In this document: positions 1 through 64,000 of the stretch, in pieces
How the letters are laid out: the number at the start of each line of letters is the position of its first letter
Numbering within the stretch: the stretch's first letter is position 1
DNA from: an uncultured delta proteobacterium
Lineage (GTDB): Bacteria; Desulfobacterota; Desulfobulbia; Desulfobulbales; Desulfurivibrionaceae
Length of the DNA: 64,000 bases
Reading direction: 5' to 3'
Assembly (NCBI GenBank): GCA_903869265.1
Contig: CAIPYE010000007.1
Location: 1 to 64,000, forward strand
The notes under the pieces: model-generated
Seen by the model: the letters and a program-made list of their open reading frames with translations, nothing else
Databases searched by the model: none
Told to the model about the DNA's origin: nothing
Translations under genes and position numbers: made by a program

Positions 1-153
1 AACGTCGAAGGTAACCCGTGCGCCTTCCTGCAGGGATTTGAAGCCCTGGGCCTGAATTGCGGAATGATGAACGAATACATCCTTGCCGCCATCCTGCTCA
101 ATAAAACCAAAACCCTTTGAATCATTAAACCATTTAACTGTGCCTTCTGCCAT
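1..153 (-). CDS. Cold-shock protein (CspA family), C-terminus cut by window start
   Basis: Reverse strand reads [51 protein letters not shown], a typical CSD sequence; runs off the window. Confidence 0.93.
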
Positions 154-256
154 CTTGTACTACTCCTTTGTGCTCGGTTCCATGTAGGAACCACTTTGTT
201 ATAAAGTCGAAATATCGTTTGATATCCCGACTGGAGGTTTGGTTGCCCAAACCGAT

Positions 257-1519
257 TTACCGTCGTTGTGCGGGAACCGGGATGCCAAAATCAAAGGACG
301 AGGCCCTGGTACGCCTGTTTCTCCCCGAGCCAGCAGGGGCAGGTTTCTTTCTTATCGGCCTTTCGCCGCGAGCCTTGAGTGGTTCTTCAAGGTCGTGAGC
401 CTCAGCGACAAAACCGATGACGTCTCTGCGGATCATCTTTTTGCCCAGGGTGCGCTCGATGGATTGGATCATGCTGCCATCTTCGCGGGACGCCAGGGTA
501 AGTGCTTCTCCCGTCCGGGTGGCCCGGCCGGTACGGCCAGTCCGGTGTGTATATGCTTCGACCGTGTCCGGGACATCATAGTTGATAACATGTGAAATTC
601 CGGAGACATCAATACCGCGGGCGGCAATGTCCGTGGCAACCAGAACCTTGAAGGTTCCATTTTTAAAGCCGTCCAGGGCCTGTTGGCGCTTCTGCTGGGA
701 TAGGTTGCCCTGGAGAGAGGTGGCGCTGTGCCCGGATTTTTCCAGGTGCAGGGCAAGGCTTTTTGCCTTGTGTTTTGTCTTGGTGAAGATCAGGGTGGTT
801 TTCGTCTCTTCCTGGGCCATGATGCTTTTCAGCATGGCTGTCTTGTTCTCTTTTGTGACCTGAAAGAGTACGTGGGAGATGGTCGTCACGGCCTGGGTGT
901 GATTGATCTGGATAGTTACCGGGTCATGCAGGATGTCTTCCGCCAGATGGCGAATTTCCGCAGGCATGGTGGCGGAAAAAACAAGGTTCTGGCGCTGGGT
1001 CGGCAGCTGTTTCATGATCCGCCGGATATCCGGTAAGAAACCTTTGTCAAACATATGGTCGGCTTCATCGAGAACCAGAATCTCAACCTCCCGGAGGTTT
1101 ATGGATTTGTCATTCAAGTGATCAAGAAGACGACCGGGGCAGGCAACGATGATTTCCGCACCTTCTCTGATTTTTTTGATCTGACCGGGCTTGCCGACTC
1201 CGCCATAGACAACAACGCTACGCAGTCTGGTCTGTCCGGCCATGGTGCCGATATTCTCGTGGATCTGCTCAGCAAGTTCTCTGGTGGGAGCAACGATAAG
1301 CGCCCGTACTTTTTTGCGGGGTCCAGCCTGGAGGCGTTGCAGGAGCGGAAGCACAAAAGCTGCGGTCTTGCCGGTGCCTGTCTGAGCGAGGCCGAGGATA
1401 TCGCGGCCAGCGAGAATGGGAGGCATGGCCTCGCGCTGGATGGGGGTTGGAGAAGTATAACCACAGGCTTCTATGCCGGCAATTATTTGGGGGTGAAACT
1501 GAAACTCTTCAAAACTCAT
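257..1519 (-). CDS. DEAD-box ATP-dependent RNA helicase (RhlE-like)
   Basis: AQTGTGKTAAF, PTRELAEQ, VLDEADHMFD, SAT, HRTGRTGR motifs; start MSFEEF. Confidence 0.95.
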   Translation of the reverse strand: MSFEEFQFHPQIIAGIEACGYTSPTPIQREAMPPILAGRDILGLAQTGTGKTAAFVLPLLQRLQAGPRKKVRALIVAPTRELAEQIHENIGTMAGQTRLRSVVVYGGVGKPGQIKKIREGAEIIVACPGRLLDHLNDKSINLREVEILVLDEADHMFDKGFLPDIRRIMKQLPTQRQNLVFSATMPAEIRHLAEDILHDPVTIQINHTQAVTTISHVLFQVTKENKTAMLKSIMAQEETKTTLIFTKTKHKAKSLALHLEKSGHSATSLQGNLSQQKRQQALDGFKNGTFKVLVATDIAARGIDVSGISHVINYDVPDTVEAYTHRTGRTGRATRTGEALTLASREDGSMIQSIERTLGKKMIRRDVIGFVAEAHDLEEPLKARGERPIRKKPAPAGSGRNRRTRASSFDFGIPVPAQRR

Positions 1520-2080
1520 TAGAACTCCTTTGTTCAATTAGCGATGCGCTGTAATGGGAAAAGTCGCGCTGCATCGCGTAAGCGGTGTCTTTTTCAAGAG
1601 CACCAGATATTTTTTCGTTGATTTGGTATGGGTGCCGGAAGGTGCCAGGAATGATGCTTGGGTGCGGCAAGGATAAAATCGACAATGCGTCCGTCCAGGT
1701 ATGTTCCACTCTATTTTCTGTTTTTAACGAAGTTATGTTGTCGGCAGAAACTTTGAGGAGACTGACGAAGCAGGGGGAATAACACGGCTAGATGGATATC
1801 ATGAAGAGGTATTACTCTGTTTAAATTTATTTTCGTTCTAATAACATACTCCGTCTTTTCTTTTAATGCAACAGGAAAAACATTAAGGAGAATAAAGGTG
1901 TGGGTGTGGTGGGCTCCTTCGGGTTATAGTTGTATCGTGTGCGTCTGAGGACTATGGGGGGCATGGATTGTGCTGGCCGTCATGTGTGGGCTGAGATGGG
2001 CGGGATTTCTCTGGTCGGCGTTGAATGGCACAGGTTTTAAATATTTTTTTTGTCGATTGCCTGGCAAGGGTGAGAAAAAA

Positions 2081-2692
2081 ATGAACAACAATAAAAAGGA
2101 TGAGGTTTCCCCAATGAAATTGTTGATTTTTTTGATGGGAGCGTTTTGCTACTGTTGTATGCTGATGAATTTTGGTTGCGCTGCTGCTGTGGTGGGCGGA
2201 GGCGCGGCAGGCGGCTACGCGGTGGGTGGAGATGAGCGGTCTGCCGGAACGATGGTTGACGATGCGGCGATCACCGCCAAGGTCAAAAGCGAACTCATCG
2301 GGGAAAAAAACGTCAAGGCCCGGAATATTGATGTTGATACCGTCGCGGGGGTGGTGGTCCTTTCCGGTTATGTCGACTCGCAACAGGAGGCAAACAGGGC
2401 TGGTCTCATCGCCAAATCAGTGTCTGGAGTCGTGCGGGTAAAAAATGAACTTCGGGTTGGCTCTCGCACCATGGGCCAGGGTTTCGATGACAAGGTGCTT
2501 GGTGCGAAAATCAAGGCGAGGCTCATGGAGGAGCCCGGCATCAGATCGCTCAATATCGAAGTGGATGTTTACTCGGGCTCCGCCAATGTTACCGGCACAG
2601 TTTCAAGTCAGGAAATGAAGAAAAAGGTTCTCAATCTGATTCGTTCCATCGAGGGTGTCAGGGGAGTTGTCGATAACCTGCAGGTTCACTGA
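2081..2692 (+). CDS. BON-domain lipoprotein (two BON domains)
   Basis: Hydrophobic N-terminus with lipobox-like NFGCAAA, then two BON repeats (ITAKVKSELIGEKNVKARNIDVDTVAGVVVLSGYV and KIKARLMEEPGIRSLNIEVDVYSGSANVTGTV). Confidence 0.85.
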   Translation: MNNNKKDEVSPMKLLIFLMGAFCYCCMLMNFGCAAAVVGGGAAGGYAVGGDERSAGTMVDDAAITAKVKSELIGEKNVKARNIDVDTVAGVVVLSGYVDSQQEANRAGLIAKSVSGVVRVKNELRVGSRTMGQGFDDKVLGAKIKARLMEEPGIRSLNIEVDVYSGSANVTGTVSSQEMKKKVLNLIRSIEGVRGVVDNLQVH

Positions 2693-2746
2693 ACTTTGGG
2701 AAGTTTTTTTCTGGCGGATGCTGCCCTGTCGGAAGAATGATAATTT

Positions 2747-3514
2747 ATGGGCAGGTCAACAGGGTTTTTTTCAATGTCTCTGGCTTGTGATCGTCTTTGC
2801 GTTGTTCTGGTGGAGCCAAAAAGTGGTGGAAATATAGGCTCGGTTGCCCGGGTCATGAAAAATTTCGGTTTTGGCGAGCTGCGTCTGGTGCAGCCGCGTG
2901 CAAGTCATCTTGGGGCGGAAGCCCGTAATATGGCGGTGTCTGCCTTTGATCTTCTTGAGCGGGTCAAGGTGTACGAAAATCTGGCTCTTGCCCTGTCAGA
3001 CCGAAACCTTGCCCTGGGCACGACTCGGCGATTCGGTAAATATCGGGAGGAGCTGTTGTCTCCTGCTGAGGCGGCTAAAACAGCTGTTGGTCTGGCAAAG
3101 ACCGCCAAGGCGGCGCTTGTTTTTGGCCCCGAGGATACAGGGCTTAAGACCGAAGATCTGGATCTTTGCCAATACTGTGTGACCATCCCCACCCATCCCG
3201 ACTTGCCTTCCATGAATCTGGCCCAAGCCGTGGCGGTTTGCCTGTATGAGGCATCCTTGAAATTTTCTGCTCCGGTCGAGGGCAGGACGCGGGGGAAACG
3301 TCCTGCCCTGGGAAAGAACCTGGAAGCTATGTTTTCCCAGATGCGTCAGGTGCTTCTTGAGGTGGGTTTCCTCAATCCGCAGAACCCGGAACATCTGGTC
3401 CGTGCCTTTCGACGGATGCTTGCCCGTCAGGGTTTGACCGAACATGAGGTGCAGATTCTTCGGGGGCTGTGGGATAAGATTTCCTGGGTGCATCGGAGGA
3501 AAGGCGTGTCTTGA
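2747..3514 (+). CDS. TrmJ/SpoU-type tRNA 2'-O-methyltransferase
   Basis: VVLVEPKSGGNIGSVARVMKNFGF, LVFGPEDTGL and IPTHPDLPSMNLAQAVAV motifs of the SPOUT TrmJ family. Confidence 0.9.
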   Translation: MGRSTGFFSMSLACDRLCVVLVEPKSGGNIGSVARVMKNFGFGELRLVQPRASHLGAEARNMAVSAFDLLERVKVYENLALALSDRNLALGTTRRFGKYREELLSPAEAAKTAVGLAKTAKAALVFGPEDTGLKTEDLDLCQYCVTIPTHPDLPSMNLAQAVAVCLYEASLKFSAPVEGRTRGKRPALGKNLEAMFSQMRQVLLEVGFLNPQNPEHLVRAFRRMLARQGLTEHEVQILRGLWDKISWVHRRKGVS

Positions 3515-3566
3515 AAGAAAGGAACGAGTCTGCCGGTCCGTTACTTAGTTCGGTTTGATGGGGCAA

Positions 3567-3601
3567 TAAAAAAAGGGTTTTGCAACAATGCGAAACCCTT
3601 A
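3567..3601 (-). terminator. Rho-independent terminator downstream of the HU gene
   Basis: Inverted repeat AAGGGTTT...AAACCCTT with a T-run on the minus strand. Confidence 0.6.
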
Positions 3602-3700
3602 TCTGCGATGGGACTTGAAGTTATGTTCTATCTTACTGTTATTTTGTAATTATTTGTATTGTTTATTTTTCTGTTACCCCCAGGCTATGCTTGATATCCC

Positions 3701-4042
3701 CTACCTTTTATTTTTTTTAGCCTTGGTAGTCTTGCACCCACATCCACAACCACCCTTCGCCTTTACCTTGACGCAGACTGAATCCTTCAGCTTCTGACCC
3801 GGCTTGAATTTCACAACCTTCTTTTCCGAAATTTTTATCTCTTTGCCGGTCTGTGGGTTACGTTCAGTACGTGCTGCCCGCTGGGTTACAGAGAAAGAGC
3901 CGAACCCGATTAGGGAAATGCTCTCGTCATTGGCCAGGGCTTTCGCAATGACATCCAGCGTAGAATTCAGGGTTTTTTCTGCTGCGGCCTTGGTGAGGTT
4001 TGATGCCTCGGCAATTTTGCTGACGAGTTCTGCTTTGTTCAT
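3701..4042 (-). CDS. HU-family DNA-binding protein with Cys/Gly/Lys-rich C-terminal tail
   Basis: MNKAELVSKIAEASNLTKAAAEKTLNSTLDVI...GFGSFSVTQRAARTERNPQTGKEI; extra tail KAKGGCGCGCKTTKAKKNKR. Confidence 0.92.
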   Translation of the reverse strand: MNKAELVSKIAEASNLTKAAAEKTLNSTLDVIAKALANDESISLIGFGSFSVTQRAARTERNPQTGKEIKISEKKVVKFKPGQKLKDSVCVKVKAKGGCGCGCKTTKAKKNKR

Positions 4043-4386
4043 GCTTATTCTCCAAGAGGGTTATGGTTATGTGGGGCGGGTAGTTCCCATAATGTCAAAT
4101 GCCGACCTCCGTGCAAGTAAGAAGATCACCAAGCACTACTTTCTCCTATGATATGTAAGTCGTTGCGAATTCTCCTATCTGTAGTTAACCCCATTTTTAT
4201 TTTTCTCGGAAACTAATAAGTCGCCAGCATGGTACATTTATGTAAGTTATAAATCTGTTGCCGTGTTTATTTTGCTCATAATTGTAATAAATATGTTTGG
4301 TTGTCGATCCTTCACGAGCACAATAAAACTATAAATAGCGCGCTGATACAACCAGATACAATCGAAATAAACATCATGGGAAAGAG

Positions 4387-4401
4387 CGGCACGCTTGTTG
4401 C
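4387..4401 (+). promoter_or_regulatory. Candidate sigma-54 promoter for amtB-glnB
   Basis: CGGCACGCTTGTTGC, GG-N10-GC spacing, about 150 bp upstream of the amtB start. Confidence 0.65.
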
Positions 4402-4549
4402 TTTTGTTGTCAGATAACCGTCTGCGGAAGTATAGATTCATTGGGGCCGAATGGGGATGCTACTCCGGAAAAGGCGCGAAGCAAGAAAAAAGTGCTGCAG
4501 TTATCATCCAAAATCGACAGAGGAGATCAACCATGAAGAGGAGAGCGAG

Positions 4550-6548
<1,999 letters not shown>

Positions 6549-6639
6549 TTTCTGCCTGACAAGAAAGTGACAACAGGCGGCGGATTCGCGAAAGTCCCGA
6601 ATCCGCCGCCTGTCCCCCCGCAATTGGTAAAGAAGACGG

Positions 6640-7359
6640 ATGAAATTTCTGATCCTGCAACATACCCCCTGGGCCGGGCCCGGGCGGCTGCTTCTTGAAG
6701 CGTTCGGCAAGCACCGGCTCGAGTTTGATCTCGTCAAGGTCTGGCAGGATTGGATTCCAGACTTCAACGGCTATGGGGCGATCATTCTCCTTGGCGGTTC
6801 TCCCAACGTCGACCAGGAGGAGAAATACCCGTTTCTCGTGGAAGAAAAGCGGTTCATCAAAAGGGCGATTGGAGCAGATAAGCCCATCTTGGGCTTCTGT
6901 CTCGGCCACCAGCTGCTTGCCTCAATTCTCGGCGCCCAGATAGGGCCGAACTTCAAGCCGAGCATCGGTTTTGTTCAGGGACATCTCACCCATGACGGCC
7001 GGGAACATCCGGCGTTCAAAAATCTCGGCAAAAGCATTCCCATGTTCAAGTGGCACAGTCAGACGGTGCTGGAGCCGCTGCCCAAACATTTCTCTCTGCT
7101 CGCCACCTCGGAACAATGCCAGGTGGAGGCTTTCTCCCTTGAGCAGCGACCGCATATCCTTGGATTGCAGTTTGATAACCATGTCGCGGTTGCCGAGGAC
7201 ATCAGCCTCTGGCTGGAACAGGACTGGCAGTGGCTTGCCTCGTTCCGCTCCCTGGTGGTGCGGCCCGCCGATCTGCTGGCTGAGGCACGGCGATTACGGG
7301 TGCAGATATCCGATGATTTCCATCAGTTTTTCGGTGATTATCTGAGTCTTATCTCCTGA
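6640..7359 (+). CDS. Type 1 (class I) glutamine amidotransferase domain protein
   Basis: GFCLGHQLLA nucleophile elbow and downstream catalytic His context. Confidence 0.88.
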   Translation: MKFLILQHTPWAGPGRLLLEAFGKHRLEFDLVKVWQDWIPDFNGYGAIILLGGSPNVDQEEKYPFLVEEKRFIKRAIGADKPILGFCLGHQLLASILGAQIGPNFKPSIGFVQGHLTHDGREHPAFKNLGKSIPMFKWHSQTVLEPLPKHFSLLATSEQCQVEAFSLEQRPHILGLQFDNHVAVAEDISLWLEQDWQWLASFRSLVVRPADLLAEARRLRVQISDDFHQFFGDYLSLIS

Positions 7360-7394
7360 TTGTGTCCCGGGGGTAAGGGTTGCAAAAAAGATGG

Positions 7395-7436
7395 AAGCCG
7401 AGTTTCCCTTTGTCAGGGGAAACTCGGCTTTTTTGT
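7395..7436. terminator. Bidirectional terminator between the amidotransferase and nifA
   Basis: 14-bp inverted repeat AAGCCGAGTTTCCC / GGGAAACTCGGCTT followed by TTTT, A-run on the other side. Confidence 0.8.
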
Positions 7437-9044
<1,608 letters not shown>

Positions 9045-9118
9045 GCGCTGTGTCTGCCCATTGTTGTGAGACGTTTGAGGGGGAAATTCTTTTGGGAAAG
9101 CTCCTGTGTATTGGATTA

Positions 9119-9133
9119 GCAATAAACGTTCCA
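9119..9133 (-). promoter_or_regulatory. Candidate sigma-54 promoter for nifA
   Basis: Minus strand TGGAACGTTTATTGC (GG-N10-GC), 75 bp upstream of the nifA start. Confidence 0.55.
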
Positions 9134-9145
9134 ATACTTCAAAAA

Positions 9146-9177
9146 TGTAACATTTTTAACATGTATCGTTCTTAACA
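9146..9177. promoter_or_regulatory. Tandem pair of TGT-N10-ACA sites (NifA UAS-like)
   Basis: TGTAACATTTTTAACA immediately followed by TGTATCGTTCTTAACA. Confidence 0.6.
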
Positions 9178-9298
9178 TTCTGAAATAATAAGAAAATATG
9201 GTTTTATATTTCCTGTAAGAGATGGCGGGTATTTGTTGGTAGTTTTCTTTCGTGAAACATTTTTGTAACAAAAAGCCCACCCCTCCACTCTTCTCTTT

Positions 9299-9314
9299 TG
9301 TAGTCAAGTTTACA
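9299..9314. promoter_or_regulatory. NifA upstream activator sequence for nifH
   Basis: TGTAGTCAAGTTTACA (TGT-N10-ACA), 99 nt before the nifH -24 element. Confidence 0.75.
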
Positions 9315-9377
9315 AAATGGAACAGGCGCGCTGATGGCCTTCGTGGCAAACATCCATAATAAATCAAATAATATTAA

Positions 9378-10331
<954 letters not shown>

Positions 10332-10413
10332 GGGACGGCTGAAAGCCTCGCGCTTGCAGCTCTCAACGAGAACCGAACCAGCAGCGAATAACACAAAAAA
10401 ATGGAGAAACACC

Positions 10414-10770
10414 ATGTTGACTATGATCAGAGCAATTGTCCGGCCGGAGAAAGCAGACAAGGTTCTTGCCTCCCTCATGGAGGCGGGCTTTCCGGCGGTT
10501 ACCAAATATTCCGTGGCCGGTCGCGGCAAACAGCGCGGCATCAAGATCGGCGAGGTTACCTACGACGAGTTGCCGAAGGTAATGCTGATGAGCGTTATCA
10601 ACTCCGCGGACAAGGATTTTTTCATCGAAACCGTGATGAATACGGCCCGCTCCACCGGCAAGGGCGCCTTCGGCGATGGCAAGATCTTCGTTTCCGAGGT
10701 TGAGGAATCCTACACCATCAGCTCCGGAGTCAAGGAAACCGCCTATGCAGCAGAAGGGGTGGCGCCATGA
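10414..10770 (+). CDS. nifI1: Nitrogenase-associated P-II protein NifI1
   Basis: MLTMIRAIVRPEKADKVLASLMEAGFPAVTK, position between nifH and nifI2. Confidence 0.95.
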   Translation: MLTMIRAIVRPEKADKVLASLMEAGFPAVTKYSVAGRGKQRGIKIGEVTYDELPKVMLMSVINSADKDFFIETVMNTARSTGKGAFGDGKIFVSEVEESYTISSGVKETAYAAEGVAP

Positions 10771-11141
10771 AAGAGGTCATCGCCGTCGTGCGGATAAATA
10801 TGATGAATCAGACCAAGCAGGCCCTCACCGACTGCGGGGTTGACGCCTTCTTTGCCCACGAGGCCCACGGCCGCGGCATGGGCTTTGTAAGCCCGGCCGT
10901 TCTGGAAGGGACGGTGCAGGGGTATGAAGAGGCGGCCGCGCTTTTGGGGGAAAAGGGCAAGCTCTACCCGAAACGGATGATCACCGCAGTGGTGGAAGAC
11001 TCCATGGTGCCTTGCGTGGTGGAGACCATTATCAATACGAATCAGACCGGCATGCCTGGCGACGGCAAGGTTTTTGTTTTGCCCTTGAGCGATGCGGTTC
11101 GGGTCAGAACAGGCGAGACAGGCGCTAAGGCCATCTCATAA
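10767..11141 (+). CDS. nifI2: Nitrogenase-associated P-II protein NifI2
   Basis: MKEVIAVVRINMMNQTKQALTDCGVDAF..., VRTGETGAKAIS; ATGA overlap with nifI1. Confidence 0.95.
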   Translation: MKEVIAVVRINMMNQTKQALTDCGVDAFFAHEAHGRGMGFVSPAVLEGTVQGYEEAAALLGEKGKLYPKRMITAVVEDSMVPCVVETIINTNQTGMPGDGKVFVLPLSDAVRVRTGETGAKAIS

Positions 11142-11153
11142 GGAGGAAAGACA

Positions 11154-12794
11154 ATGGCAACAGCAGCAAAGAAAAAGCTGGTGCAGTGGGGTCCTGCCGA
11201 GGTCAAGGCAGCACTCCTTGAGAAGTATCCGCCCAAGGTAGGCCGTAAGCGCGCCAAGCAGATCATGATCAATGAGGCGCAGCAGAACGAGACCCCGGAG
11301 TTCACCGCTAATGTGCGCACCATTCCCGGCATCATCACAATGCGCGGCTGTACTTATGCCGGATGCAAGGGCGTTATCATGGGCCCGACCCGAGATATCG
11401 TCAACCTGGTGCACGGTCCCATCGGCTGCAGTTTTTATGCCTGGCTGACCCGCCGCAACCAGACCGATGCAGGTCCGGACGGGGAAAATTACATGAACTA
11501 CTGCTTTTCCACGGACATGCAGGAGCAGGACATCATCTTCGGCGGCGAGAAGAAGCTGGCCCAGGCGATCCAGGAGGCGTACGACCTCTTTCATCCCAAA
11601 TCCATCGCCGTGTTCGCCACCTGTCCGGTTGGTCTTATCGGTGACGATATCCATACCGTGTCCAAGAACATGAAGGAAAAGTTCGGCGACTGCAACGTGT
11701 ATGCCTTTTCCTGCGAAGGGTACAAAGGGGTGAGTCAGTCTGCCGGCCATCATATCGCCAACAACCAGGTGTTTCGTCATCTGGTCGGGCAGAACGACGA
11801 GGTGAAACCGGGCAAGTACAAGATCAACCTCTTGGGCGAGTACAACATCGGCGGCGACGGCTTCGAGATCGACAGAATTTTCAAGAAATGCGGGATCACC
11901 TGCATCTCGACCTTTTCCGGCAACTCGACCTATGACCAGTTTGCCTCCTCCCATACTGCGGATCTCAATGCGGTCATGTGCCACCGGTCCATCAACTATG
12001 TGGCGGACATGATGGAGACCAAATACGGCATTCCCTGGATCAAGGTGAATTTCATCGGAGCCAAGGCCACGGCCAAGAGCCTGCGCAAGATTGCCGAATA
12101 TTTCGGCGAAAAGGAGCTCATCGACACGGTGGAAAAGGTTATTGCCGAGGAGATGCCCGGGGTTGAGGCGGCTCTGGCCGAAATCACCCCCCGGACCGAG
12201 GGCAAGACTGCGATGATGTTTGTCGGCGGCTCACGGGCCCATCATTACAAGGAACTCTTTGACGAGCTCAAGATGAAAACCATCTCCGCCGGCTACGAGT
12301 TTGGGCATCAGGACGATTACGAGGGACGCCAGGTGCTGCCCAATATCCAGGTGGATGCGGACAGCCGCAACATTGAAGAGATCGAGGTTGAGCCGGACGA
12401 AGCGCGTTTCAAGCCGCGCAAAAGCGACAAGGAAATGAAGGCCCTGGAAAAGGCAGGCTATAAGTTCAAGCATTATGACGGCCTGGCCGCAGACATGGAC
12501 AAGGGCACGCTGATCATCGACGATCTGAATCAGTACGAGGCCGAGAAACTCGTCGAATTGATGAAGCCGGATATTTTCTGTGCAGGCATCAAGGAGAAGT
12601 ACTCCATCCAGAAACTGGGCGTGCCCATGAAGCAGCTCCACAGTTACGATTCCGGCGGTCCCTATGCCGGGTTCCTGGGAGCGATCAACTTCTACAAGGA
12701 GATCGACCGGTTGGTGAACTCCAAGGTCTGGGGCTATATGAAGGCTCCGTGGCAGAAGAATCCCCAGCTGTCGGCTTCGTATAACTGGGAGTAG
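11154..12794 (+). CDS. nifD: Nitrogenase molybdenum-iron protein alpha chain
   Basis: GPIGCSFYAW, TCPVGLIGDDI, GHHIANN, AVMCHRSINYV (cofactor Cys region), LHSYDSGGPYAGF. Confidence 0.98.
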   Translation: MATAAKKKLVQWGPAEVKAALLEKYPPKVGRKRAKQIMINEAQQNETPEFTANVRTIPGIITMRGCTYAGCKGVIMGPTRDIVNLVHGPIGCSFYAWLTRRNQTDAGPDGENYMNYCFSTDMQEQDIIFGGEKKLAQAIQEAYDLFHPKSIAVFATCPVGLIGDDIHTVSKNMKEKFGDCNVYAFSCEGYKGVSQSAGHHIANNQVFRHLVGQNDEVKPGKYKINLLGEYNIGGDGFEIDRIFKKCGITCISTFSGNSTYDQFASSHTADLNAVMCHRSINYVADMMETKYGIPWIKVNFIGAKATAKSLRKIAEYFGEKELIDTVEKVIAEEMPGVEAALAEITPRTEGKTAMMFVGGSRAHHYKELFDELKMKTISAGYEFGHQDDYEGRQVLPNIQVDADSRNIEEIEVEPDEARFKPRKSDKEMKALEKAGYKFKHYDGLAADMDKGTLIIDDLNQYEAEKLVELMKPDIFCAGIKEKYSIQKLGVPMKQLHSYDSGGPYAGFLGAINFYKEIDRLVNSKVWGYMKAPWQKNPQLSASYNWE

Positions 12795-12862
12795 CAGGAG
12801 TTCTGGGGGCAGAGGAACATCTGCCCCCCACCCCAAAAAACAGAGTAATCGAGGATACAACA

Positions 12863-14236
12863 ATGCTCTTACGACATACACCCACAGAGATTACCGAGCG
12901 CACGGCCTTGACCATTAATCCGGCCAAGACCTGTCAGCCCATCGGCGCCATGTACGCGGCTCTCGGCATCCACGGATGCCTGCCGCACAGCCATGGTTCC
13001 CAGGGTTGCTGCGCGTATCACCGCTCCGCCCTGACCCGGCATTACAAGGAGCCGATCTCCGCCTCCACCAGCTCTTTTACTGAGGGAGCTTCGGTCTTCG
13101 GCGGCCAGGCCAATATGCTGCAGGCGATCAATAACATATTCACCGTCTATAACCCCGAGGTGATAGCCATCCACACCACCTGCCTCTCCGAGACCATCGG
13201 CGACGATCTGCCCCAGATCAAGAAAAAGGCGGCCGCGGAAGGCAAGATCCCCGAGGGCAGATATGTGATCAGCGCCTCCACCCCGAGCTACGCGGGTTCC
13301 CATGTTACCGGCTTTTCCAACATGGTTAAATCCATGGCCGGGATGGCCGAGCCGACAGGGAAGAAGAACGGCAAGGTTAACATCATTCCCGGCTGGGTCG
13401 AGCCTGCCGATATGGAGGAGATCAAGCGGATCACCGGGGTGATCGGAGTGAAGACCATCCTCTTTCCGGATACCTCCGGCGTGCTCAACGGCCCGCTCTC
13501 CGGCGAGTACAAGATGTTTCCGGAAGGCGGCACCACCGTGGCCGAGCTGAAAAGCACCGGGGATTCCAAGGGAACCCTGGCCCTGGGCGAGTGGTGCTCG
13601 GCCGATGCGGCCCGGGAGCTTGATACCAAGTGCAAGGTGCCCTGTTCGGTGCTGGATATGCCCTTTGGCCTGATGGCCACGGATCGGTTCATCGATGCCC
13701 TGCGGACCATCGCCGGGGTGAACATCCCCGATGAGATTCTCAATGAGCGCGGCCAGCTGGTGGACATGATTTCGGACATGCACCAGTATCTCTACGGCAA
13801 AAAAGTGGCCCTGGTCGGCGATCCGGATCAGCTCATCGCCATGACCGAGTTTCTCGTCTCCATGGATATGAAGCCGATCCATATTGTTACCGGCACCCCA
13901 GGCAAGAAATTTGAAAAACGGATCAAGGAGATCACCAAGGACATGGGCTGCAAGGTCAATGTCAAGGCCAAGGGGGACATGTTCCTCCTCCATCAGTGGA
14001 TCAAGAATGAACCGGTGGATCTGATCATCGGCAATACTTACTGCAAGTATATTGCCCGGGACGAGGACATCCCCTATGTGCGATGGGGTTTTCCCATTCT
14101 GGATCGACAGGGGCACCAGTACTTCCCAACCGTGGGCTACAAGGGCGGCCTCAGGCTGCTGGAGAAGATCACAGGCGTTTTGCTCGACCGGAAAGACCGA
14201 GATGATTCCGAGTCGAAGTTCGAGCTGGTCCTGTAG
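12863..14236 (+). CDS. nifK: Nitrogenase molybdenum-iron protein beta chain (short anaerobe-type N-terminus)
   Basis: TCQPIGAMYAALGIHGCLPHSHGSQGCCAYHR, TTCLSETIGDDL; directly after nifD. Confidence 0.98.
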   Translation: MLLRHTPTEITERTALTINPAKTCQPIGAMYAALGIHGCLPHSHGSQGCCAYHRSALTRHYKEPISASTSSFTEGASVFGGQANMLQAINNIFTVYNPEVIAIHTTCLSETIGDDLPQIKKKAAAEGKIPEGRYVISASTPSYAGSHVTGFSNMVKSMAGMAEPTGKKNGKVNIIPGWVEPADMEEIKRITGVIGVKTILFPDTSGVLNGPLSGEYKMFPEGGTTVAELKSTGDSKGTLALGEWCSADAARELDTKCKVPCSVLDMPFGLMATDRFIDALRTIAGVNIPDEILNERGQLVDMISDMHQYLYGKKVALVGDPDQLIAMTEFLVSMDMKPIHIVTGTPGKKFEKRIKEITKDMGCKVNVKAKGDMFLLHQWIKNEPVDLIIGNTYCKYIARDEDIPYVRWGFPILDRQGHQYFPTVGYKGGLRLLEKITGVLLDRKDRDDSESKFELVL

Positions 14237-14341
14237 AAAGCGGGGACAACTTTCTGATTTGTCCCCAAGCACACAATGAAATGGCGGTGGCGGGGGAAAT
14301 GATTCCCCCGTCGCGTCTTGCGCATTAGGCCGGAGGCTGGT

Positions 14342-15487
14342 GTGACCATTATTCATTTTCCCAAATCCAAGCAAGGGTGCGGTGGCAAGATTCCCGAGTG
14401 GCTTATTCTGCCGGTTGCTCCTCAGGCTGCAGCCCGGATTCGTTTCTCCGGGGAGGACAAACTGCCTCAGGCAGTGCCCCTCCGGGGAGCGCTCACCTGG
14501 ATTGCGGATTTGCTGGCCCAGGGAAACGATATCAAGGGGTTGGATCTTCATGGCCCCGGTGACCCTCTGGCCACCGTGACCATGACTCGGGATATTCTGG
14601 TCATGCTGCGAGAACACTATCATAATTTACCCTTGGGCATTACCACCCTGGGGCTTGGCCTGGACGAACATGCCAACCTGTTGGCCGAGTGCGGAGTTGC
14701 CAGGGTTACCCTGCTGGTGGATGCTGTCACTCCGCAGACGATCAAAAAAATGTACACCTGGATTCGGCCGGGCAAACGCAACACCCCACTGGCGGAAGCG
14801 GCCGAGATCCTGATCGAGGCGCAGGCCAAGGGAATCGCAGCCTGCAAAGCGGCAGGCATGGCGGTCTCTGTTCAGACCACGGTGTATGCCGGGATCAATG
14901 ATCAGGAGGTTGAGGAAATTGCCCGCCAGGTTTCCGCTCTTGGGGCCGGGCCCATCAGCCTGATTCCCGGAAAGGGATGGTTGAATACGGAAGAGAAGCT
15001 GCCTCTGCCTTCGGAAAAAACCATGACAGAGCTGGCACAAAAGGTTGCCCTCCACATACCGGTTGTTTGTCTGCCGGAACAGGCAACTCGAGGCGAAGGT
15101 ATTCCGCCGATCGCAGAAGGCGGCATGGCGGTGCCCAAGCCGACTGCAGCCAGACCCAATGTGGCCGTGCTCAGTTCGAACGGCATGGATATCGATCTCC
15201 ATCTCGGTCAGGCCATCAAAGCCCTGATCTATGGGCCGAGGGAAGACGGCTTGGCCTGCTTGCTCGAGACCCGGGATCTCCCCGAGCCTGGCAGCGGCGA
15301 CAATCGCTGGGAGCAGGTGGCCGGGATCTTGGCGGATTGTTTTGTGCTTCTGGCCGCAAGCGCCGGGCAAAAGCCGAGGGATATCTTAGCCCGCCACGGT
15401 CTGACCGTGCTGCTTCTGGAGGACAATGTCGAGGGCACGGTGGACGTGCTTTACGGCGGCGGCAAGAAAGGAAAAAACAGGAAATAA
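14342..15487 (+). CDS. NifB-like protein lacking the radical SAM Cys motif, with C-terminal NifX-like domain
   Basis: Keeps LPVAP, HGPGDPLAT, IKKMYTWIRPGK and VYAGINDQE blocks aligning with NifB at 21011-22285, but NCNIKCNYCDRKYDC is replaced by QAAARIRFSGEDKLP. GGAGG precedes a GTG start. Confidence 0.8.
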   Translation: MTIIHFPKSKQGCGGKIPEWLILPVAPQAAARIRFSGEDKLPQAVPLRGALTWIADLLAQGNDIKGLDLHGPGDPLATVTMTRDILVMLREHYHNLPLGITTLGLGLDEHANLLAECGVARVTLLVDAVTPQTIKKMYTWIRPGKRNTPLAEAAEILIEAQAKGIAACKAAGMAVSVQTTVYAGINDQEVEEIARQVSALGAGPISLIPGKGWLNTEEKLPLPSEKTMTELAQKVALHIPVVCLPEQATRGEGIPPIAEGGMAVPKPTAARPNVAVLSSNGMDIDLHLGQAIKALIYGPREDGLACLLETRDLPEPGSGDNRWEQVAGILADCFVLLAASAGQKPRDILARHGLTVLLLEDNVEGTVDVLYGGGKKGKNRK

Positions 15488-15514
15488 TATTTCAAATAGA
15501 GAGGAGATACCCCA

Positions 15515-15820
15515 ATGGCTATACCAGCGCGTCAGATAATCGTTTGCCAGAGCTTCCGGGTTGCCGGCGACAAGAAGGGCATTTGCCACAAGCAGACCGA
15601 AGGGTTTCTGCAATACCTTGAAGAAGAGGTGCTCGACCGGGGGCTGGACTGTCTGATCAGCGCCACCACCTGTCTCAAACAATGCGAGTCCGGGCCCATC
15701 ATGGTGATCCAGCCGGAGAACTGGTGGTTCAAAGGGGTGGACAGCGAAGAGGCGATTGATGCGATCCTTGACGGCCTTGAGGATGGCACCCCTGCCGCTA
15801 ACTATCTCATCAGCGTATAG
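15515..15820 (+). CDS. Thioredoxin-fold [2Fe-2S] ferredoxin (nif-associated)
   Basis: Cys pattern IIVCQSFR...GICHKQ...TTCLKQCESGPIMVIQPENWWF. Confidence 0.8.
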   Translation: MAIPARQIIVCQSFRVAGDKKGICHKQTEGFLQYLEEEVLDRGLDCLISATTCLKQCESGPIMVIQPENWWFKGVDSEEAIDAILDGLEDGTPAANYLISV

Positions 15821-15830
15821 GGCGAGGTGG

Positions 15831-16016
15831 ATGACCTTTCGATCACGCCTGGAGTCCGGGGGCACAATTTGTCCTAAGTGCGGCTCCAAGGCCATCAAGG
15901 CGAGTGCACCGCCGGAGAAGACAGACCCTGATAAAGTGCAGGTGTCCATGTTTTGCGCAACCTGCGGAGCCAGATGGCGGGATACCTACACCCTGAGCAA
16001 ATCCGAGGAGCTGTGA
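15831..16016 (+). CDS. Small zinc-ribbon protein
   Basis: MTFRSRLESGGTICPKCGSKA...VSMFCATCGARWRDTYTL, two CxxC pairs; sits within the nif operon. Confidence 0.65.
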   Translation: MTFRSRLESGGTICPKCGSKAIKASAPPEKTDPDKVQVSMFCATCGARWRDTYTLSKSEEL

Positions 16017-16071
16017 GCAGCCCTGCTCGAAAAGACGCTGCAGCAAAATTACAAGGATGGGGAACTGCAAG

Positions 16072-16371
16072 ATGGGCCTAAAACCTCTGGGAACAGTGAA
16101 AACCATTGTCGAGGCGGCCGGAATGGGTATCTCCTATGTCTATGACGATCTGGTCTTTTTGGAGCATAACTCCTTTTTGCTTCAGTTCACCGACAATGAC
16201 CGGGAGGTCATGATTCATGTGAACAGCGAGGCGGAGGAGGCCACGGTGCAGAGCGATATAGAGAGATTGCAGCAAGTCGCGCTTGATCACACCATGCGTT
16301 TTACCCGCGGGACGCACTACACCTTGGTCCCGGATGAAAAGGATACCATCCGCATCGAATTCAGTGAGTAG
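16072..16371 (+). CDS. Hypothetical protein, nif operon (99 aa)
   Basis: Co-directional ORF with short gaps to its neighbours; family not recognised. Confidence 0.7.
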   Translation: MGLKPLGTVKTIVEAAGMGISYVYDDLVFLEHNSFLLQFTDNDREVMIHVNSEAEEATVQSDIERLQQVALDHTMRFTRGTHYTLVPDEKDTIRIEFSE

Positions 16372-16384
16372 GCAGGGAGGGTGC

Positions 16385-16834
16385 ATGGCACAAGCAGTTA
16401 TACGACCGGCCAACCCTGGTGATCTTGTTGCCTTGGTGGATCTGCTCCGGATCCTTTTTTCCATCGAGGCGGATTTTGATTTTGATCCAGCCAAGCAGCG
16501 TCAGGGTTTGGCCATGCTCTTGGCCCATGAGTCAGCGGTTATTCTGGTTGCCGAGGAAGCGGGACAGGCTATCGGCATGTGTACCGGACAGCTCACCATT
16601 TCTACTGCCGAGGGGGGACTTTCTCTGCTGGTGGAGGATGTGGTGGTCGCCGAATCATGGCAAGGGAGGGGCGTGGGGCGAGCATTGTTGACTGCCCTGG
16701 AGCAATGGGGTGCAAGCAAAAAGGTCGGGCGTCTTCAGCTTCTAGCCGATCGGAATAATGCAGCGGCCTTGGAATTTTACCGCAAGATCGGTTGGCAGGG
16801 GACAAAACTCATCTGTCAACGCAAACGACTATAA
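16385..16834 (+). CDS. GNAT-family N-acetyltransferase
   Basis: VEDVVVAESWQGRGVGRALLTALEQW (acetyl-CoA loop), NNAAALEFYRKIGW. Confidence 0.88.
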   Translation: MAQAVIRPANPGDLVALVDLLRILFSIEADFDFDPAKQRQGLAMLLAHESAVILVAEEAGQAIGMCTGQLTISTAEGGLSLLVEDVVVAESWQGRGVGRALLTALEQWGASKKVGRLQLLADRNNAAALEFYRKIGWQGTKLICQRKRL

Positions 16835-16850
16835 CCGAGGAGGGAGAACC

Positions 16851-17306
16851 ATGGCGGAATCAGGGAAGGCAAAGGTCGTTCCCCTGGCAGGATTTCCCGA
16901 GCTCAAAAGTGAAGCCATCAAGGGATGGCAGGAGTTTCTCCAGGAGGGCAATCAGTTCCTGGCTACGGCGAACAATGCCTATACGCAACGGAGAGAACCA
17001 TTCACCACCGAGATTCTTTACAATCTGGTGGCCATGGCCATGGAAAAACTGATCATGGCCATGCTCATGAAAAACGGGAAGCTGCCGTATAATCACACCA
17101 TGCACGATCTGGTGGAGGCCATTGATGAGTTTTTGCCCGGCGAACTGGAGGGTCTGGGGGCAGAGCTTAAAGCGTGGGACGGGTTTCAGGATATCTGCGA
17201 CATCGAGAGCTACTCCATCACACCCCCGACCATGGGGCAGATAGGCGGCATGCTCAAACTTGCCCTGGAAGTGCAGTCGCGAATCATGACCTCTATTACA
17301 AATTAA
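16851..17306 (+). CDS. HEPN-like helical protein in nif operon
   Basis: AMAMEKLIMAMLMKNGKLPYNHTMHDLVEAIDEFLP resembles HEPN helical pattern; family assignment tentative. Confidence 0.55.
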   Translation: MAESGKAKVVPLAGFPELKSEAIKGWQEFLQEGNQFLATANNAYTQRREPFTTEILYNLVAMAMEKLIMAMLMKNGKLPYNHTMHDLVEAIDEFLPGELEGLGAELKAWDGFQDICDIESYSITPPTMGQIGGMLKLALEVQSRIMTSITN

Positions 17307-17331
17307 TCGATATTATTCAAGGAGAAAGACC

Positions 17332-17553
17332 ATGGCGAGAAAAGACGTAGAGGCATTGCTTGTTGCCGGTGGCGGAGACAAACATTTGCGGGCCAGATAC
17401 GATGTCCCAGGCACCCGGGAGGAGTTCGTCGCTCTGGCTGCGCAAGACGGCTATCATTTCACCGTGGAGGAGCTTGATGTGGTGCTCAAGGAATCCGGCG
17501 ATGTCTTTGAAAAAAACGGCAACCCGGCCAAGCGGCAGATTTGGTGGGTGTAA
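17332..17553 (+). CDS. Nif11-domain protein
   Basis: GTREEFVALAAQDGYHFTVEELDVVLKES matches Nif11-type leader/domain. Confidence 0.65.
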   Translation: MARKDVEALLVAGGGDKHLRARYDVPGTREEFVALAAQDGYHFTVEELDVVLKESGDVFEKNGNPAKRQIWWV

Positions 17554-17651
17554 AGCGCTGAGGCTTTTTACTGTTTTGCCGAAGAGCGAGCGAACGCCAG
17601 AAGGGCTTCACTCGCTCTTCTGTCTTAGGCATTGCATAGGAAGGGGTTCAA

Positions 17652-17993
17652 ATGGGAACCATCAAGGTAATCACCTCTGTTTGTTATTTTGTTCTGGCCG
17701 GGCTGTGCGAGATTGGCGGCGGATATCTTGTCTGGCTCTGGCTACGAGAAGGGAAGCCCGCGTGGTACGCACTTCTTGGTGCATTCGTGCTTGTGCTCTA
17801 CGCGATAATTCCCACTTTCCAGCCCGCGCATTTCGGCCGTGTCTATGCAGCATATGGCGGTGTTTTTATTGTTCTCTCAATCCTCTGGGGCTGGCAGGTC
17901 GACAGGATAGAGCCCGACAGGTTCGATATCCTTGGTGGTGTCGTGGCTCTACTTGGGGTGATGATCATTATGTACTGGCCGCGGCCCTCCTGA
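17652..17993 (+). CDS. YnfA (UPF0060) family membrane protein
   Basis: [45 protein letters not shown]. Confidence 0.92.
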
Positions 17994-18015
17994 GCGATAG
18001 GCCGCCAATCCCGCA

Positions 18016-18049
18016 GGGGCCGACAAAAATGTCCGGCCCCTTCTTTTTT
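18016..18049 (+). terminator. Rho-independent terminator upstream of nifE
   Basis: GGGGCCG-ACAAAAATGTC-CGGCCCC followed by TTCTTTTTT. Confidence 0.7.
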
Positions 18050-18064
18050 GTCGCAAAGGTTACA
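18049..18064. promoter_or_regulatory. NifA upstream activator sequence for nifE
   Basis: TGTCGCAAAGGTTACA (TGT-N10-ACA), 98 nt before the nifE -24 element. Confidence 0.75.
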
Positions 18065-18162
18065 CTGCCCTCCTCGCCTCTCTGCTCCCTTCCGATCCAG
18101 CCATGAAGCGTTCATCTTATTAACAGCAAGTAATCACTCAATAAAATATTATTTCTCCCGGG

Positions 18163-18177
18163 TGGCACACCCCTTGC
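18163..18177 (+). promoter_or_regulatory. Sigma-54 promoter of nifENB
   Basis: TGGCACACCCCTTGC matches the -24/-12 consensus. Confidence 0.85.
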
Positions 18178-18219
18178 TCTTACTCCTTTGTAACTCAACT
18201 ACACAGGAGTAAAGACGAC

Positions 18220-19584
18220 ATGGAAGCAGTCTTACTGGAACGACAAGATTCGATACACCGCACAGGGGAGGCCCCCTTTGTCATGGACTGCAATAAGGAC
18301 AGCCTGGCCGGGGCGGTGAGTCAGCGGGCTTGCGTCTTCTGCGGTTCCCGGGTGGTGTTGTATCCCATTGCCGACGCCCTGCACCTTGTGCACGGCCCCA
18401 TCGGCTGCGCGGTCTATACCTGGGATATCCGGGGCGCTCTTTCATCCGGTCCGGAACTGCACCGGATGAGCTTTTCCACGGACATGCAGGAAAGCGACGT
18501 CATCTTCGGCGGCGAAAAAAAGCTCTACAACGCCCTGGTGGAACTCATCGACCGGCACAGCCCCAAGGCGGCCTTTGTTTACTCCACCTGCATCGTCGGG
18601 ATCATCGGCGATGACATGCAGGCGGTGTGCCGCAAGGTGAGTGAAGAAAAGGGGATTCCGGTCCTGCCCGTGCAGTCGGAAGGGTTCAAGGGCAACAAGC
18701 GGGCGGGCTACAAGGCTGCCTGCAATGCCATGCGCCAGCTGGTGGGCATGGGCGACATCAGCGGGATCTCCAAGCACAGCCTCAATATCATGGGCGATTT
18801 CAATCTGGCAGGGGAGATCTGGCTGATCCGTGAATACTTTACTCGGATGGGCGTCGAGGTGGTGGCCAATATCACTGGCGACGGCAGGGTGGGAGATATC
18901 CAGCGGGCCCATGGAGCGGCGCTCAATGTGGTGCAGTGTTCCGGCTCCACCATGGATCTGGCCAAGATGATGAAGGAGGATTACGGGATCCCCTCGCTAC
19001 GGGTCTCCTATTTCGGCATTGAGGACATGGCCGAGTCGCTCTATGCGGTGGCCGCGTTTTTCAAGGATGAGGAGATGATGCGGTGCACCCGGGAGCTGGT
19101 CAAGGAGGAGCTTTCGCTCATCATGCCGGAGATCATGAAATACCGGCAGGCCCTCGCGGGCAAGCGGGCGGCCATCTATGTGGGCGGCGCCTTCAAGGCG
19201 TTTTCCCTGGTCAAGGCCTTCCGCACCATCGGCATGCAGGTGGTCATGGTCGGCTCCCAGACCGGAACCCCGGAGGATTATGAGGAGCTCGCCGCGATCA
19301 CCGATCCCGGCACCATTATCGTGGATGATTCCAACCCCCTGGAGCTTTCCGCCTTTCTCCAGGAAAAGGATGTGGACATTTTTGTGGGCGGGGTCAAGGA
19401 GCGGCCCATTGCCTATAAGCTGGGCGTTGCCTTTTGCGACCATAACCACGAGCGCAAGGAGATGTTGGCCGGCTTTACCGGCATGCTCAACTTTGCCCGA
19501 GAGGTCTATGGCTCGGTGATGAGCCCGGTGTGGCGATTTGTACCAAGGAAAGCAGAAACCCTACAGGAGGAGACCAATGACTAA
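18220..19584 (+). CDS. nifE: FeMo-co assembly scaffold protein NifE
   Basis: QRACVFCGSRVVLYPIADALHLVHGPIGCAVYTWDIRGALSSG; followed by nifN. Confidence 0.97.
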   Translation: MEAVLLERQDSIHRTGEAPFVMDCNKDSLAGAVSQRACVFCGSRVVLYPIADALHLVHGPIGCAVYTWDIRGALSSGPELHRMSFSTDMQESDVIFGGEKKLYNALVELIDRHSPKAAFVYSTCIVGIIGDDMQAVCRKVSEEKGIPVLPVQSEGFKGNKRAGYKAACNAMRQLVGMGDISGISKHSLNIMGDFNLAGEIWLIREYFTRMGVEVVANITGDGRVGDIQRAHGAALNVVQCSGSTMDLAKMMKEDYGIPSLRVSYFGIEDMAESLYAVAAFFKDEEMMRCTRELVKEELSLIMPEIMKYRQALAGKRAAIYVGGAFKAFSLVKAFRTIGMQVVMVGSQTGTPEDYEELAAITDPGTIIVDDSNPLELSAFLQEKDVDIFVGGVKERPIAYKLGVAFCDHNHERKEMLAGFTGMLNFAREVYGSVMSPVWRFVPRKAETLQEETND

Positions 19585-20935
19585 GATGGTCCCCCAGTAT
19601 GTCTCCACCACCAATGCCTGCAAGCTGTGCAAGCCGCTGGGCGCAAGCCTCGCTTTTCGGGGCGTGGAAGGGGCCGTGCCCTTTCTCCACGGCTCCCAGG
19701 GCTGCGCTACCTACATGCGGCGTTACATCATCAGCCATTTTAACGAGCCCATCGACATCGCCTCCTCCTCGCTGGGGGAGAAGAACGCGGTTTACGGCGG
19801 CGGCGCGAACCTGAAGCTGGGGCTGAAAAACGTGACCGAGAAATATCACCCGGCCCTCATCGGCATCGCCACCACCTGTCTCACCGAAACCATCGGCGAC
19901 GACGTGAAGCGGCTGCTCTTTGAGTACCGCCAGGAGTTCATGCAGGACGGCGGCCCGCTGCTGGTCCAGGTTTCCACCCCGAGCTATTCGGGCACCCATA
20001 TGGAGGGTTTTCATGCGGCGGTGCGGGCCTTGGTCGAGCAGTTGACCGTGGCGGCGGAACCAAACGGTACGGTGAATATCCTGCCCGGGTTTCTCTCAGC
20101 CGCGGACCTCAGGAGCCTCAAGGAGATTGTGGCGGATTACGGTCTGATTGCCACCGTGCTCCCTGATTTTTCCGAAACCCTCGACGGTCCGGCCCTGCGG
20201 GATTATCCCCTGATTCCCGAGGGTGGCACGAAAATCAAGGATATCCAGGCGATGAGCGGAGCTAAGAGTACTGTGGAGTTCGGCCATACCCTGCCGGATC
20301 AGCTCTCCGGTGGCAAGCATCTTGAAAAGACTTACAACGTGCCCCTGCACCGATTGGGCATGCCGGTGGGCATCAGGGAAACGGACCGGTTTTTCGACGT
20401 TCTGGGTGAGCTTTCCGGCAAACCCATGCCGGAGAAGTACACCATGACAAGAGGTCGTTTGGTGGACAGCCTGGTGGACGGGCACAAGTATGTGTTCGGC
20501 AAACGGGCCGTGGTGTACGGCGAAGAGGATCTGGTCATCGGCCTGACCTCGTTTCTTGCCGAGATCGGGGTGCAGCCGGTGGTGTGCGCTTCGGGTGGCA
20601 CGAGCGGCGGATTTATCAAGGCCATTGAAAATGCGGTAGAGGGTTTTGCCGTTGAGATGCCCCGGATACACGAGGGCATGGATTTTCATGAAATCGGCGA
20701 GTTGGCTGCGGAACTGAAGCCGGATTTCTTCCTCGGTCACAGTAAGGGCTATACCCTGGCGCGAGGCTTGAATATCCCGCTCATCCGGGTGGGCTTTCCC
20801 ATCCACGACCGGGTGGGCGGTCAGCGGCTGCTGCATATCGGCTACCACGGCGCGCAGCAGCTTTTCGACCTCATCGCCAATGCGATGATCATGGCAAAGC
20901 AGGATGGTTCCGAGGTCGGCTACAGCTACATGTGA
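19577..20935 (+). CDS. nifN: FeMo-co assembly scaffold protein NifN
   Basis: NACKLCKPLGASLAFRGVEGAVPFLHGSQGCATYMRRYIISHFNEP. Confidence 0.97.
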   Translation: MTKMVPQYVSTTNACKLCKPLGASLAFRGVEGAVPFLHGSQGCATYMRRYIISHFNEPIDIASSSLGEKNAVYGGGANLKLGLKNVTEKYHPALIGIATTCLTETIGDDVKRLLFEYRQEFMQDGGPLLVQVSTPSYSGTHMEGFHAAVRALVEQLTVAAEPNGTVNILPGFLSAADLRSLKEIVADYGLIATVLPDFSETLDGPALRDYPLIPEGGTKIKDIQAMSGAKSTVEFGHTLPDQLSGGKHLEKTYNVPLHRLGMPVGIRETDRFFDVLGELSGKPMPEKYTMTRGRLVDSLVDGHKYVFGKRAVVYGEEDLVIGLTSFLAEIGVQPVVCASGGTSGGFIKAIENAVEGFAVEMPRIHEGMDFHEIGELAAELKPDFFLGHSKGYTLARGLNIPLIRVGFPIHDRVGGQRLLHIGYHGAQQLFDLIANAMIMAKQDGSEVGYSYM

Positions 20936-21010
20936 AAAATAAAGCAGCTATCAGCGGTCAGCCCTGCGCTGAAAACTGAAGACTTACAGCTATCCAAAAG
21001 GGAGAAAATC

Positions 21011-22285
21011 ATGAGCGAGATACACAAAGACCTGAACAAACATCCCTGTTTTAATCCGGCCATGAAAGGACAGGCCGGTCGCGTCCATCTGCCGGTGGCG
21101 CCGAACTGCAATATCAAATGCAATTACTGCGACCGCAAGTACGACTGCGTCAACGAGTCGCGGCCTGGGGTGACCAGTACGATTCTGAGCCCGGAGCAGG
21201 CTCTGGTCTACATGGGCAAGGTTCTTGAAAAGGAGCCGCGCATCACCGTGGCCGGCATCGCCGGACCCGGCGACCCCTTTGCCAATGCAGAGGCGACCAT
21301 GGAAACCATGCGGTTGATCAATAAAAATTACCCGCAGATGATCCTGTGCCTTGCCAGCAACGGGTTGGGTATCACCCCCTATATCCCCGAGTTGGCGGAG
21401 CTGAATGTTTCCCATGTGACCATCACCATCAATGCCGTTGACCTGGAGGTGGGGAGTAAGATTTACAGCTGGGTGCGGGATGGCAAGGTGGCTTACCAAG
21501 GCCGCCAGGCGGCGGAGCTGCTGCTCTCCCGGCAGTTGGAGGCGGTCAAGTCCTTGAAGGCCCACGGTATCACGGTGAAGATCAACTCCATCCTGATTCC
21601 GGGAATCAATGATCAGCATATCCTTAAGGTTGCGGAAACCATGAAGGAGTTGGGTGCCGATCTTTTCAACTGCATGGCCATGTTCCCCAATGTTGGGACG
21701 CCATTCGGCGCGATCCGCGAGCCATCCAAGGAAGAGGTCGGGGCAATGCGCACCGAGGCGGAGAAGTTCCTGCCCCAGATGCGCCACTGCACCCGTTGCC
21801 GGGCCGATGCGGTGGGGCTGCTGGATCAGGATCGGACCGAGGAGATGCGCGGCTGTCTTTCCGCTTGCGCCCAACTCCCAGCTCTGCCTCCGGAAATCCG
21901 ACCCTATGTGGCAGTGGCCACCATGGAGGGGGTTTTGGTCAACCAGCATCTTGGCGAGGCCAATCGCTTCCAGATTTACGAGCGCAAGGGGGACGAGTAC
22001 CTGCTGGTGGAAGAGCGACCTGCGCCAAAGGTAAGCGGCGGCTTGCAGCGCTGGACCTCGCTGGCCCGGGCCTTAAACGATTGCCGGGCGGTTCTGGTGA
22101 GCAACGTAGGCGAAACGCCCCGCGGGATTCTTGAAAAAGCAGGCGTAAAGCCGGTGGAGATGGGGGGGTTTATCGTGGATGGGGTGAAGGCGATCTACGA
22201 AGGCGCCAGTATCGCGCCCCTGCAGAAACGAAAGAAGTCCTGTGCCTCCGGCGGCTGTGTCGGGTCTGGCGGCGGGTGCTCTTAA
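21011..22285 (+). CDS. nifB: NifB (radical SAM plus C-terminal NifX-like domain)
   Basis: HPCFNPAMKGQAGRVHLPVAPNCNIKCNYCDRKYDCVNESRPGV. Confidence 0.98.
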   Translation: MSEIHKDLNKHPCFNPAMKGQAGRVHLPVAPNCNIKCNYCDRKYDCVNESRPGVTSTILSPEQALVYMGKVLEKEPRITVAGIAGPGDPFANAEATMETMRLINKNYPQMILCLASNGLGITPYIPELAELNVSHVTITINAVDLEVGSKIYSWVRDGKVAYQGRQAAELLLSRQLEAVKSLKAHGITVKINSILIPGINDQHILKVAETMKELGADLFNCMAMFPNVGTPFGAIREPSKEEVGAMRTEAEKFLPQMRHCTRCRADAVGLLDQDRTEEMRGCLSACAQLPALPPEIRPYVAVATMEGVLVNQHLGEANRFQIYERKGDEYLLVEERPAPKVSGGLQRWTSLARALNDCRAVLVSNVGETPRGILEKAGVKPVEMGGFIVDGVKAIYEGASIAPLQKRKKSCASGGCVGSGGGCS

Positions 22286-22311
22286 AAAAAACTCAATAAT
22301 GAGGTGATGCA

Positions 22312-22575
22312 ATGAAGGCTACCTGGGAAAAGGTGTTTGAGTATTCTTCCATGCCGGTGCAAGGGACCATGTCCCGCAAGCTGCGCAAGGGCGTGTCGGT
22401 GCAGATCAACGAGGGCAAGGTGTACGAAAAGGCGGTGATCTTTCTCGGCGAGGAGTTTGTCCGGATCACGGAAGAGGGTAAGGATGGCAAGAGTTTCAAT
22501 ACCTACTATGATTGGGCAAAGATCGACTCGGTGCGGACCTGCAGCGCCAAGGATAAGGATAAGGATAAGGAGTAG
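22312..22575 (+). CDS. Hypothetical protein following nifB
   Basis: 87-aa co-directional ORF directly after nifB; ends in DKDKDKDKE. Confidence 0.65.
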   Translation: MKATWEKVFEYSSMPVQGTMSRKLRKGVSVQINEGKVYEKAVIFLGEEFVRITEEGKDGKSFNTYYDWAKIDSVRTCSAKDKDKDKE

Positions 22576-22816
22576 CGACAGAGGAACGGGAATAGTTTAT
22601 AATTACATTTTTGTTAGTCTTCCGGGTAAGAATAACTCAAGAATGTAATTTGTTAAGAGGAAATGTATTACATAAATACTTTTAATTTCAATATATTATG
22701 TGAAATGAGTGTGTTTTTTATGTTGGCATGAATTTTGGATACACTTGGGATATATAAAAGCGGGCGTTGAGCCTTTGCAAGTAATTTTCATAATGTTACA
22801 GAAAAGGAGAGAGAAG

Positions 22817-23614
22817 ATGGGTGAAGTCGCGAAGAAGTTGCTGGTCGGGGTTGCTGCTACAGGGGTATGTCTTTCCATGCTTTCCGGCATGGCTTTTGCC
22901 GAGGAAGATAAGCCTACGGCGAATCTGACCGTTGGTGCGTACAGCCAGTATATCTGGCGTGGATTTGAGTTGAGCAAGGACAGCGTTGTGGTGCAGCCGT
23001 CCATGACTGTTGCTTACAAGGGCTTTTCCGCAAACCTCTGGGGAAATCTCGATACCAATCAGTACGCCACGACAGCCGCAGATGAGACAAACAAGTGGAA
23101 TGAAACCGACATGACCCTGGCCTATGGCTGGGATATGGGACCCGCTACCTTTTCCGTCGGCTATATTTACTACGCTCTTAATCCGTCAAGCGACACGCAG
23201 GAAGTTTTCGCAAGCGCGGCACTGAACACCCTTTTGAAGCCGACCCTGACCGTATACCGCGACATTGATGCCGCACCGGGCTGGTATACCACCCTGGGAA
23301 TTTCCCACTCTTTCCCGGTGAAGGACGATATCACCCTGGATTTGGGCGCCCAGGCAAGTTACCTCAAAGCGAGTACTTCCTCGCCCTATAAAGAGGCCGA
23401 CGGCAGCAACTACAGTGGTTTCCATGACGGGGTGTTGTCAGTGGGATTCACAGTGCCCGTGAACAAATACATCACTGTCAGCCCGAAACTCAGCTATTCT
23501 TTCCCGCTGAGCAACGACGCCAAGGATCTGTTGAAGAGCGCCAATTTTGCTACGGTTGGCAAGTCCGACGACAGCTTTGTCTACGGTGGGGTTGCTGTGA
23601 GCATGGCGTTCTAA
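22817..23614 (+). CDS. TorF-family putative porin (Gcw_chp type)
   Basis: Signal peptide then LTVGAYSQYIWRGFELSKDSVVVQPSMTV. Confidence 0.8.
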   Translation: MGEVAKKLLVGVAATGVCLSMLSGMAFAEEDKPTANLTVGAYSQYIWRGFELSKDSVVVQPSMTVAYKGFSANLWGNLDTNQYATTAADETNKWNETDMTLAYGWDMGPATFSVGYIYYALNPSSDTQEVFASAALNTLLKPTLTVYRDIDAAPGWYTTLGISHSFPVKDDITLDLGAQASYLKASTSSPYKEADGSNYSGFHDGVLSVGFTVPVNKYITVSPKLSYSFPLSNDAKDLLKSANFATVGKSDDSFVYGGVAVSMAF

Positions 23615-23645
23615 CAGGGTCTTTCCCCGTACTTTCCCTGTCCGG

Positions 23646-23691
23646 CCCGTCTGTCTCGCTTCCTCCCTAGCTGAGACAGACGGGTTTTTTT
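23646..23691 (+). terminator. Rho-independent terminator after porin gene
   Basis: CCCGTCTGTCTC...GAGACAGACGGG followed by TTTTTTT. Confidence 0.88.
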
Positions 23692-23712
23692 ATGCGAAAA
23701 TGGTTTGCGCAA

Positions 23713-23738
23713 CCGATATGTTCTGGTAAACATATCGG
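23713..23738. promoter_or_regulatory. Perfect palindrome, candidate ModE-type operator
   Basis: CCGATATGTT-CTGGTA-AACATATCGG, 10-bp perfect arms directly before ATG 23740. Confidence 0.6.
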
Positions 23739-23739
23739 A

Positions 23740-24138
23740 ATGAAAAACAACACACCGCAAGACAAGGGGAAATCCGGGCTTCACTGGCGGGGGCGGCTCT
23801 GGCTCGAAGGCGAGGAAGGCACTTTTCTCGGCTATGGCCGGGTGGTCTTGCTGGAGCGGATCAGAGAATACGGCTCCCTTGCCCAGGCAGCCCGTTCCAT
23901 GGAGATGTCGTACAAGCATGCCTGGGATCTTCTGGCCTCCATGAACCGCCAGGCAGGATGCAGACTGGTGGAGACCTCACGGGGCGGCAAGAGTGGCGGC
24001 GGGGCCAGACTTACGGTGACGGGCGAGAGGGCAATCACTGTTTTTTGGCAATATCACGCGCGGTTTCAGGATGTTTTGCAGGAAATGACCGCGAAGCTGG
24101 GAGAGGTGCTGTGCGGCGACCCAGGCGAGGAATTGTAG
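23740..24138 (+). CDS. ModE-like winged-helix regulator (N-terminal DNA-binding domain only)
   Basis: GRVVLLERIREYGSLAQAARSMEMSYKHAWDLLASMNRQAG...GGKSGGGARLTVTGE; ORF ends before any molybdate-binding domain. Confidence 0.88.
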   Translation: MKNNTPQDKGKSGLHWRGRLWLEGEEGTFLGYGRVVLLERIREYGSLAQAARSMEMSYKHAWDLLASMNRQAGCRLVETSRGGKSGGGARLTVTGERAITVFWQYHARFQDVLQEMTAKLGEVLCGDPGEEL

Positions 24139-24201
24139 TCCGTATGGGTCGTGTCTGCGCATTGTTTGATGGACTCATAACAATGCAAAATTTCACATCC
24201 C

Positions 24202-24310
24202 GTCATTCCGGCGAAGGCCGGAGGTAAGCGAGAGGAGCGAGACTCCGATCCAGTCTTTTTGGGCCGGGGCAGCAAGAACAAGGCCGGACCCCGGCCTTCG
24301 CCAGAATGAC
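24202..24310. repeat. MITE/REP-like element with 20-bp terminal inverted repeats
   Basis: GTCATTCCGGCGAAGGCCGG ... CCGGCCTTCGCCAGAATGAC, one mismatch between arms. Confidence 0.75.
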
Positions 24311-24355
24311 CGGTTGTCGCGAGATCCCATCAATATCATTACAAGGAGTTGAGTC

Positions 24356-25117
24356 ATGTTTTTGCGAATCTTAATCTGTCTGTTCGTCGTAATGCACTCA
24401 ATGTTTTTAGGGGCTAGCCCTGCAAGCGCCGAAACCGAGATTCTCGTCTCCGCCGCCGCCAGCCTGACCGAATCGTTCAAGGAGATCGGCAAATCGTTTG
24501 CGGAAAAAAATCCGGGGGTGAAGGTCAGCTTTAATTTCGCCGCCACCGGCCCCCTGTTGCAGCAGATTGCCCAGGGAGCACCGGCGGACGTCTTTGCTTC
24601 TGCCGACCAAGAGAGCATGGACAAGGCGGAAAAGGGTGGGTTCATCCTGCCGGGGAGCAGAATCAATTTCGCGGGAAATTCCTTGGTACTTATCGCCCCG
24701 GTGAACATGCCCGTGGTAACGGGGCTTGGTGATCTGAAATCAGGCCGGGTGCAAAAAATCGCCATGGGCAATCCCGAGTCGGTGCCGGTTGGCCGATATA
24801 CCAAGGCTGTCCTGGAAAAGCAGGGGCTCTGGGATACGCTGGCGCCCAAATGCGTCATGGGTATTTCGGTAAAACAGGCGCTCGAATATGTGATGCGGGG
24901 CGAGGTTGAGGCGGGTTTTGTCTATGCCACGGATGCCGCTGTTGCCAGGGATAAGGTGCGGGTTGTGGCTGAAATCCCCACCGATAAGGCCATTGTCTAT
25001 CCCGTGGCCGTTGTCGCGGGGAGCGTGAACAAGGAAAAGGCCCAGGCATTTATCCAGTATCTGCGGAGCCCCGAGGCACAGACCATTTTGGCAAAGTACG
25101 GTTTTAAAAAGCCATAG
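24356..25117 (+). CDS. modA: Molybdate ABC transporter substrate-binding protein
   Basis: Signal peptide; ILVSAAASLTESFKEIGKSF...FNFAATGPLLQQIAQGAPADVFASADQ. Confidence 0.95.
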   Translation: MFLRILICLFVVMHSMFLGASPASAETEILVSAAASLTESFKEIGKSFAEKNPGVKVSFNFAATGPLLQQIAQGAPADVFASADQESMDKAEKGGFILPGSRINFAGNSLVLIAPVNMPVVTGLGDLKSGRVQKIAMGNPESVPVGRYTKAVLEKQGLWDTLAPKCVMGISVKQALEYVMRGEVEAGFVYATDAAVARDKVRVVAEIPTDKAIVYPVAVVAGSVNKEKAQAFIQYLRSPEAQTILAKYGFKKP

Positions 25118-25121
25118 CATC

Positions 25122-25805
25122 TTGATGGAAACGACCATGCCTGACCTGACCCCCCTTTGGCTCACCCTGCGGATAGCCTCTTTTGCCACGGCGATCGCTT
25201 TTGTTTTTGCCGTGGGTTTTGCTTGGCTCACTGCCCGCTTCAGTTTCTGGGGCAGGGATTTTCTTGACGCCATCCTGACCCTGCCCCTGGTCATGCCGCC
25301 CACGGTTCTGGGCTATTATCTCATCGTGGTCTGGGGCAGAAACGGTTGGCTGGGCTCATGGCTCAATGCGCATTTCGGGATCAGCCTGATGTTTACCTGG
25401 CAGGGGGCGGTGGTGGCCGCAACGGTGGTCTCCTTCCCCCTGCTTTTTAAGTCCGCCCGGGCCGCCTTTGAAGGGGTCAGTACCGAATACGAACAGGCCG
25501 CCCGTATCCTGGGCGACACCGAGCTGCAGGTATTTTTTCGCATCACCCTGCCTTTGGCCGTGCGAGGGCTGCTGGCCGGGACCATGCTCGCCTTTGCCAG
25601 GGCCATGGGGGATTTCGGCGCAACCCTGATGGTGGCAGGCAATATCGAGGGCAAGACCCAGACTGCGGCCATGGCGGTGTTTGATGCGGTGCAGGCTGGG
25701 GACTACACCCTGGCCAATACCCTGGTGGCCATCATGTCGGTGGTCTGCGTCACCATTCTCGTCATGACCAATAAACTGGCAAACAGAGGGAGGGCAGGGA
25801 GATGA
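25122..25805 (+). CDS. modB: Molybdate ABC transporter permease
   Basis: LPLVMPPTVLGYYLIVVWGRNGWLG, RAMGDFGATLMVAGNIEGKTQT. Confidence 0.95.
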   Translation: MMETTMPDLTPLWLTLRIASFATAIAFVFAVGFAWLTARFSFWGRDFLDAILTLPLVMPPTVLGYYLIVVWGRNGWLGSWLNAHFGISLMFTWQGAVVAATVVSFPLLFKSARAAFEGVSTEYEQAARILGDTELQVFFRITLPLAVRGLLAGTMLAFARAMGDFGATLMVAGNIEGKTQTAAMAVFDAVQAGDYTLANTLVAIMSVVCVTILVMTNKLANRGRAGR

Positions 25806-26593
25806 GGCTTGAGATTGATATCCGGAAAACCCTGCAATCCGGCGACAGGCGCTTTGAACTGGAGGCCGCATTTTCCTCCCAGGATGACCTCACCGTGATC
25901 TTCGGAGCCTCCGGATCGGGCAAGAGCCTTACCATCCAGGCCATTGCCGGGCTAGTCACCCCCGAGCAGGGCAGGATTGCGGTGGGTGGCAAGACTCTTT
26001 TTGATTTTCACCAGGACATCAATCTTCCGGCACGGAAGCGGGGAGTTGGGTATCTGTTTCAGGACTATGCCCTGTTTCCCCATCTCACCGTGCGGGAGAA
26101 TATCGCCTACCCTTTGCGAAAAGCTTGGTATCTCAAGCTGTCATTAGATGACTTGCAGGAGGTGGCGGAGATCATGGCATCCTTTGAGATTGCCCATCTT
26201 GCCGCAAGCTATCCGGCGGAGTTGTCCGGGGGCCAGAAACAGAGGGTGGCTCTGGCCAGGGCCATGATCAAAAAGCCTTCCATCCTTCTGCTGGATGAGC
26301 CGTTTTCCGCCCTGGATTCCATGCTGCGCCACCGGATGCGCATGGAATTGCTGGAGATCCGGCAACGGTTTGATGTGCCACTGGTGGTTATCACCCATGA
26401 CCCGGCGGACGTGGAGGTCTTTGGTGACACCTTGGTCATCTTTGCCAATGGGCGGGTGGAAGAGGTTTGCGGCCGCAAGAAGCTTGCCGCGCCGGAGAAC
26501 GAGGACGGCTGGCGGACAAAGGTCTGCTGGCGGGCGCAGTGGAAGAAGGAAAATTTGGTCGCGCAAAATTTTGCGATGGCATCGGGTATATGA
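25802..26593 (+). CDS. modC: Molybdate ABC transporter ATP-binding protein
   Basis: FGASGSGKSLTIQAIAGL, LSGGQKQRVALARAMI, LLLDEPFSALD. Confidence 0.93.
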   Translation: MRLEIDIRKTLQSGDRRFELEAAFSSQDDLTVIFGASGSGKSLTIQAIAGLVTPEQGRIAVGGKTLFDFHQDINLPARKRGVGYLFQDYALFPHLTVRENIAYPLRKAWYLKLSLDDLQEVAEIMASFEIAHLAASYPAELSGGQKQRVALARAMIKKPSILLLDEPFSALDSMLRHRMRMELLEIRQRFDVPLVVITHDPADVEVFGDTLVIFANGRVEEVCGRKKLAAPENEDGWRTKVCWRAQWKKENLVAQNFAMASGI

Positions 26594-26603
26594 GGTGACA
26601 GCC

Positions 26604-27719
26604 ATGGAACATGTGCGAGGATTGGTGGACAGCACCCTGCGTGAGGGCAGCCAGACCGTGGGCGTTGCCTTTACCCTGGAGCAGAAGGTGGCCATAGCCC
26701 GCTATCTCGTGCGGATCGGGGTCGAAGAGATGGAGGTGGGTGTCGCCTCGCCGCTGGACCATGAGTTGCCCGCCTTGGTTGCCCGCTGCCGCCGGGAAGC
26801 AGGGCTGAGTCGTCTGGGCCTCTGGTGTCGATGCCGGGAAGAGGACATCGCCTGCGCCCTGCGTTTGGCTCCGGAGGTGCTTTCCCTCTCCGTGCCGGTT
26901 TCCGATCTCCATATCGCGGTAAAGCTTGGGCTGGATCGTGCGGCTGTGGTCAGGCTCGTGGCCAAAATGGTTTCCAGGGCGCGGGCTGCGGTTCCCTATG
27001 TTTCCCTGGGTCTCGAAGATGCGAGCAGGGCAGAGCCCGTTTTCCTGCGCGAGATCGTCGCTGTTGCCTGCGAAAACGGAGTGGACCGCATCCGCATAGC
27101 CGACACGGTGGGCGTGGCCACCCCCGGCTCCATTGCTGCCCTGGTCCGCGAGCTGCGGACATTTGCGGTGGAGATCGGGGTACACATGCACAATGACTTC
27201 GGCATGGCCACGGCCAATGCCATTGCCGCCCTGGAGGCCGGAGCCCATTGGGCCGACGTTACGGTCCTGGGCTTGGGCGAGCGGGCAGGCAACAGCCGGT
27301 TGGAAGAGGTGGCTGGCTATCTGGCCCTACAGGGCACAAGGCCCTACGAAACCACTCTGTTTTCCGACCTGGCCCGCTTGGCTGCAGACTGTTCGGGCCG
27401 GAAGATCGAACCCCATCAGCCGGTGATCGGCGCGGGAATCTTTACCTGTGAAACCGGGCTGCACCTTGCCGGGCTTGCCAAAGACCCCAGAACCTATGAG
27501 CCCTACGAACCAATCCTGGTCGGGGCGCGTCGGCAATTGTCTTATGGTGCCAAGGTGGGCAGACAGGGCGTGGTCGAGCGCTTGCGGCAGTTGGGACTTC
27601 ACTGTCAGGAGGCGCAACAGGGGCGGCTGGTCGATGCTTTCCGGGAGCAGTGTCTAGACTTGGGCAGGCCGCTCCATGATCGGGAGGTACTACAGCTAGT
27701 GGCCGAATATAGCTCTTGA
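26604..27719 (+). CDS. nifV: Homocitrate synthase
   Basis: LVDSTLREGSQTVGVAFTLEQKVAIARYL, VHMHNDFGMATANAIAALEAGAHWADVTVLGLGERAGN. Confidence 0.93.
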   Translation: MEHVRGLVDSTLREGSQTVGVAFTLEQKVAIARYLVRIGVEEMEVGVASPLDHELPALVARCRREAGLSRLGLWCRCREEDIACALRLAPEVLSLSVPVSDLHIAVKLGLDRAAVVRLVAKMVSRARAAVPYVSLGLEDASRAEPVFLREIVAVACENGVDRIRIADTVGVATPGSIAALVRELRTFAVEIGVHMHNDFGMATANAIAALEAGAHWADVTVLGLGERAGNSRLEEVAGYLALQGTRPYETTLFSDLARLAADCSGRKIEPHQPVIGAGIFTCETGLHLAGLAKDPRTYEPYEPILVGARRQLSYGAKVGRQGVVERLRQLGLHCQEAQQGRLVDAFREQCLDLGRPLHDREVLQLVAEYSS

Positions 27720-27773
27720 TTCTAGGACCAAAGACAATACGGGGGCGATCGTATTGTCTTTGGTCCTAGAATC
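27718..27773. repeat. 24-bp perfect inverted repeat (hairpin) at nifV stop codon
   Basis: GATTCTAGGACCAAAGACAATACG-8nt-CGTATTGTCTTTGGTCCTAGAATC. Confidence 0.9.
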
Positions 27774-27894
27774 CCCGCGCCACTGGCTGAAGTTGAGTGG
27801 TAAGTAGATTTTTTTTGGGGGGGAGAAGAGTGTTTTTCTTTTTTTCAATTTACTCCCGGATTGCAACGTTTTTCATCGGATGATGCTGGACAAC

Positions 27895-27927
27895 AAAAAA
27901 CCCGCATTCCTTGGTGGGAAGCGGGTT
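27895..27927 (-). terminator. Terminator of tRNA-His transcript
   Basis: Minus strand AAACCCGCTTCCCACCAAGGAATGCGGGTTTTTT. Confidence 0.8.
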
Positions 27928-27961
27928 TCTGTTCTTTTTCTGACTTCTCTGGACTATCAAA

Positions 27962-28039
27962 TGGGGTGAGCGATGGGACTTGAACCCACGACCTCCGAGG
28001 CCACAACCCGGTGCTGCCACCAGCTGAGCTACGCTCACC
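27962..28039 (-). tRNA. tRNA-His (GTG anticodon)
   Basis: Minus strand GGTGAGCGTAGCTCAGCTGGTGGCAGCACCGGGTTGTGGCCTCGGAGGTCGTGGGTTCAAGTCCCATCGCTCACCCCA: extra G-1, loop TTGTGGC, encoded CCA. Confidence 0.93.
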
Positions 28040-28132
28040 ATATGGACGGAGATATCTTCCCCGGAACCAACGCCCCCTTATATAATCAATCGGTTTCTGT
28101 TTCGCAAGGGCAAAGTCGGGGCGGTCGTGGGC

Positions 28133-28786
28133 TTATAACTCTTTGCTACAGTGCTTGCACATCTTGGCCTGGGACTTGACGATCTCCATACAGAAGGGGC
28201 ATTCCTTCTGGTGGTTGTTTTCCAGAAGCTGTTTTATGGACAGATTGGCCTGCATTTCGATATCGCCATGGATGAACTTATGATTGCGGATCGGATCGAT
28301 GCAGTCGAGGTTGTTCAGGTCTATCAAGAGTTCGCATGCTCGTTTGCGCGTTGCAAGGTCTGCGCAGTTGTCAAGGACAAGACAGAGTGCCGGGGTGAGA
28401 TTGTTCCCTGCCACGCAGGTTTCCAGCTCTTCGGTGTGCATTTTTTCTTTGTGATGGCGTTCGTTCTGCTTCTGGATGGTCTCAATATCAATTATCGAGC
28501 CGGTAAAGGCGTCGGCGCCGCCCACCATCATGGTCATGCCTTTTTCTTCGCCCGGGAGCAGCATATAACGACAGGATGCCCTGTGGCCATAGCGTTCCTC
28601 AAATTGCTCCCAGCTTTTGGCAAACACGGAACAGTCATTGTTGAGGCAGATGAACAGGATGTCCGTTCCCCATCCCAGGCCGTCGCCGATGTGAAATGGC
28701 GGAGCCTCGCAGCAAGAAAGCCGCTCCTTGCAATAGGGGCAGAAGTGTTCTTCTCTGGCAAGTTTGATGCATCGTTCAATGTCCAT
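28133..28786 (-). CDS. Hypothetical zinc-ribbon protein
   Basis: N-terminal CPYCKERLSC and C-terminal CPFCMEIVKSQAKMCKHC pairs. Confidence 0.7.
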   Translation of the reverse strand: MDIERCIKLAREEHFCPYCKERLSCCEAPPFHIGDGLGWGTDILFICLNNDCSVFAKSWEQFEERYGHRASCRYMLLPGEEKGMTMMVGGADAFTGSIIDIETIQKQNERHHKEKMHTEELETCVAGNNLTPALCLVLDNCADLATRKRACELLIDLNNLDCIDPIRNHKFIHGDIEMQANLSIKQLLENNHQKECPFCMEIVKSQAKMCKHCSKEL

Positions 28787-29400
28787 GGTGATATCCTCCG
28801 CAGGCGCATGGCCTTGGTGTTATTGATGGGCGTGTTCTACCGGTTTACTGGCGTTCCGAACTGGGACGCTCTTGCTTTGTCGGTTCAAGAAGCTGGGGGC
28901 GTGTTTATAGAGGTGAAGATGGAAAAGCACACGCCAAGGAGCAACAGGAACACAATAAGAGAAACTCGGTATTTCATTAAAAACTTCACAAGCCTAAAGT
29001 AATGCACAATGCGATGGAGGTCAACTGAGCAAGTGTTTTTTCACCACAAATGAAAGCTGGCCGGGAAGTTCGCGGCAATTCGTGTGGAGGGGATAAATGC
29101 GCTTGAGTTTACCCGAGTGAACAGGGTACACTTTCAAGCAAGGCGAGAGGGGGGGCAGGAAATGATCTTGAGTGCCCGTTTTCTTCGTAACCCCAGTATT
29201 CTCGGTGAGTTACCGGAAAACCGGTTGACTTTTGCGGGGATGGCAATTAAAGATGGTCTCGCAAAAAAAAATAAAAAGACAGAGTTCGCTGGATTACAAG
29301 CCGGTTTTTTCTTTATAGAGACACGAACGCACAGCATGGATTTTTCCTCCGTCGCTTCTTTTTTTACAAGATTGAGAATTTGGGGTTATTGAAGACGATT

Positions 29401-30459
29401 ATGGCCAAGAAAGAGATCTCTCGTTACGCGGAAGCAGGGGTTGATATTGATAAGGGCAATGCCTTTGTCAATGCCATCAAACCGATTGTCGCCTCTACCT
29501 TCCGACCCGGAGTGCTTACCGGCATTGGCGGGTTTGGCGGGTTGTTCGCCTTGGGTGGCGGCAAGTTTCAGGATCCGGTTTTGGTTTCGTCAACCGATGG
29601 GGTCGGCACCAAGTTGAAGATCGCTGACATGTGCAACAAGCATGATACCATTGGCATCGACCTAGTAGCCATGTGCGTGAACGATATCATCGTCTGCGGC
29701 GCACATCCTCTTTTCTTTCTGGATTATTTCGCCACCGGCGGACTTGATCTTGGGGTAGCCACCGACGTGGTCAAGGGTATTGCCAAGGGCTGCGAGATTT
29801 CCAAGTGCTCCCTGATCGGCGGGGAAACGGCGGAGATGCCCGGCTTGTATCAGGCCGGGGATTATGATATTGCCGGGTTCGTGGTCGGAATCTGTGAGCG
29901 CGAAAAGTTGATTGACGGCTCTGAGATCAGCGTTGGCGACAAATTGATCGGCCTTGCTTCAAGCGGCGTGCATAGCAACGGTTTTTCTCTGGTGCGCAAG
30001 GTCTGTTTTGAGGAGATGGGTCTCAGCGTCAACGATAAAATCGATGAGTTCGGCTGCACCCTCGGCGAGGAGTTGTTGCGCCCCACCAGGATATACAGCG
30101 AGACCCTGTTGAATCTGGTGAAAAACTTCAAGGTGAAAGGGTTGGTTCACATAACCGGCGGCGGCATTATCGATAATATCCCGCGGGTCCTGCCCAATGG
30201 CTGCAAGGCGGTGATCAACAAGAAGGGCTGGAAGGTTCTTCCTGTTTTTGATTTTCTGCAGAAAAACGGGAAGATCTCCGCTTATGAGATGTGCCGCACC
30301 TTCAACTGCGGCATCGGCATGGTTGTGGTTGTTGATGCCAAACAGGTCGATGACTGTATGCAGCAACTGGTAGCCCTGGGTGAGACCCCCTATTTGATCG
30401 GGGAGATTGACGCCATGACGAAAAAGGACACCATGGCCGTTGAGGTTGATTGCGGCTGA
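29401..30459 (+). CDS. purM: Phosphoribosylformylglycinamidine cyclo-ligase
   Basis: YAEAGVDIDKGNAFV, STDGVGTKLKIA, GGETAEMPGLY. Confidence 0.96.
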   Translation: MAKKEISRYAEAGVDIDKGNAFVNAIKPIVASTFRPGVLTGIGGFGGLFALGGGKFQDPVLVSSTDGVGTKLKIADMCNKHDTIGIDLVAMCVNDIIVCGAHPLFFLDYFATGGLDLGVATDVVKGIAKGCEISKCSLIGGETAEMPGLYQAGDYDIAGFVVGICEREKLIDGSEISVGDKLIGLASSGVHSNGFSLVRKVCFEEMGLSVNDKIDEFGCTLGEELLRPTRIYSETLLNLVKNFKVKGLVHITGGGIIDNIPRVLPNGCKAVINKKGWKVLPVFDFLQKNGKISAYEMCRTFNCGIGMVVVVDAKQVDDCMQQLVALGETPYLIGEIDAMTKKDTMAVEVDCG

Positions 30460-30484
30460 TTTAGTGTTTGTCCGGATTTTGTGC

Positions 30485-30516
30485 AAGGCCCACGGGTTTT
30501 CCGTGGGCCTTTTTTG
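30485..30516 (+). terminator. Rho-independent terminator after purM
   Basis: GGCCCACGG-GTTTT-CCGTGGGCC-TTTTTTG. Confidence 0.88.
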
Positions 30517-30524
30517 TTGCGGAT

Positions 30525-31019
30525 TCAGCTCCCGCAGTCTTCGGTGCCGCCCTTGATCTTGTAGATGGCATGCTGTAAAGCGGCGAGCACGGCTTCCAGG
30601 TTTTCTTTGGCCGCTTTTTTGCTGCCCGGAAGGTTGATGATCAGGCTCTGCTTTCTGGTCCCTGCGATTCCCCGGGAGAGGATGGCATTGGGGGTTTTTT
30701 GCAGGCTGGCCTGCCGCATGGCCTCGCCGATGCCCGGGATCTCCCGGTCAAGAATCGTCCGGGTCGCTTCTGGGGTCTGGTCGCTGGGGGAAACGCCGGT
30801 GCCGCCGGTGCTCAGGATCAGGTCAATTTTTTTTTCATCCACCCAGGCCAGGAGAGTCTCCTGGATTATGGCGATCTCGTCCGGGACAATTGCGTAAGCC
30901 ACCACGGAAAACCCCTGTTCGCTGAGCATTGCTTGCAGTTGCGGGCCGCTGGTGTCTTCCCGCTCTCCGCGTGAGCCCTTGTCGCTGATGGTCAGTATGC
31001 CGCCGGTGTATGATGTCAT
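30525..31019 (-). CDS. MogA/MoaB-family molybdopterin adenylyltransferase
   Basis: GILTISDKGSRGEREDTSGP, LILSTGGTGVSPSDQTPEAT, IINLPGSKKAAKENL. Confidence 0.9.
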   Translation of the reverse strand: MTSYTGGILTISDKGSRGEREDTSGPQLQAMLSEQGFSVVAYAIVPDEIAIIQETLLAWVDEKKIDLILSTGGTGVSPSDQTPEATRTILDREIPGIGEAMRQASLQKTPNAILSRGIAGTRKQSLIINLPGSKKAAKENLEAVLAALQHAIYKIKGGTEDCGS

Positions 31020-31280
31020 GCGCTGTCTCCTTCAAGCAGGTGATGTCCGTCTGCATAGTAGTAGGAAAAATCCAATGAAGTCAAGCAGCTAATCGGAATG
31101 CCTGTTGTCTTCTTCCGGGCAACCTGCTATTTTGGGAACTGCCCCGCAGCACCACATCTGCTTTGTCATCGGCCTGCTCATGTGCACTAGCACACTTCGC
31201 AGGCCTCTTTCGCGCATCTGCGGTGCTGCTGAACAGTTACGGTTAGGACGATTCAGTCTGTTTTTTTTGGGTGATTTTTT

Positions 31281-32882
31281 ATGAAAAAACCTTCCCAGGA
31301 TACAGGGAAAATAGCCAAATCCGCCGGGACAGTCGGGGTGGCCGTGATGTGCAGCCGCATCCTGGGCTTGGTCCGGGAACAGGTTTTTGCCACGTTTTTT
31401 GGGGCGGGCTTTGCCTTCGACGCATTTGTGGTGGCCTTCCGTATCCCCAACCTGCTGCGCGATCTCTTTGCCGAAGGCGCCTTGAGCGCCGCTTTTGTCG
31501 CGGTTTTTTCCGACTATGAAGCCAACAAGGGAGAAAAGGCGACCTGGGCCCTGGCTGGCAATGTCCTGGTCTTTATCGCGATTCTGCTCAGTTGTCTTAC
31601 CCTGTTGGGGATGTTGTTTTCCGAACAGATCGTTGGTTTCATGGTCGAGGCCGGGTTTAAATCGATTCCCGGAAAATTTGCGCTTACCACGCTCCTTTCG
31701 ACGATTATGTTCCCCTTTCTTATCTTCATCTCCCTCTCCTCGGTGGTGATGGGGATTCTGAACACCAGGGGGCGGTTTTTCGTCCCGGCCCTGGCTGCTG
31801 GATTTTTTAATCTGGGTTCGATCGTCGGCGGCATCGGCTTTGCCCTGCTCATGCCGCGGTTTGGCCAACCTCCCATCGTGGGCATGGCCATCGGCACCCT
31901 GATCGGCGGTTTGTTGCAGCTTGTCTGTCAATTGCCCCTCTTGTTTAAGGCCGGATTTGTTTTTGTGCCGCAATTGGACCTCCGTCATCCCGGCCTGCGC
32001 CGGATCATGAAACTCATGGCCCCGGCGTTGATCGGCCTTGCGCCCTTGCAGGTCAACGTGCTGATCAATACCTACTTTGCCTCTTCCCTGGCCGAGGGAA
32101 GCCTTTCCTGGCTCAGTTACGCCTTTCGCCTGTTCTGGCTGCCGGTGGGTCTATTTGGGGTTGCTCTCTCCACCGCGACCCTGCCGGTGATTGCCAGGTA
32201 TGCCGCGCTCAGGGATATGGAGAAGCTGCGGGAAACCTATGCCTCCTCGCTTACCCTGGCCTTCTCTCTGACCATTCCCGCCTCGGTGGGGTTGATGCTG
32301 CTGGGTGAACCCATCACCAGAGTCATCTTCCAGCATGGCAATTTTGACAGCCTGGCCACCGCGAGAACCGCCGAGGCGCTGTCCTGTTACGCCGTGGGCC
32401 TTTTTGCCTATTCCTCGGTCAAGATCATGGTGCCGGTGTTTTACGCCCTGGATGAGACCCGGTATCCGGTGCTGGGCAGCTTTTTGACCATGGCGGCCAA
32501 CGTGCTCCTGGTCTGGCTTACCATTGGCTTTTTGCAGCACAGAGCCCTTGCCCTGTCCATCTCCTGCGCCATGATCCTCAATTTTCTTTTCCTGAGCACG
32601 GTGTTGTACAGAAAACTCGCCGGGTATTCCCTGCGCTATCTTTTTTCCGGGTTGGGCAGAGTTCTTTGCGCCTCGCTGGCCATGGCTCTTTGTTTGTTCG
32701 GGGTGCAATATCTGCTTGCCCCTCTTGCCCTGGCCGCCGGGTTTCTGGGAAGCGTTGCCGCGCTGGCCATGGCTATCGCGGCGGGGGGCACTGTCTATGG
32801 TGTGACGCTCTATGCCTTGGGGTTTAAGGAGTTGACCGTGTTGGTGGAACGGGTTCGCCAGCGTTTTGGCTGGGGAGGATGA
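31281..32882 (+). CDS. murJ: Lipid II flippase MurJ (MviN)
   Basis: VAVMCSRILGLVREQVFATFFGAGFAFDAFVVAFRIPNLLRDLFAEGALSAAFV. Confidence 0.95.
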   Translation: MKKPSQDTGKIAKSAGTVGVAVMCSRILGLVREQVFATFFGAGFAFDAFVVAFRIPNLLRDLFAEGALSAAFVAVFSDYEANKGEKATWALAGNVLVFIAILLSCLTLLGMLFSEQIVGFMVEAGFKSIPGKFALTTLLSTIMFPFLIFISLSSVVMGILNTRGRFFVPALAAGFFNLGSIVGGIGFALLMPRFGQPPIVGMAIGTLIGGLLQLVCQLPLLFKAGFVFVPQLDLRHPGLRRIMKLMAPALIGLAPLQVNVLINTYFASSLAEGSLSWLSYAFRLFWLPVGLFGVALSTATLPVIARYAALRDMEKLRETYASSLTLAFSLTIPASVGLMLLGEPITRVIFQHGNFDSLATARTAEALSCYAVGLFAYSSVKIMVPVFYALDETRYPVLGSFLTMAANVLLVWLTIGFLQHRALALSISCAMILNFLFLSTVLYRKLAGYSLRYLFSGLGRVLCASLAMALCLFGVQYLLAPLALAAGFLGSVAALAMAIAAGGTVYGVTLYALGFKELTVLVERVRQRFGWGG

Positions 32883-32894
32883 TAGCTCCGGTCT

Positions 32895-33632
32895 TTAGGC
32901 AAGCTGGCGCAGTAGGCTAAGCTGGGCCATCAGGGCAGGGACTGCGGTGTCGACCCGGAGGATGCGGGGGCCGAGGCTAAATGGCATAAAGCTTTGCGCC
33001 TTGAAGTGTTCTACTTCAAAATCAACCCAACCCCCTTCGGGGCCGATGGCCAGGACCGCTCGTTGGGCCAACAGGTCTCCGGCTGCTTGGGCAATGGTCC
33101 GGTCGCTTTCCGGGTGGGCGAGGAGCCGGATCGGGCAATCGCTGAGCAGTGCTGGCAGGGCGTCTTCCACGAATGGTCGAAAGCGGGGATGGACGGAGAT
33201 TTCAGGCAGCCTGGAGTCCATGGCCTGCTCAAGGCCAAGGCTCAGCGGTTCGGTAAAATTGTTGTTTTGGATCAAGGTGGAGCTGAAAAAACTTTTTTCC
33301 ACCCGGTTGGCGTTGATCAGGAATATCCGGGTCACCCCCATGGAAGCTGCTTGGGCCAAGACCCGTTTGAGCATGATCGGGCGGGGTACGGCCAGGATCA
33401 GGTCGGTGGGCGGGAAGGCTGGCGGTTCGGTGGTGAGATGCACCTGGAGCACAACGCGGTCGTTGTCCATTTCCTGGATACAGCCGGTGCCGAGCAGGCC
33501 GTCAAGCATGCCGACCCGGACGCTGTCTCCAATTGCGCAGCGAAGAATCTTGCGGATATGTTCGGCGCGGCGTCCGGTCAGGGTGACATGCTGATCGGTC
33601 AGTTCCTGCGGATGGAGTAGGATCAGGTTCAT
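32895..33632 (-). CDS. rsmE: 16S rRNA (uracil1498-N3)-methyltransferase
   Basis: AVPRPIMLKRVLAQAASMGVTRIFLI, AIGPEGGWVDFEVEHF. Confidence 0.92.
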   Translation of the reverse strand: MNLILLHPQELTDQHVTLTGRRAEHIRKILRCAIGDSVRVGMLDGLLGTGCIQEMDNDRVVLQVHLTTEPPAFPPTDLILAVPRPIMLKRVLAQAASMGVTRIFLINANRVEKSFFSSTLIQNNNFTEPLSLGLEQAMDSRLPEISVHPRFRPFVEDALPALLSDCPIRLLAHPESDRTIAQAAGDLLAQRAVLAIGPEGGWVDFEVEHFKAQSFMPFSLGPRILRVDTAVPALMAQLSLLRQLA

Positions 33633-33633
33633 A

Positions 33634-34941
33634 ATGGATATGGTATCGGCTTTTTTTTACAATCTGTTCTTGACGGTGGGGGTGATTGTATTCGCTCCGC
33701 TTCTTTTCGTCAAAGTTATACTGACGCCCAAGTACCGTCGCCGTTCTGTTAAGCGGCTCGGTTTTGCTCTGGGGGAAAGCCCCGGCGGTGCCGGTTTGGG
33801 CTTTCCCCGTATTTGGGTGCATGCCCTGTCCGTCGGCGAAGTGGCTTCCGCCCGGAATCTGGTGCAGGAACTGCGGCGAAGCTATCCCCAGGGGGTCATT
33901 ATTTTTTCCTCGGCCACCCGGACCGGGGAGTCTTTTGCCCGGAGCATCCTTGGGGAACATGTCGATTGCTTTGTTCCCTTTCCTTTTGATCTGCTTGTAA
34001 GCGTAAAACGTCTGGTTTCCTGGGTAAGGCCTGATCTTTTTGTTCTGGTGGAGACCGACTTCTGGCCGAATTTTCTGGCGGTATTGAATCGGCGGGATAT
34101 CCCCTGTCTCCTGGTCAATGGCCGGGCCTCGGATAGCTCATTTGCCAGATACCGCACTCTTCGCTGGCTTTTTAGGCCCCTTTTCAATTCTTTCCAGGTT
34201 CTTGCCATGCAGACCGAGCAGGACGCTATTGGCATGCGTCAGTTGGGCGTTGATCCTGCACGGTTGGTGGTTCTGGGCAACCTCAAATACGACGCCGCCC
34301 TATTGGGAAGCGCGGTGAAGGCAGGGTTCGACCGAGCCGTTTTGCATATCCCGGAACAGGCCCTGGTCTGGGTGGCGGGCAGCACCCACAGCGGCGAGGA
34401 AGAAATTATCTTCAATGCGTTTCAAAACCTTACCCAATCCTTTGCCAATCTTTTTTTGATTGTGGCGCCGCGAAATGTGGAGCGGGGCGCCGAGCTTGCG
34501 GCCATGGCGTCCCGGTGCGGTCTTTCGGCCTGCCTCCGTTCGCTCGATGGAGCAGGGGGGGGCTCGGTGTTGATCCTCGATACCCTGGGGGAATTGGCAT
34601 CGGTCTATGCCCTGTGCGATGTGTCCTTTATCGGAGGCAGTCTGGTGCCTCAGCGGGGCCATAATCCGCTGGAGCCTGCGGTGCATGGCAAGCCGGTGTT
34701 GTTCGGGCCGTTCATGGAGGATTTTGCCGAAATCAGCCGCGATCTTCTGGCTGTGGGCGGGGCCGTGCAGGTTCATGATGAAGAGGAGCTTAGCGCTGCG
34801 CTTTCCCTTCTGTTGGCTGATCCTGCCGAGCGGGAACGATCAGGGCGGCAGGCGCAGGAGCTGATTGGTTCCAGGCGCGGAGTCACCGAGGCGCATCTGG
34901 CCCTGATCCGCAATGTGCTGGCGCGGGAGAAGAAAGGATGA
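33634..34941 (+). CDS. waaA: 3-deoxy-D-manno-octulosonic acid transferase
   Basis: RIWVHALSVGEVASA, ETDFWPNFL, SFIGGSLVPQRGHNPLEPA. Confidence 0.94.
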   Translation: MDMVSAFFYNLFLTVGVIVFAPLLFVKVILTPKYRRRSVKRLGFALGESPGGAGLGFPRIWVHALSVGEVASARNLVQELRRSYPQGVIIFSSATRTGESFARSILGEHVDCFVPFPFDLLVSVKRLVSWVRPDLFVLVETDFWPNFLAVLNRRDIPCLLVNGRASDSSFARYRTLRWLFRPLFNSFQVLAMQTEQDAIGMRQLGVDPARLVVLGNLKYDAALLGSAVKAGFDRAVLHIPEQALVWVAGSTHSGEEEIIFNAFQNLTQSFANLFLIVAPRNVERGAELAAMASRCGLSACLRSLDGAGGGSVLILDTLGELASVYALCDVSFIGGSLVPQRGHNPLEPAVHGKPVLFGPFMEDFAEISRDLLAVGGAVQVHDEEELSAALSLLLADPAERERSGRQAQELIGSRRGVTEAHLALIRNVLAREKKG

Positions 34942-36002
34942 AAAAACAGTTGCTTGCCCTCTTGTTTCTGGTCGGGCGTCTTTTTTCGCCGGCGTATAGT
35001 CTGGTCATGGTGCTGCGCGCCTTTTTGTATCGGAAAAACATTTTTTTAAAATCCCAGCGTTTGTCGGTGCCGGTCATCAGCATCGGCAATCTCACTCTGG
35101 GGGGCACAGGGAAAACGCCCATGGTGCGCTATGTGATCCGCTTGCTCTTGGACAGGGGTCTGCGGCCAGCCATTGTCAGCCGCGGTTATGGCGGAAAGGC
35201 TGCCGATGCGGTGAATATCGTCTCCGATGGCACACGGATGCTGCTTTTGCCGGATATGGCCGGGGATGAGCCTTTCATGCTGGCCGAGGCGTTGCCTGGG
35301 GTTCCGGTCCTGACCGGCCCTGAAAGAGCGCGGGTTGCCAGGCATGCCATACACGAGTTTGGGGTGGACCACATCGTGCTGGATGATGGCTTTCAGCATC
35401 TTGCCGTATGCCGTGATCTTGATCTGGTCCTGTTCAGCGCCAGGACCCTTCTTGGAAATGGCCGAGTTTTTCCGGGAGGTCCATTGCGGGAGCCGGTCTC
35501 CGCCCTTGGGCGGGCGCATGGCTTTGTCATCACCGGGGTTGACAGCGGCAATCGTGCCAAGGTGGAGGATTTTCAACGGTGGCTCCAGGGAGCCTGTCCG
35601 GGAAAGCCTGTGTTTGCAGGGGAGTATCTGCCTGCCGGGATTTGGCACAGCAGGCAGGACAAGGTGTGCACCTTTGCCGAGGCTCGGAAAATGTCGGTGT
35701 TCGCCTTTGCCGGGATTGCCAACCCGGATTCTTTCCGCCAGACCTTGCGGCAGGACGGATTCTCGTTGGTCGGGTTCAAGGAATTCAAGGACCATCATGC
35801 CTATGTGGCCCAAGACGTTGCGGCCCTTGTCGCAACGGCTCAAGCATGCGGCGCCCAAGCGTTGATCACCACTGAAAAGGATTTTGTCAAACTCCGGCCT
35901 TTCTTTGGGGAGTTTCCCATCCTGGCCTTGACCATCGAACTCCGGATGGATAAGGGTTTTGATTGGTTTATGGCTGAGCGACTCGGCGAGCAGCCTCTGT
36001 AG
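34938..36002 (+). CDS. lpxK: Tetraacyldisaccharide 4'-kinase
   Basis: VISIGNLTLGGTGKTPMVRYV, DDGFQHLAVCRDLDLVLF. Confidence 0.95.
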   Translation: MKKQLLALLFLVGRLFSPAYSLVMVLRAFLYRKNIFLKSQRLSVPVISIGNLTLGGTGKTPMVRYVIRLLLDRGLRPAIVSRGYGGKAADAVNIVSDGTRMLLLPDMAGDEPFMLAEALPGVPVLTGPERARVARHAIHEFGVDHIVLDDGFQHLAVCRDLDLVLFSARTLLGNGRVFPGGPLREPVSALGRAHGFVITGVDSGNRAKVEDFQRWLQGACPGKPVFAGEYLPAGIWHSRQDKVCTFAEARKMSVFAFAGIANPDSFRQTLRQDGFSLVGFKEFKDHHAYVAQDVAALVATAQACGAQALITTEKDFVKLRPFFGEFPILALTIELRMDKGFDWFMAERLGEQPL

Positions 36003-36248
36003 CAACGTTTTTTAATACACGACTCCGGGGGAAGGATGGCATTCTTCGGGTGTGGTTTTTTTGCAACAGTCTGGCTGTCTCCCTGCATTCCACTGTTTGT
36101 TCTAACCATATCTAACATCCCGAAAATACATTATTTTATTATTTTTTTCCCCCGACATGAATGCGGTGGTCTGTTTTTTGCATTTGACACATATGGGTTT
36201 TGTTATCGTTGTAAAATACACACAGATCAGAAAAAGGGTGTTCATCAT

Positions 36249-37232
36249 ATGGATTCATTACAGCACACCATCAAAAGGCCGGTAAGCTTCGCGGGTATTG
36301 GTCTCCATTCCGGCAAGGTTGCCACCCTTTCCATTTTGCCCGGCGAGGAGAACAGCGGGATTCGCTTTGTCCGCAGCGATCTGCCGCAGGCCCAGCCAAC
36401 CCCGGCCTTTATGGACCGGATCGTCGACACCCGGCTTGCTACCACCATCGCCACCGAGGATGAGGCAATGATCTCCACCACGGAACATCTGCTGGCAGCG
36501 CTTTTCGGTATGGGCATCGACAATGCAGTAATCGAGTTGGACGGCCCCGAAGTGCCCATCATGGATGGCAGCGCCGGACCTTTTGTCCATGTGCTGAAAC
36601 GGGTGGGCCGCCGTCAGCAGAACGCCTGCAAGTGGATGCTCAAGGTGAACAAGGAAATCTCCTATAAAGAGGGCGATTCATTTGTAAAAATCCTGCCCTA
36701 TAATGGGTTTAAGGTCACCTGCGAGATAGAGTTCAACCACCATCTGATCAGGAAGCAGACCTTTTCCAGTGAGCTGACTCCCCAGAAATTCGCCAAGGAG
36801 ATTGCCGCAGCCAGAACCTTCGGTTTCCTGGATCAGGTCGAAAAGCTCCGGCAGAGCGGGCTTGCCCTGGGTGGCTCCCTGGAAAACGCCGTGGTTATCG
36901 ACGATGACGGCATAGTCAATGCCGAGGGGTTGCGTTTTGCCAATGAGTTCGCCAGACACAAGACCCTTGACGTGATCGGCGATCTGGCCCTGCTGGGCTT
37001 TCCCCTGCTTGGTCATGTCGTGACCAGGAAATCCGGGCATGGCCACCATTTTTCTTTGATGAAGCAGCTTGCAGCCCAGCCTGAGCGGTGGGATCTGATT
37101 GCGTATGGGGAAGAAGGGGGCAACCGGGTGCTGGAAAAGGTAGTTCTGGGTACCAAGGAGGCTGGCGACAAACTGCTCTCCTATCTGTTGCCGCCCAGTA
37201 TCGCTCTTGCCGGGCAACCCTGCTTTGCCTAG
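36249..37232 (+). CDS. lpxC: UDP-3-O-acyl-N-acetylglucosamine deacetylase
   Basis: QHTIKRPVSFAGIGLHSGKV, STTEHLLAALFGMGIDN, DVIGDLALLGFPLLGHV. Confidence 0.96.
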   Translation: MDSLQHTIKRPVSFAGIGLHSGKVATLSILPGEENSGIRFVRSDLPQAQPTPAFMDRIVDTRLATTIATEDEAMISTTEHLLAALFGMGIDNAVIELDGPEVPIMDGSAGPFVHVLKRVGRRQQNACKWMLKVNKEISYKEGDSFVKILPYNGFKVTCEIEFNHHLIRKQTFSSELTPQKFAKEIAAARTFGFLDQVEKLRQSGLALGGSLENAVVIDDDGIVNAEGLRFANEFARHKTLDVIGDLALLGFPLLGHVVTRKSGHGHHFSLMKQLAAQPERWDLIAYGEEGGNRVLEKVVLGTKEAGDKLLSYLLPPSIALAGQPCFA

Positions 37233-37260
37233 ACGACTTCTCCTCTCTTGAGAGAAACGG

Positions 37261-37293
37261 CCCGCGGATGTTGCAAAACTCCGCGGGTTTTTT
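37261..37293 (+). terminator. Rho-independent terminator after lpxC
   Basis: CCCGCGGA...TCCGCGGG followed by TTTTTT. Confidence 0.88.
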
Positions 37294-37433
37294 ACGCCCG
37301 GCGCATGCTGGTGCCTAGGTGAATCCTGCTTGCAATGGCGGGGGAAATTGGTACGATGTTTCATTATCATTATTGTTGATCCAAGATGGCCGGGTTTTTC
37401 AAGTCCGGCTTGGCTAATCATGAGGAGCAGAAT

Positions 37434-38273
37434 ATGGGTTTTTCAGGAAAACTTGGCTTTGTCGGCGGGGGTCTGATGGCCGAAGCCCTGATCAAGGGCA
37501 TCACAGGGGCCGGGCTTGTGGAGGCCGGGCAGATTCTGGTTGCCGATCCCAGCAGCGACCGGCAGGCTTTGCTGCAAAAGGAGTACAAGGTCGCAACGGT
37601 TTCCGAGGCCACAGCTGTTTGGGCTGAGTGCAAGGTTGTTATTCTCGCTGTAAAACCGCAGGTGATCGGCGCGGTCCTTGGCGATTCCCGCGAGAAAATC
37701 CAGGCCCATCACCTGATTATCTCCATTGCCGCAGGCATCCCGCTGGCCGTTCTGGAAGGCACGGTTTCCGGGCGTGGCTGCCGGGTTATCCGGGTGATGC
37801 CCAACACCCCGGCCATCGTGCTCAAGGGCGCCTCTGCCTTGAGTCCTGGCAAGGGCGTGAGTCCTGAGGATATGGCCGTTGCCACCAGCATCTTCAATGC
37901 GGTCGGCGTCAGCTTCGTGTTGAATGAGTCCTACCTTGATGCGGTCACCGGCTTGAGCGGCAGCGGTCCGGCCTATGTGTTTACTTTTATCGAAGCCCTG
38001 ATCGACGCCGGGGTCAAGGTGGGGTTGGCCCGGCCCGTGGCCCAGAGCCTTGCTCTGCAAACCGTGCTTGGCTCCGTGCTGTTGGCGCTGGACGGGAACA
38101 AGCATCCCGCCGAATTGCGGGCCATGGTGACTTCGCCCGGCGGCACCACCATTGCCGGTCTGCATGAGCTTGAAAAGGGAGCCTTCCGGGCTCTGGTCAC
38201 CAACGCGGTGGAGGCCGCCACCAATCGCTCCTGCGAACTTGGTCGACTCGTGGTCTCCGGTACTGGCAAATAG
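37434..38273 (+). CDS. proC: Pyrroline-5-carboxylate reductase
   Basis: LGFVGGGLMAEALIKGI, RVMPNTPAIVLKGASAL, GLSGSGPAYVFTFIEALIDAGVK. Confidence 0.96.
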   Translation: MGFSGKLGFVGGGLMAEALIKGITGAGLVEAGQILVADPSSDRQALLQKEYKVATVSEATAVWAECKVVILAVKPQVIGAVLGDSREKIQAHHLIISIAAGIPLAVLEGTVSGRGCRVIRVMPNTPAIVLKGASALSPGKGVSPEDMAVATSIFNAVGVSFVLNESYLDAVTGLSGSGPAYVFTFIEALIDAGVKVGLARPVAQSLALQTVLGSVLLALDGNKHPAELRAMVTSPGGTTIAGLHELEKGAFRALVTNAVEAATNRSCELGRLVVSGTGK

Positions 38274-38285
38274 GTTGGGATTGTG

Positions 38286-39125
38286 ATGAAAATCTGTAAG
38301 GTTGGGATCATCTGTAAAAAGGATTCGGCCGCCGCCTTGGAGATGAGCGGGGAACTGCTCCCCTGGCTGGCTGCACGGGGTATTGTTGCCGCAGTTGATG
38401 TCATTGCCGATGACATGGACCTGCTTATCATTCTGGGCGGGGACGGCACCCTGCTCCATGTGGCAGACCAGGCAAGCCGACTACAGGTGCCGGTGGTCGG
38501 GGTGAATCTCGGCGATCTCGGATTTTTGACCGAAGTGGCGGTCAGTGAGCGCTACGAGGTTCTGGAAAGGATTCTCGCCGGGCAGGTAGTGGTTGAGGAA
38601 AGGCTGATGCTCAAGGCCAGGATGCATCGCGGCAACGAGACAACTGACTGGCGCTATGCCCTGAATGATGTCGTGCTCAGCAAGGGCAGCGCTGACCGGC
38701 TTGCCCAGTTGAGCACCTGGGCCGATCAGGAGTACATCACAACCTACCGGGCGGATGGCCTGATCTTTTCCACGCCCACCGGTTCCACGGCCTACAACCT
38801 CTCCGCTGGCGGGCCCATTGTCAATCCGGCTCTGCACGCCATCCTGGTCACGCCGATCTGCCCGTTCATGCTGGAAAGCCGTCCGGTGCTTCTTCCTGCC
38901 TCGGTTTGCCTTACCACCCGGCTTGCCGAGCAGGCCAACGAGGTCAAAGTCATTGTTGATGGCCAACCTGCCTGGGAAATGTCGACCAGTGACACCCTGG
39001 AGGTGGTTGCCTCGGAAAGGCCGCTACGACTCATCTGTTCTCCGCAGAAAGATTATTTCGAGATTTTGCGCAACAAGCTGAATTGGGGTGGGCGGGCAGG
39101 CGAGGCGGGAAAAAACAAGCGGTGA
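38286..39125 (+). CDS. nadK: NAD kinase
   Basis: LIILGGDGTLLHVA, GVNLGDLGFLTEV, TPTGSTAYNLSAGGPIV. Confidence 0.96.
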   Translation: MKICKVGIICKKDSAAALEMSGELLPWLAARGIVAAVDVIADDMDLLIILGGDGTLLHVADQASRLQVPVVGVNLGDLGFLTEVAVSERYEVLERILAGQVVVEERLMLKARMHRGNETTDWRYALNDVVLSKGSADRLAQLSTWADQEYITTYRADGLIFSTPTGSTAYNLSAGGPIVNPALHAILVTPICPFMLESRPVLLPASVCLTTRLAEQANEVKVIVDGQPAWEMSTSDTLEVVASERPLRLICSPQKDYFEILRNKLNWGGRAGEAGKNKR

Positions 39126-39149
39126 TGGGCGTGCCTGGAGATACAAAAA

Positions 39150-39185
39150 AAGCGGTGGCCTTCTGTTCTAAGGTCGCCGCTTTAT
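39150..39185 (+). terminator. Rho-independent terminator after nadK
   Basis: AGCGGTGGCCTT...AAGGTCGCCGCT followed by TTATTATT. Confidence 0.65.
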
Positions 39186-39328
39186 TATTGTAAGATCCTC
39201 CCCCCCGGGGGTCTGCACTTACCTGCGGGAGGAGGCAGGAGGTGGGGATTTGCCGCCGCTGATTCAGTTTGCAGCATCACCCACCCCTCAATCCCCCCCC
39301 GTCAAGGGAGGGGAGCTATTGCTTAACG

Positions 39329-39718
39329 CTAATCCTTCTCTTCCAGTTTGTGGGCCAAGGCTTCCCGCTCTTCCTGCATGGCGATCTTCCCGGCCTCAAT
39401 GGCTTCGCTGAGGGTTTTTTTCTTCTCGTCGAGGAATTCCTTGCCTTGCGCGGCAAGGTCCGTGCCGCGGCTGATGAGTTCCTTGCCCTTGGCGATCATT
39501 TCCTTGCTCCGCTCAATGGCGGTTTCTTTGTATTCCTGAAAATCATCGGGGAGGGTTTTGGCTCTTTCCTTCAGCTCGGTGCCATAGTCGGCCAGCATTT
39601 CCCGGGTTTCCTGCCCGGTTTTCGGGGCGGTCAACAGGGCGATGGCCGCGCCCACTACGGTGCCGGCCAGGAAGGCCAATACTGCGGTGCTGGAAGCGTC
39701 GCAATTGTCTCTGCTCAT
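39329..39718 (-). CDS. YtxH-domain-containing protein
   Basis: AFLAGTVVGAAIALLTAPKTGQETREMLADY. Confidence 0.85.
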   Translation of the reverse strand: MSRDNCDASSTAVLAFLAGTVVGAAIALLTAPKTGQETREMLADYGTELKERAKTLPDDFQEYKETAIERSKEMIAKGKELISRGTDLAAQGKEFLDEKKKTLSEAIEAGKIAMQEEREALAHKLEEKD

Positions 39719-39719
39719 A

Positions 39720-40124
39720 TCAGTCTCCTTTTTTGGGTGTTTTCCAGGAACGGTTCAGAAAATTCGAAAAGGCCATGATCCCGGCGCTGAAGCCGCCTAT
39801 CTGGGTGATAAAGGGGCGTGCTGTTTCTTTGATCATGGTGGCGGTGGTGAGCAGGGTTTCCGCCGATCTTTGGGCAGTGTAGATGACAGTGTCCGTTTTT
39901 TCCAGCTTATCGCTCAAGGAAATGGAGAGAAGCTGGATTTCGTTGGCCGCCTCGGTCAGGGATTGGCACAGCGGGTCCACATGCTTGTTCAATGCCTCGA
40001 TGCAGACCTCCAGTTTTTGCAAGGTGCGGCGGAATTGCAGGAAGGTCGGCACCAGAGCGACGGCAATGGCAAAAAGGCTTAGGGCGCTGAGTAGGGAGAA
40101 AAATTCTGAAGAGGTCACTTCCAT
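39720..40124 (-). CDS. DUF948-like membrane protein
   Basis: Single N-terminal TM helix then amphipathic helix; partner of the YtxH gene. Confidence 0.65.
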   Translation of the reverse strand: MEVTSSEFFSLLSALSLFAIAVALVPTFLQFRRTLQKLEVCIEALNKHVDPLCQSLTEAANEIQLLSISLSDKLEKTDTVIYTAQRSAETLLTTATMIKETARPFITQIGGFSAGIMAFSNFLNRSWKTPKKGD

Positions 40125-40244
40125 TACTCCTGTGGTGAGCCAAGGATGTAGGTGAAACCGTATGTTTTTATAATAGAGATATTTTCCCTGAGTCGCAAGG
40201 AGAAAAGCCATTGCCTCGGCCAAGACAGGGCTAGCGCCTTCAAG

Positions 40245-40787
40245 TTATCGCGGCAGGGTAAAAGTTGCCTGCAGTTTCCCGTTTCGTACCTGTACCTCGC
40301 GCAGGGTATAGGCTGCGGTGATTTCTTTGAGATTCCTGCCCTTGAGTTCGTAGATGGGTCGTGTGGCGAGTTCTTGTCGGGCGATGGATTCGATGGCGTT
40401 TCGGGCCTTGTCTTGAAGCTCGGGCATGAGTCCCGGCAGGTCCAGCCGTTCCACTGTGGCCTGGTCGAGATAAAACGATTTGGATTCCGCATCGTAACGC
40501 GGCACCGCCGCGATTCCAAGATATCCGGAGATCGGTTTGAGCAAGGGTATGTTCAGCTCCACCTTTGTATTGATCCCGATCCGATTTGCACCCTCCAACA
40601 GAAAAATCTCCGGCTCGCTGAGCGCGACATTAAGCACCAGCCAGTTTTTGGTGATGGGAAACCTGGGAGCAACGCGGGCCTGAATCTCATCGCGGGTCAT
40701 GGTTGCCACCATTTCCCCGGAATTACAGCCAGCCAGCGTGATAAAAATAGCGAGAACCAGGATGAACCAGGTTTTTGAACTCTGCAT
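40245..40787 (-). CDS. DUF1439 lipoprotein (YceB-like)
   Basis: Lipobox ITLAGCNSG; YELKGRNLKEITAAYTLREVQVRNGKL. Confidence 0.75.
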   Translation of the reverse strand: MQSSKTWFILVLAIFITLAGCNSGEMVATMTRDEIQARVAPRFPITKNWLVLNVALSEPEIFLLEGANRIGINTKVELNIPLLKPISGYLGIAAVPRYDAESKSFYLDQATVERLDLPGLMPELQDKARNAIESIARQELATRPIYELKGRNLKEITAAYTLREVQVRNGKLQATFTLPR

Positions 40788-40845
40788 GTTAAGGATTTTC
40801 CTTCTCTCTGGACGCTCTGCCATCGTCGTTTGCTTGCGCCGTTTG

Positions 40846-41700
40846 TCAGCCCTTCTTGAACAGTTTATAGATGGCGGAAAAGTCTTCCTGCTCTATGCCC
40901 TCTTCAAAGGTTCTCCCGTATAGCTCTTTTACCACCGCGCCGGTGAAGAGGGATTTTTTTTCTTCATAGGCCAGGTCCTGGAGGCAATGAAGATCCTTGT
41001 AGATCAAGGCGCTGGAAAAATGAGTGGAGAAGTCCTCCTGGAGCAATTTGTTCCTCTTGGCATTGAGGACCAGCGAATTTCCGCCGCCCACGGAGAGGAT
41101 ATCCAGGATTTCCTCTTTGCCCAGGCCAATGGTTTCCCCCAGTGACAGCGCCTCGGCAATGGTCGTCATGAAGCTGCCCAGTGTCAGGTTGTTGATGAGT
41201 TTCATCTTGGTGGCAAGGGTTGGGTCCTTGAGATAAAAAATATTTTTGCCGATGTTTTCCAGGACAGGCCTGGCTTTTTCATACCCAGCTTCCTTGCCGC
41301 TGACCAAAACGGTGAGGGCTCCCTGAGATGCGGGCACAACGCTGCCCAGCACCGGCGCCTCAAGATAGATTCCGCCATTTTTCGCGCATAGGGCATGGAA
41401 GAGCTGGACTTCTTTGAAATGGTTCGTGGAGAGATCCACAACAACCTTGCCTGCGAGGTCGGTGGATAACAGCCCGCCTTCCTGGGTGAGGATGGCATGG
41501 ACTGCGGAACTGTCGAACATGCAGACAAAGATAATCCCTGTTTTTTCTGCCACCATCAGGGGTGAGTGGGCGACTTCAGCCTTCAGGCCCTCTGCTTTTG
41601 ATGGGGTTCGATTCCAAACCGTGAGGGTGTGGCCGCAGTCCAGGAGTCGTCCGGCAATGGCTTTGCCAAGGTGTCCAAGTCCTATAAAGCCTAAGTGCAT
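40846..41700 (-). CDS. NAD(P)-dependent 3-hydroxyisobutyrate dehydrogenase-like oxidoreductase
   Basis: MHLGFIGLGHLGKAIAGRLLDCGHTLTVWNRTPSKAEGL; VLGSVVPASQGALTVLVSG. Confidence 0.9.
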   Translation of the reverse strand: MHLGFIGLGHLGKAIAGRLLDCGHTLTVWNRTPSKAEGLKAEVAHSPLMVAEKTGIIFVCMFDSSAVHAILTQEGGLLSTDLAGKVVVDLSTNHFKEVQLFHALCAKNGGIYLEAPVLGSVVPASQGALTVLVSGKEAGYEKARPVLENIGKNIFYLKDPTLATKMKLINNLTLGSFMTTIAEALSLGETIGLGKEEILDILSVGGGNSLVLNAKRNKLLQEDFSTHFSSALIYKDLHCLQDLAYEEKKSLFTGAVVKELYGRTFEEGIEQEDFSAIYKLFKKG

Positions 41701-42044
41701 TGTCTTTACCTCGGGAGTTGTTTGTGTTGGGAAGTGGAATGGGTGAGAGTTATTTTTGTTGAAAATTGGCAAACTATTTTCTTGTTGTCTGTTTCTATAG
41801 ATCATAATCGGTTATTTTTTCGCGGTTTGGCAAGGATTAAACTGCGCTCAAGGGGGTACGTCCGTTCTCTGGCATCCTTAACGCGTATTTTTTCCCATTC
41901 CTCATCTTGACAGAGGGAGCATGGCCAACGTAACCTGATTTTGATATGCATGTTTCGTAGGTATTTGAGCGGAGGCTTTCGTCATCCGCTCTTGGCAGAC
42001 GGTTTTTTTTCTGCTGCTTCCTTCAACTTTTCGAGGGGATTGCC

Positions 42045-42506
42045 ATGATCACACTCATTGTCAACGAGAAGAACTTTGAGGTGGACGTTGCGCCCGACAC
42101 CCCGCTCTTGTGGGTGCTGCGCGACCAGCTCCAGCTTACCGGCACCAAGTACAGTTGCGGCATCGGCGAATGCGGGGCCTGCACCGTGCATATCAACAAC
42201 GAGGCGGTGCGTTCCTGCCAGGTGTTGGTGCAGGAAGCTGTGGACAAGAAGATCACCACCATCGAGGGTTTGCCGGAGAACCATCCGGTCAAGGCTGCCT
42301 GGGTGGCCGAAGAGGTGGTGCAGTGCGGCTACTGCCAGCCCGGCCAGATCATGCAGGCCGCGGCTTTCCTGGCCAAGTTCCCGGAACCGCTTGACGCGGA
42401 CATCGACAAGGAGATGACCGGGATCTGCCGTTGCGGCACGTATCCTCGCATCCGCACCGCCATCCATCGCGCCGCCAAGGCCTCGGCCAAAGGAGGGAAG
42501 CCATGA
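42045..42506 (+). CDS. (2Fe-2S)-binding subunit of molybdenum hydroxylase (IorA-like)
   Basis: [57 protein letters not shown]. Confidence 0.95.
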
Positions 42507-44704
42507 GCCAGATATTCAACTGCAGCCGGCGGGATTTCTGCAAAACTTCGGCGCTGCTCGGCACGGGGTTGGTGCTCGGATTTTACCTTCCCGGCTGCCA
42601 GAAAAAAGATATCATTCCCCCTGCCAGCGGGCCTTTCAAACCCAATGCCTTCATCCAAATCGCGCCGGACGACACTGTAACCTTTTTCATCAATAAGTCG
42701 GAAATGGGCCAGGGAGTGTATACCTCGCTGTCCATGCTGATCGCCGAGGAATTGGAGGTGGATTGGAAGAAGATCAAAATCGAGGCCGCGCCGGTGGCCC
42801 CGGAATACAACCATACCCAGTGGGGCAACCTCCAGGGTACCGGCGGCAGCACCAGCATCCGCTCGACTTTTGACCAGTTGCGCACCGCCGGGGGGGCAGG
42901 CCGCATGATGCTGGTCCAGGCCGCGGCCCAGATCTGGGAGGTGCCGCCCGCATCCTGCAAGGTCGAGGGTGGCAAGGTTATCCACCCCAAAGGCGAGAAG
43001 AGTCTTTCCTACGGCACCCTGGTCGGCGCGGCCGCCAAGCTGCAGCCGCCCAAGCAGGTGCCGCTCAAACCGGCAGCAAGCTTCAAGATCATCGGCAAGC
43101 CTCGTGCCAGGCTCGATACCCCGGCCAAGGTGAACGGTACCGCCGAGTTCGGCATCGATGTCAAGCGGCCCAACCTGCTCACCGCGGTGATTGCCCGGCC
43201 GCCGGTTTTCGGTGCCACCTTGAAAGCATTCGATGCTGAAGCGGCCAAGGCGCTTCCGGGTGTGAAAGAGGTGGTGCAGGTGGATTCCGGCGTGGCGGTG
43301 GTGGCGGAGAGTTTTTGGGCCGCAAAACTGGGGCGCGACGCCCTCAAGATCAAGTGGGATGATGGGCCGCTCGCCAAGCTCGACAGCGCAACCCAGGGCA
43401 AGGAATATGCTGCCCTGGCGCAAAAACCTGGGCTGGTTGCAGCCAATCGCGGGGATGCTGCGGCAACGCTTGCCGCAGCGGGCAAAAAGATCGAGGCGAT
43501 TTATGAGGTGCCCTACCTTGCCCATGCGCCCATGGAACCCCTGAACTGCGTGGCCGACGTCCGTGCCGACAGCTGCGAGATCTGGGTGGGTACCCAGATG
43601 CAGACCCTGGACCGCAATGCAGCAGCCGAGGTGACCGGCTTGCCTCCGGAAAAGGTCACGCTGCACACCACCTTTCTCGGCGGCGGTTTCGGCCGGCGTG
43701 GCGTGGGTGACAGCCATTTTGTCCGCGAGGCGGTGCAGGTTTCCAAGGCAATGCAGGCTCCGGTCAAGGTGATGTGGACCAGGGAAGATGACATCCGCGG
43801 CGGCTATTACCGGCCCCGCGCCTATCATACGGTGCGTGCCGCTCTGGGCGAGAACAACCTTCCTTCTGTATGGCAGCAACGCATCGTCTGCCAGTCCATT
43901 GTTAAGGGCACCCCCTTCGAGGAGGGGATGATGAAGGAGGGCATCGATCATACCGCGGTGGAGGGGATCGTTGATCTCAGCTATGCGGTGCCCAACCTGC
44001 AGGTCGAATATCAGATGGCGCCGGCAGGGGTGCCGGTGCTGTGGTGGCGTTCGGTGGGCCACTCCTTCACCGCCTTTGTCAAGGAATGCTTCGTCGACGA
44101 ACTGGCTACTGCCGCAGGTCAGGACCCGCTCGCCTTTCGTAAGCAGCTTCTGGTTGACCACCCGCGCCAGATCGCGTTGCTCGACCTGTTGGCCGAAAAA
44201 GCTGGCTGGGGAAAACCCGAGCAGGGCAGGGCGCAAGGGTTGGCCATCCATGAATCCTTCGGCTCCATCGTGGCCCAGGTGGCCGAGGTGACTGTGGAAG
44301 ACAACAAGATCAAGGTGGGGCGGGTGGTCTGTGCCGTGGATTGCGGCCAGACCGTCAACCCGGACACCATCGTGGCCCAGATGCAGTCTGCCATCTATTT
44401 CGGCATGGCTGCGGCGCTCCACGATGCCATCACCTTCAAGAACGGCCGGGTTGAGCAGAGCAATTTCCACGATTACCCCATGCCGCGTTTGGCCGCAATG
44501 CCGGTGGTGGGAGTGCATATCATGCCGAGCAAGGAAAAGCCGGGCGGCATCGGTGAGCCCGGGGTGCCGCCCATTGCCCCGGCCATTGCCAATGCGGTTT
44601 TCGCTGCCAACAAAATGCGGTTGCGGACCCTGCCGTTGAATCTGGCCCTACCAACCAAACCCCCTGCCGCTGCTCCCAAGGGTGGCAAGAAAAAGAAGAA
44701 GTAG
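42503..44704 (+). CDS. Molybdopterin-binding subunit of molybdenum hydroxylase (IorB-like), Tat-type signal
   Basis: [74 protein letters not shown]. Confidence 0.94.
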
Positions 44705-44713
44705 GATACGGGC

Positions 44714-45511
44714 ATGGATGAACTGGCATTGTACGAAGAAATTATTCGCTTGAAAAAGGAGCGGCAGCCCGCGGTGCTGGCCACGGTGATCGAGACCCGC
44801 GGTTCCTCGCCCCGCAAGGCCGGAGCCAAGATGCTGGTCTATGGTGATGGCACCATCAACGGGACCATCGGCGGGGGCAAGATCGAGGCCGAGACCATCG
44901 TCGCCGCAGGGGAGGTTTTGCGGCGCAATGCCCCCCGCACCGTGGCCTTCAGTCTTACCGAGGCGCACGGCGGCGTCTGCGGCGGCGACGTGACGATTTA
45001 TCTCGAACCGCTGGTCGCGGCCCCGCACTGCATCATCATCGGCGACGGTCATGTCGGCCAGGCCATGGGTGAGGCTGCCGGGCGGGCCGGTTTTCTGGTG
45101 AGCCTTGCCGACGAAGCCGACAACCGGGCAGAACTCCTTTCCCGCGCCGATGGCCGTACCTATTTTTTCATCTGTACCAGCGATCACCAGCAGGATTTTC
45201 TTGCCGTGCAAGAGGCGCTGGCCACTCCCGCCTGCCACATCGCAGTGCTGGGCAGCAACCGGAAACGCAAGGCCATGGAGGAGTTTTTACTGGGACAGGG
45301 GCTCACGCCGCAGGCGATCAGCCGGGTTGTTTCCCCGGCCGGGCTCGATATCGGCGCGGAAACGCCCGAGGAAATTGCGGTCAGCGTGGTGGCCCAGATG
45401 ATTCAGGTTCGCAGAGCCAATGCAGACACAGACACGCATCGCAGCGCTGCTACTTGCCGCCGGCCTCTCAAGGCGCATGGGCACAAGCAAGCAATTGCTG
45501 CCGCTGGCTGA
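44714..45511 (+). CDS. XdhC/CoxI-family protein
   Basis: AVLATVIETRGSSPRKAGAKMLVYGDGTINGTIGGGKIEAE; C-terminal half Rossmann-like. Confidence 0.92.
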   Translation: MDELALYEEIIRLKKERQPAVLATVIETRGSSPRKAGAKMLVYGDGTINGTIGGGKIEAETIVAAGEVLRRNAPRTVAFSLTEAHGGVCGGDVTIYLEPLVAAPHCIIIGDGHVGQAMGEAAGRAGFLVSLADEADNRAELLSRADGRTYFFICTSDHQQDFLAVQEALATPACHIAVLGSNRKRKAMEEFLLGQGLTPQAISRVVSPAGLDIGAETPEEIAVSVVAQMIQVRRANADTDTHRSAATCRRPLKAHGHKQAIAAAG

Positions 45512-46013
45512 CAAGCCGGTCATCCATCACTGCCTCCAAGCCTTGCTCGCCACGCAGGCTTCGCCCCTCGTGGTCGTGCTCGGCCCCGGGGGCGAAGCGG
45601 TGCAGGAGGCCATTGCCCCCTTTCCCGTCACCATTGCCTGGAACCGCGATCCGGAAGGGGATATGGCAGGTTCGGTCCGTGCCGGGCTGGCTCTGCTGCC
45701 GCCGGATTGCATCGGAGTGCTGGTCCACTTGGTAGACCACCCGCTGGTAACCGCAGCCACCATGCAGACCCTTTGCGCGGCCCATCTGGCCACGCCCCAG
45801 TCGATTATCATCCCCACCTGCAACGGCCGCCAAGGCCATCCCACGCTTTTTTCTCGGGAGGTTCTTGACGAGCTGACATCTTCTGCAATCCTGCGGGATA
45901 TTGTCAGGAAAGACCCGGCACGGGTGCTACGGATTCCTGTGGAGGATGAAGGGATATTCCTCGACATGGATACCCCGGCCGAGTATGACGCTATGCGTCA
46001 GAGGGTTTCATGA
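45420..46013 (+). CDS. Molybdenum cofactor cytidylyltransferase (MocA family)
   Basis: RIAALLLAAGLSRRMGTSKQLLPL, GVLVHLVDHPLVTAATM, GHPTLFSREV. Confidence 0.92.
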   Translation: MQTQTRIAALLLAAGLSRRMGTSKQLLPLADKPVIHHCLQALLATQASPLVVVLGPGGEAVQEAIAPFPVTIAWNRDPEGDMAGSVRAGLALLPPDCIGVLVHLVDHPLVTAATMQTLCAAHLATPQSIIIPTCNGRQGHPTLFSREVLDELTSSAILRDIVRKDPARVLRIPVEDEGIFLDMDTPAEYDAMRQRVS

Positions 46014-46142
46014 GATGGTTTTAGCCTGACACTTTGACTTGAAAGCGATGGCCATCCTTCATTGCCTCGGGGACGGGCAACATAAGAGTTGTTTTTGTAT
46101 GTGTGATATCTGTAGTTAGAAAATTTGACCCAGGAGACAGTT

Positions 46143-46514
46143 ATGTTTGACGGGAAATTTATGGAAGTGGTCAGCAAAGAGGGTGTAGTGGCGATAGTTT
46201 CATGTGCCGAAAATGAAGCGCATGTTGTGAATACTTGGAATTCCTATCTTGTATTTCCAGATGAACAGAGAATTCTCATTCCTGCCTGGAAGATGCTGGA
46301 AACAGAAAAGAAAATTACACAAAACAATAACGTATTGCTTACGCTCGGAACTAAAGAGGTGGAGGGCCGTATGGGACCAGGTACTGGCTACCTTATTACA
46401 GGGACGGCTAAGTTCCTTCGTTTAGGACCTGAATTTGACATGATGAAAAGCAAATTTTCATTTATGACCAGAGTGCTTGAAATAACAGTTTCATCGGTGC
46501 AGCAAACCCTTTGA
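46143..46514 (+). CDS. Pyridoxamine 5'-phosphate oxidase-related FMN-binding protein
   Basis: Flavin-reductase-like split-barrel pattern (NTWNSYLVFPDEQRILIPAWKM, GTGYLITGTAKFL). Confidence 0.7.
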   Translation: MFDGKFMEVVSKEGVVAIVSCAENEAHVVNTWNSYLVFPDEQRILIPAWKMLETEKKITQNNNVLLTLGTKEVEGRMGPGTGYLITGTAKFLRLGPEFDMMKSKFSFMTRVLEITVSSVQQTL

Positions 46515-46876
46515 GGTCTTGTTGTTATGGAAATCAAGAAGCCGGATAGTTTGAAGGCTGTCAATAATTAAGTAAGGTGTCCCCGGAATTGCCCACCACT
46601 CCTTTTGGAAATTGATGTAGCGGGTATAGCGCCGGTGCGCCTCGCCTATGGCCCGGTACAATCCATCCTCTGATTCCGGGCCAGCGATAAGATACACATA
46701 GTTGGGCATCAGGCAATAGGACCAGATCTGCACCTTGCAGCGATTGCACCACTCGGTCATCAGGTAGAGATACTCCCGGTAGTCGTTCTCCGCAAAGAAG
46801 GTCTCCAGGCGCGGTTGCCGCGTTGCGTAATGTGGTGGGGAATGGCGGGAATAACGACTCTTGCTATGCGTGCCAT
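46515..46876 (-). pseudogene. Degenerate REP-associated tyrosine (IS200-like, Y1) transposase
   Basis: Start MARIARVVIPAIPHHITQRGNR is in a different frame from RLETFFAENDYREYLYLMTEWCNRCKVQIWSYCLMPNYVYLI; truncated after NFQKEW. Confidence 0.8.
46560..46590. repeat. Direct repeat copy 1 flanking the Y1 transposase remnant
   Basis: GTCAATAATTAAGTAAGGTGTCCCCGGAATT. Confidence 0.85.
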
Positions 46877-46908
46877 GATGAAAGGGATATCTCAGATATG
46901 GAAGAGGA

Positions 46909-46939
46909 GTCAATAATTAAGTAAGGTGTCCCCTGAATT
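46909..46939. repeat. Direct repeat copy 2 flanking the Y1 transposase remnant
   Basis: GTCAATAATTAAGTAAGGTGTCCCCTGAATT; one mismatch to copy 1. Confidence 0.85.
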
Positions 46940-46949
46940 TGTCCTGAAT

Positions 46950-46985
46950 TACCTGTAAGGAGTCGGTTGGATTTACTTGTTGGGC
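46950..46985 (-). other. Truncated attC-like site (R'' side only)
   Basis: Minus strand GCCCAACAAGTAAATCCAACCGACTCCTTACAGG; R''-type GCCCAAC about 45 bp after the cassette ORF stop; no matching right half. Confidence 0.55.
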
Positions 46986-47030
46986 AAATCACTATTGACC
47001 GCTGTTAGCTCAGTGCCTGCTTCCTTTCTG

Positions 47031-47366
47031 TCATTTCTTCTTCTTGTCAACTGGGGTTATCAAGATATTCTTGTCGGCGTCTAAGTTCTCAACATTCTCA
47101 GCGTCAATTAAATCCATGTCGCCCAAAGCCACATTGTTCTTTATAGTTATGTTTTTCCCTCCTTTGATCTTGATTGCCGTGGGTCGTTGTCTTTCTTGCC
47201 TCTCTTGAACGGCGGAAGATTGCTTGCCAACTTCTTTATCGTACTGCTTGCCAATGAGCCACCAACCACCGCCGAACAGGGATGCACCAACAAGGGCAGC
47301 GATTACCAAAGTAAGGGTCGGATGTGGCGCACCTATTACACCATATAGGGTTTTCAATAGATCCAT
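47031..47366 (-). CDS. Integron-cassette-borne hypothetical protein with N-terminal TM helix
   Basis: 111-aa ORF starting about 28 bp after the attC R' end, preceded by AAGGAG; TM segment LTLVIAALVGASLFGGGWWLIG. Confidence 0.7.
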   Translation of the reverse strand: MDLLKTLYGVIGAPHPTLTLVIAALVGASLFGGGWWLIGKQYDKEVGKQSSAVQERQERQRPTAIKIKGGKNITIKNNVALGDMDLIDAENVENLDADKNILITPVDKKKK

Positions 47367-47393
47367 TGTCTTCTGTTCTCCTTCCTATCATCT

Positions 47394-47461
47394 GCCCAAC
47401 GACCAAGCTAAGACGCGGCTGGCCGGAGGCCAGACCGTCGTGTTTGAGCGCATTGTTAGGT
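47394..47461 (-). other. attC (59-be) integron recombination site
   Basis: Minus strand ACCTAAC-AATGCGCTCAAACACGACGGTCTGGCC-TCC-GGCCAGCCGCGTCTTAGCTTGGTC-GTTGGGC: RYYYAAC/GTTRRRY boxes and imperfect palindrome. Confidence 0.78.
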
Positions 47462-47471
47462 GGCTTTGACC

Positions 47472-47798
47472 TTACCCCTGTGATTGTTCCAGTCTGCGAT
47501 TAGCGATTTCGGCTTTTTGAGCCCGTTTAAAGGCTGCTGAAAATTCTTCTGGGGTCATGTTGTCCAGAGAGCTGTGGGGCCGATTTGCATTATAATCCTT
47601 CCGCCATGACTCAATTATTTCTTGGGCCTTGCACAGGCTGACGAACACATGCTCATTGAGGCATTCGTCTCGAAACTTCCCATTAAAGCTCTCGATATAG
47701 GCGTTCTGAACCGGTCTTCCTGGCTGAATAAACCTGAGCTTGACTTTGTTTTTAAAAGCCCAGAGATCCAGGGCCTTAATGAATTTTGGGGACATCAT
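47472..47798 (-). pseudogene. IS3-family transposase OrfB, C-terminal remnant
   Basis: [37 protein letters not shown]...[18 protein letters not shown]-terminal catalytic half absent. Confidence 0.85.
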
Positions 47799-47881
47799 AT
47801 CTAATTATTTTTCTTATACCACATATGCGGTCCGTTTGATGATGGGCCAGCCTGCGTAGCAGAATCGCCTGTGGCCAAAAC

Positions 47882-50563
47882 TTACCGCAACTCCGCCAAC
47901 CGCTCCATACCTGCCTTGATCTTCTCTAATTTAGCCTGCATTTCCACGATTTTTTCCCGCTCCTTGGCGACCACCTCTTCCGGGGCGTTGGCCATGAATT
48001 TTTCATTGGTCAATTTGCCCTGGCAGCGGGCCAGTTCGGTCTCGGTCTTGTCCTGATCCTTTTTCAGCTTGGCCTGCTCTTTGTCCACATCCACCAGCCC
48101 GGCCAGGGGCACGAAGATCTCGATGTCGGTATAGAGATAGGAGGCTGCGCCTTTGGGCCGGGCGCCTTCCTTCTGCACGGCCATGGTGGTGGTGCGGGTC
48201 AGGGTTTTAAGGGAAGGAGCAAGAGAGGTCAACCCCGCATGTTTGCGCTCGTCGTGGCAGACGATCTGCACCTCGATTTCGGCGGAGGGATGGATCATGG
48301 CCTCGCTTCTGATGTTGCGGATACCGCTTACAATTCCCATGAAGAGCGCAGCCAGTTCGGCGGCCTCGGGATCATCCCAGGCAGGGTTTGGCGTGGGGTA
48401 CGCTTCGACCATGATACTGGTCCGCTCACCGGGCAGGACATGCCAGATTTCCTCGGTGACAAACGGGGTGATGGGGTGCAGGAGTTTGAGCACGTTTTCC
48501 AGCACCGCCAGGAGCACAGCCTGGGACTGGGCTTTGGCCGTGGCGTTGTCGCCGTAAAGATCGGACTTGATCCATTCCAGGTACCAGTCGCAGAACTCGC
48601 TCCAGACAAACTGGTAGATGGTCGAGGCTGCGTCGTTGAAGCGGTAGTCGTCCAGGGCTTGGCGTACCTCGGTGATTGCCTGGTTGAGGCGGTGGAGAAT
48701 CCAGCGGTGGGACAGGGGCAGGGTGGATGGGTCGATATCCTTGCTGATCGCGGGATCGCATGCATTGATGTGCATGAGGGCGAAGCGGGCCGCGTTCCAG
48801 ATCTTGTTGATGAAATGGCGGTAGCCTTCGATGCGCTCCTCGGCGAGTTTGATCTCGCGGCCCTGGGCGGCAAAGGCGGTGAGGGTGAAGCGCAGGGCGT
48901 CGGTGCCGTACTCGGCCATGACCACCAGCGGGTCGATGACATTGCCCGTGGACTTGCTCATCTTCTTGCCGTGCTTGTCGCGGACCAGGGCGTGGAGATA
49001 GACGTCCTTGAAAGGCACCTCGTCCATGATGTGGATGCCCATCATCATCATCCGGGCCACCCAAAAAAAGAGGATGTCGAAGGAGGTGATCAGCACTGAG
49101 GTGGGGTAGAAGAACTTCAACTCCTTGGTGTCGTCGGGCCAGCCCAGGGTGGAGAAGGGCCAGAGGGCCGAGGAGAACCAGGTGTCCAGCACGTCGGTTT
49201 CCTGGGTGAGTTTGGCTGAGCCGCATTTTTCGCACAAGGCAGGGGCGTGCTCCTCCACCATGAAATGGGAGCAGTCGCCGCAGGTCCAGGCCGGGATCTG
49301 ATGGCCCCACCAGATCTGGCGGGAGATGCACCAGTCGCGGATGTTGTCCATCCAAGCGTAGAAGGTGTTGTACCAGGTCTTGGGGTGGATTGTCGTCCGT
49401 CCGTCGCGCACCGCGGCCACGGCCTGGGCTGCCAGGGGCTTTACGGAAACGAACCACTGTAATGAGGTGGTGGGCTCGACCACGGTTTTGCAGCGGTAGC
49501 ACTGACCCACCGCATGGGCGTAATCCTCGATCTTTTCCAGAAAACCCTGCGCTTCGAGGTCGGCGACGATCTGCTTGCGGCAGGCAAAGCGCTCCAGCCC
49601 GGCGTACGGTCCGGCCGCTTCGTTCATGATCCCCGAGTCGTCCATGACCTTGAGGCGCTCCAGGTTGTGGCGCAACCCGATCTCGTAGTCGTTGCGGTCA
49701 TGGGACGGGGTGACCTTGAGCGCGCCGGTGCCGAACTCCCGCTCCACATGGTGATCGTAGACCACCGGGATGGTGCGGTCGGTGAGGGGCAGCTTGATGC
49801 CGATTTCCTTCAGGTGGCTGTAGCGCTCGTCGTCGGGATGCACGGCCACGGCGGTGTCGCCCAGCATGGTTTCTGGCCGGGTGGTGGCGACCACCACGTG
49901 GCCGGAACCGTCGGCATAGGGGTAGCGGATGTGGTAGAGCTTGCCCGCTGTGTCCTCGTGCTCCACCTCATCGTCGGAGAGCGCGGTTTTGCAGCGGGGG
50001 CACCAGTTGACGATATAGTCGCCCTTGTAGATCAGCCCTTCCTTGTAGAGGCGGACAAAGACGGTGCGCACCGCCTTGGACAACCCCTCGTCCATGGTGA
50101 ACCGTTCCCGGTCCCAGTCGCAGGAGCAGCCCAAGTGCTTAAGCTGGTTGATGATGGTGCCGCCTTTTTCCTCGCGCCATTGCCAGACCCGCTCGATGAA
50201 CTGCTCGCGGCCCAGATCGTGGCGGCTCTTGCCCTCGGTGGCAAGCTGGCGCTCCACCACGTTTTGGGTGGCGATGCCCGCGTGGTCGGTGCCCGGCACC
50301 CAGAGGGTGTTGTAGCCGCACATCCGCTTGTAGCGGACCAGGACATCCTGCATGGTGTTGTTCAGGGCATGGCCCACATGGAGCACGCCGGTGACGTTGG
50401 GCGGCGGGATGACGATGGAAAAGGAGGGCTTGGACTCGTCCATGGTGGCCTGGAAGTTTTTCTGCTCAAGCCATTTCTGATACCACTTGGCCTCAACCTC
50501 TTTGAATTCGTACCCCTTGGCCAGTTCATGCTCGGCGGGCTGGGCGGAAGCGTTATCGCTCAT
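47882..50563 (-). CDS. valS: Valyl-tRNA synthetase
   Basis: PPPNVTGVLHVGHALNNTMQD, MSKSTGNVIDPL; C-terminal coiled coil. Confidence 0.97.
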   Translation of the reverse strand: MSDNASAQPAEHELAKGYEFKEVEAKWYQKWLEQKNFQATMDESKPSFSIVIPPPNVTGVLHVGHALNNTMQDVLVRYKRMCGYNTLWVPGTDHAGIATQNVVERQLATEGKSRHDLGREQFIERVWQWREEKGGTIINQLKHLGCSCDWDRERFTMDEGLSKAVRTVFVRLYKEGLIYKGDYIVNWCPRCKTALSDDEVEHEDTAGKLYHIRYPYADGSGHVVVATTRPETMLGDTAVAVHPDDERYSHLKEIGIKLPLTDRTIPVVYDHHVEREFGTGALKVTPSHDRNDYEIGLRHNLERLKVMDDSGIMNEAAGPYAGLERFACRKQIVADLEAQGFLEKIEDYAHAVGQCYRCKTVVEPTTSLQWFVSVKPLAAQAVAAVRDGRTTIHPKTWYNTFYAWMDNIRDWCISRQIWWGHQIPAWTCGDCSHFMVEEHAPALCEKCGSAKLTQETDVLDTWFSSALWPFSTLGWPDDTKELKFFYPTSVLITSFDILFFWVARMMMMGIHIMDEVPFKDVYLHALVRDKHGKKMSKSTGNVIDPLVVMAEYGTDALRFTLTAFAAQGREIKLAEERIEGYRHFINKIWNAARFALMHINACDPAISKDIDPSTLPLSHRWILHRLNQAITEVRQALDDYRFNDAASTIYQFVWSEFCDWYLEWIKSDLYGDNATAKAQSQAVLLAVLENVLKLLHPITPFVTEEIWHVLPGERTSIMVEAYPTPNPAWDDPEAAELAALFMGIVSGIRNIRSEAMIHPSAEIEVQIVCHDERKHAGLTSLAPSLKTLTRTTTMAVQKEGARPKGAASYLYTDIEIFVPLAGLVDVDKEQAKLKKDQDKTETELARCQGKLTNEKFMANAPEEVVAKEREKIVEMQAKLEKIKAGMERLAELR

Positions 50564-50566
50564 CGG

Positions 50567-51610
50567 TTACATTACACTCCATGGTTTGGGAAGAAAGATG
50601 TTGGTATAGAGATCCAGGGCATAGCGGTCGGTCATGCCGGCGATGAAGTCGCAGACCATCTGCTCCCGCGAGGTCGCGTCATCATAATCGATGACCCTTT
50701 CCCAGTGGTCGTCGTGGTTGATGAAATACTCGTACAGCTCCCGCAGCACCTTCTTGGCCTTGATGAAATCGTCATGCACCCGGTTGGTCTCGTAGACGTT
50801 TTCATAGAGAAATGAGCGCAGTTCACCGATGCCCTCCAGCAGATGCGGGGTCATGGTCAGGGTTTCTCCGCCGTTTTTCAGGGTCTGGACCACAAGATCG
50901 TGGACCATGGTGCCGATCCGCCCGGAATGACTGGGACCGAACAGCTTCTGGATATGGCTGGGGATCTGCGATTCGCTGAGAATCCCGGCCCGCACCGCAT
51001 CGTCGAGGTCGTGGTTCACATAGGCGATGATGTCGGCGATGCGCACGACCCTGCCTTCCATGGTGGCAGGCAGTTCGGAGATGTCCAGGGGCAGGATCTC
51101 GCGGCGTCCTTTGGAGTGTTTGGCAATGCCGTCCAAGACTTCTACGGTGAGGTTGAGTCCCTCGCCCTTTTTTTCCAGGATGTTCACCACCCGCAAGCTC
51201 TGGTCGTAGTGACGGAAGCCATGAGGGTACAGCTCGTCAAGCACCGCTTCTCCGGCGTGGCCGAAGGGCGTGTGCCCGAGATCATGGCCCAGGGCGATGG
51301 CCTCGGTGAGATGGCCATTGAGGCGTAAGGCCACGGAGATGGTCCGGGCGATCTGGCTGACCTCAAGCACATGGGTGAGCCGGGTCCGGTAATGGTCGCC
51401 GGTGGGGGCCAGGAACACCTGGGTTTTATGCTTGAGGCGGCGGAAGGATTTGCAGTGGATGATCCGATCCCGGTCCCGCTGGTAGGCGCCCCGGATGGGG
51501 CATTCCTCTTCGGGCTTGAGCCTGCCTTTGCTGTTGCGGCTTAAAGCGGCAAAGGGCGCGAGGCTTGCGGCCTCGCGCTCCTCAATCTGCTTGCGGATGG
51601 AATGGTCCAT
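50567..51610 (-). CDS. Deoxyguanosinetriphosphate triphosphohydrolase-like HD protein
   Basis: [62 protein letters not shown]. Confidence 0.93.
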
Positions 51611-51614
51611 AGCC

Positions 51615-52409
51615 TTAGAGGGCCGGAGCCAGGCTGCTCACATGGTTGACGATCTCGCCCCGGTTCAGCTCCTTGAGCACCGGATGGTCCATGATCTTGT
51701 TCGGGGCAGTTTCGCCGTTGATGTTGGTAATCACCAGCTTGCCGCGGCCCTTGCCGTAAAGATCGTTGAAATCATAGACCGCGCCGACCACGGTGAGTTC
51801 GTTGGCCTGGATCTTGTCCTTGTACAGTTCCATGGCGGCCTTGACCTGATAGTCCACGTTGCGTTCCACGTTCTTGCTCCAGCGACCGTTTATGTCTCCT
51901 GATTTATCCTCGGCAGCAATCACCGGTTTCAGGGTGTCCAATTCTGCCTTGATGCCCTTGGTCTCGCCGGAATAATCGCCCATGGCCGCCTTGATCGCGC
52001 CGCAGCTTGAGTGACCCAGGATCAGGAGGATTTTGGTGGGCAGATGGCGTACCCCGTAGTCAATCGATCCTTCCGCAGTCTTGACCTGGTTGCCGATGTT
52101 GCGGATTACGAAGATGTTGTTGTCCGGCTCCATGCCGAACAACTGGGTGTGCACCCTGGAATCGGAGCAGGCAACCACGGTGAGGGTCGGGGTCTGACCG
52201 GTCTGGAAACCGTCGAAGTGGTGGCTGTCGTTGTGGTTGGTGAACTGGTCATTGCCGCTGACCGCAGCCTTGATCGTGGCCTCCGCGCTTTTGACCGGCA
52301 CGGCTGGAGTATCTTGGCCATGTTCGGCAAAGGCAGCTGGGACGCAGGTTAGCAGGACGGCGCAGGCGAGGGTGGTGGCAAGTCTTGTAAACGGGTACAT
52401 TTTTTTCAT
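51615..52409 (-). CDS. Exported beta-class carbonic anhydrase
   Basis: Signal peptide ([29 protein letters not shown]); [28 protein letters not shown] zinc motifs. Confidence 0.9.
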
Positions 52410-52572
52410 TGGTGGGGCTCCAAAATGGTGGAATGGATAAAAAAGAGATATATGCATATCTGTTTGTTTTTACGATAATCGAGCCTTGTGTGGGCAACCA
52501 AAAACAAGCGTTGAAGATACCGGCAAATGCGGCGTCGGTCAAGTGCGATACGCGTATTTGCGGCAGGGAAAA

Positions 52573-54564
52573 TTACTCGCCACACTCTTCGGCATAGCGG
52601 GCTTCGACCTCTTCAATCCCTGCCTGGGCCTGTTCCCAGTCCGCGTAGCTTCTTTTCAGCTTCCGGCCCAGGGCGGTGTATTCGTTGTTGAGCTCGGCAA
52701 AGCGGTCTTGATCCTGGTAAAGCTCCGGGTCGGCCATGGCCTGTTCCAATTGGGTTTTCCTGCCTTCGAGCTGTTCGATCTCTTGCTCGGAGCGGTCAAC
52801 GATCTTCTTGAGCGGCGCTATTTCGCGGTTTTTTTGCTGGCGAAGGTCCGCCTGAAGCTTTCTGGAGTCCTTACCTTTTTTTGCCTGTTTTTCAGGGGCT
52901 GGGCTGCCTGGTTCGGTTTTGGGTGTGGCCGATTTTTTTGTTGGGGAGCTGGCCGTTTCGGCATGGGTCTTGTGGAGATAATAATCGATATTGCCGTCAA
53001 AAATCGTGCCGTGGCCGCCTTTGATCTCCAGTACCTTGGAGACAAAGGAGTTGGCGAAATAACGGTTGTGGGAAACCACGATGATGGAGCCGTCGTACTG
53101 GCGCATGGCTTCCTGGAGCACCTCCTGGGATTGGATGTCCAGATGGTTGGTGGGTTCGTCCAGAATCAGGAGGTTGGCCGGGGTGGCGATCATCTTGGCC
53201 AGGGCCACCCGGCTTTTTTCTCCGCCGGAGAGCACCCCCACCTTCTTGTCCACGTCATCGCCGCGAAAGAGGAAAGCGCCCAGCAGGGAACGGGTTTGGG
53301 TGACGCTCAGTTCGTTATTCACATGGCTCAGGGTTTCCAGCACTGTGTAGCGGGAGTCAAGCTCCTGGGCCTGATGCTGGCCAAAGTAGGAGATGGTCAC
53401 GTTGTGGCCGAAGCGGATGGCTCCGCTGTCAGGGGGGACGAGGCCGGCCAGGATTTTCACCAGGGTGGATTTGCCTGCGCCGTTGACCCCGAGTACGGCC
53501 AGCTTCTCGCCGCGTTGCAGGGTAAAGGAGAGGTCGCGAAAAACCGGTTGTTCGCCAAACTGTTTGTTCAAGCCTTCGATCTCCAGCACGGTTCTGCCGG
53601 AAGGTGGGGAGGGCGGAAAGCGGAAGGCGATGGTGTTTTCCGCTTCGTCCAGTTCGATCATCTCGATCTTGTCCAGCTGCTTGAGGCGGCTCTGCACCTG
53701 GGTGGCCTTGGTGGCTTTCGAGCGGAACCGGTCAACGAATTTCATGGTTTGCTCGATCATGGCCTGCTGGTTCTCGTAGGCCGCCCGCTTGATGATCATC
53801 CGATTTGCTTTATCCACAAGATATTTCGAGTAATTGCCCTTGTAGACCGTGAGATCGCCCAGGGAGATCTCCCAGGTGACGGTGGTGAGGTTGTCGAGGA
53901 AGGCGCGGTCATGGGAGATCATCACCATGGCCCCCCGATGATTTTTTAAAAACTCCTCAAGCCAGGTCAGCGACTCGATATCCAGATGGTTGGTCGGCTC
54001 GTCCAACAGCAGGAGGTCCGGCTTGGCAAGGAGGATCTTGGCCAGCATCAACCGCATGAGCCAGCCGCCGGAAAATGAAATGCTGGCCTTGTTGAAATCG
54101 CTCGGGGAAAAACCTAAGCCTAAGAGAATCCTTTCGATTTGGGACTCCATGGTGAAGATGTCGGACTGGTCCAGCCGGTGTTGCAGATCTCCCTGGCGGT
54201 GGAGCAGGTCGGCGAAACCGGGGTCTTCCGGCGGCACCTGCCCGAGGGCATGATTAACCTGATCCAGCTCTTTTTGCAGGGCCAGGGCCTCGGCAAAGGC
54301 GGTTTTCGCTTCTTCAAACAGGGTGCGGCCCGGAGGAAAGGCGGTAATTTCCTGGGGAAGATAGCCGATGGAGATGTTTTTGGACCGAGTCAGGACGCCG
54401 TCATCCACATGCTTAACTCCGGCCATGATTTTGAGCAGGGTGGATTTTCCCGCGCCGTTTACCCCGACCAGGCCGATCTTTTCACCGGGATGGACGCGAA
54501 CCGAGACATTTTTAAAGAGGTGTTTGAGTCCGAACTGGATGGAAAGCTGATTGATGGCAAGCAT
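52573..54564 (-). CDS. ABC-F family ATP-binding protein
   Basis: Two ATPase domains (GVNGAGKSTLLKIMAG, GVNGAGKSTLVKILAG), LSGGEKSRVALAKM, C-terminal coiled coil. Confidence 0.94.
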   Translation of the reverse strand: MLAINQLSIQFGLKHLFKNVSVRVHPGEKIGLVGVNGAGKSTLLKIMAGVKHVDDGVLTRSKNISIGYLPQEITAFPPGRTLFEEAKTAFAEALALQKELDQVNHALGQVPPEDPGFADLLHRQGDLQHRLDQSDIFTMESQIERILLGLGFSPSDFNKASISFSGGWLMRLMLAKILLAKPDLLLLDEPTNHLDIESLTWLEEFLKNHRGAMVMISHDRAFLDNLTTVTWEISLGDLTVYKGNYSKYLVDKANRMIIKRAAYENQQAMIEQTMKFVDRFRSKATKATQVQSRLKQLDKIEMIELDEAENTIAFRFPPSPPSGRTVLEIEGLNKQFGEQPVFRDLSFTLQRGEKLAVLGVNGAGKSTLVKILAGLVPPDSGAIRFGHNVTISYFGQHQAQELDSRYTVLETLSHVNNELSVTQTRSLLGAFLFRGDDVDKKVGVLSGGEKSRVALAKMIATPANLLILDEPTNHLDIQSQEVLQEAMRQYDGSIIVVSHNRYFANSFVSKVLEIKGGHGTIFDGNIDYYLHKTHAETASSPTKKSATPKTEPGSPAPEKQAKKGKDSRKLQADLRQQKNREIAPLKKIVDRSEQEIEQLEGRKTQLEQAMADPELYQDQDRFAELNNEYTALGRKLKRSYADWEQAQAGIEEVEARYAEECGE

Positions 54565-54673
54565 GGGTGTACGCTATAGGCTGAGATTGTCAGTTGAGGG
54601 GAAAGAACAATCGCACACCATAGCACATTGTGCCGGGTATTTCTAACAGATGTTGCGCAGCGGCAAAGAATCC

Positions 54674-55789
54674 TCAGATGGCATAGCTGCCACCGGCAAC
54701 GCCGGTGAGTTCACCAAGGTGGGTCGGCAGGACGATCAGAATGGTAGTGCCTTTGCCCTGCTCGCTGGTGATGGTGACAGTACCCATATGCTCGTTGATG
54801 ATCTGCTTGACATAGGGCAACCCCAGGCCGGTGCTCTGCCGGTTGATATGCAGATAGGGGTCGAAGATAACCTCGAGCATTTCCTTGGAGATTCCCGGGC
54901 CATCATCGGTGATTTTGACCTGGCAGCCTGCAGAGGTCATCTCCGTGGCGATGATGATCTGGTTTTGCTTGGTGCAGGCATGCACCGCGTTACGGAGCAG
55001 ATGGGCAATGGCAATCTTGATGAGCGAATTGTTGCCATGGAAAAAAAGAGGGGTCTGGCTGAGGGTGGGAACAAGGCTGACCTCTTTGAGCCGGGCTTCT
55101 TCCTGCAATGACTCCACAGCCTCCGTGACAATGGGGTTGAGATCCAGCGGCGCGAAGATTTTTTTTGCTTCCGGGCGGACAGACTCGAATTTGTTTACCA
55201 AATTTTCAAGCTTGCGGGCCTGGTCAAGAATGTGGATCAGTTTCAACCTCCCCTCTTCTTCGGAGGGATAGGCGTTGAGAAGCCGGCGTACCATGCCGCC
55301 GATGATGGTGATGGGATTGCGCACCTCATGGGCGATGCGCAGGGCCATGGCCGCCCTGGTCCGCTCCGCGATGACCGCTTCGATGTCCTTGTTCAGGCGA
55401 AAAAGATCCTGGCTGTTTTTTTCTATCTTCTCGCGATCCCGCAACATCCGCGTCATTATGGTTTCGATTCGGTTGAAGAAAAGGGTGACTGAGGCGATGA
55501 CAATGAAGGCCATGCTGTTGATTGATCCGCTATACGGGGCCAGGAACTGCCAGAAATTTTCCCGGCCGGACAAGATGAGGAGATGTTTGAGGATGTGTCC
55601 GCTGGAACGTGACAGGGCAAGGGCGAAAACCGCTCCGCAGAACCAGAGGAGAAAAATTGCCATGGGGTTTTCCCGGTCGGCGCGGGCCAGGGCCAAGGCA
55701 TGCTTGAGGCATAGCCCTGAAAGAATGATGAGGGCAACGCCTCCGCCGAAATCAAGGAGCCAGATCGGGAGCATGGAGATGGTGATCAT
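54674..55789 (-). CDS. Sensor histidine kinase
   Basis: RIAHEVRNPITIIGGMVRRL (H box), LLRNAVHACT (N box), ITDDGPGI, TGLGLPYVKQII. Confidence 0.92.
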   Translation of the reverse strand: MITISMLPIWLLDFGGGVALIILSGLCLKHALALARADRENPMAIFLLWFCGAVFALALSRSSGHILKHLLILSGRENFWQFLAPYSGSINSMAFIVIASVTLFFNRIETIMTRMLRDREKIEKNSQDLFRLNKDIEAVIAERTRAAMALRIAHEVRNPITIIGGMVRRLLNAYPSEEEGRLKLIHILDQARKLENLVNKFESVRPEAKKIFAPLDLNPIVTEAVESLQEEARLKEVSLVPTLSQTPLFFHGNNSLIKIAIAHLLRNAVHACTKQNQIIIATEMTSAGCQVKITDDGPGISKEMLEVIFDPYLHINRQSTGLGLPYVKQIINEHMGTVTITSEQGKGTTILIVLPTHLGELTGVAGGSYAI

Positions 55790-56340
55790 GGCCTGTTCTG
55801 CCCAGAAGAAGATGGCGCTGCTTGTCCTTCCCGGAGCAGCTTGAGGCCCCGATAGAAAAGGAACATGGCCGGCACGGCGATGAGATGGTCGAGCCTCAGA
55901 ATATAGTACAAGGCTTCCTTCCAGCCAGTCAGTCGGAGTAGGGGGATATCTGCTCCGGGCGGCAGAAAGAAGGAGTCTTCGTCTATGTGCAGGTCAAGAA
56001 AATGTCCCACCATGGTGGCGGCGCTCCAGAGCATGAGGAGCCAGGTGCCAGCGATGATGTATTGCCAGGCACTGAGGGAAGCGAGGCGGGTCTGCCGCAC
56101 TTTTGCAATAAAAGAGAAAAGAGAGACAATCAGGAAAAAGTGGGCGAGTTGATGGATGTAGAGCCCGGAATAGGCATGGGGCTGAAAGGCCAGGGCGTTA
56201 TCCGGCAGGAGACAGCCCAACAGCAACAGGAATACGGTGTACAATAATGGCGCCAAAAAAACCTCGGATGGTGAATGGTATAAGGGGAAATTCCTGGTTG
56301 AGCGGGTTAAAAAAAATCTCCGTTCAGCACACCATACCAT
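55786..56340 (-). CDS. Multi-pass membrane protein upstream of the histidine kinase
   Basis: Several hydrophobic helices; 4-nt overlap with the kinase gene. Confidence 0.65.
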   Translation of the reverse strand: MVWCAERRFFLTRSTRNFPLYHSPSEVFLAPLLYTVFLLLLGCLLPDNALAFQPHAYSGLYIHQLAHFFLIVSLFSFIAKVRQTRLASLSAWQYIIAGTWLLMLWSAATMVGHFLDLHIDEDSFFLPPGADIPLLRLTGWKEALYYILRLDHLIAVPAMFLFYRGLKLLREGQAAPSSSGQNRP

Positions 56341-56418
56341 GATGCCCGGCCGGGCGGCATGTGAAAAAGCGGTTCATTGGCAAAAATACCCAAAGGCAGG
56401 GGTGCTGTCGGAAAAAAA

Positions 56419-57252
56419 TCAGGAGCGTTCGTTCAACGATGCCGGTTTTTTGGAGAGACCCAGCTCCTGGGAAACCTGGGTGGCGACCTCCTCAATGGAC
56501 TTACCCGCCGTGGAAACAATGGGGATATGGTGGTTGTGAAAGATGGTTTCGGCGGTCTGGAGTTCCTCGCTACAGGTGGAGCGTTTGGCATAATTACTGT
56601 CCGCGTACCGCTTTTCTCGGACACTGTGGAGGACTTCCGGGGTTGTGGTCAGGCCGATGGCGCGTTTTTTGTTCCTGATGATTCCCTCCGGCAGGGTATA
56701 TTCCCGGAGATATTCGGCGGTGAGGGGGAAGTTTGCTGATTTCAACCCCATCTGCGTTGCCAGATACACGCTGACCGGGGTCTTGCCGGAGCGGGAAACC
56801 CCCAGCAGGATGACCTCTGCCTCGTCCAGTTCATGGGTGTTGACCCCGTCGTCATGTTCCAGGCAGTAGTGGATGGCCTCGACCCGCTTGGCCATGGTCA
56901 TGTTATCGATGTGTCGGGAAAAGCCTGGAACGCCCAGGGCCTTTGCCTCAAGACAGCCTTCCAGCCGGGCCATAAAAAATTCAAAGGCGTCAAAAAGTTC
57001 GACCTCCGGAGAATCGAAAACAGCGCGGATATCCTTGGTCATGATGGTGCTGAAAATCAGGGGCCGCCGACCGGTGGATTTTTTCAGGATATAGTCCAGG
57101 ATTTTTTTCGCTTCTTCCCTGTTGAGGACAAAGGGGAATTTTTCTTCGTGAAAATTGATTTCCGGAAACTGGCAGATCAGCGCCTGGCCCAGGTTTGTCG
57201 CCAAAATTCCGGTGCTGTCCGAGATATAGTACACGTCTTTCGATGACCACAT
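56419..57252 (-). CDS. Pyruvate,phosphate dikinase / PEP synthetase regulatory protein
   Basis: VYYISDSTGILATNLGQALICQFPEI, ILLGVSRSGKTPVSVYLATQMGLKSANFPL. Confidence 0.93.
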   Translation of the reverse strand: MWSSKDVYYISDSTGILATNLGQALICQFPEINFHEEKFPFVLNREEAKKILDYILKKSTGRRPLIFSTIMTKDIRAVFDSPEVELFDAFEFFMARLEGCLEAKALGVPGFSRHIDNMTMAKRVEAIHYCLEHDDGVNTHELDEAEVILLGVSRSGKTPVSVYLATQMGLKSANFPLTAEYLREYTLPEGIIRNKKRAIGLTTTPEVLHSVREKRYADSNYAKRSTCSEELQTAETIFHNHHIPIVSTAGKSIEEVATQVSQELGLSKKPASLNERS

Positions 57253-57292
57253 GCTGCGGTGCTCCTTGTTGTCGGGAAGTGAAGTGACGGCC

Positions 57293-58252
57293 TCAGGCCG
57301 ACCTCCCTCCCAAAAATAGGATGAAATCTTCAAATCGTTTCTGCTCGAAGTGGCCGGTCATCTCTTCCTTCATCAGGGTCAGGGCGCTGAGGGGCCGTCG
57401 CGCCCCGGCATATGGGCGGTGAGTTGTCAAGGCGTCGTACACGTCGGCAATCGTGGCGATTTTGGCGTTGTCGGAAATCTGGTCCCCTTTGAGGCCGTGC
57501 GGGTAGCCCTGCCCGTTGATTTTTTCGTGGTGGTGCAGGATCACATCCAGGGTAACTTCGGAGACATGCTTGGCCATGAGCCAGTGGCCCTGACCGGGAT
57601 GTTTTTTGATGATTTCAAATTCCTCGTAGTCAAGTTTCCCCCGTTTGTTCAGGATGCTGTCCACGATCTGGCTTTTTCCCACATCGTGCAGAATGCACCC
57701 CAGGGCAAAATCGTGGAGTGCTGCGTCATCGCCTTTGCTGATCATCAGCCAAAGGCCGACGCCGAATACCGCGACATTCACGCAGTGGGAAAAGGTGTAA
57801 TAGTCGTGGGAGCCCAGACGAAGCAGGTGGCGGATGGATTGGGTGTCCGCCAGGGTAAGATCGATGATGTTGCTGGTTATGCTCTTGGCGCGGGAGATGT
57901 TTTTGCCGCTCCGGGGGTCATCAAACACATCTTGGAGGATGTTTTTTGCGCAGGCATGCACGACCGATGATTTTTGCTCAAGGGTGATGTTCATATTTTT
58001 AATAATGGATCCCAGGGAATCCTCCATGAAATTATCAAACTTTTTGGAGGATTCTTGGGTAATAAAAAGCGGCCCGTGGCTTTTTCTGGCAAGGGTGTCC
58101 TTGATGTCGGCGATTTTGGTGTTGGCCGCAATCAGCAGAATGGGTCTGTTGCTGTTGGGAGGCTTGGTGTAGATGTTGAAGTCTATTTTTCGGTCTTCCG
58201 CGAGGAGATAATCGGAGACAATCCGGATAAACTTTTTGGCTTCGGGGATCAT
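57293..58252 (-). CDS. HD-GYP domain protein
   Basis: ALGCILHDVGKSQI, HHHEKINGQGYPHGLKGDQI, IATIADVYDALTTHRPY. Confidence 0.9.
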   Translation of the reverse strand: MIPEAKKFIRIVSDYLLAEDRKIDFNIYTKPPNSNRPILLIAANTKIADIKDTLARKSHGPLFITQESSKKFDNFMEDSLGSIIKNMNITLEQKSSVVHACAKNILQDVFDDPRSGKNISRAKSITSNIIDLTLADTQSIRHLLRLGSHDYYTFSHCVNVAVFGVGLWLMISKGDDAALHDFALGCILHDVGKSQIVDSILNKRGKLDYEEFEIIKKHPGQGHWLMAKHVSEVTLDVILHHHEKINGQGYPHGLKGDQISDNAKIATIADVYDALTTHRPYAGARRPLSALTLMKEEMTGHFEQKRFEDFILFLGGRSA

Positions 58253-58277
58253 GTTTTCTTCAGGTTCTCCAGATTTT

Positions 58278-59279
58278 TCACGCGGCGCCGAGCAGCCCGG
58301 CGTTTTGTCCGAGATAGGCGGAAAGCTGGGAGAAGCTGCAACCATAGGCCTCAACCGCTTCCTGCTTGCCTTTCACACGGAATGAATATTTTTTGAAAAA
58401 AGTCTCAGGGGTAAGAAGGTGCGTGGCGGCGTCGCAGCCCATCACAATATCCAGATTCTCCTCCATGTTGGTCATGCTTTCCAGGCGAAACGCCACGTTG
58501 ACCACGTCCCCGACTACGGTGTAGTTGTTTTGACCGTCCTGGGCAAGGTTTCCCAGCATGGCCTCGCCGGTATTGAGGGCCGCCCCGATTTGCAAGGGCC
58601 AGGGAAGATCCGGCACTTTCTTGCCGAGATTGCTGGTGAAAACATTGATGGCAATGGCGGTTTTCAGGGCCTGGTGGATGTTTTCCCGAAGATTTGGTCC
58701 TGCCCACAGAGCCATGACCGCGTCGCCGATGAATTTATCGACAATCCCGTCATGTTTGTTCACCAGCTTGCTCACCCGGCCGGTCCAGTGCTGGAGAAGC
58801 TGGGAAACCCACTGGTTCCCCATGGTTTCGGAGAGTTTGGTGAATTCATGGATATCGCAGATCAGGATGGTGATGATCTGTTTCTGGACAAAGGCCACGG
58901 TCATTTCATCGAGGTCCGGTCCGGGCGCCGTTGCTGGCCGGGTTGGGGTGGTGTCCTGGTTGAACAGAAGCCGGGTGCTGCCGATGCCGATGCAGTCGCC
59001 ATCTTGCAGGGTGACGGGGGTGTGGATTTTTCGGCCATTGAGAAAGGTGCCGTTGGAGCTTCCCAGGTCAATGAGGTTGAAGCGGCCATTTTCTTCCCGC
59101 TGGATCATGGCGTGTTTCCGCGACACCCAGGAGTAGGGAAGGGTGATATCGGTGTTGGCCACCCGGCCCAGGGTATAGGTGGTGTTGTCGTCGAGCAGCC
59201 AGCGTTGGTCGTTGCTCTTTTGGGCGTCAGGTGCATCCAAGAGGGCGAGGGTTGCTGCTGTTTCCGGTGGCGTGGTCAT
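58278..59279 (-). CDS. FHA-domain adenylate/guanylate cyclase
   Basis: FHA block (ITLPYSWVSRKHAMIQ, DLGSSNGTFLNGRKI) then class III cyclase block (ILICDIHEFTKLSE, DKFIGDAVMALW, VVGDVVNVAFRLE). Confidence 0.92.
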   Translation of the reverse strand: MTTPPETAATLALLDAPDAQKSNDQRWLLDDNTTYTLGRVANTDITLPYSWVSRKHAMIQREENGRFNLIDLGSSNGTFLNGRKIHTPVTLQDGDCIGIGSTRLLFNQDTTPTRPATAPGPDLDEMTVAFVQKQIITILICDIHEFTKLSETMGNQWVSQLLQHWTGRVSKLVNKHDGIVDKFIGDAVMALWAGPNLRENIHQALKTAIAINVFTSNLGKKVPDLPWPLQIGAALNTGEAMLGNLAQDGQNNYTVVGDVVNVAFRLESMTNMEENLDIVMGCDAATHLLTPETFFKKYSFRVKGKQEAVEAYGCSFSQLSAYLGQNAGLLGAA

Positions 59280-59300
59280 GGTCGTTGGCAAACTTTTCTG

Positions 59301-59525
59301 TTACCCGTGGTTCTGGATGAGGCTGATGATTTCCTCGGGTTCGGCAAAACGACCGGCTGCTTTTTTTGAAAAGACCAGGCGGCCATCGGCCACGATCTCA
59401 TAGATGCCGCCTGAACCGGGTATAAGGTCGACCTCGGCGGCGAATTGTTTTTTAAGTTCGGCTTCCAGCCTGGAAGCCCGTGGCAAATAGTTTCACTGTG
59501 TGCAGTAGGTAATGGTGATCTTCAT
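59301..59525 (-). CDS. SelW/Rdx-family selenoprotein (UGA = Sec at 59493-59495)
   Basis: Minus strand MKITITYCTQ-U-NYLPRASRLEAELKKQFAAEVDLIPGSGGIYEIVADGRLVFSKKAAGRFAEPEEIISLIQNHG; CxxU motif in the Rdx context. Confidence 0.9.
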
Positions 59526-59674
59526 GGCGGGTTTCCGTGTAGAAAATATTTTTTGGATGGGAAAATTGCGTAGCTCGATGTTTCTTTATACCACAAAACC
59601 ATCGCATTTTAACAGGATGGATTGTCCGATAATTTTATTGCGATTGCAAGCGGAGAAATGATCAGGGGGTGTTT

Positions 59675-60904
59675 TCATGGCTTTGCCGGGCGGCCCAGCC
59701 ATTTGAGAATACCTTGGGCGGCAAGGTGCCCGGTGGTGAAAGCGCCTTGCAACAGGTAGCCGCCGGTTGGCGCTTCCCAGTCCAGCATTTCCCCGGCTAC
59801 GAATACCCCCGGCAGTTTACGGAGCATGAGGTCCGCGTTTACTTCCGCAAAGGCGACGCCCCCGGCGGAGGAAATTGCCTCGGCAAGCGGCCTGGTGTTA
59901 ACGACAGGGATGGTGAGATTTTTGATGCACCCGGCAAGAACCGTTGGCTCTTGCAAATCTTCCGGGGAGCAGATCTCGCGGAGCAACGAATAGGCCGGGC
60001 CGGCGAGATGTATGGTCTTGCGCAGAAAATTGGCGAGACTTTCCTTGCCGCGCCGGTGCGCAATTTTATCTTTAAGGCGTTCCAGCGGCAGATCGCGCTT
60101 GAGATCGAGGAGAAGGGGAACCGGGCTGCCTTTTCCCAGCAGGTCACGGATCACACCGCTCAAGGCATAGACTGGCCCTCCTTCCAGGCCATGGGCGGTC
60201 ACCACCACATCGCCGGTGGCTTGCCGGTCATTACAGCGGAGCAGGAGGTTTTTGAGGGGTTTGCCGCTGAAGCGGGTACGGAAATGTTCGGACCACGCCA
60301 CCTCGATCCCGCAGTTTGCCGGGCGGAAGGGCTCAAGATGGACGTCCCTGGCGGCGAGGAGCGCGGCCCAGCTTCCATCGGAGCCGGTTTGGGGCCAGCT
60401 TGCTCCGCCCAAAGCGAGGAGCACGGCTCTGGCAGGAAATTCGCGGAGCGTGCCATCCTCGGGAAGAAAGAGCGGGGCGCCGGTCTTGCTAAACCCCTGC
60501 CAGCGGTGGTGGTAGTGGAAGACAACTCCATGCTTGCCCAAGGTTTCAATCCATATTTTCAGAATATCGTGGGCGCTGGCGTCTTTGGGGAAGACCCGGC
60601 CGCTGGTGCCGACAAAGGTTTCCACCCCGATTCCGCGTAACCAGGCGCGCAGGTCGCCCGGCGAAAAAACGGCAAGAAGTTTTTTGAAAATTTCGGCGTT
60701 GTTCCCGTAGCGGGCGGCAAAAGCCTCGGCTTGCTCCGAATGGGTGAGATTCAGACCGCCCCGCCCGGCAATCAGGAATTTACAGCCAGCCGAACCCTTT
60801 GCCTCGAAGAGATCCACCGACAGGCCTGCTTGGCTTAAGACCGTGGCGGCCATGAGTCCGGCCGGGCCACAACCGACAACCGCCACCCTGGTTTCGTCTT
60901 TCAT
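59675..60904 (-). CDS. HI0933-type NAD(P)/FAD-dependent flavoprotein
   Basis: VAVVGCGPAGLMAATVLSQAGLSVDLFEA, GRGGLNLTHSE, GVFVAGEMLDWEAPTGGYLLQGAFTTG. Confidence 0.93.
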   Translation of the reverse strand: MKDETRVAVVGCGPAGLMAATVLSQAGLSVDLFEAKGSAGCKFLIAGRGGLNLTHSEQAEAFAARYGNNAEIFKKLLAVFSPGDLRAWLRGIGVETFVGTSGRVFPKDASAHDILKIWIETLGKHGVVFHYHHRWQGFSKTGAPLFLPEDGTLREFPARAVLLALGGASWPQTGSDGSWAALLAARDVHLEPFRPANCGIEVAWSEHFRTRFSGKPLKNLLLRCNDRQATGDVVVTAHGLEGGPVYALSGVIRDLLGKGSPVPLLLDLKRDLPLERLKDKIAHRRGKESLANFLRKTIHLAGPAYSLLREICSPEDLQEPTVLAGCIKNLTIPVVNTRPLAEAISSAGGVAFAEVNADLMLRKLPGVFVAGEMLDWEAPTGGYLLQGAFTTGHLAAQGILKWLGRPAKP

Positions 60905-61095
60905 GGGGCAGGTTGTTTTTTTCCTGTTTTGCCGGAGATTTTTTTCTGCTCCAGTTCCTTGATCCGGGCCGTGAGGGCTTCGCTCAAGGCCACCCTGCCT
61001 TCCAGCACGCACCCGGGCCTACCGGGAATGCAGTCCTGTTTGAGCATCAGGCACTTGTCGTCGTTGTAGTCGTAATTTTTGCAAGAAAAGCTCAT
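60901..61095 (-). CDS. Small Cys-rich hypothetical protein
   Basis: MSFSCKNYDYNDDKCLMLKQDCIPGRPGCVLEGRV; overlaps the flavoprotein start by 4 nt. Confidence 0.65.
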   Translation of the reverse strand: MSFSCKNYDYNDDKCLMLKQDCIPGRPGCVLEGRVALSEALTARIKELEQKKISGKTGKKQPAP

Positions 61096-61170
61096 GACGG
61101 GAACCTAATATGGTGTGATGCGTGATTTTCCGGGCGAGTCAGGCTGGTTTGCCGGTAGCCGCGGGAAAGC

Positions 61171-62556
<1,386 letters not shown>

Positions 62557-62627
62557 GTGCAGGCAGCCTTGCAGCGGTGGAATTTAATGGGGAAACTCGG
62601 GAGCGTCCTATGGCGAAAGCATAGGAA

Positions 62628-64000
62628 TTATGCGGCATGCTCGGCAATTTCCTTGATATCGGCAATGAGGATAATATCGTCGTTGCCCATGATGGTGTAT
62701 CCGCAGATTCCATTGATTTTTCGAAGTTTTTTGTACCCATCGCCAAACTCCTTGGCCACAATTTTTTGGTGGGACAGGATGCGATCAACCAGCAGGCCGA
62801 TTCCATGGGGCTTACAGATCACAACAATTTTACTGTGTAGGTCAGCCAGGGTCGAGGAGGCTTTCGGGTAAAAGAAGGCGTTGAGTTCAATAAGCCGCAG
62901 GATTGCGCCATCATATGCGATGCAGTGGTTTTCCGCAAGGAGCGGGATGATGTTTTCTGTTTCGATGACTGTGGTGATCTCATCGGAGGGAATGGCATAG
63001 GTTTCATCGCCTGATTCCGCGAGCATGGCATCTTTGGTGACCAGGGTTTTGGTAAGCGGGACGGTGAGCAAAACTGTGGTGCCTTTGCCCACCAGGGAAT
63101 CGAGCTGGATGCTGCCGTTGCATTCCTTGAGGCCGGACATGACCACGTCCATGCCCACCCCGCGCCCCGAGACTTCGCTGACTTTCTCGGCCGAACTGAA
63201 CCCCGGTTTGAAAACGAGATTGATCAGCTCCCGGTCGCTTAAACGCTTAAGCTCTTCAGCAGCCATGAACCCCTTGTTCAGGGCGACTTCCTTCATTTTT
63301 TGTGGATCGATTCCCAGGCCGTCATCTTCAATAATAATGTAGACATTGTTCTCGTCCGCTCGTGCATGCAGGGTGAGGCTGCCCTGTTCCGGTTTGCCCG
63401 CTTTTTTTCTTGCCTCTGGTGTTTGGAGCCCGTGGTCCAGAGAATTGCGCAGGATATGGACCAGTGGGTTTTCGATCTTCTCCAGCAGATCTTTGTCGAT
63501 AACGGTTTCCTCGCCGGTGATGGTGAAGCGGACTTCCTTGCAGAGCGCGGTGGATAGCTGGCGGACCACCTTGGGAAATCGCTGGAACAGTGATTTGACC
63601 GGCACCCTGCGGATGCTCATGATATTGGCGTGTAGTTTTTCAAGCTGTTCATCAAGTGCATCGATTATGCCGTCGAATCTGGCGACGAATTCAAAATTTG
63701 CGAGGTTTGCTTCCAGTTGTTTTTTGAGAAAATTGAGGGAATCAAGGCTGATGTAAAGGCCACCCACGGAATTGGCAAAGTTGTCGAGTCGTGCCTGATC
63801 GATGCGGATGGTTTTTGTCTGCTCGCCAGTCTTGCTTTCTTGGATGTGGGCGTTGAGGGCCCGTTTGTCCTGGATTGCCAGGGCATTTTTCAGGTCATTT
63901 TCCTGGATTACTCCCTGTTCGATGAGCAATTCCCCGATCTTTTTTTGCTGGCCAAGGGCTGCGGAGATCTGCGCTTCGCTGACAAGTTGTTGTTCCATCA
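62628..64000 (-). CDS. CheA-like chemotaxis histidine kinase, N-terminus cut by window end
   Basis: HILRNSLDHGLQTPEAR, EDDGLGIDPQKM, SEVSGRGVGMDVV, CheW-like C-terminus. Confidence 0.9.
   Translation of the reverse strand, partial: MEQQLVSEAQISAALGQQKKIGELLIEQGVIQENDLKNALAIQDKRALNAHIQESKTGEQTKTIRIDQARLDNFANSVGGLYISLDSLNFLKKQLEANLANFEFVARFDGIIDALDEQLEKLHANIMSIRRVPVKSLFQRFPKVVRQLSTALCKEVRFTITGEETVIDKDLLEKIENPLVHILRNSLDHGLQTPEARKKAGKPEQGSLTLHARADENNVYIIIEDDGLGIDPQKMKEVALNKGFMAAEELKRLSDRELINLVFKPGFSSAEKVSEVSGRGVGMDVVMSGLKECNGSIQLDSLVGKGTTVLLTVPLTKTLVTKDAMLAESGDETYAIPSDEITTVIETENIIPLLAENHCIAYDGAILRLIELNAFFYPKASSTLADLHSKIVVICKPHGIGLLVDRILSHQKIVAKEFGDGYKKLRKINGICGYTIMGNDDIILIADIKEIAEHAA

Follow-up and report, generated by a model that had tools for sequence, protein, structure and literature searches.

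A NifB-like pseudoenzyme encoded directly after nifK is a candidate nitrogenase assembly factor

A 64,000-nt stretch of DNA from an uncultured delta proteobacterium of the order Desulfobulbales (contig CAIPYE010000007.1, positions 1 to 64,000, here called the window) encodes, directly downstream of nifK, a NifB-like pseudoenzyme that we term pNifB. Its sequence, predicted structure and distribution point, on balance, to a NifB-derived, non-catalytic nitrogenase assembly factor or cofactor chaperone that would act in the manner of NifX, NafY and NifY. For this function we infer cofactor binding, a partner and a direction of transfer, of which the partner is the weakest link. The nif cluster of the window includes the following features.

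9414 to 9429, forward strand: sigma-54-type -24/-12 site with one mismatch, upstream of nifH
12863 to 14236, forward strand: nifK, directly upstream of pNifB (BLAST and context)
14342 to 15487, forward strand: pNifB, NifB-like pseudoenzyme of 381 amino acids, with a GTG start, GGAGG at 14332-14336 and 36 related loci
15515 to 15820, forward strand: thioredoxin-like 2Fe-2S ferredoxin (fdx) of the subtype that goes with pNifB (NF041612, 52 bits)
16349 to 16834, forward strand: GNAT acetyltransferase-like gene (Pfam Acetyltransf_1), often found with pNifB, as an association only
18163 to 18178, forward strand: sigma-54-type site without mismatches, upstream of nifE and of a separate nifE-N-B unit
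21011 to 22285, forward strand: canonical NifB with all motifs intact (TIGR01290, 398.8 bits, above the cut-off)

The pNifB frame runs uninterrupted from a GTG codon at 14342, 5 nt downstream of the GGAGG sequence, through 381 codons to a stop at 15485-15487, and the coordinates, frame, start, ribosome-binding site and position after nifK given in a preliminary description of this DNA were all verified. The gap from the end of nifK (14236) is 105 nt and that to the start of the ferredoxin ORF (15515) is 27 nt, and no sigma-54-type site with 0 or 1 mismatch precedes pNifB. Based on these short gaps and the distribution of sigma-54-type sites, pNifB is probably a member of the nifH operon, together with the structural genes. 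The interval between nifK and pNifB contains an inverted repeat, GGGGACAA-CTTTCTGAT-TTGTCCCC, at 14242-14266, which is unique in the genome when up to 3 mismatches are allowed; it is possibly an mRNA-processing or stability element. Further downstream, at 16848-17306, lies a gene for a small nif-cluster protein with a weak HEPN match (under the cut-off), which is kept in most loci of the order.

Over its whole length, pNifB can be aligned with the canonical NifB of this cluster (BLASTP 128 bits, E 1e-37, 27% identity over 392 columns), and the best phmmer matches are NifB structures of the PDB (E 2.6e-17). The NifB model TIGR01290 scores pNifB at 106.3 bits (E 1.5e-30), short of its cut-off of 343.65. 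An AlphaFold2 model built from an input alignment of pNifBs and NifBs has a mean pLDDT of 86.6; most of either domain exceeds 90, and the linker is disordered. Given a pTM of 0.66 and this linker, the relative placement of the domains was left unused. Foldseek matched the predicted barrel to the NifB crystal structure 7jma (TM 0.90, target length) and to 6y1x (E 7.7e-19), and the second domain to NifX in the NifEN-NifX complex (9ian_F, E 8.6e-6, TMt 0.63). The homology to NifB that had been proposed by eye is therefore recovered by profile and structure searches alike, and the landmarks on which it rested, LPVAP, GPGDP, MYTWIRPGK and VYAGINDQE, are all present in pNifB. Within the protein, we assign the following features.

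14396 to 15061, forward strand: degenerate radical-SAM (NifB-type) barrel, residues 19-240 (AlphaFold pLDDT mostly >90)
14423 to 14467, forward strand: QAAARIRFSGEDKLP, residues 28-42, standing in for the Cx3Cx2C...C cluster-binding loop of NifB, without Cys and about 10 residues shorter
14552 to 14566, forward strand: GPGDP, residues 71-75, the GPG motif kept from NifB
14759 to 14770, forward strand: WIRP, residues 140-143, a family signature (WVRD in NifB)
15152 to 15466, forward strand: NifX-like domain (Nitro_FeMo-Co, PF02579), residues 271-375, followed by a Lys/Arg-rich tail (Pfam, fold and profile-profile comparison)
15200 to 15202, forward strand: codon (CAT) of H287, the equivalent of the NifB-co ligand H35 of Azotobacter vinelandii NifX
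15338 to 15340, forward strand: codon (TGT) of C333 in DCF, with a counterpart in the DCR of NifB

Judged by the fingerprint motifs of NifB itself, pNifB is not a NifB. In an alignment of 72 pNifB orthologues with 40 canonical NifBs, the Cx3Cx2C radical-SAM motif (QAAARIRF in the window copy) and the K2 site Cx2CRxDAxG (CxxCRxDAxG) are each found in 0/72 pNifBs, and the C-terminal CxxC site is likewise absent from all of them. The ligands of K1 fare little better, with HPC in 1/72, H43 in 12/72, C129 in 8/72 and the C63 column deleted in all 72, and TxTxN survives in a single pNifB, the Asn of the SNG segment also being gone. Among the canonical NifBs, Cx3Cx2C, CxxCRxDAxG, HPC and TxTxN are found in 34-39 of the 40. 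The NifB loop that bears C63 and ExRP is deleted in pNifBs: at the aligned place the ExRP segment is gapped in at least 49 of 52 sequences, with neither E nor R in the remainder, and unrelated ExRP strings occur elsewhere in 18/72. In NifB, the lost positions have been assigned as ligating the SAM, K1 and K2 clusters (PMC6053413, PMC7145814).

Other positions are kept, and some family signatures are new or sharpened. G71 and G73 are invariant (72/72), P72 is found in 71/72 and position 74 is Asp in 70 and Glu in 2, so that GPG[DE] is present in 71/72 pNifBs; the Ala preceding GPG is mostly changed. The Asn of GIND is kept in 71/72. In the WIRP signature, W140 and R142 are invariant (72/72) and P143 is present in 71/72, at a position where Asp is usual in NifB. 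DCF is found in 69/72, versus DCR in NifB. The replacement of NCNIKCNYCDRKYDC by the segment at residues 28-42, described earlier as free of Cys, was confirmed for that segment; the protein as a whole does contain cysteines, of which C333 is shared by all orthologues (72/72).

The C-terminal NifX-like domain is upheld by fold and by profile-profile comparison, with a marginal Pfam match: PF02579 scores 24.6 bits in the protein scan and 26.8 bits in the six-frame search, against a cut-off of 26.3. By profile-profile comparison, the pNifB domain is closer in sequence to the C-terminal domain of NifB (E 1e-38) than to NifX (E 2.8e-6); the NifX set comprised 10 ORFs, three of them in the wrong frame (L122, L126 and L127), and the pairwise alignment was made to a correct one (L121). 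H287, present in 72/72 orthologues, aligns His-on-His with the NafY core 1p90 in a sequence alignment and with NifX in the profile comparison. NifX carries NifB-co to NifEN via H35, and the same His is found in the NifX-like domain of NifB and in NafY (PMC13128457). The NifX equivalog TIGR02663 (112-bit threshold) did not match pNifB at E up to 0.1, and in genome searches (E up to 0.001) it found nothing at the place of pNifB. A Pfam scan at E up to 0.1 returned Radical_SAM and Nitro_FeMo-Co only, the NafY-type N-terminal domain PF16844 being absent.

A scan of one genome per species identified 36 pNifB-related loci, those precisely named belonging to Desulfobulbaceae-type bacteria. Cultured species with an orthologue include Desulfogranum japonicum (L031), Desulfopila aestuarii (L033) and Desulfopila sp. 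IMCC35008 (L035). The frame is open in 35 of them (the copy in L037 is disrupted), nifK lies just upstream in 36/36, and the order nifH-nifI1-nifI2-nifD-nifK-pNifB-fdx is found wherever the contig is long enough. In an order-wide profile search of 243 genomes, of which 153 have a NifB-type protein, 136 gave a pNifB match above 300 bits, mostly beside a second, canonical NifB match. Across the phylum, 17/395 genomes have pNifB; three families beyond the order are represented among them, and there too the gene sits between nifK and fdx. The orthologue search proposed in the preliminary description thus found the same slot occupied in other members of order and phylum; the viral contigs searched gave no match.

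The family is separate from NifB by descent. In a maximum-likelihood tree, rooted at its midpoint, 52 pNifBs fall on one side of a branch and 37 NifBs on the other, with support of 100/100. These sequences are most simply read as the product of a single ancient duplication, after which some lineages lost the gene. Nitratidesulfovibrio vulgaris and members of other families in the phylum have nif clusters that lack pNifB, and so does G240, a diazotroph of the same family as the window organism, where nifK is followed by a small gene and then the ferredoxin in an otherwise similar cluster. In Desulfovibrio vulgaris Hildenborough, the nif-cluster genes for which there are data are needed on N2 (PMC10102598). 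Because D. vulgaris fixes nitrogen and G240 has a nif cluster, both without pNifB, the protein is not generally essential; it is an accessory found in certain lineages rather than a core component.

pNifB shares with NifB (TIGR01290) the two-domain order, the barrel fold, GPG, the Asn of GIND and a NifX-like C-terminal domain with its His and DC pair, and is paralogous to it by sequence. It differs in lacking Cx3Cx2C, the CxxCRxDAxG K2 site, HPC, TxTxN and the C63/ExRP loop, in forming a clade of its own and in being encoded beside nifK. With NifX, NafY and NifY (PF02579; TIGR02663), it has in common the fold of the C-terminal domain, a cofactor His in register (1p90, 9ian_F), a place among the nif genes and an apparent lack of catalysis; unlike them, its domain is not standalone but joined to a degenerate NifB barrel, and the N-terminal domain of NafY is missing.

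We propose that a paralogue of NifB lost its catalytic function and was turned into a nitrogenase assembly factor. The NifX-like C-terminal domain of this factor would hold NifB-co or FeMo-co via H287, and docking and shielding would fall to the dead barrel. The barrel of NifB docks in the valley of NifEN, which is homologous to NifDK (PMC13031127), so the dead barrel could still dock. Given a dead barrel, an intact NifX-like domain and a gene encoded with NifDK, pNifB would most likely carry a cofactor or precursor via H287 and dock on apo-NifDK or NifEN. The likeliest partner may be apo-NifDK, which pNifB would stabilize or cap until cofactor insertion, NifEN being the second candidate; apo-NifDK is preferred because the pNifB gene comes next after nifK in the nifH-I1-I2-D-K unit, which is suggestive only. 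NifY follows nifK in other bacteria. NafY and NifY bind and cap apo-NifDK and leave upon cofactor insertion (PMC6016461). Among the functions put forward in the preliminary description (cofactor carrier, NifB/NifEN chaperone or regulator), the NifX-type His in 72/72 and the Cx3Cx2C and CxxC sites in 0/72 favor a carrier or chaperone over a regulator, and the partner is suggested by context.

Several points weigh against a chaperone. The His is also present in the NifX-like domain of NifB and may have been kept for reasons inherited with the fold. The finding of NifX above its curated cut-off in 0/17 pNifB genomes of the phylum sample and in 20 others would fit a chaperone role, but the absence of classical NifX may reflect phylogeny; we rejected this mutual exclusion as proof of substitution, since the genomes with NifX come from other families. 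Short NifX-like ORFs also lie near nifB in several pNifB genomes (G145, G301, G404 and G455), and such an ORF next to nifB, with a score under the NifX cut-off, is seen in a number of members of the order (L041, 817-1143; G145, G404, G455, G401 and G411). In addition, G240 and D. vulgaris do without pNifB. The further proposition that the dead NifB is a dedicated NifDK cofactor chaperone in the whole order, an independent solution to the job of NafY, NifY and NifX with a co-evolving 2Fe-2S ferredoxin, is one that we advance tentatively and hold to be doubtful.

A different role, which we consider unlikely, is that of a regulator or scaffold of active NifB or NifEN that would tune the flux of NifB-co and need not bind a cofactor of its own. 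The conserved barrel fold with its GPG, WIRP and GIND landmarks, the docking of NifB on NifEN (PMC13031127) and the coexistence of pNifB with a canonical NifB that it does not replace are all consistent with such a role. However, the pNifB gene is grouped with nifDK rather than with nifENB, a unit that has a sigma-54-type site of its own, and docking through the barrel only predicts a barrel more conserved than the C-terminal domain. The reverse is seen across the 72 orthologues, with 3.06 bits per column in the NifX-like domain, 2.39 in the barrel and 1.4 in the linker.

We also considered whether pNifB and the 2Fe-2S ferredoxin form a nitrogenase protection or electron-delivery module, comparable to the Shethna FeSII protein, in which the cofactor-like domain would be a mere adaptor; this appears improbable. 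pNifB is directly upstream of fdx, and a single ferredoxin subtype, at 67-96% identity to the window copy, is found in 50/50 of the pNifB-positive loci that hold the gene, versus 41-55% identity in pNifB-negative loci that have a ferredoxin, with the exception of G240 (94%); some negative clusters are without one. Yet in G240 the ferredoxin is kept and pNifB is missing, other clusters that lack pNifB also have a ferredoxin gene after nifK, and the ferredoxin belongs to the D. vulgaris cluster needed on N2 (PMC10102598), which argues for a role of its own. The GNAT gene accompanies pNifB in most positive loci, whereas every pNifB-negative locus examined, G240 among them, lacks it. Both the ferredoxin-subtype and the GNAT associations rest on few evolutionary events and may reflect shared descent.

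We give little credence to retained catalysis or another metal site in pNifB, such as a cluster bound via C333, H287 and N-terminal cysteines. C333 is invariant, many pNifBs have a Cys near the N-terminus, and an outlying clade keeps the His at the H43 position and the Cys at the C129 position of K1. Against this, conservation does not extend to the N-terminal cysteines, C333 may have a structural role, being just as well conserved in canonical NifB (DCR), and TxTxN and the SNG Asn were lost along with the Cys motif. The outlying clade comprises the family f18 pNifBs (L043, L044 and L046-L049), and the pNifB of L052 keeps HPC and the H43 His; to judge by their sequences, these proteins are possible intermediate stages of ligand loss.

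Pairwise dN/dS of pNifB ranges from 0.11 to 0.47, similar to NifN and above NifK, and the barrel usually has a higher value than the NifX-like domain. The dN/dS analysis suggested in the preliminary description thus indicates purifying selection across orthologues, and its argument for selection over random decay is borne out by the orthologues, the dN/dS values and the invariant residues. On the same evidence we rejected a decayed nifB duplicate: decay, or an assembly or frame artifact, would accommodate a barrel that evolves faster than NifK or NifE and the disrupted copy in L037 but is scarcely credible given 35/36 open frames, 136 genomes of the order, the dN/dS range, the invariant residues and deep monophyly.

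A search of open-access papers turned up no account of a NifB pseudoenzyme, and the available part of the 2017 NifB survey of Arragain et al. (PMC5715403) describes neither a conserved pseudo-NifB family nor a post-nifK slot. According to that part, 28% of NifB hits were excluded, most of them lacking Cx3Cx2C and taken for NifX. These entries, annotated as NifB, with a NifX domain and no Cx3Cx2C, possibly include pNifBs, so the family has probably been overlooked rather than unseen. Surveys that count NifB hits without a motif check will count pNifB as NifB, and those that set such hits aside as NifX miss a genuine family. How the cofactor moves between NifB, NifEN and NifDK is an open question of nitrogenase biology, and this step is a bottleneck for the engineering of nitrogen fixation. 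As a conserved pseudoenzyme derived from NifB, pNifB is a natural separation-of-function variant that shows what the fold does in the absence of radical chemistry, and it offers a test of whether a NifX-like domain and a barrel suffice to hold and deliver a cofactor.

Three matches on N. vulgaris plasmids were rejected as pNifBs on account of low identity and, in the two examined, a position after nifN, the place of canonical NifB; in these two clusters, nothing is annotated between nifK and fdx. On the N. vulgaris RCH1 plasmid (L085, NC_017311.1), the nifB region is annotated only as a C-terminal NifX-like part and the match falls in two pieces, so this nifB may be interrupted or misannotated. 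In N. vulgaris strain L2, nifB is a full-length CDS.
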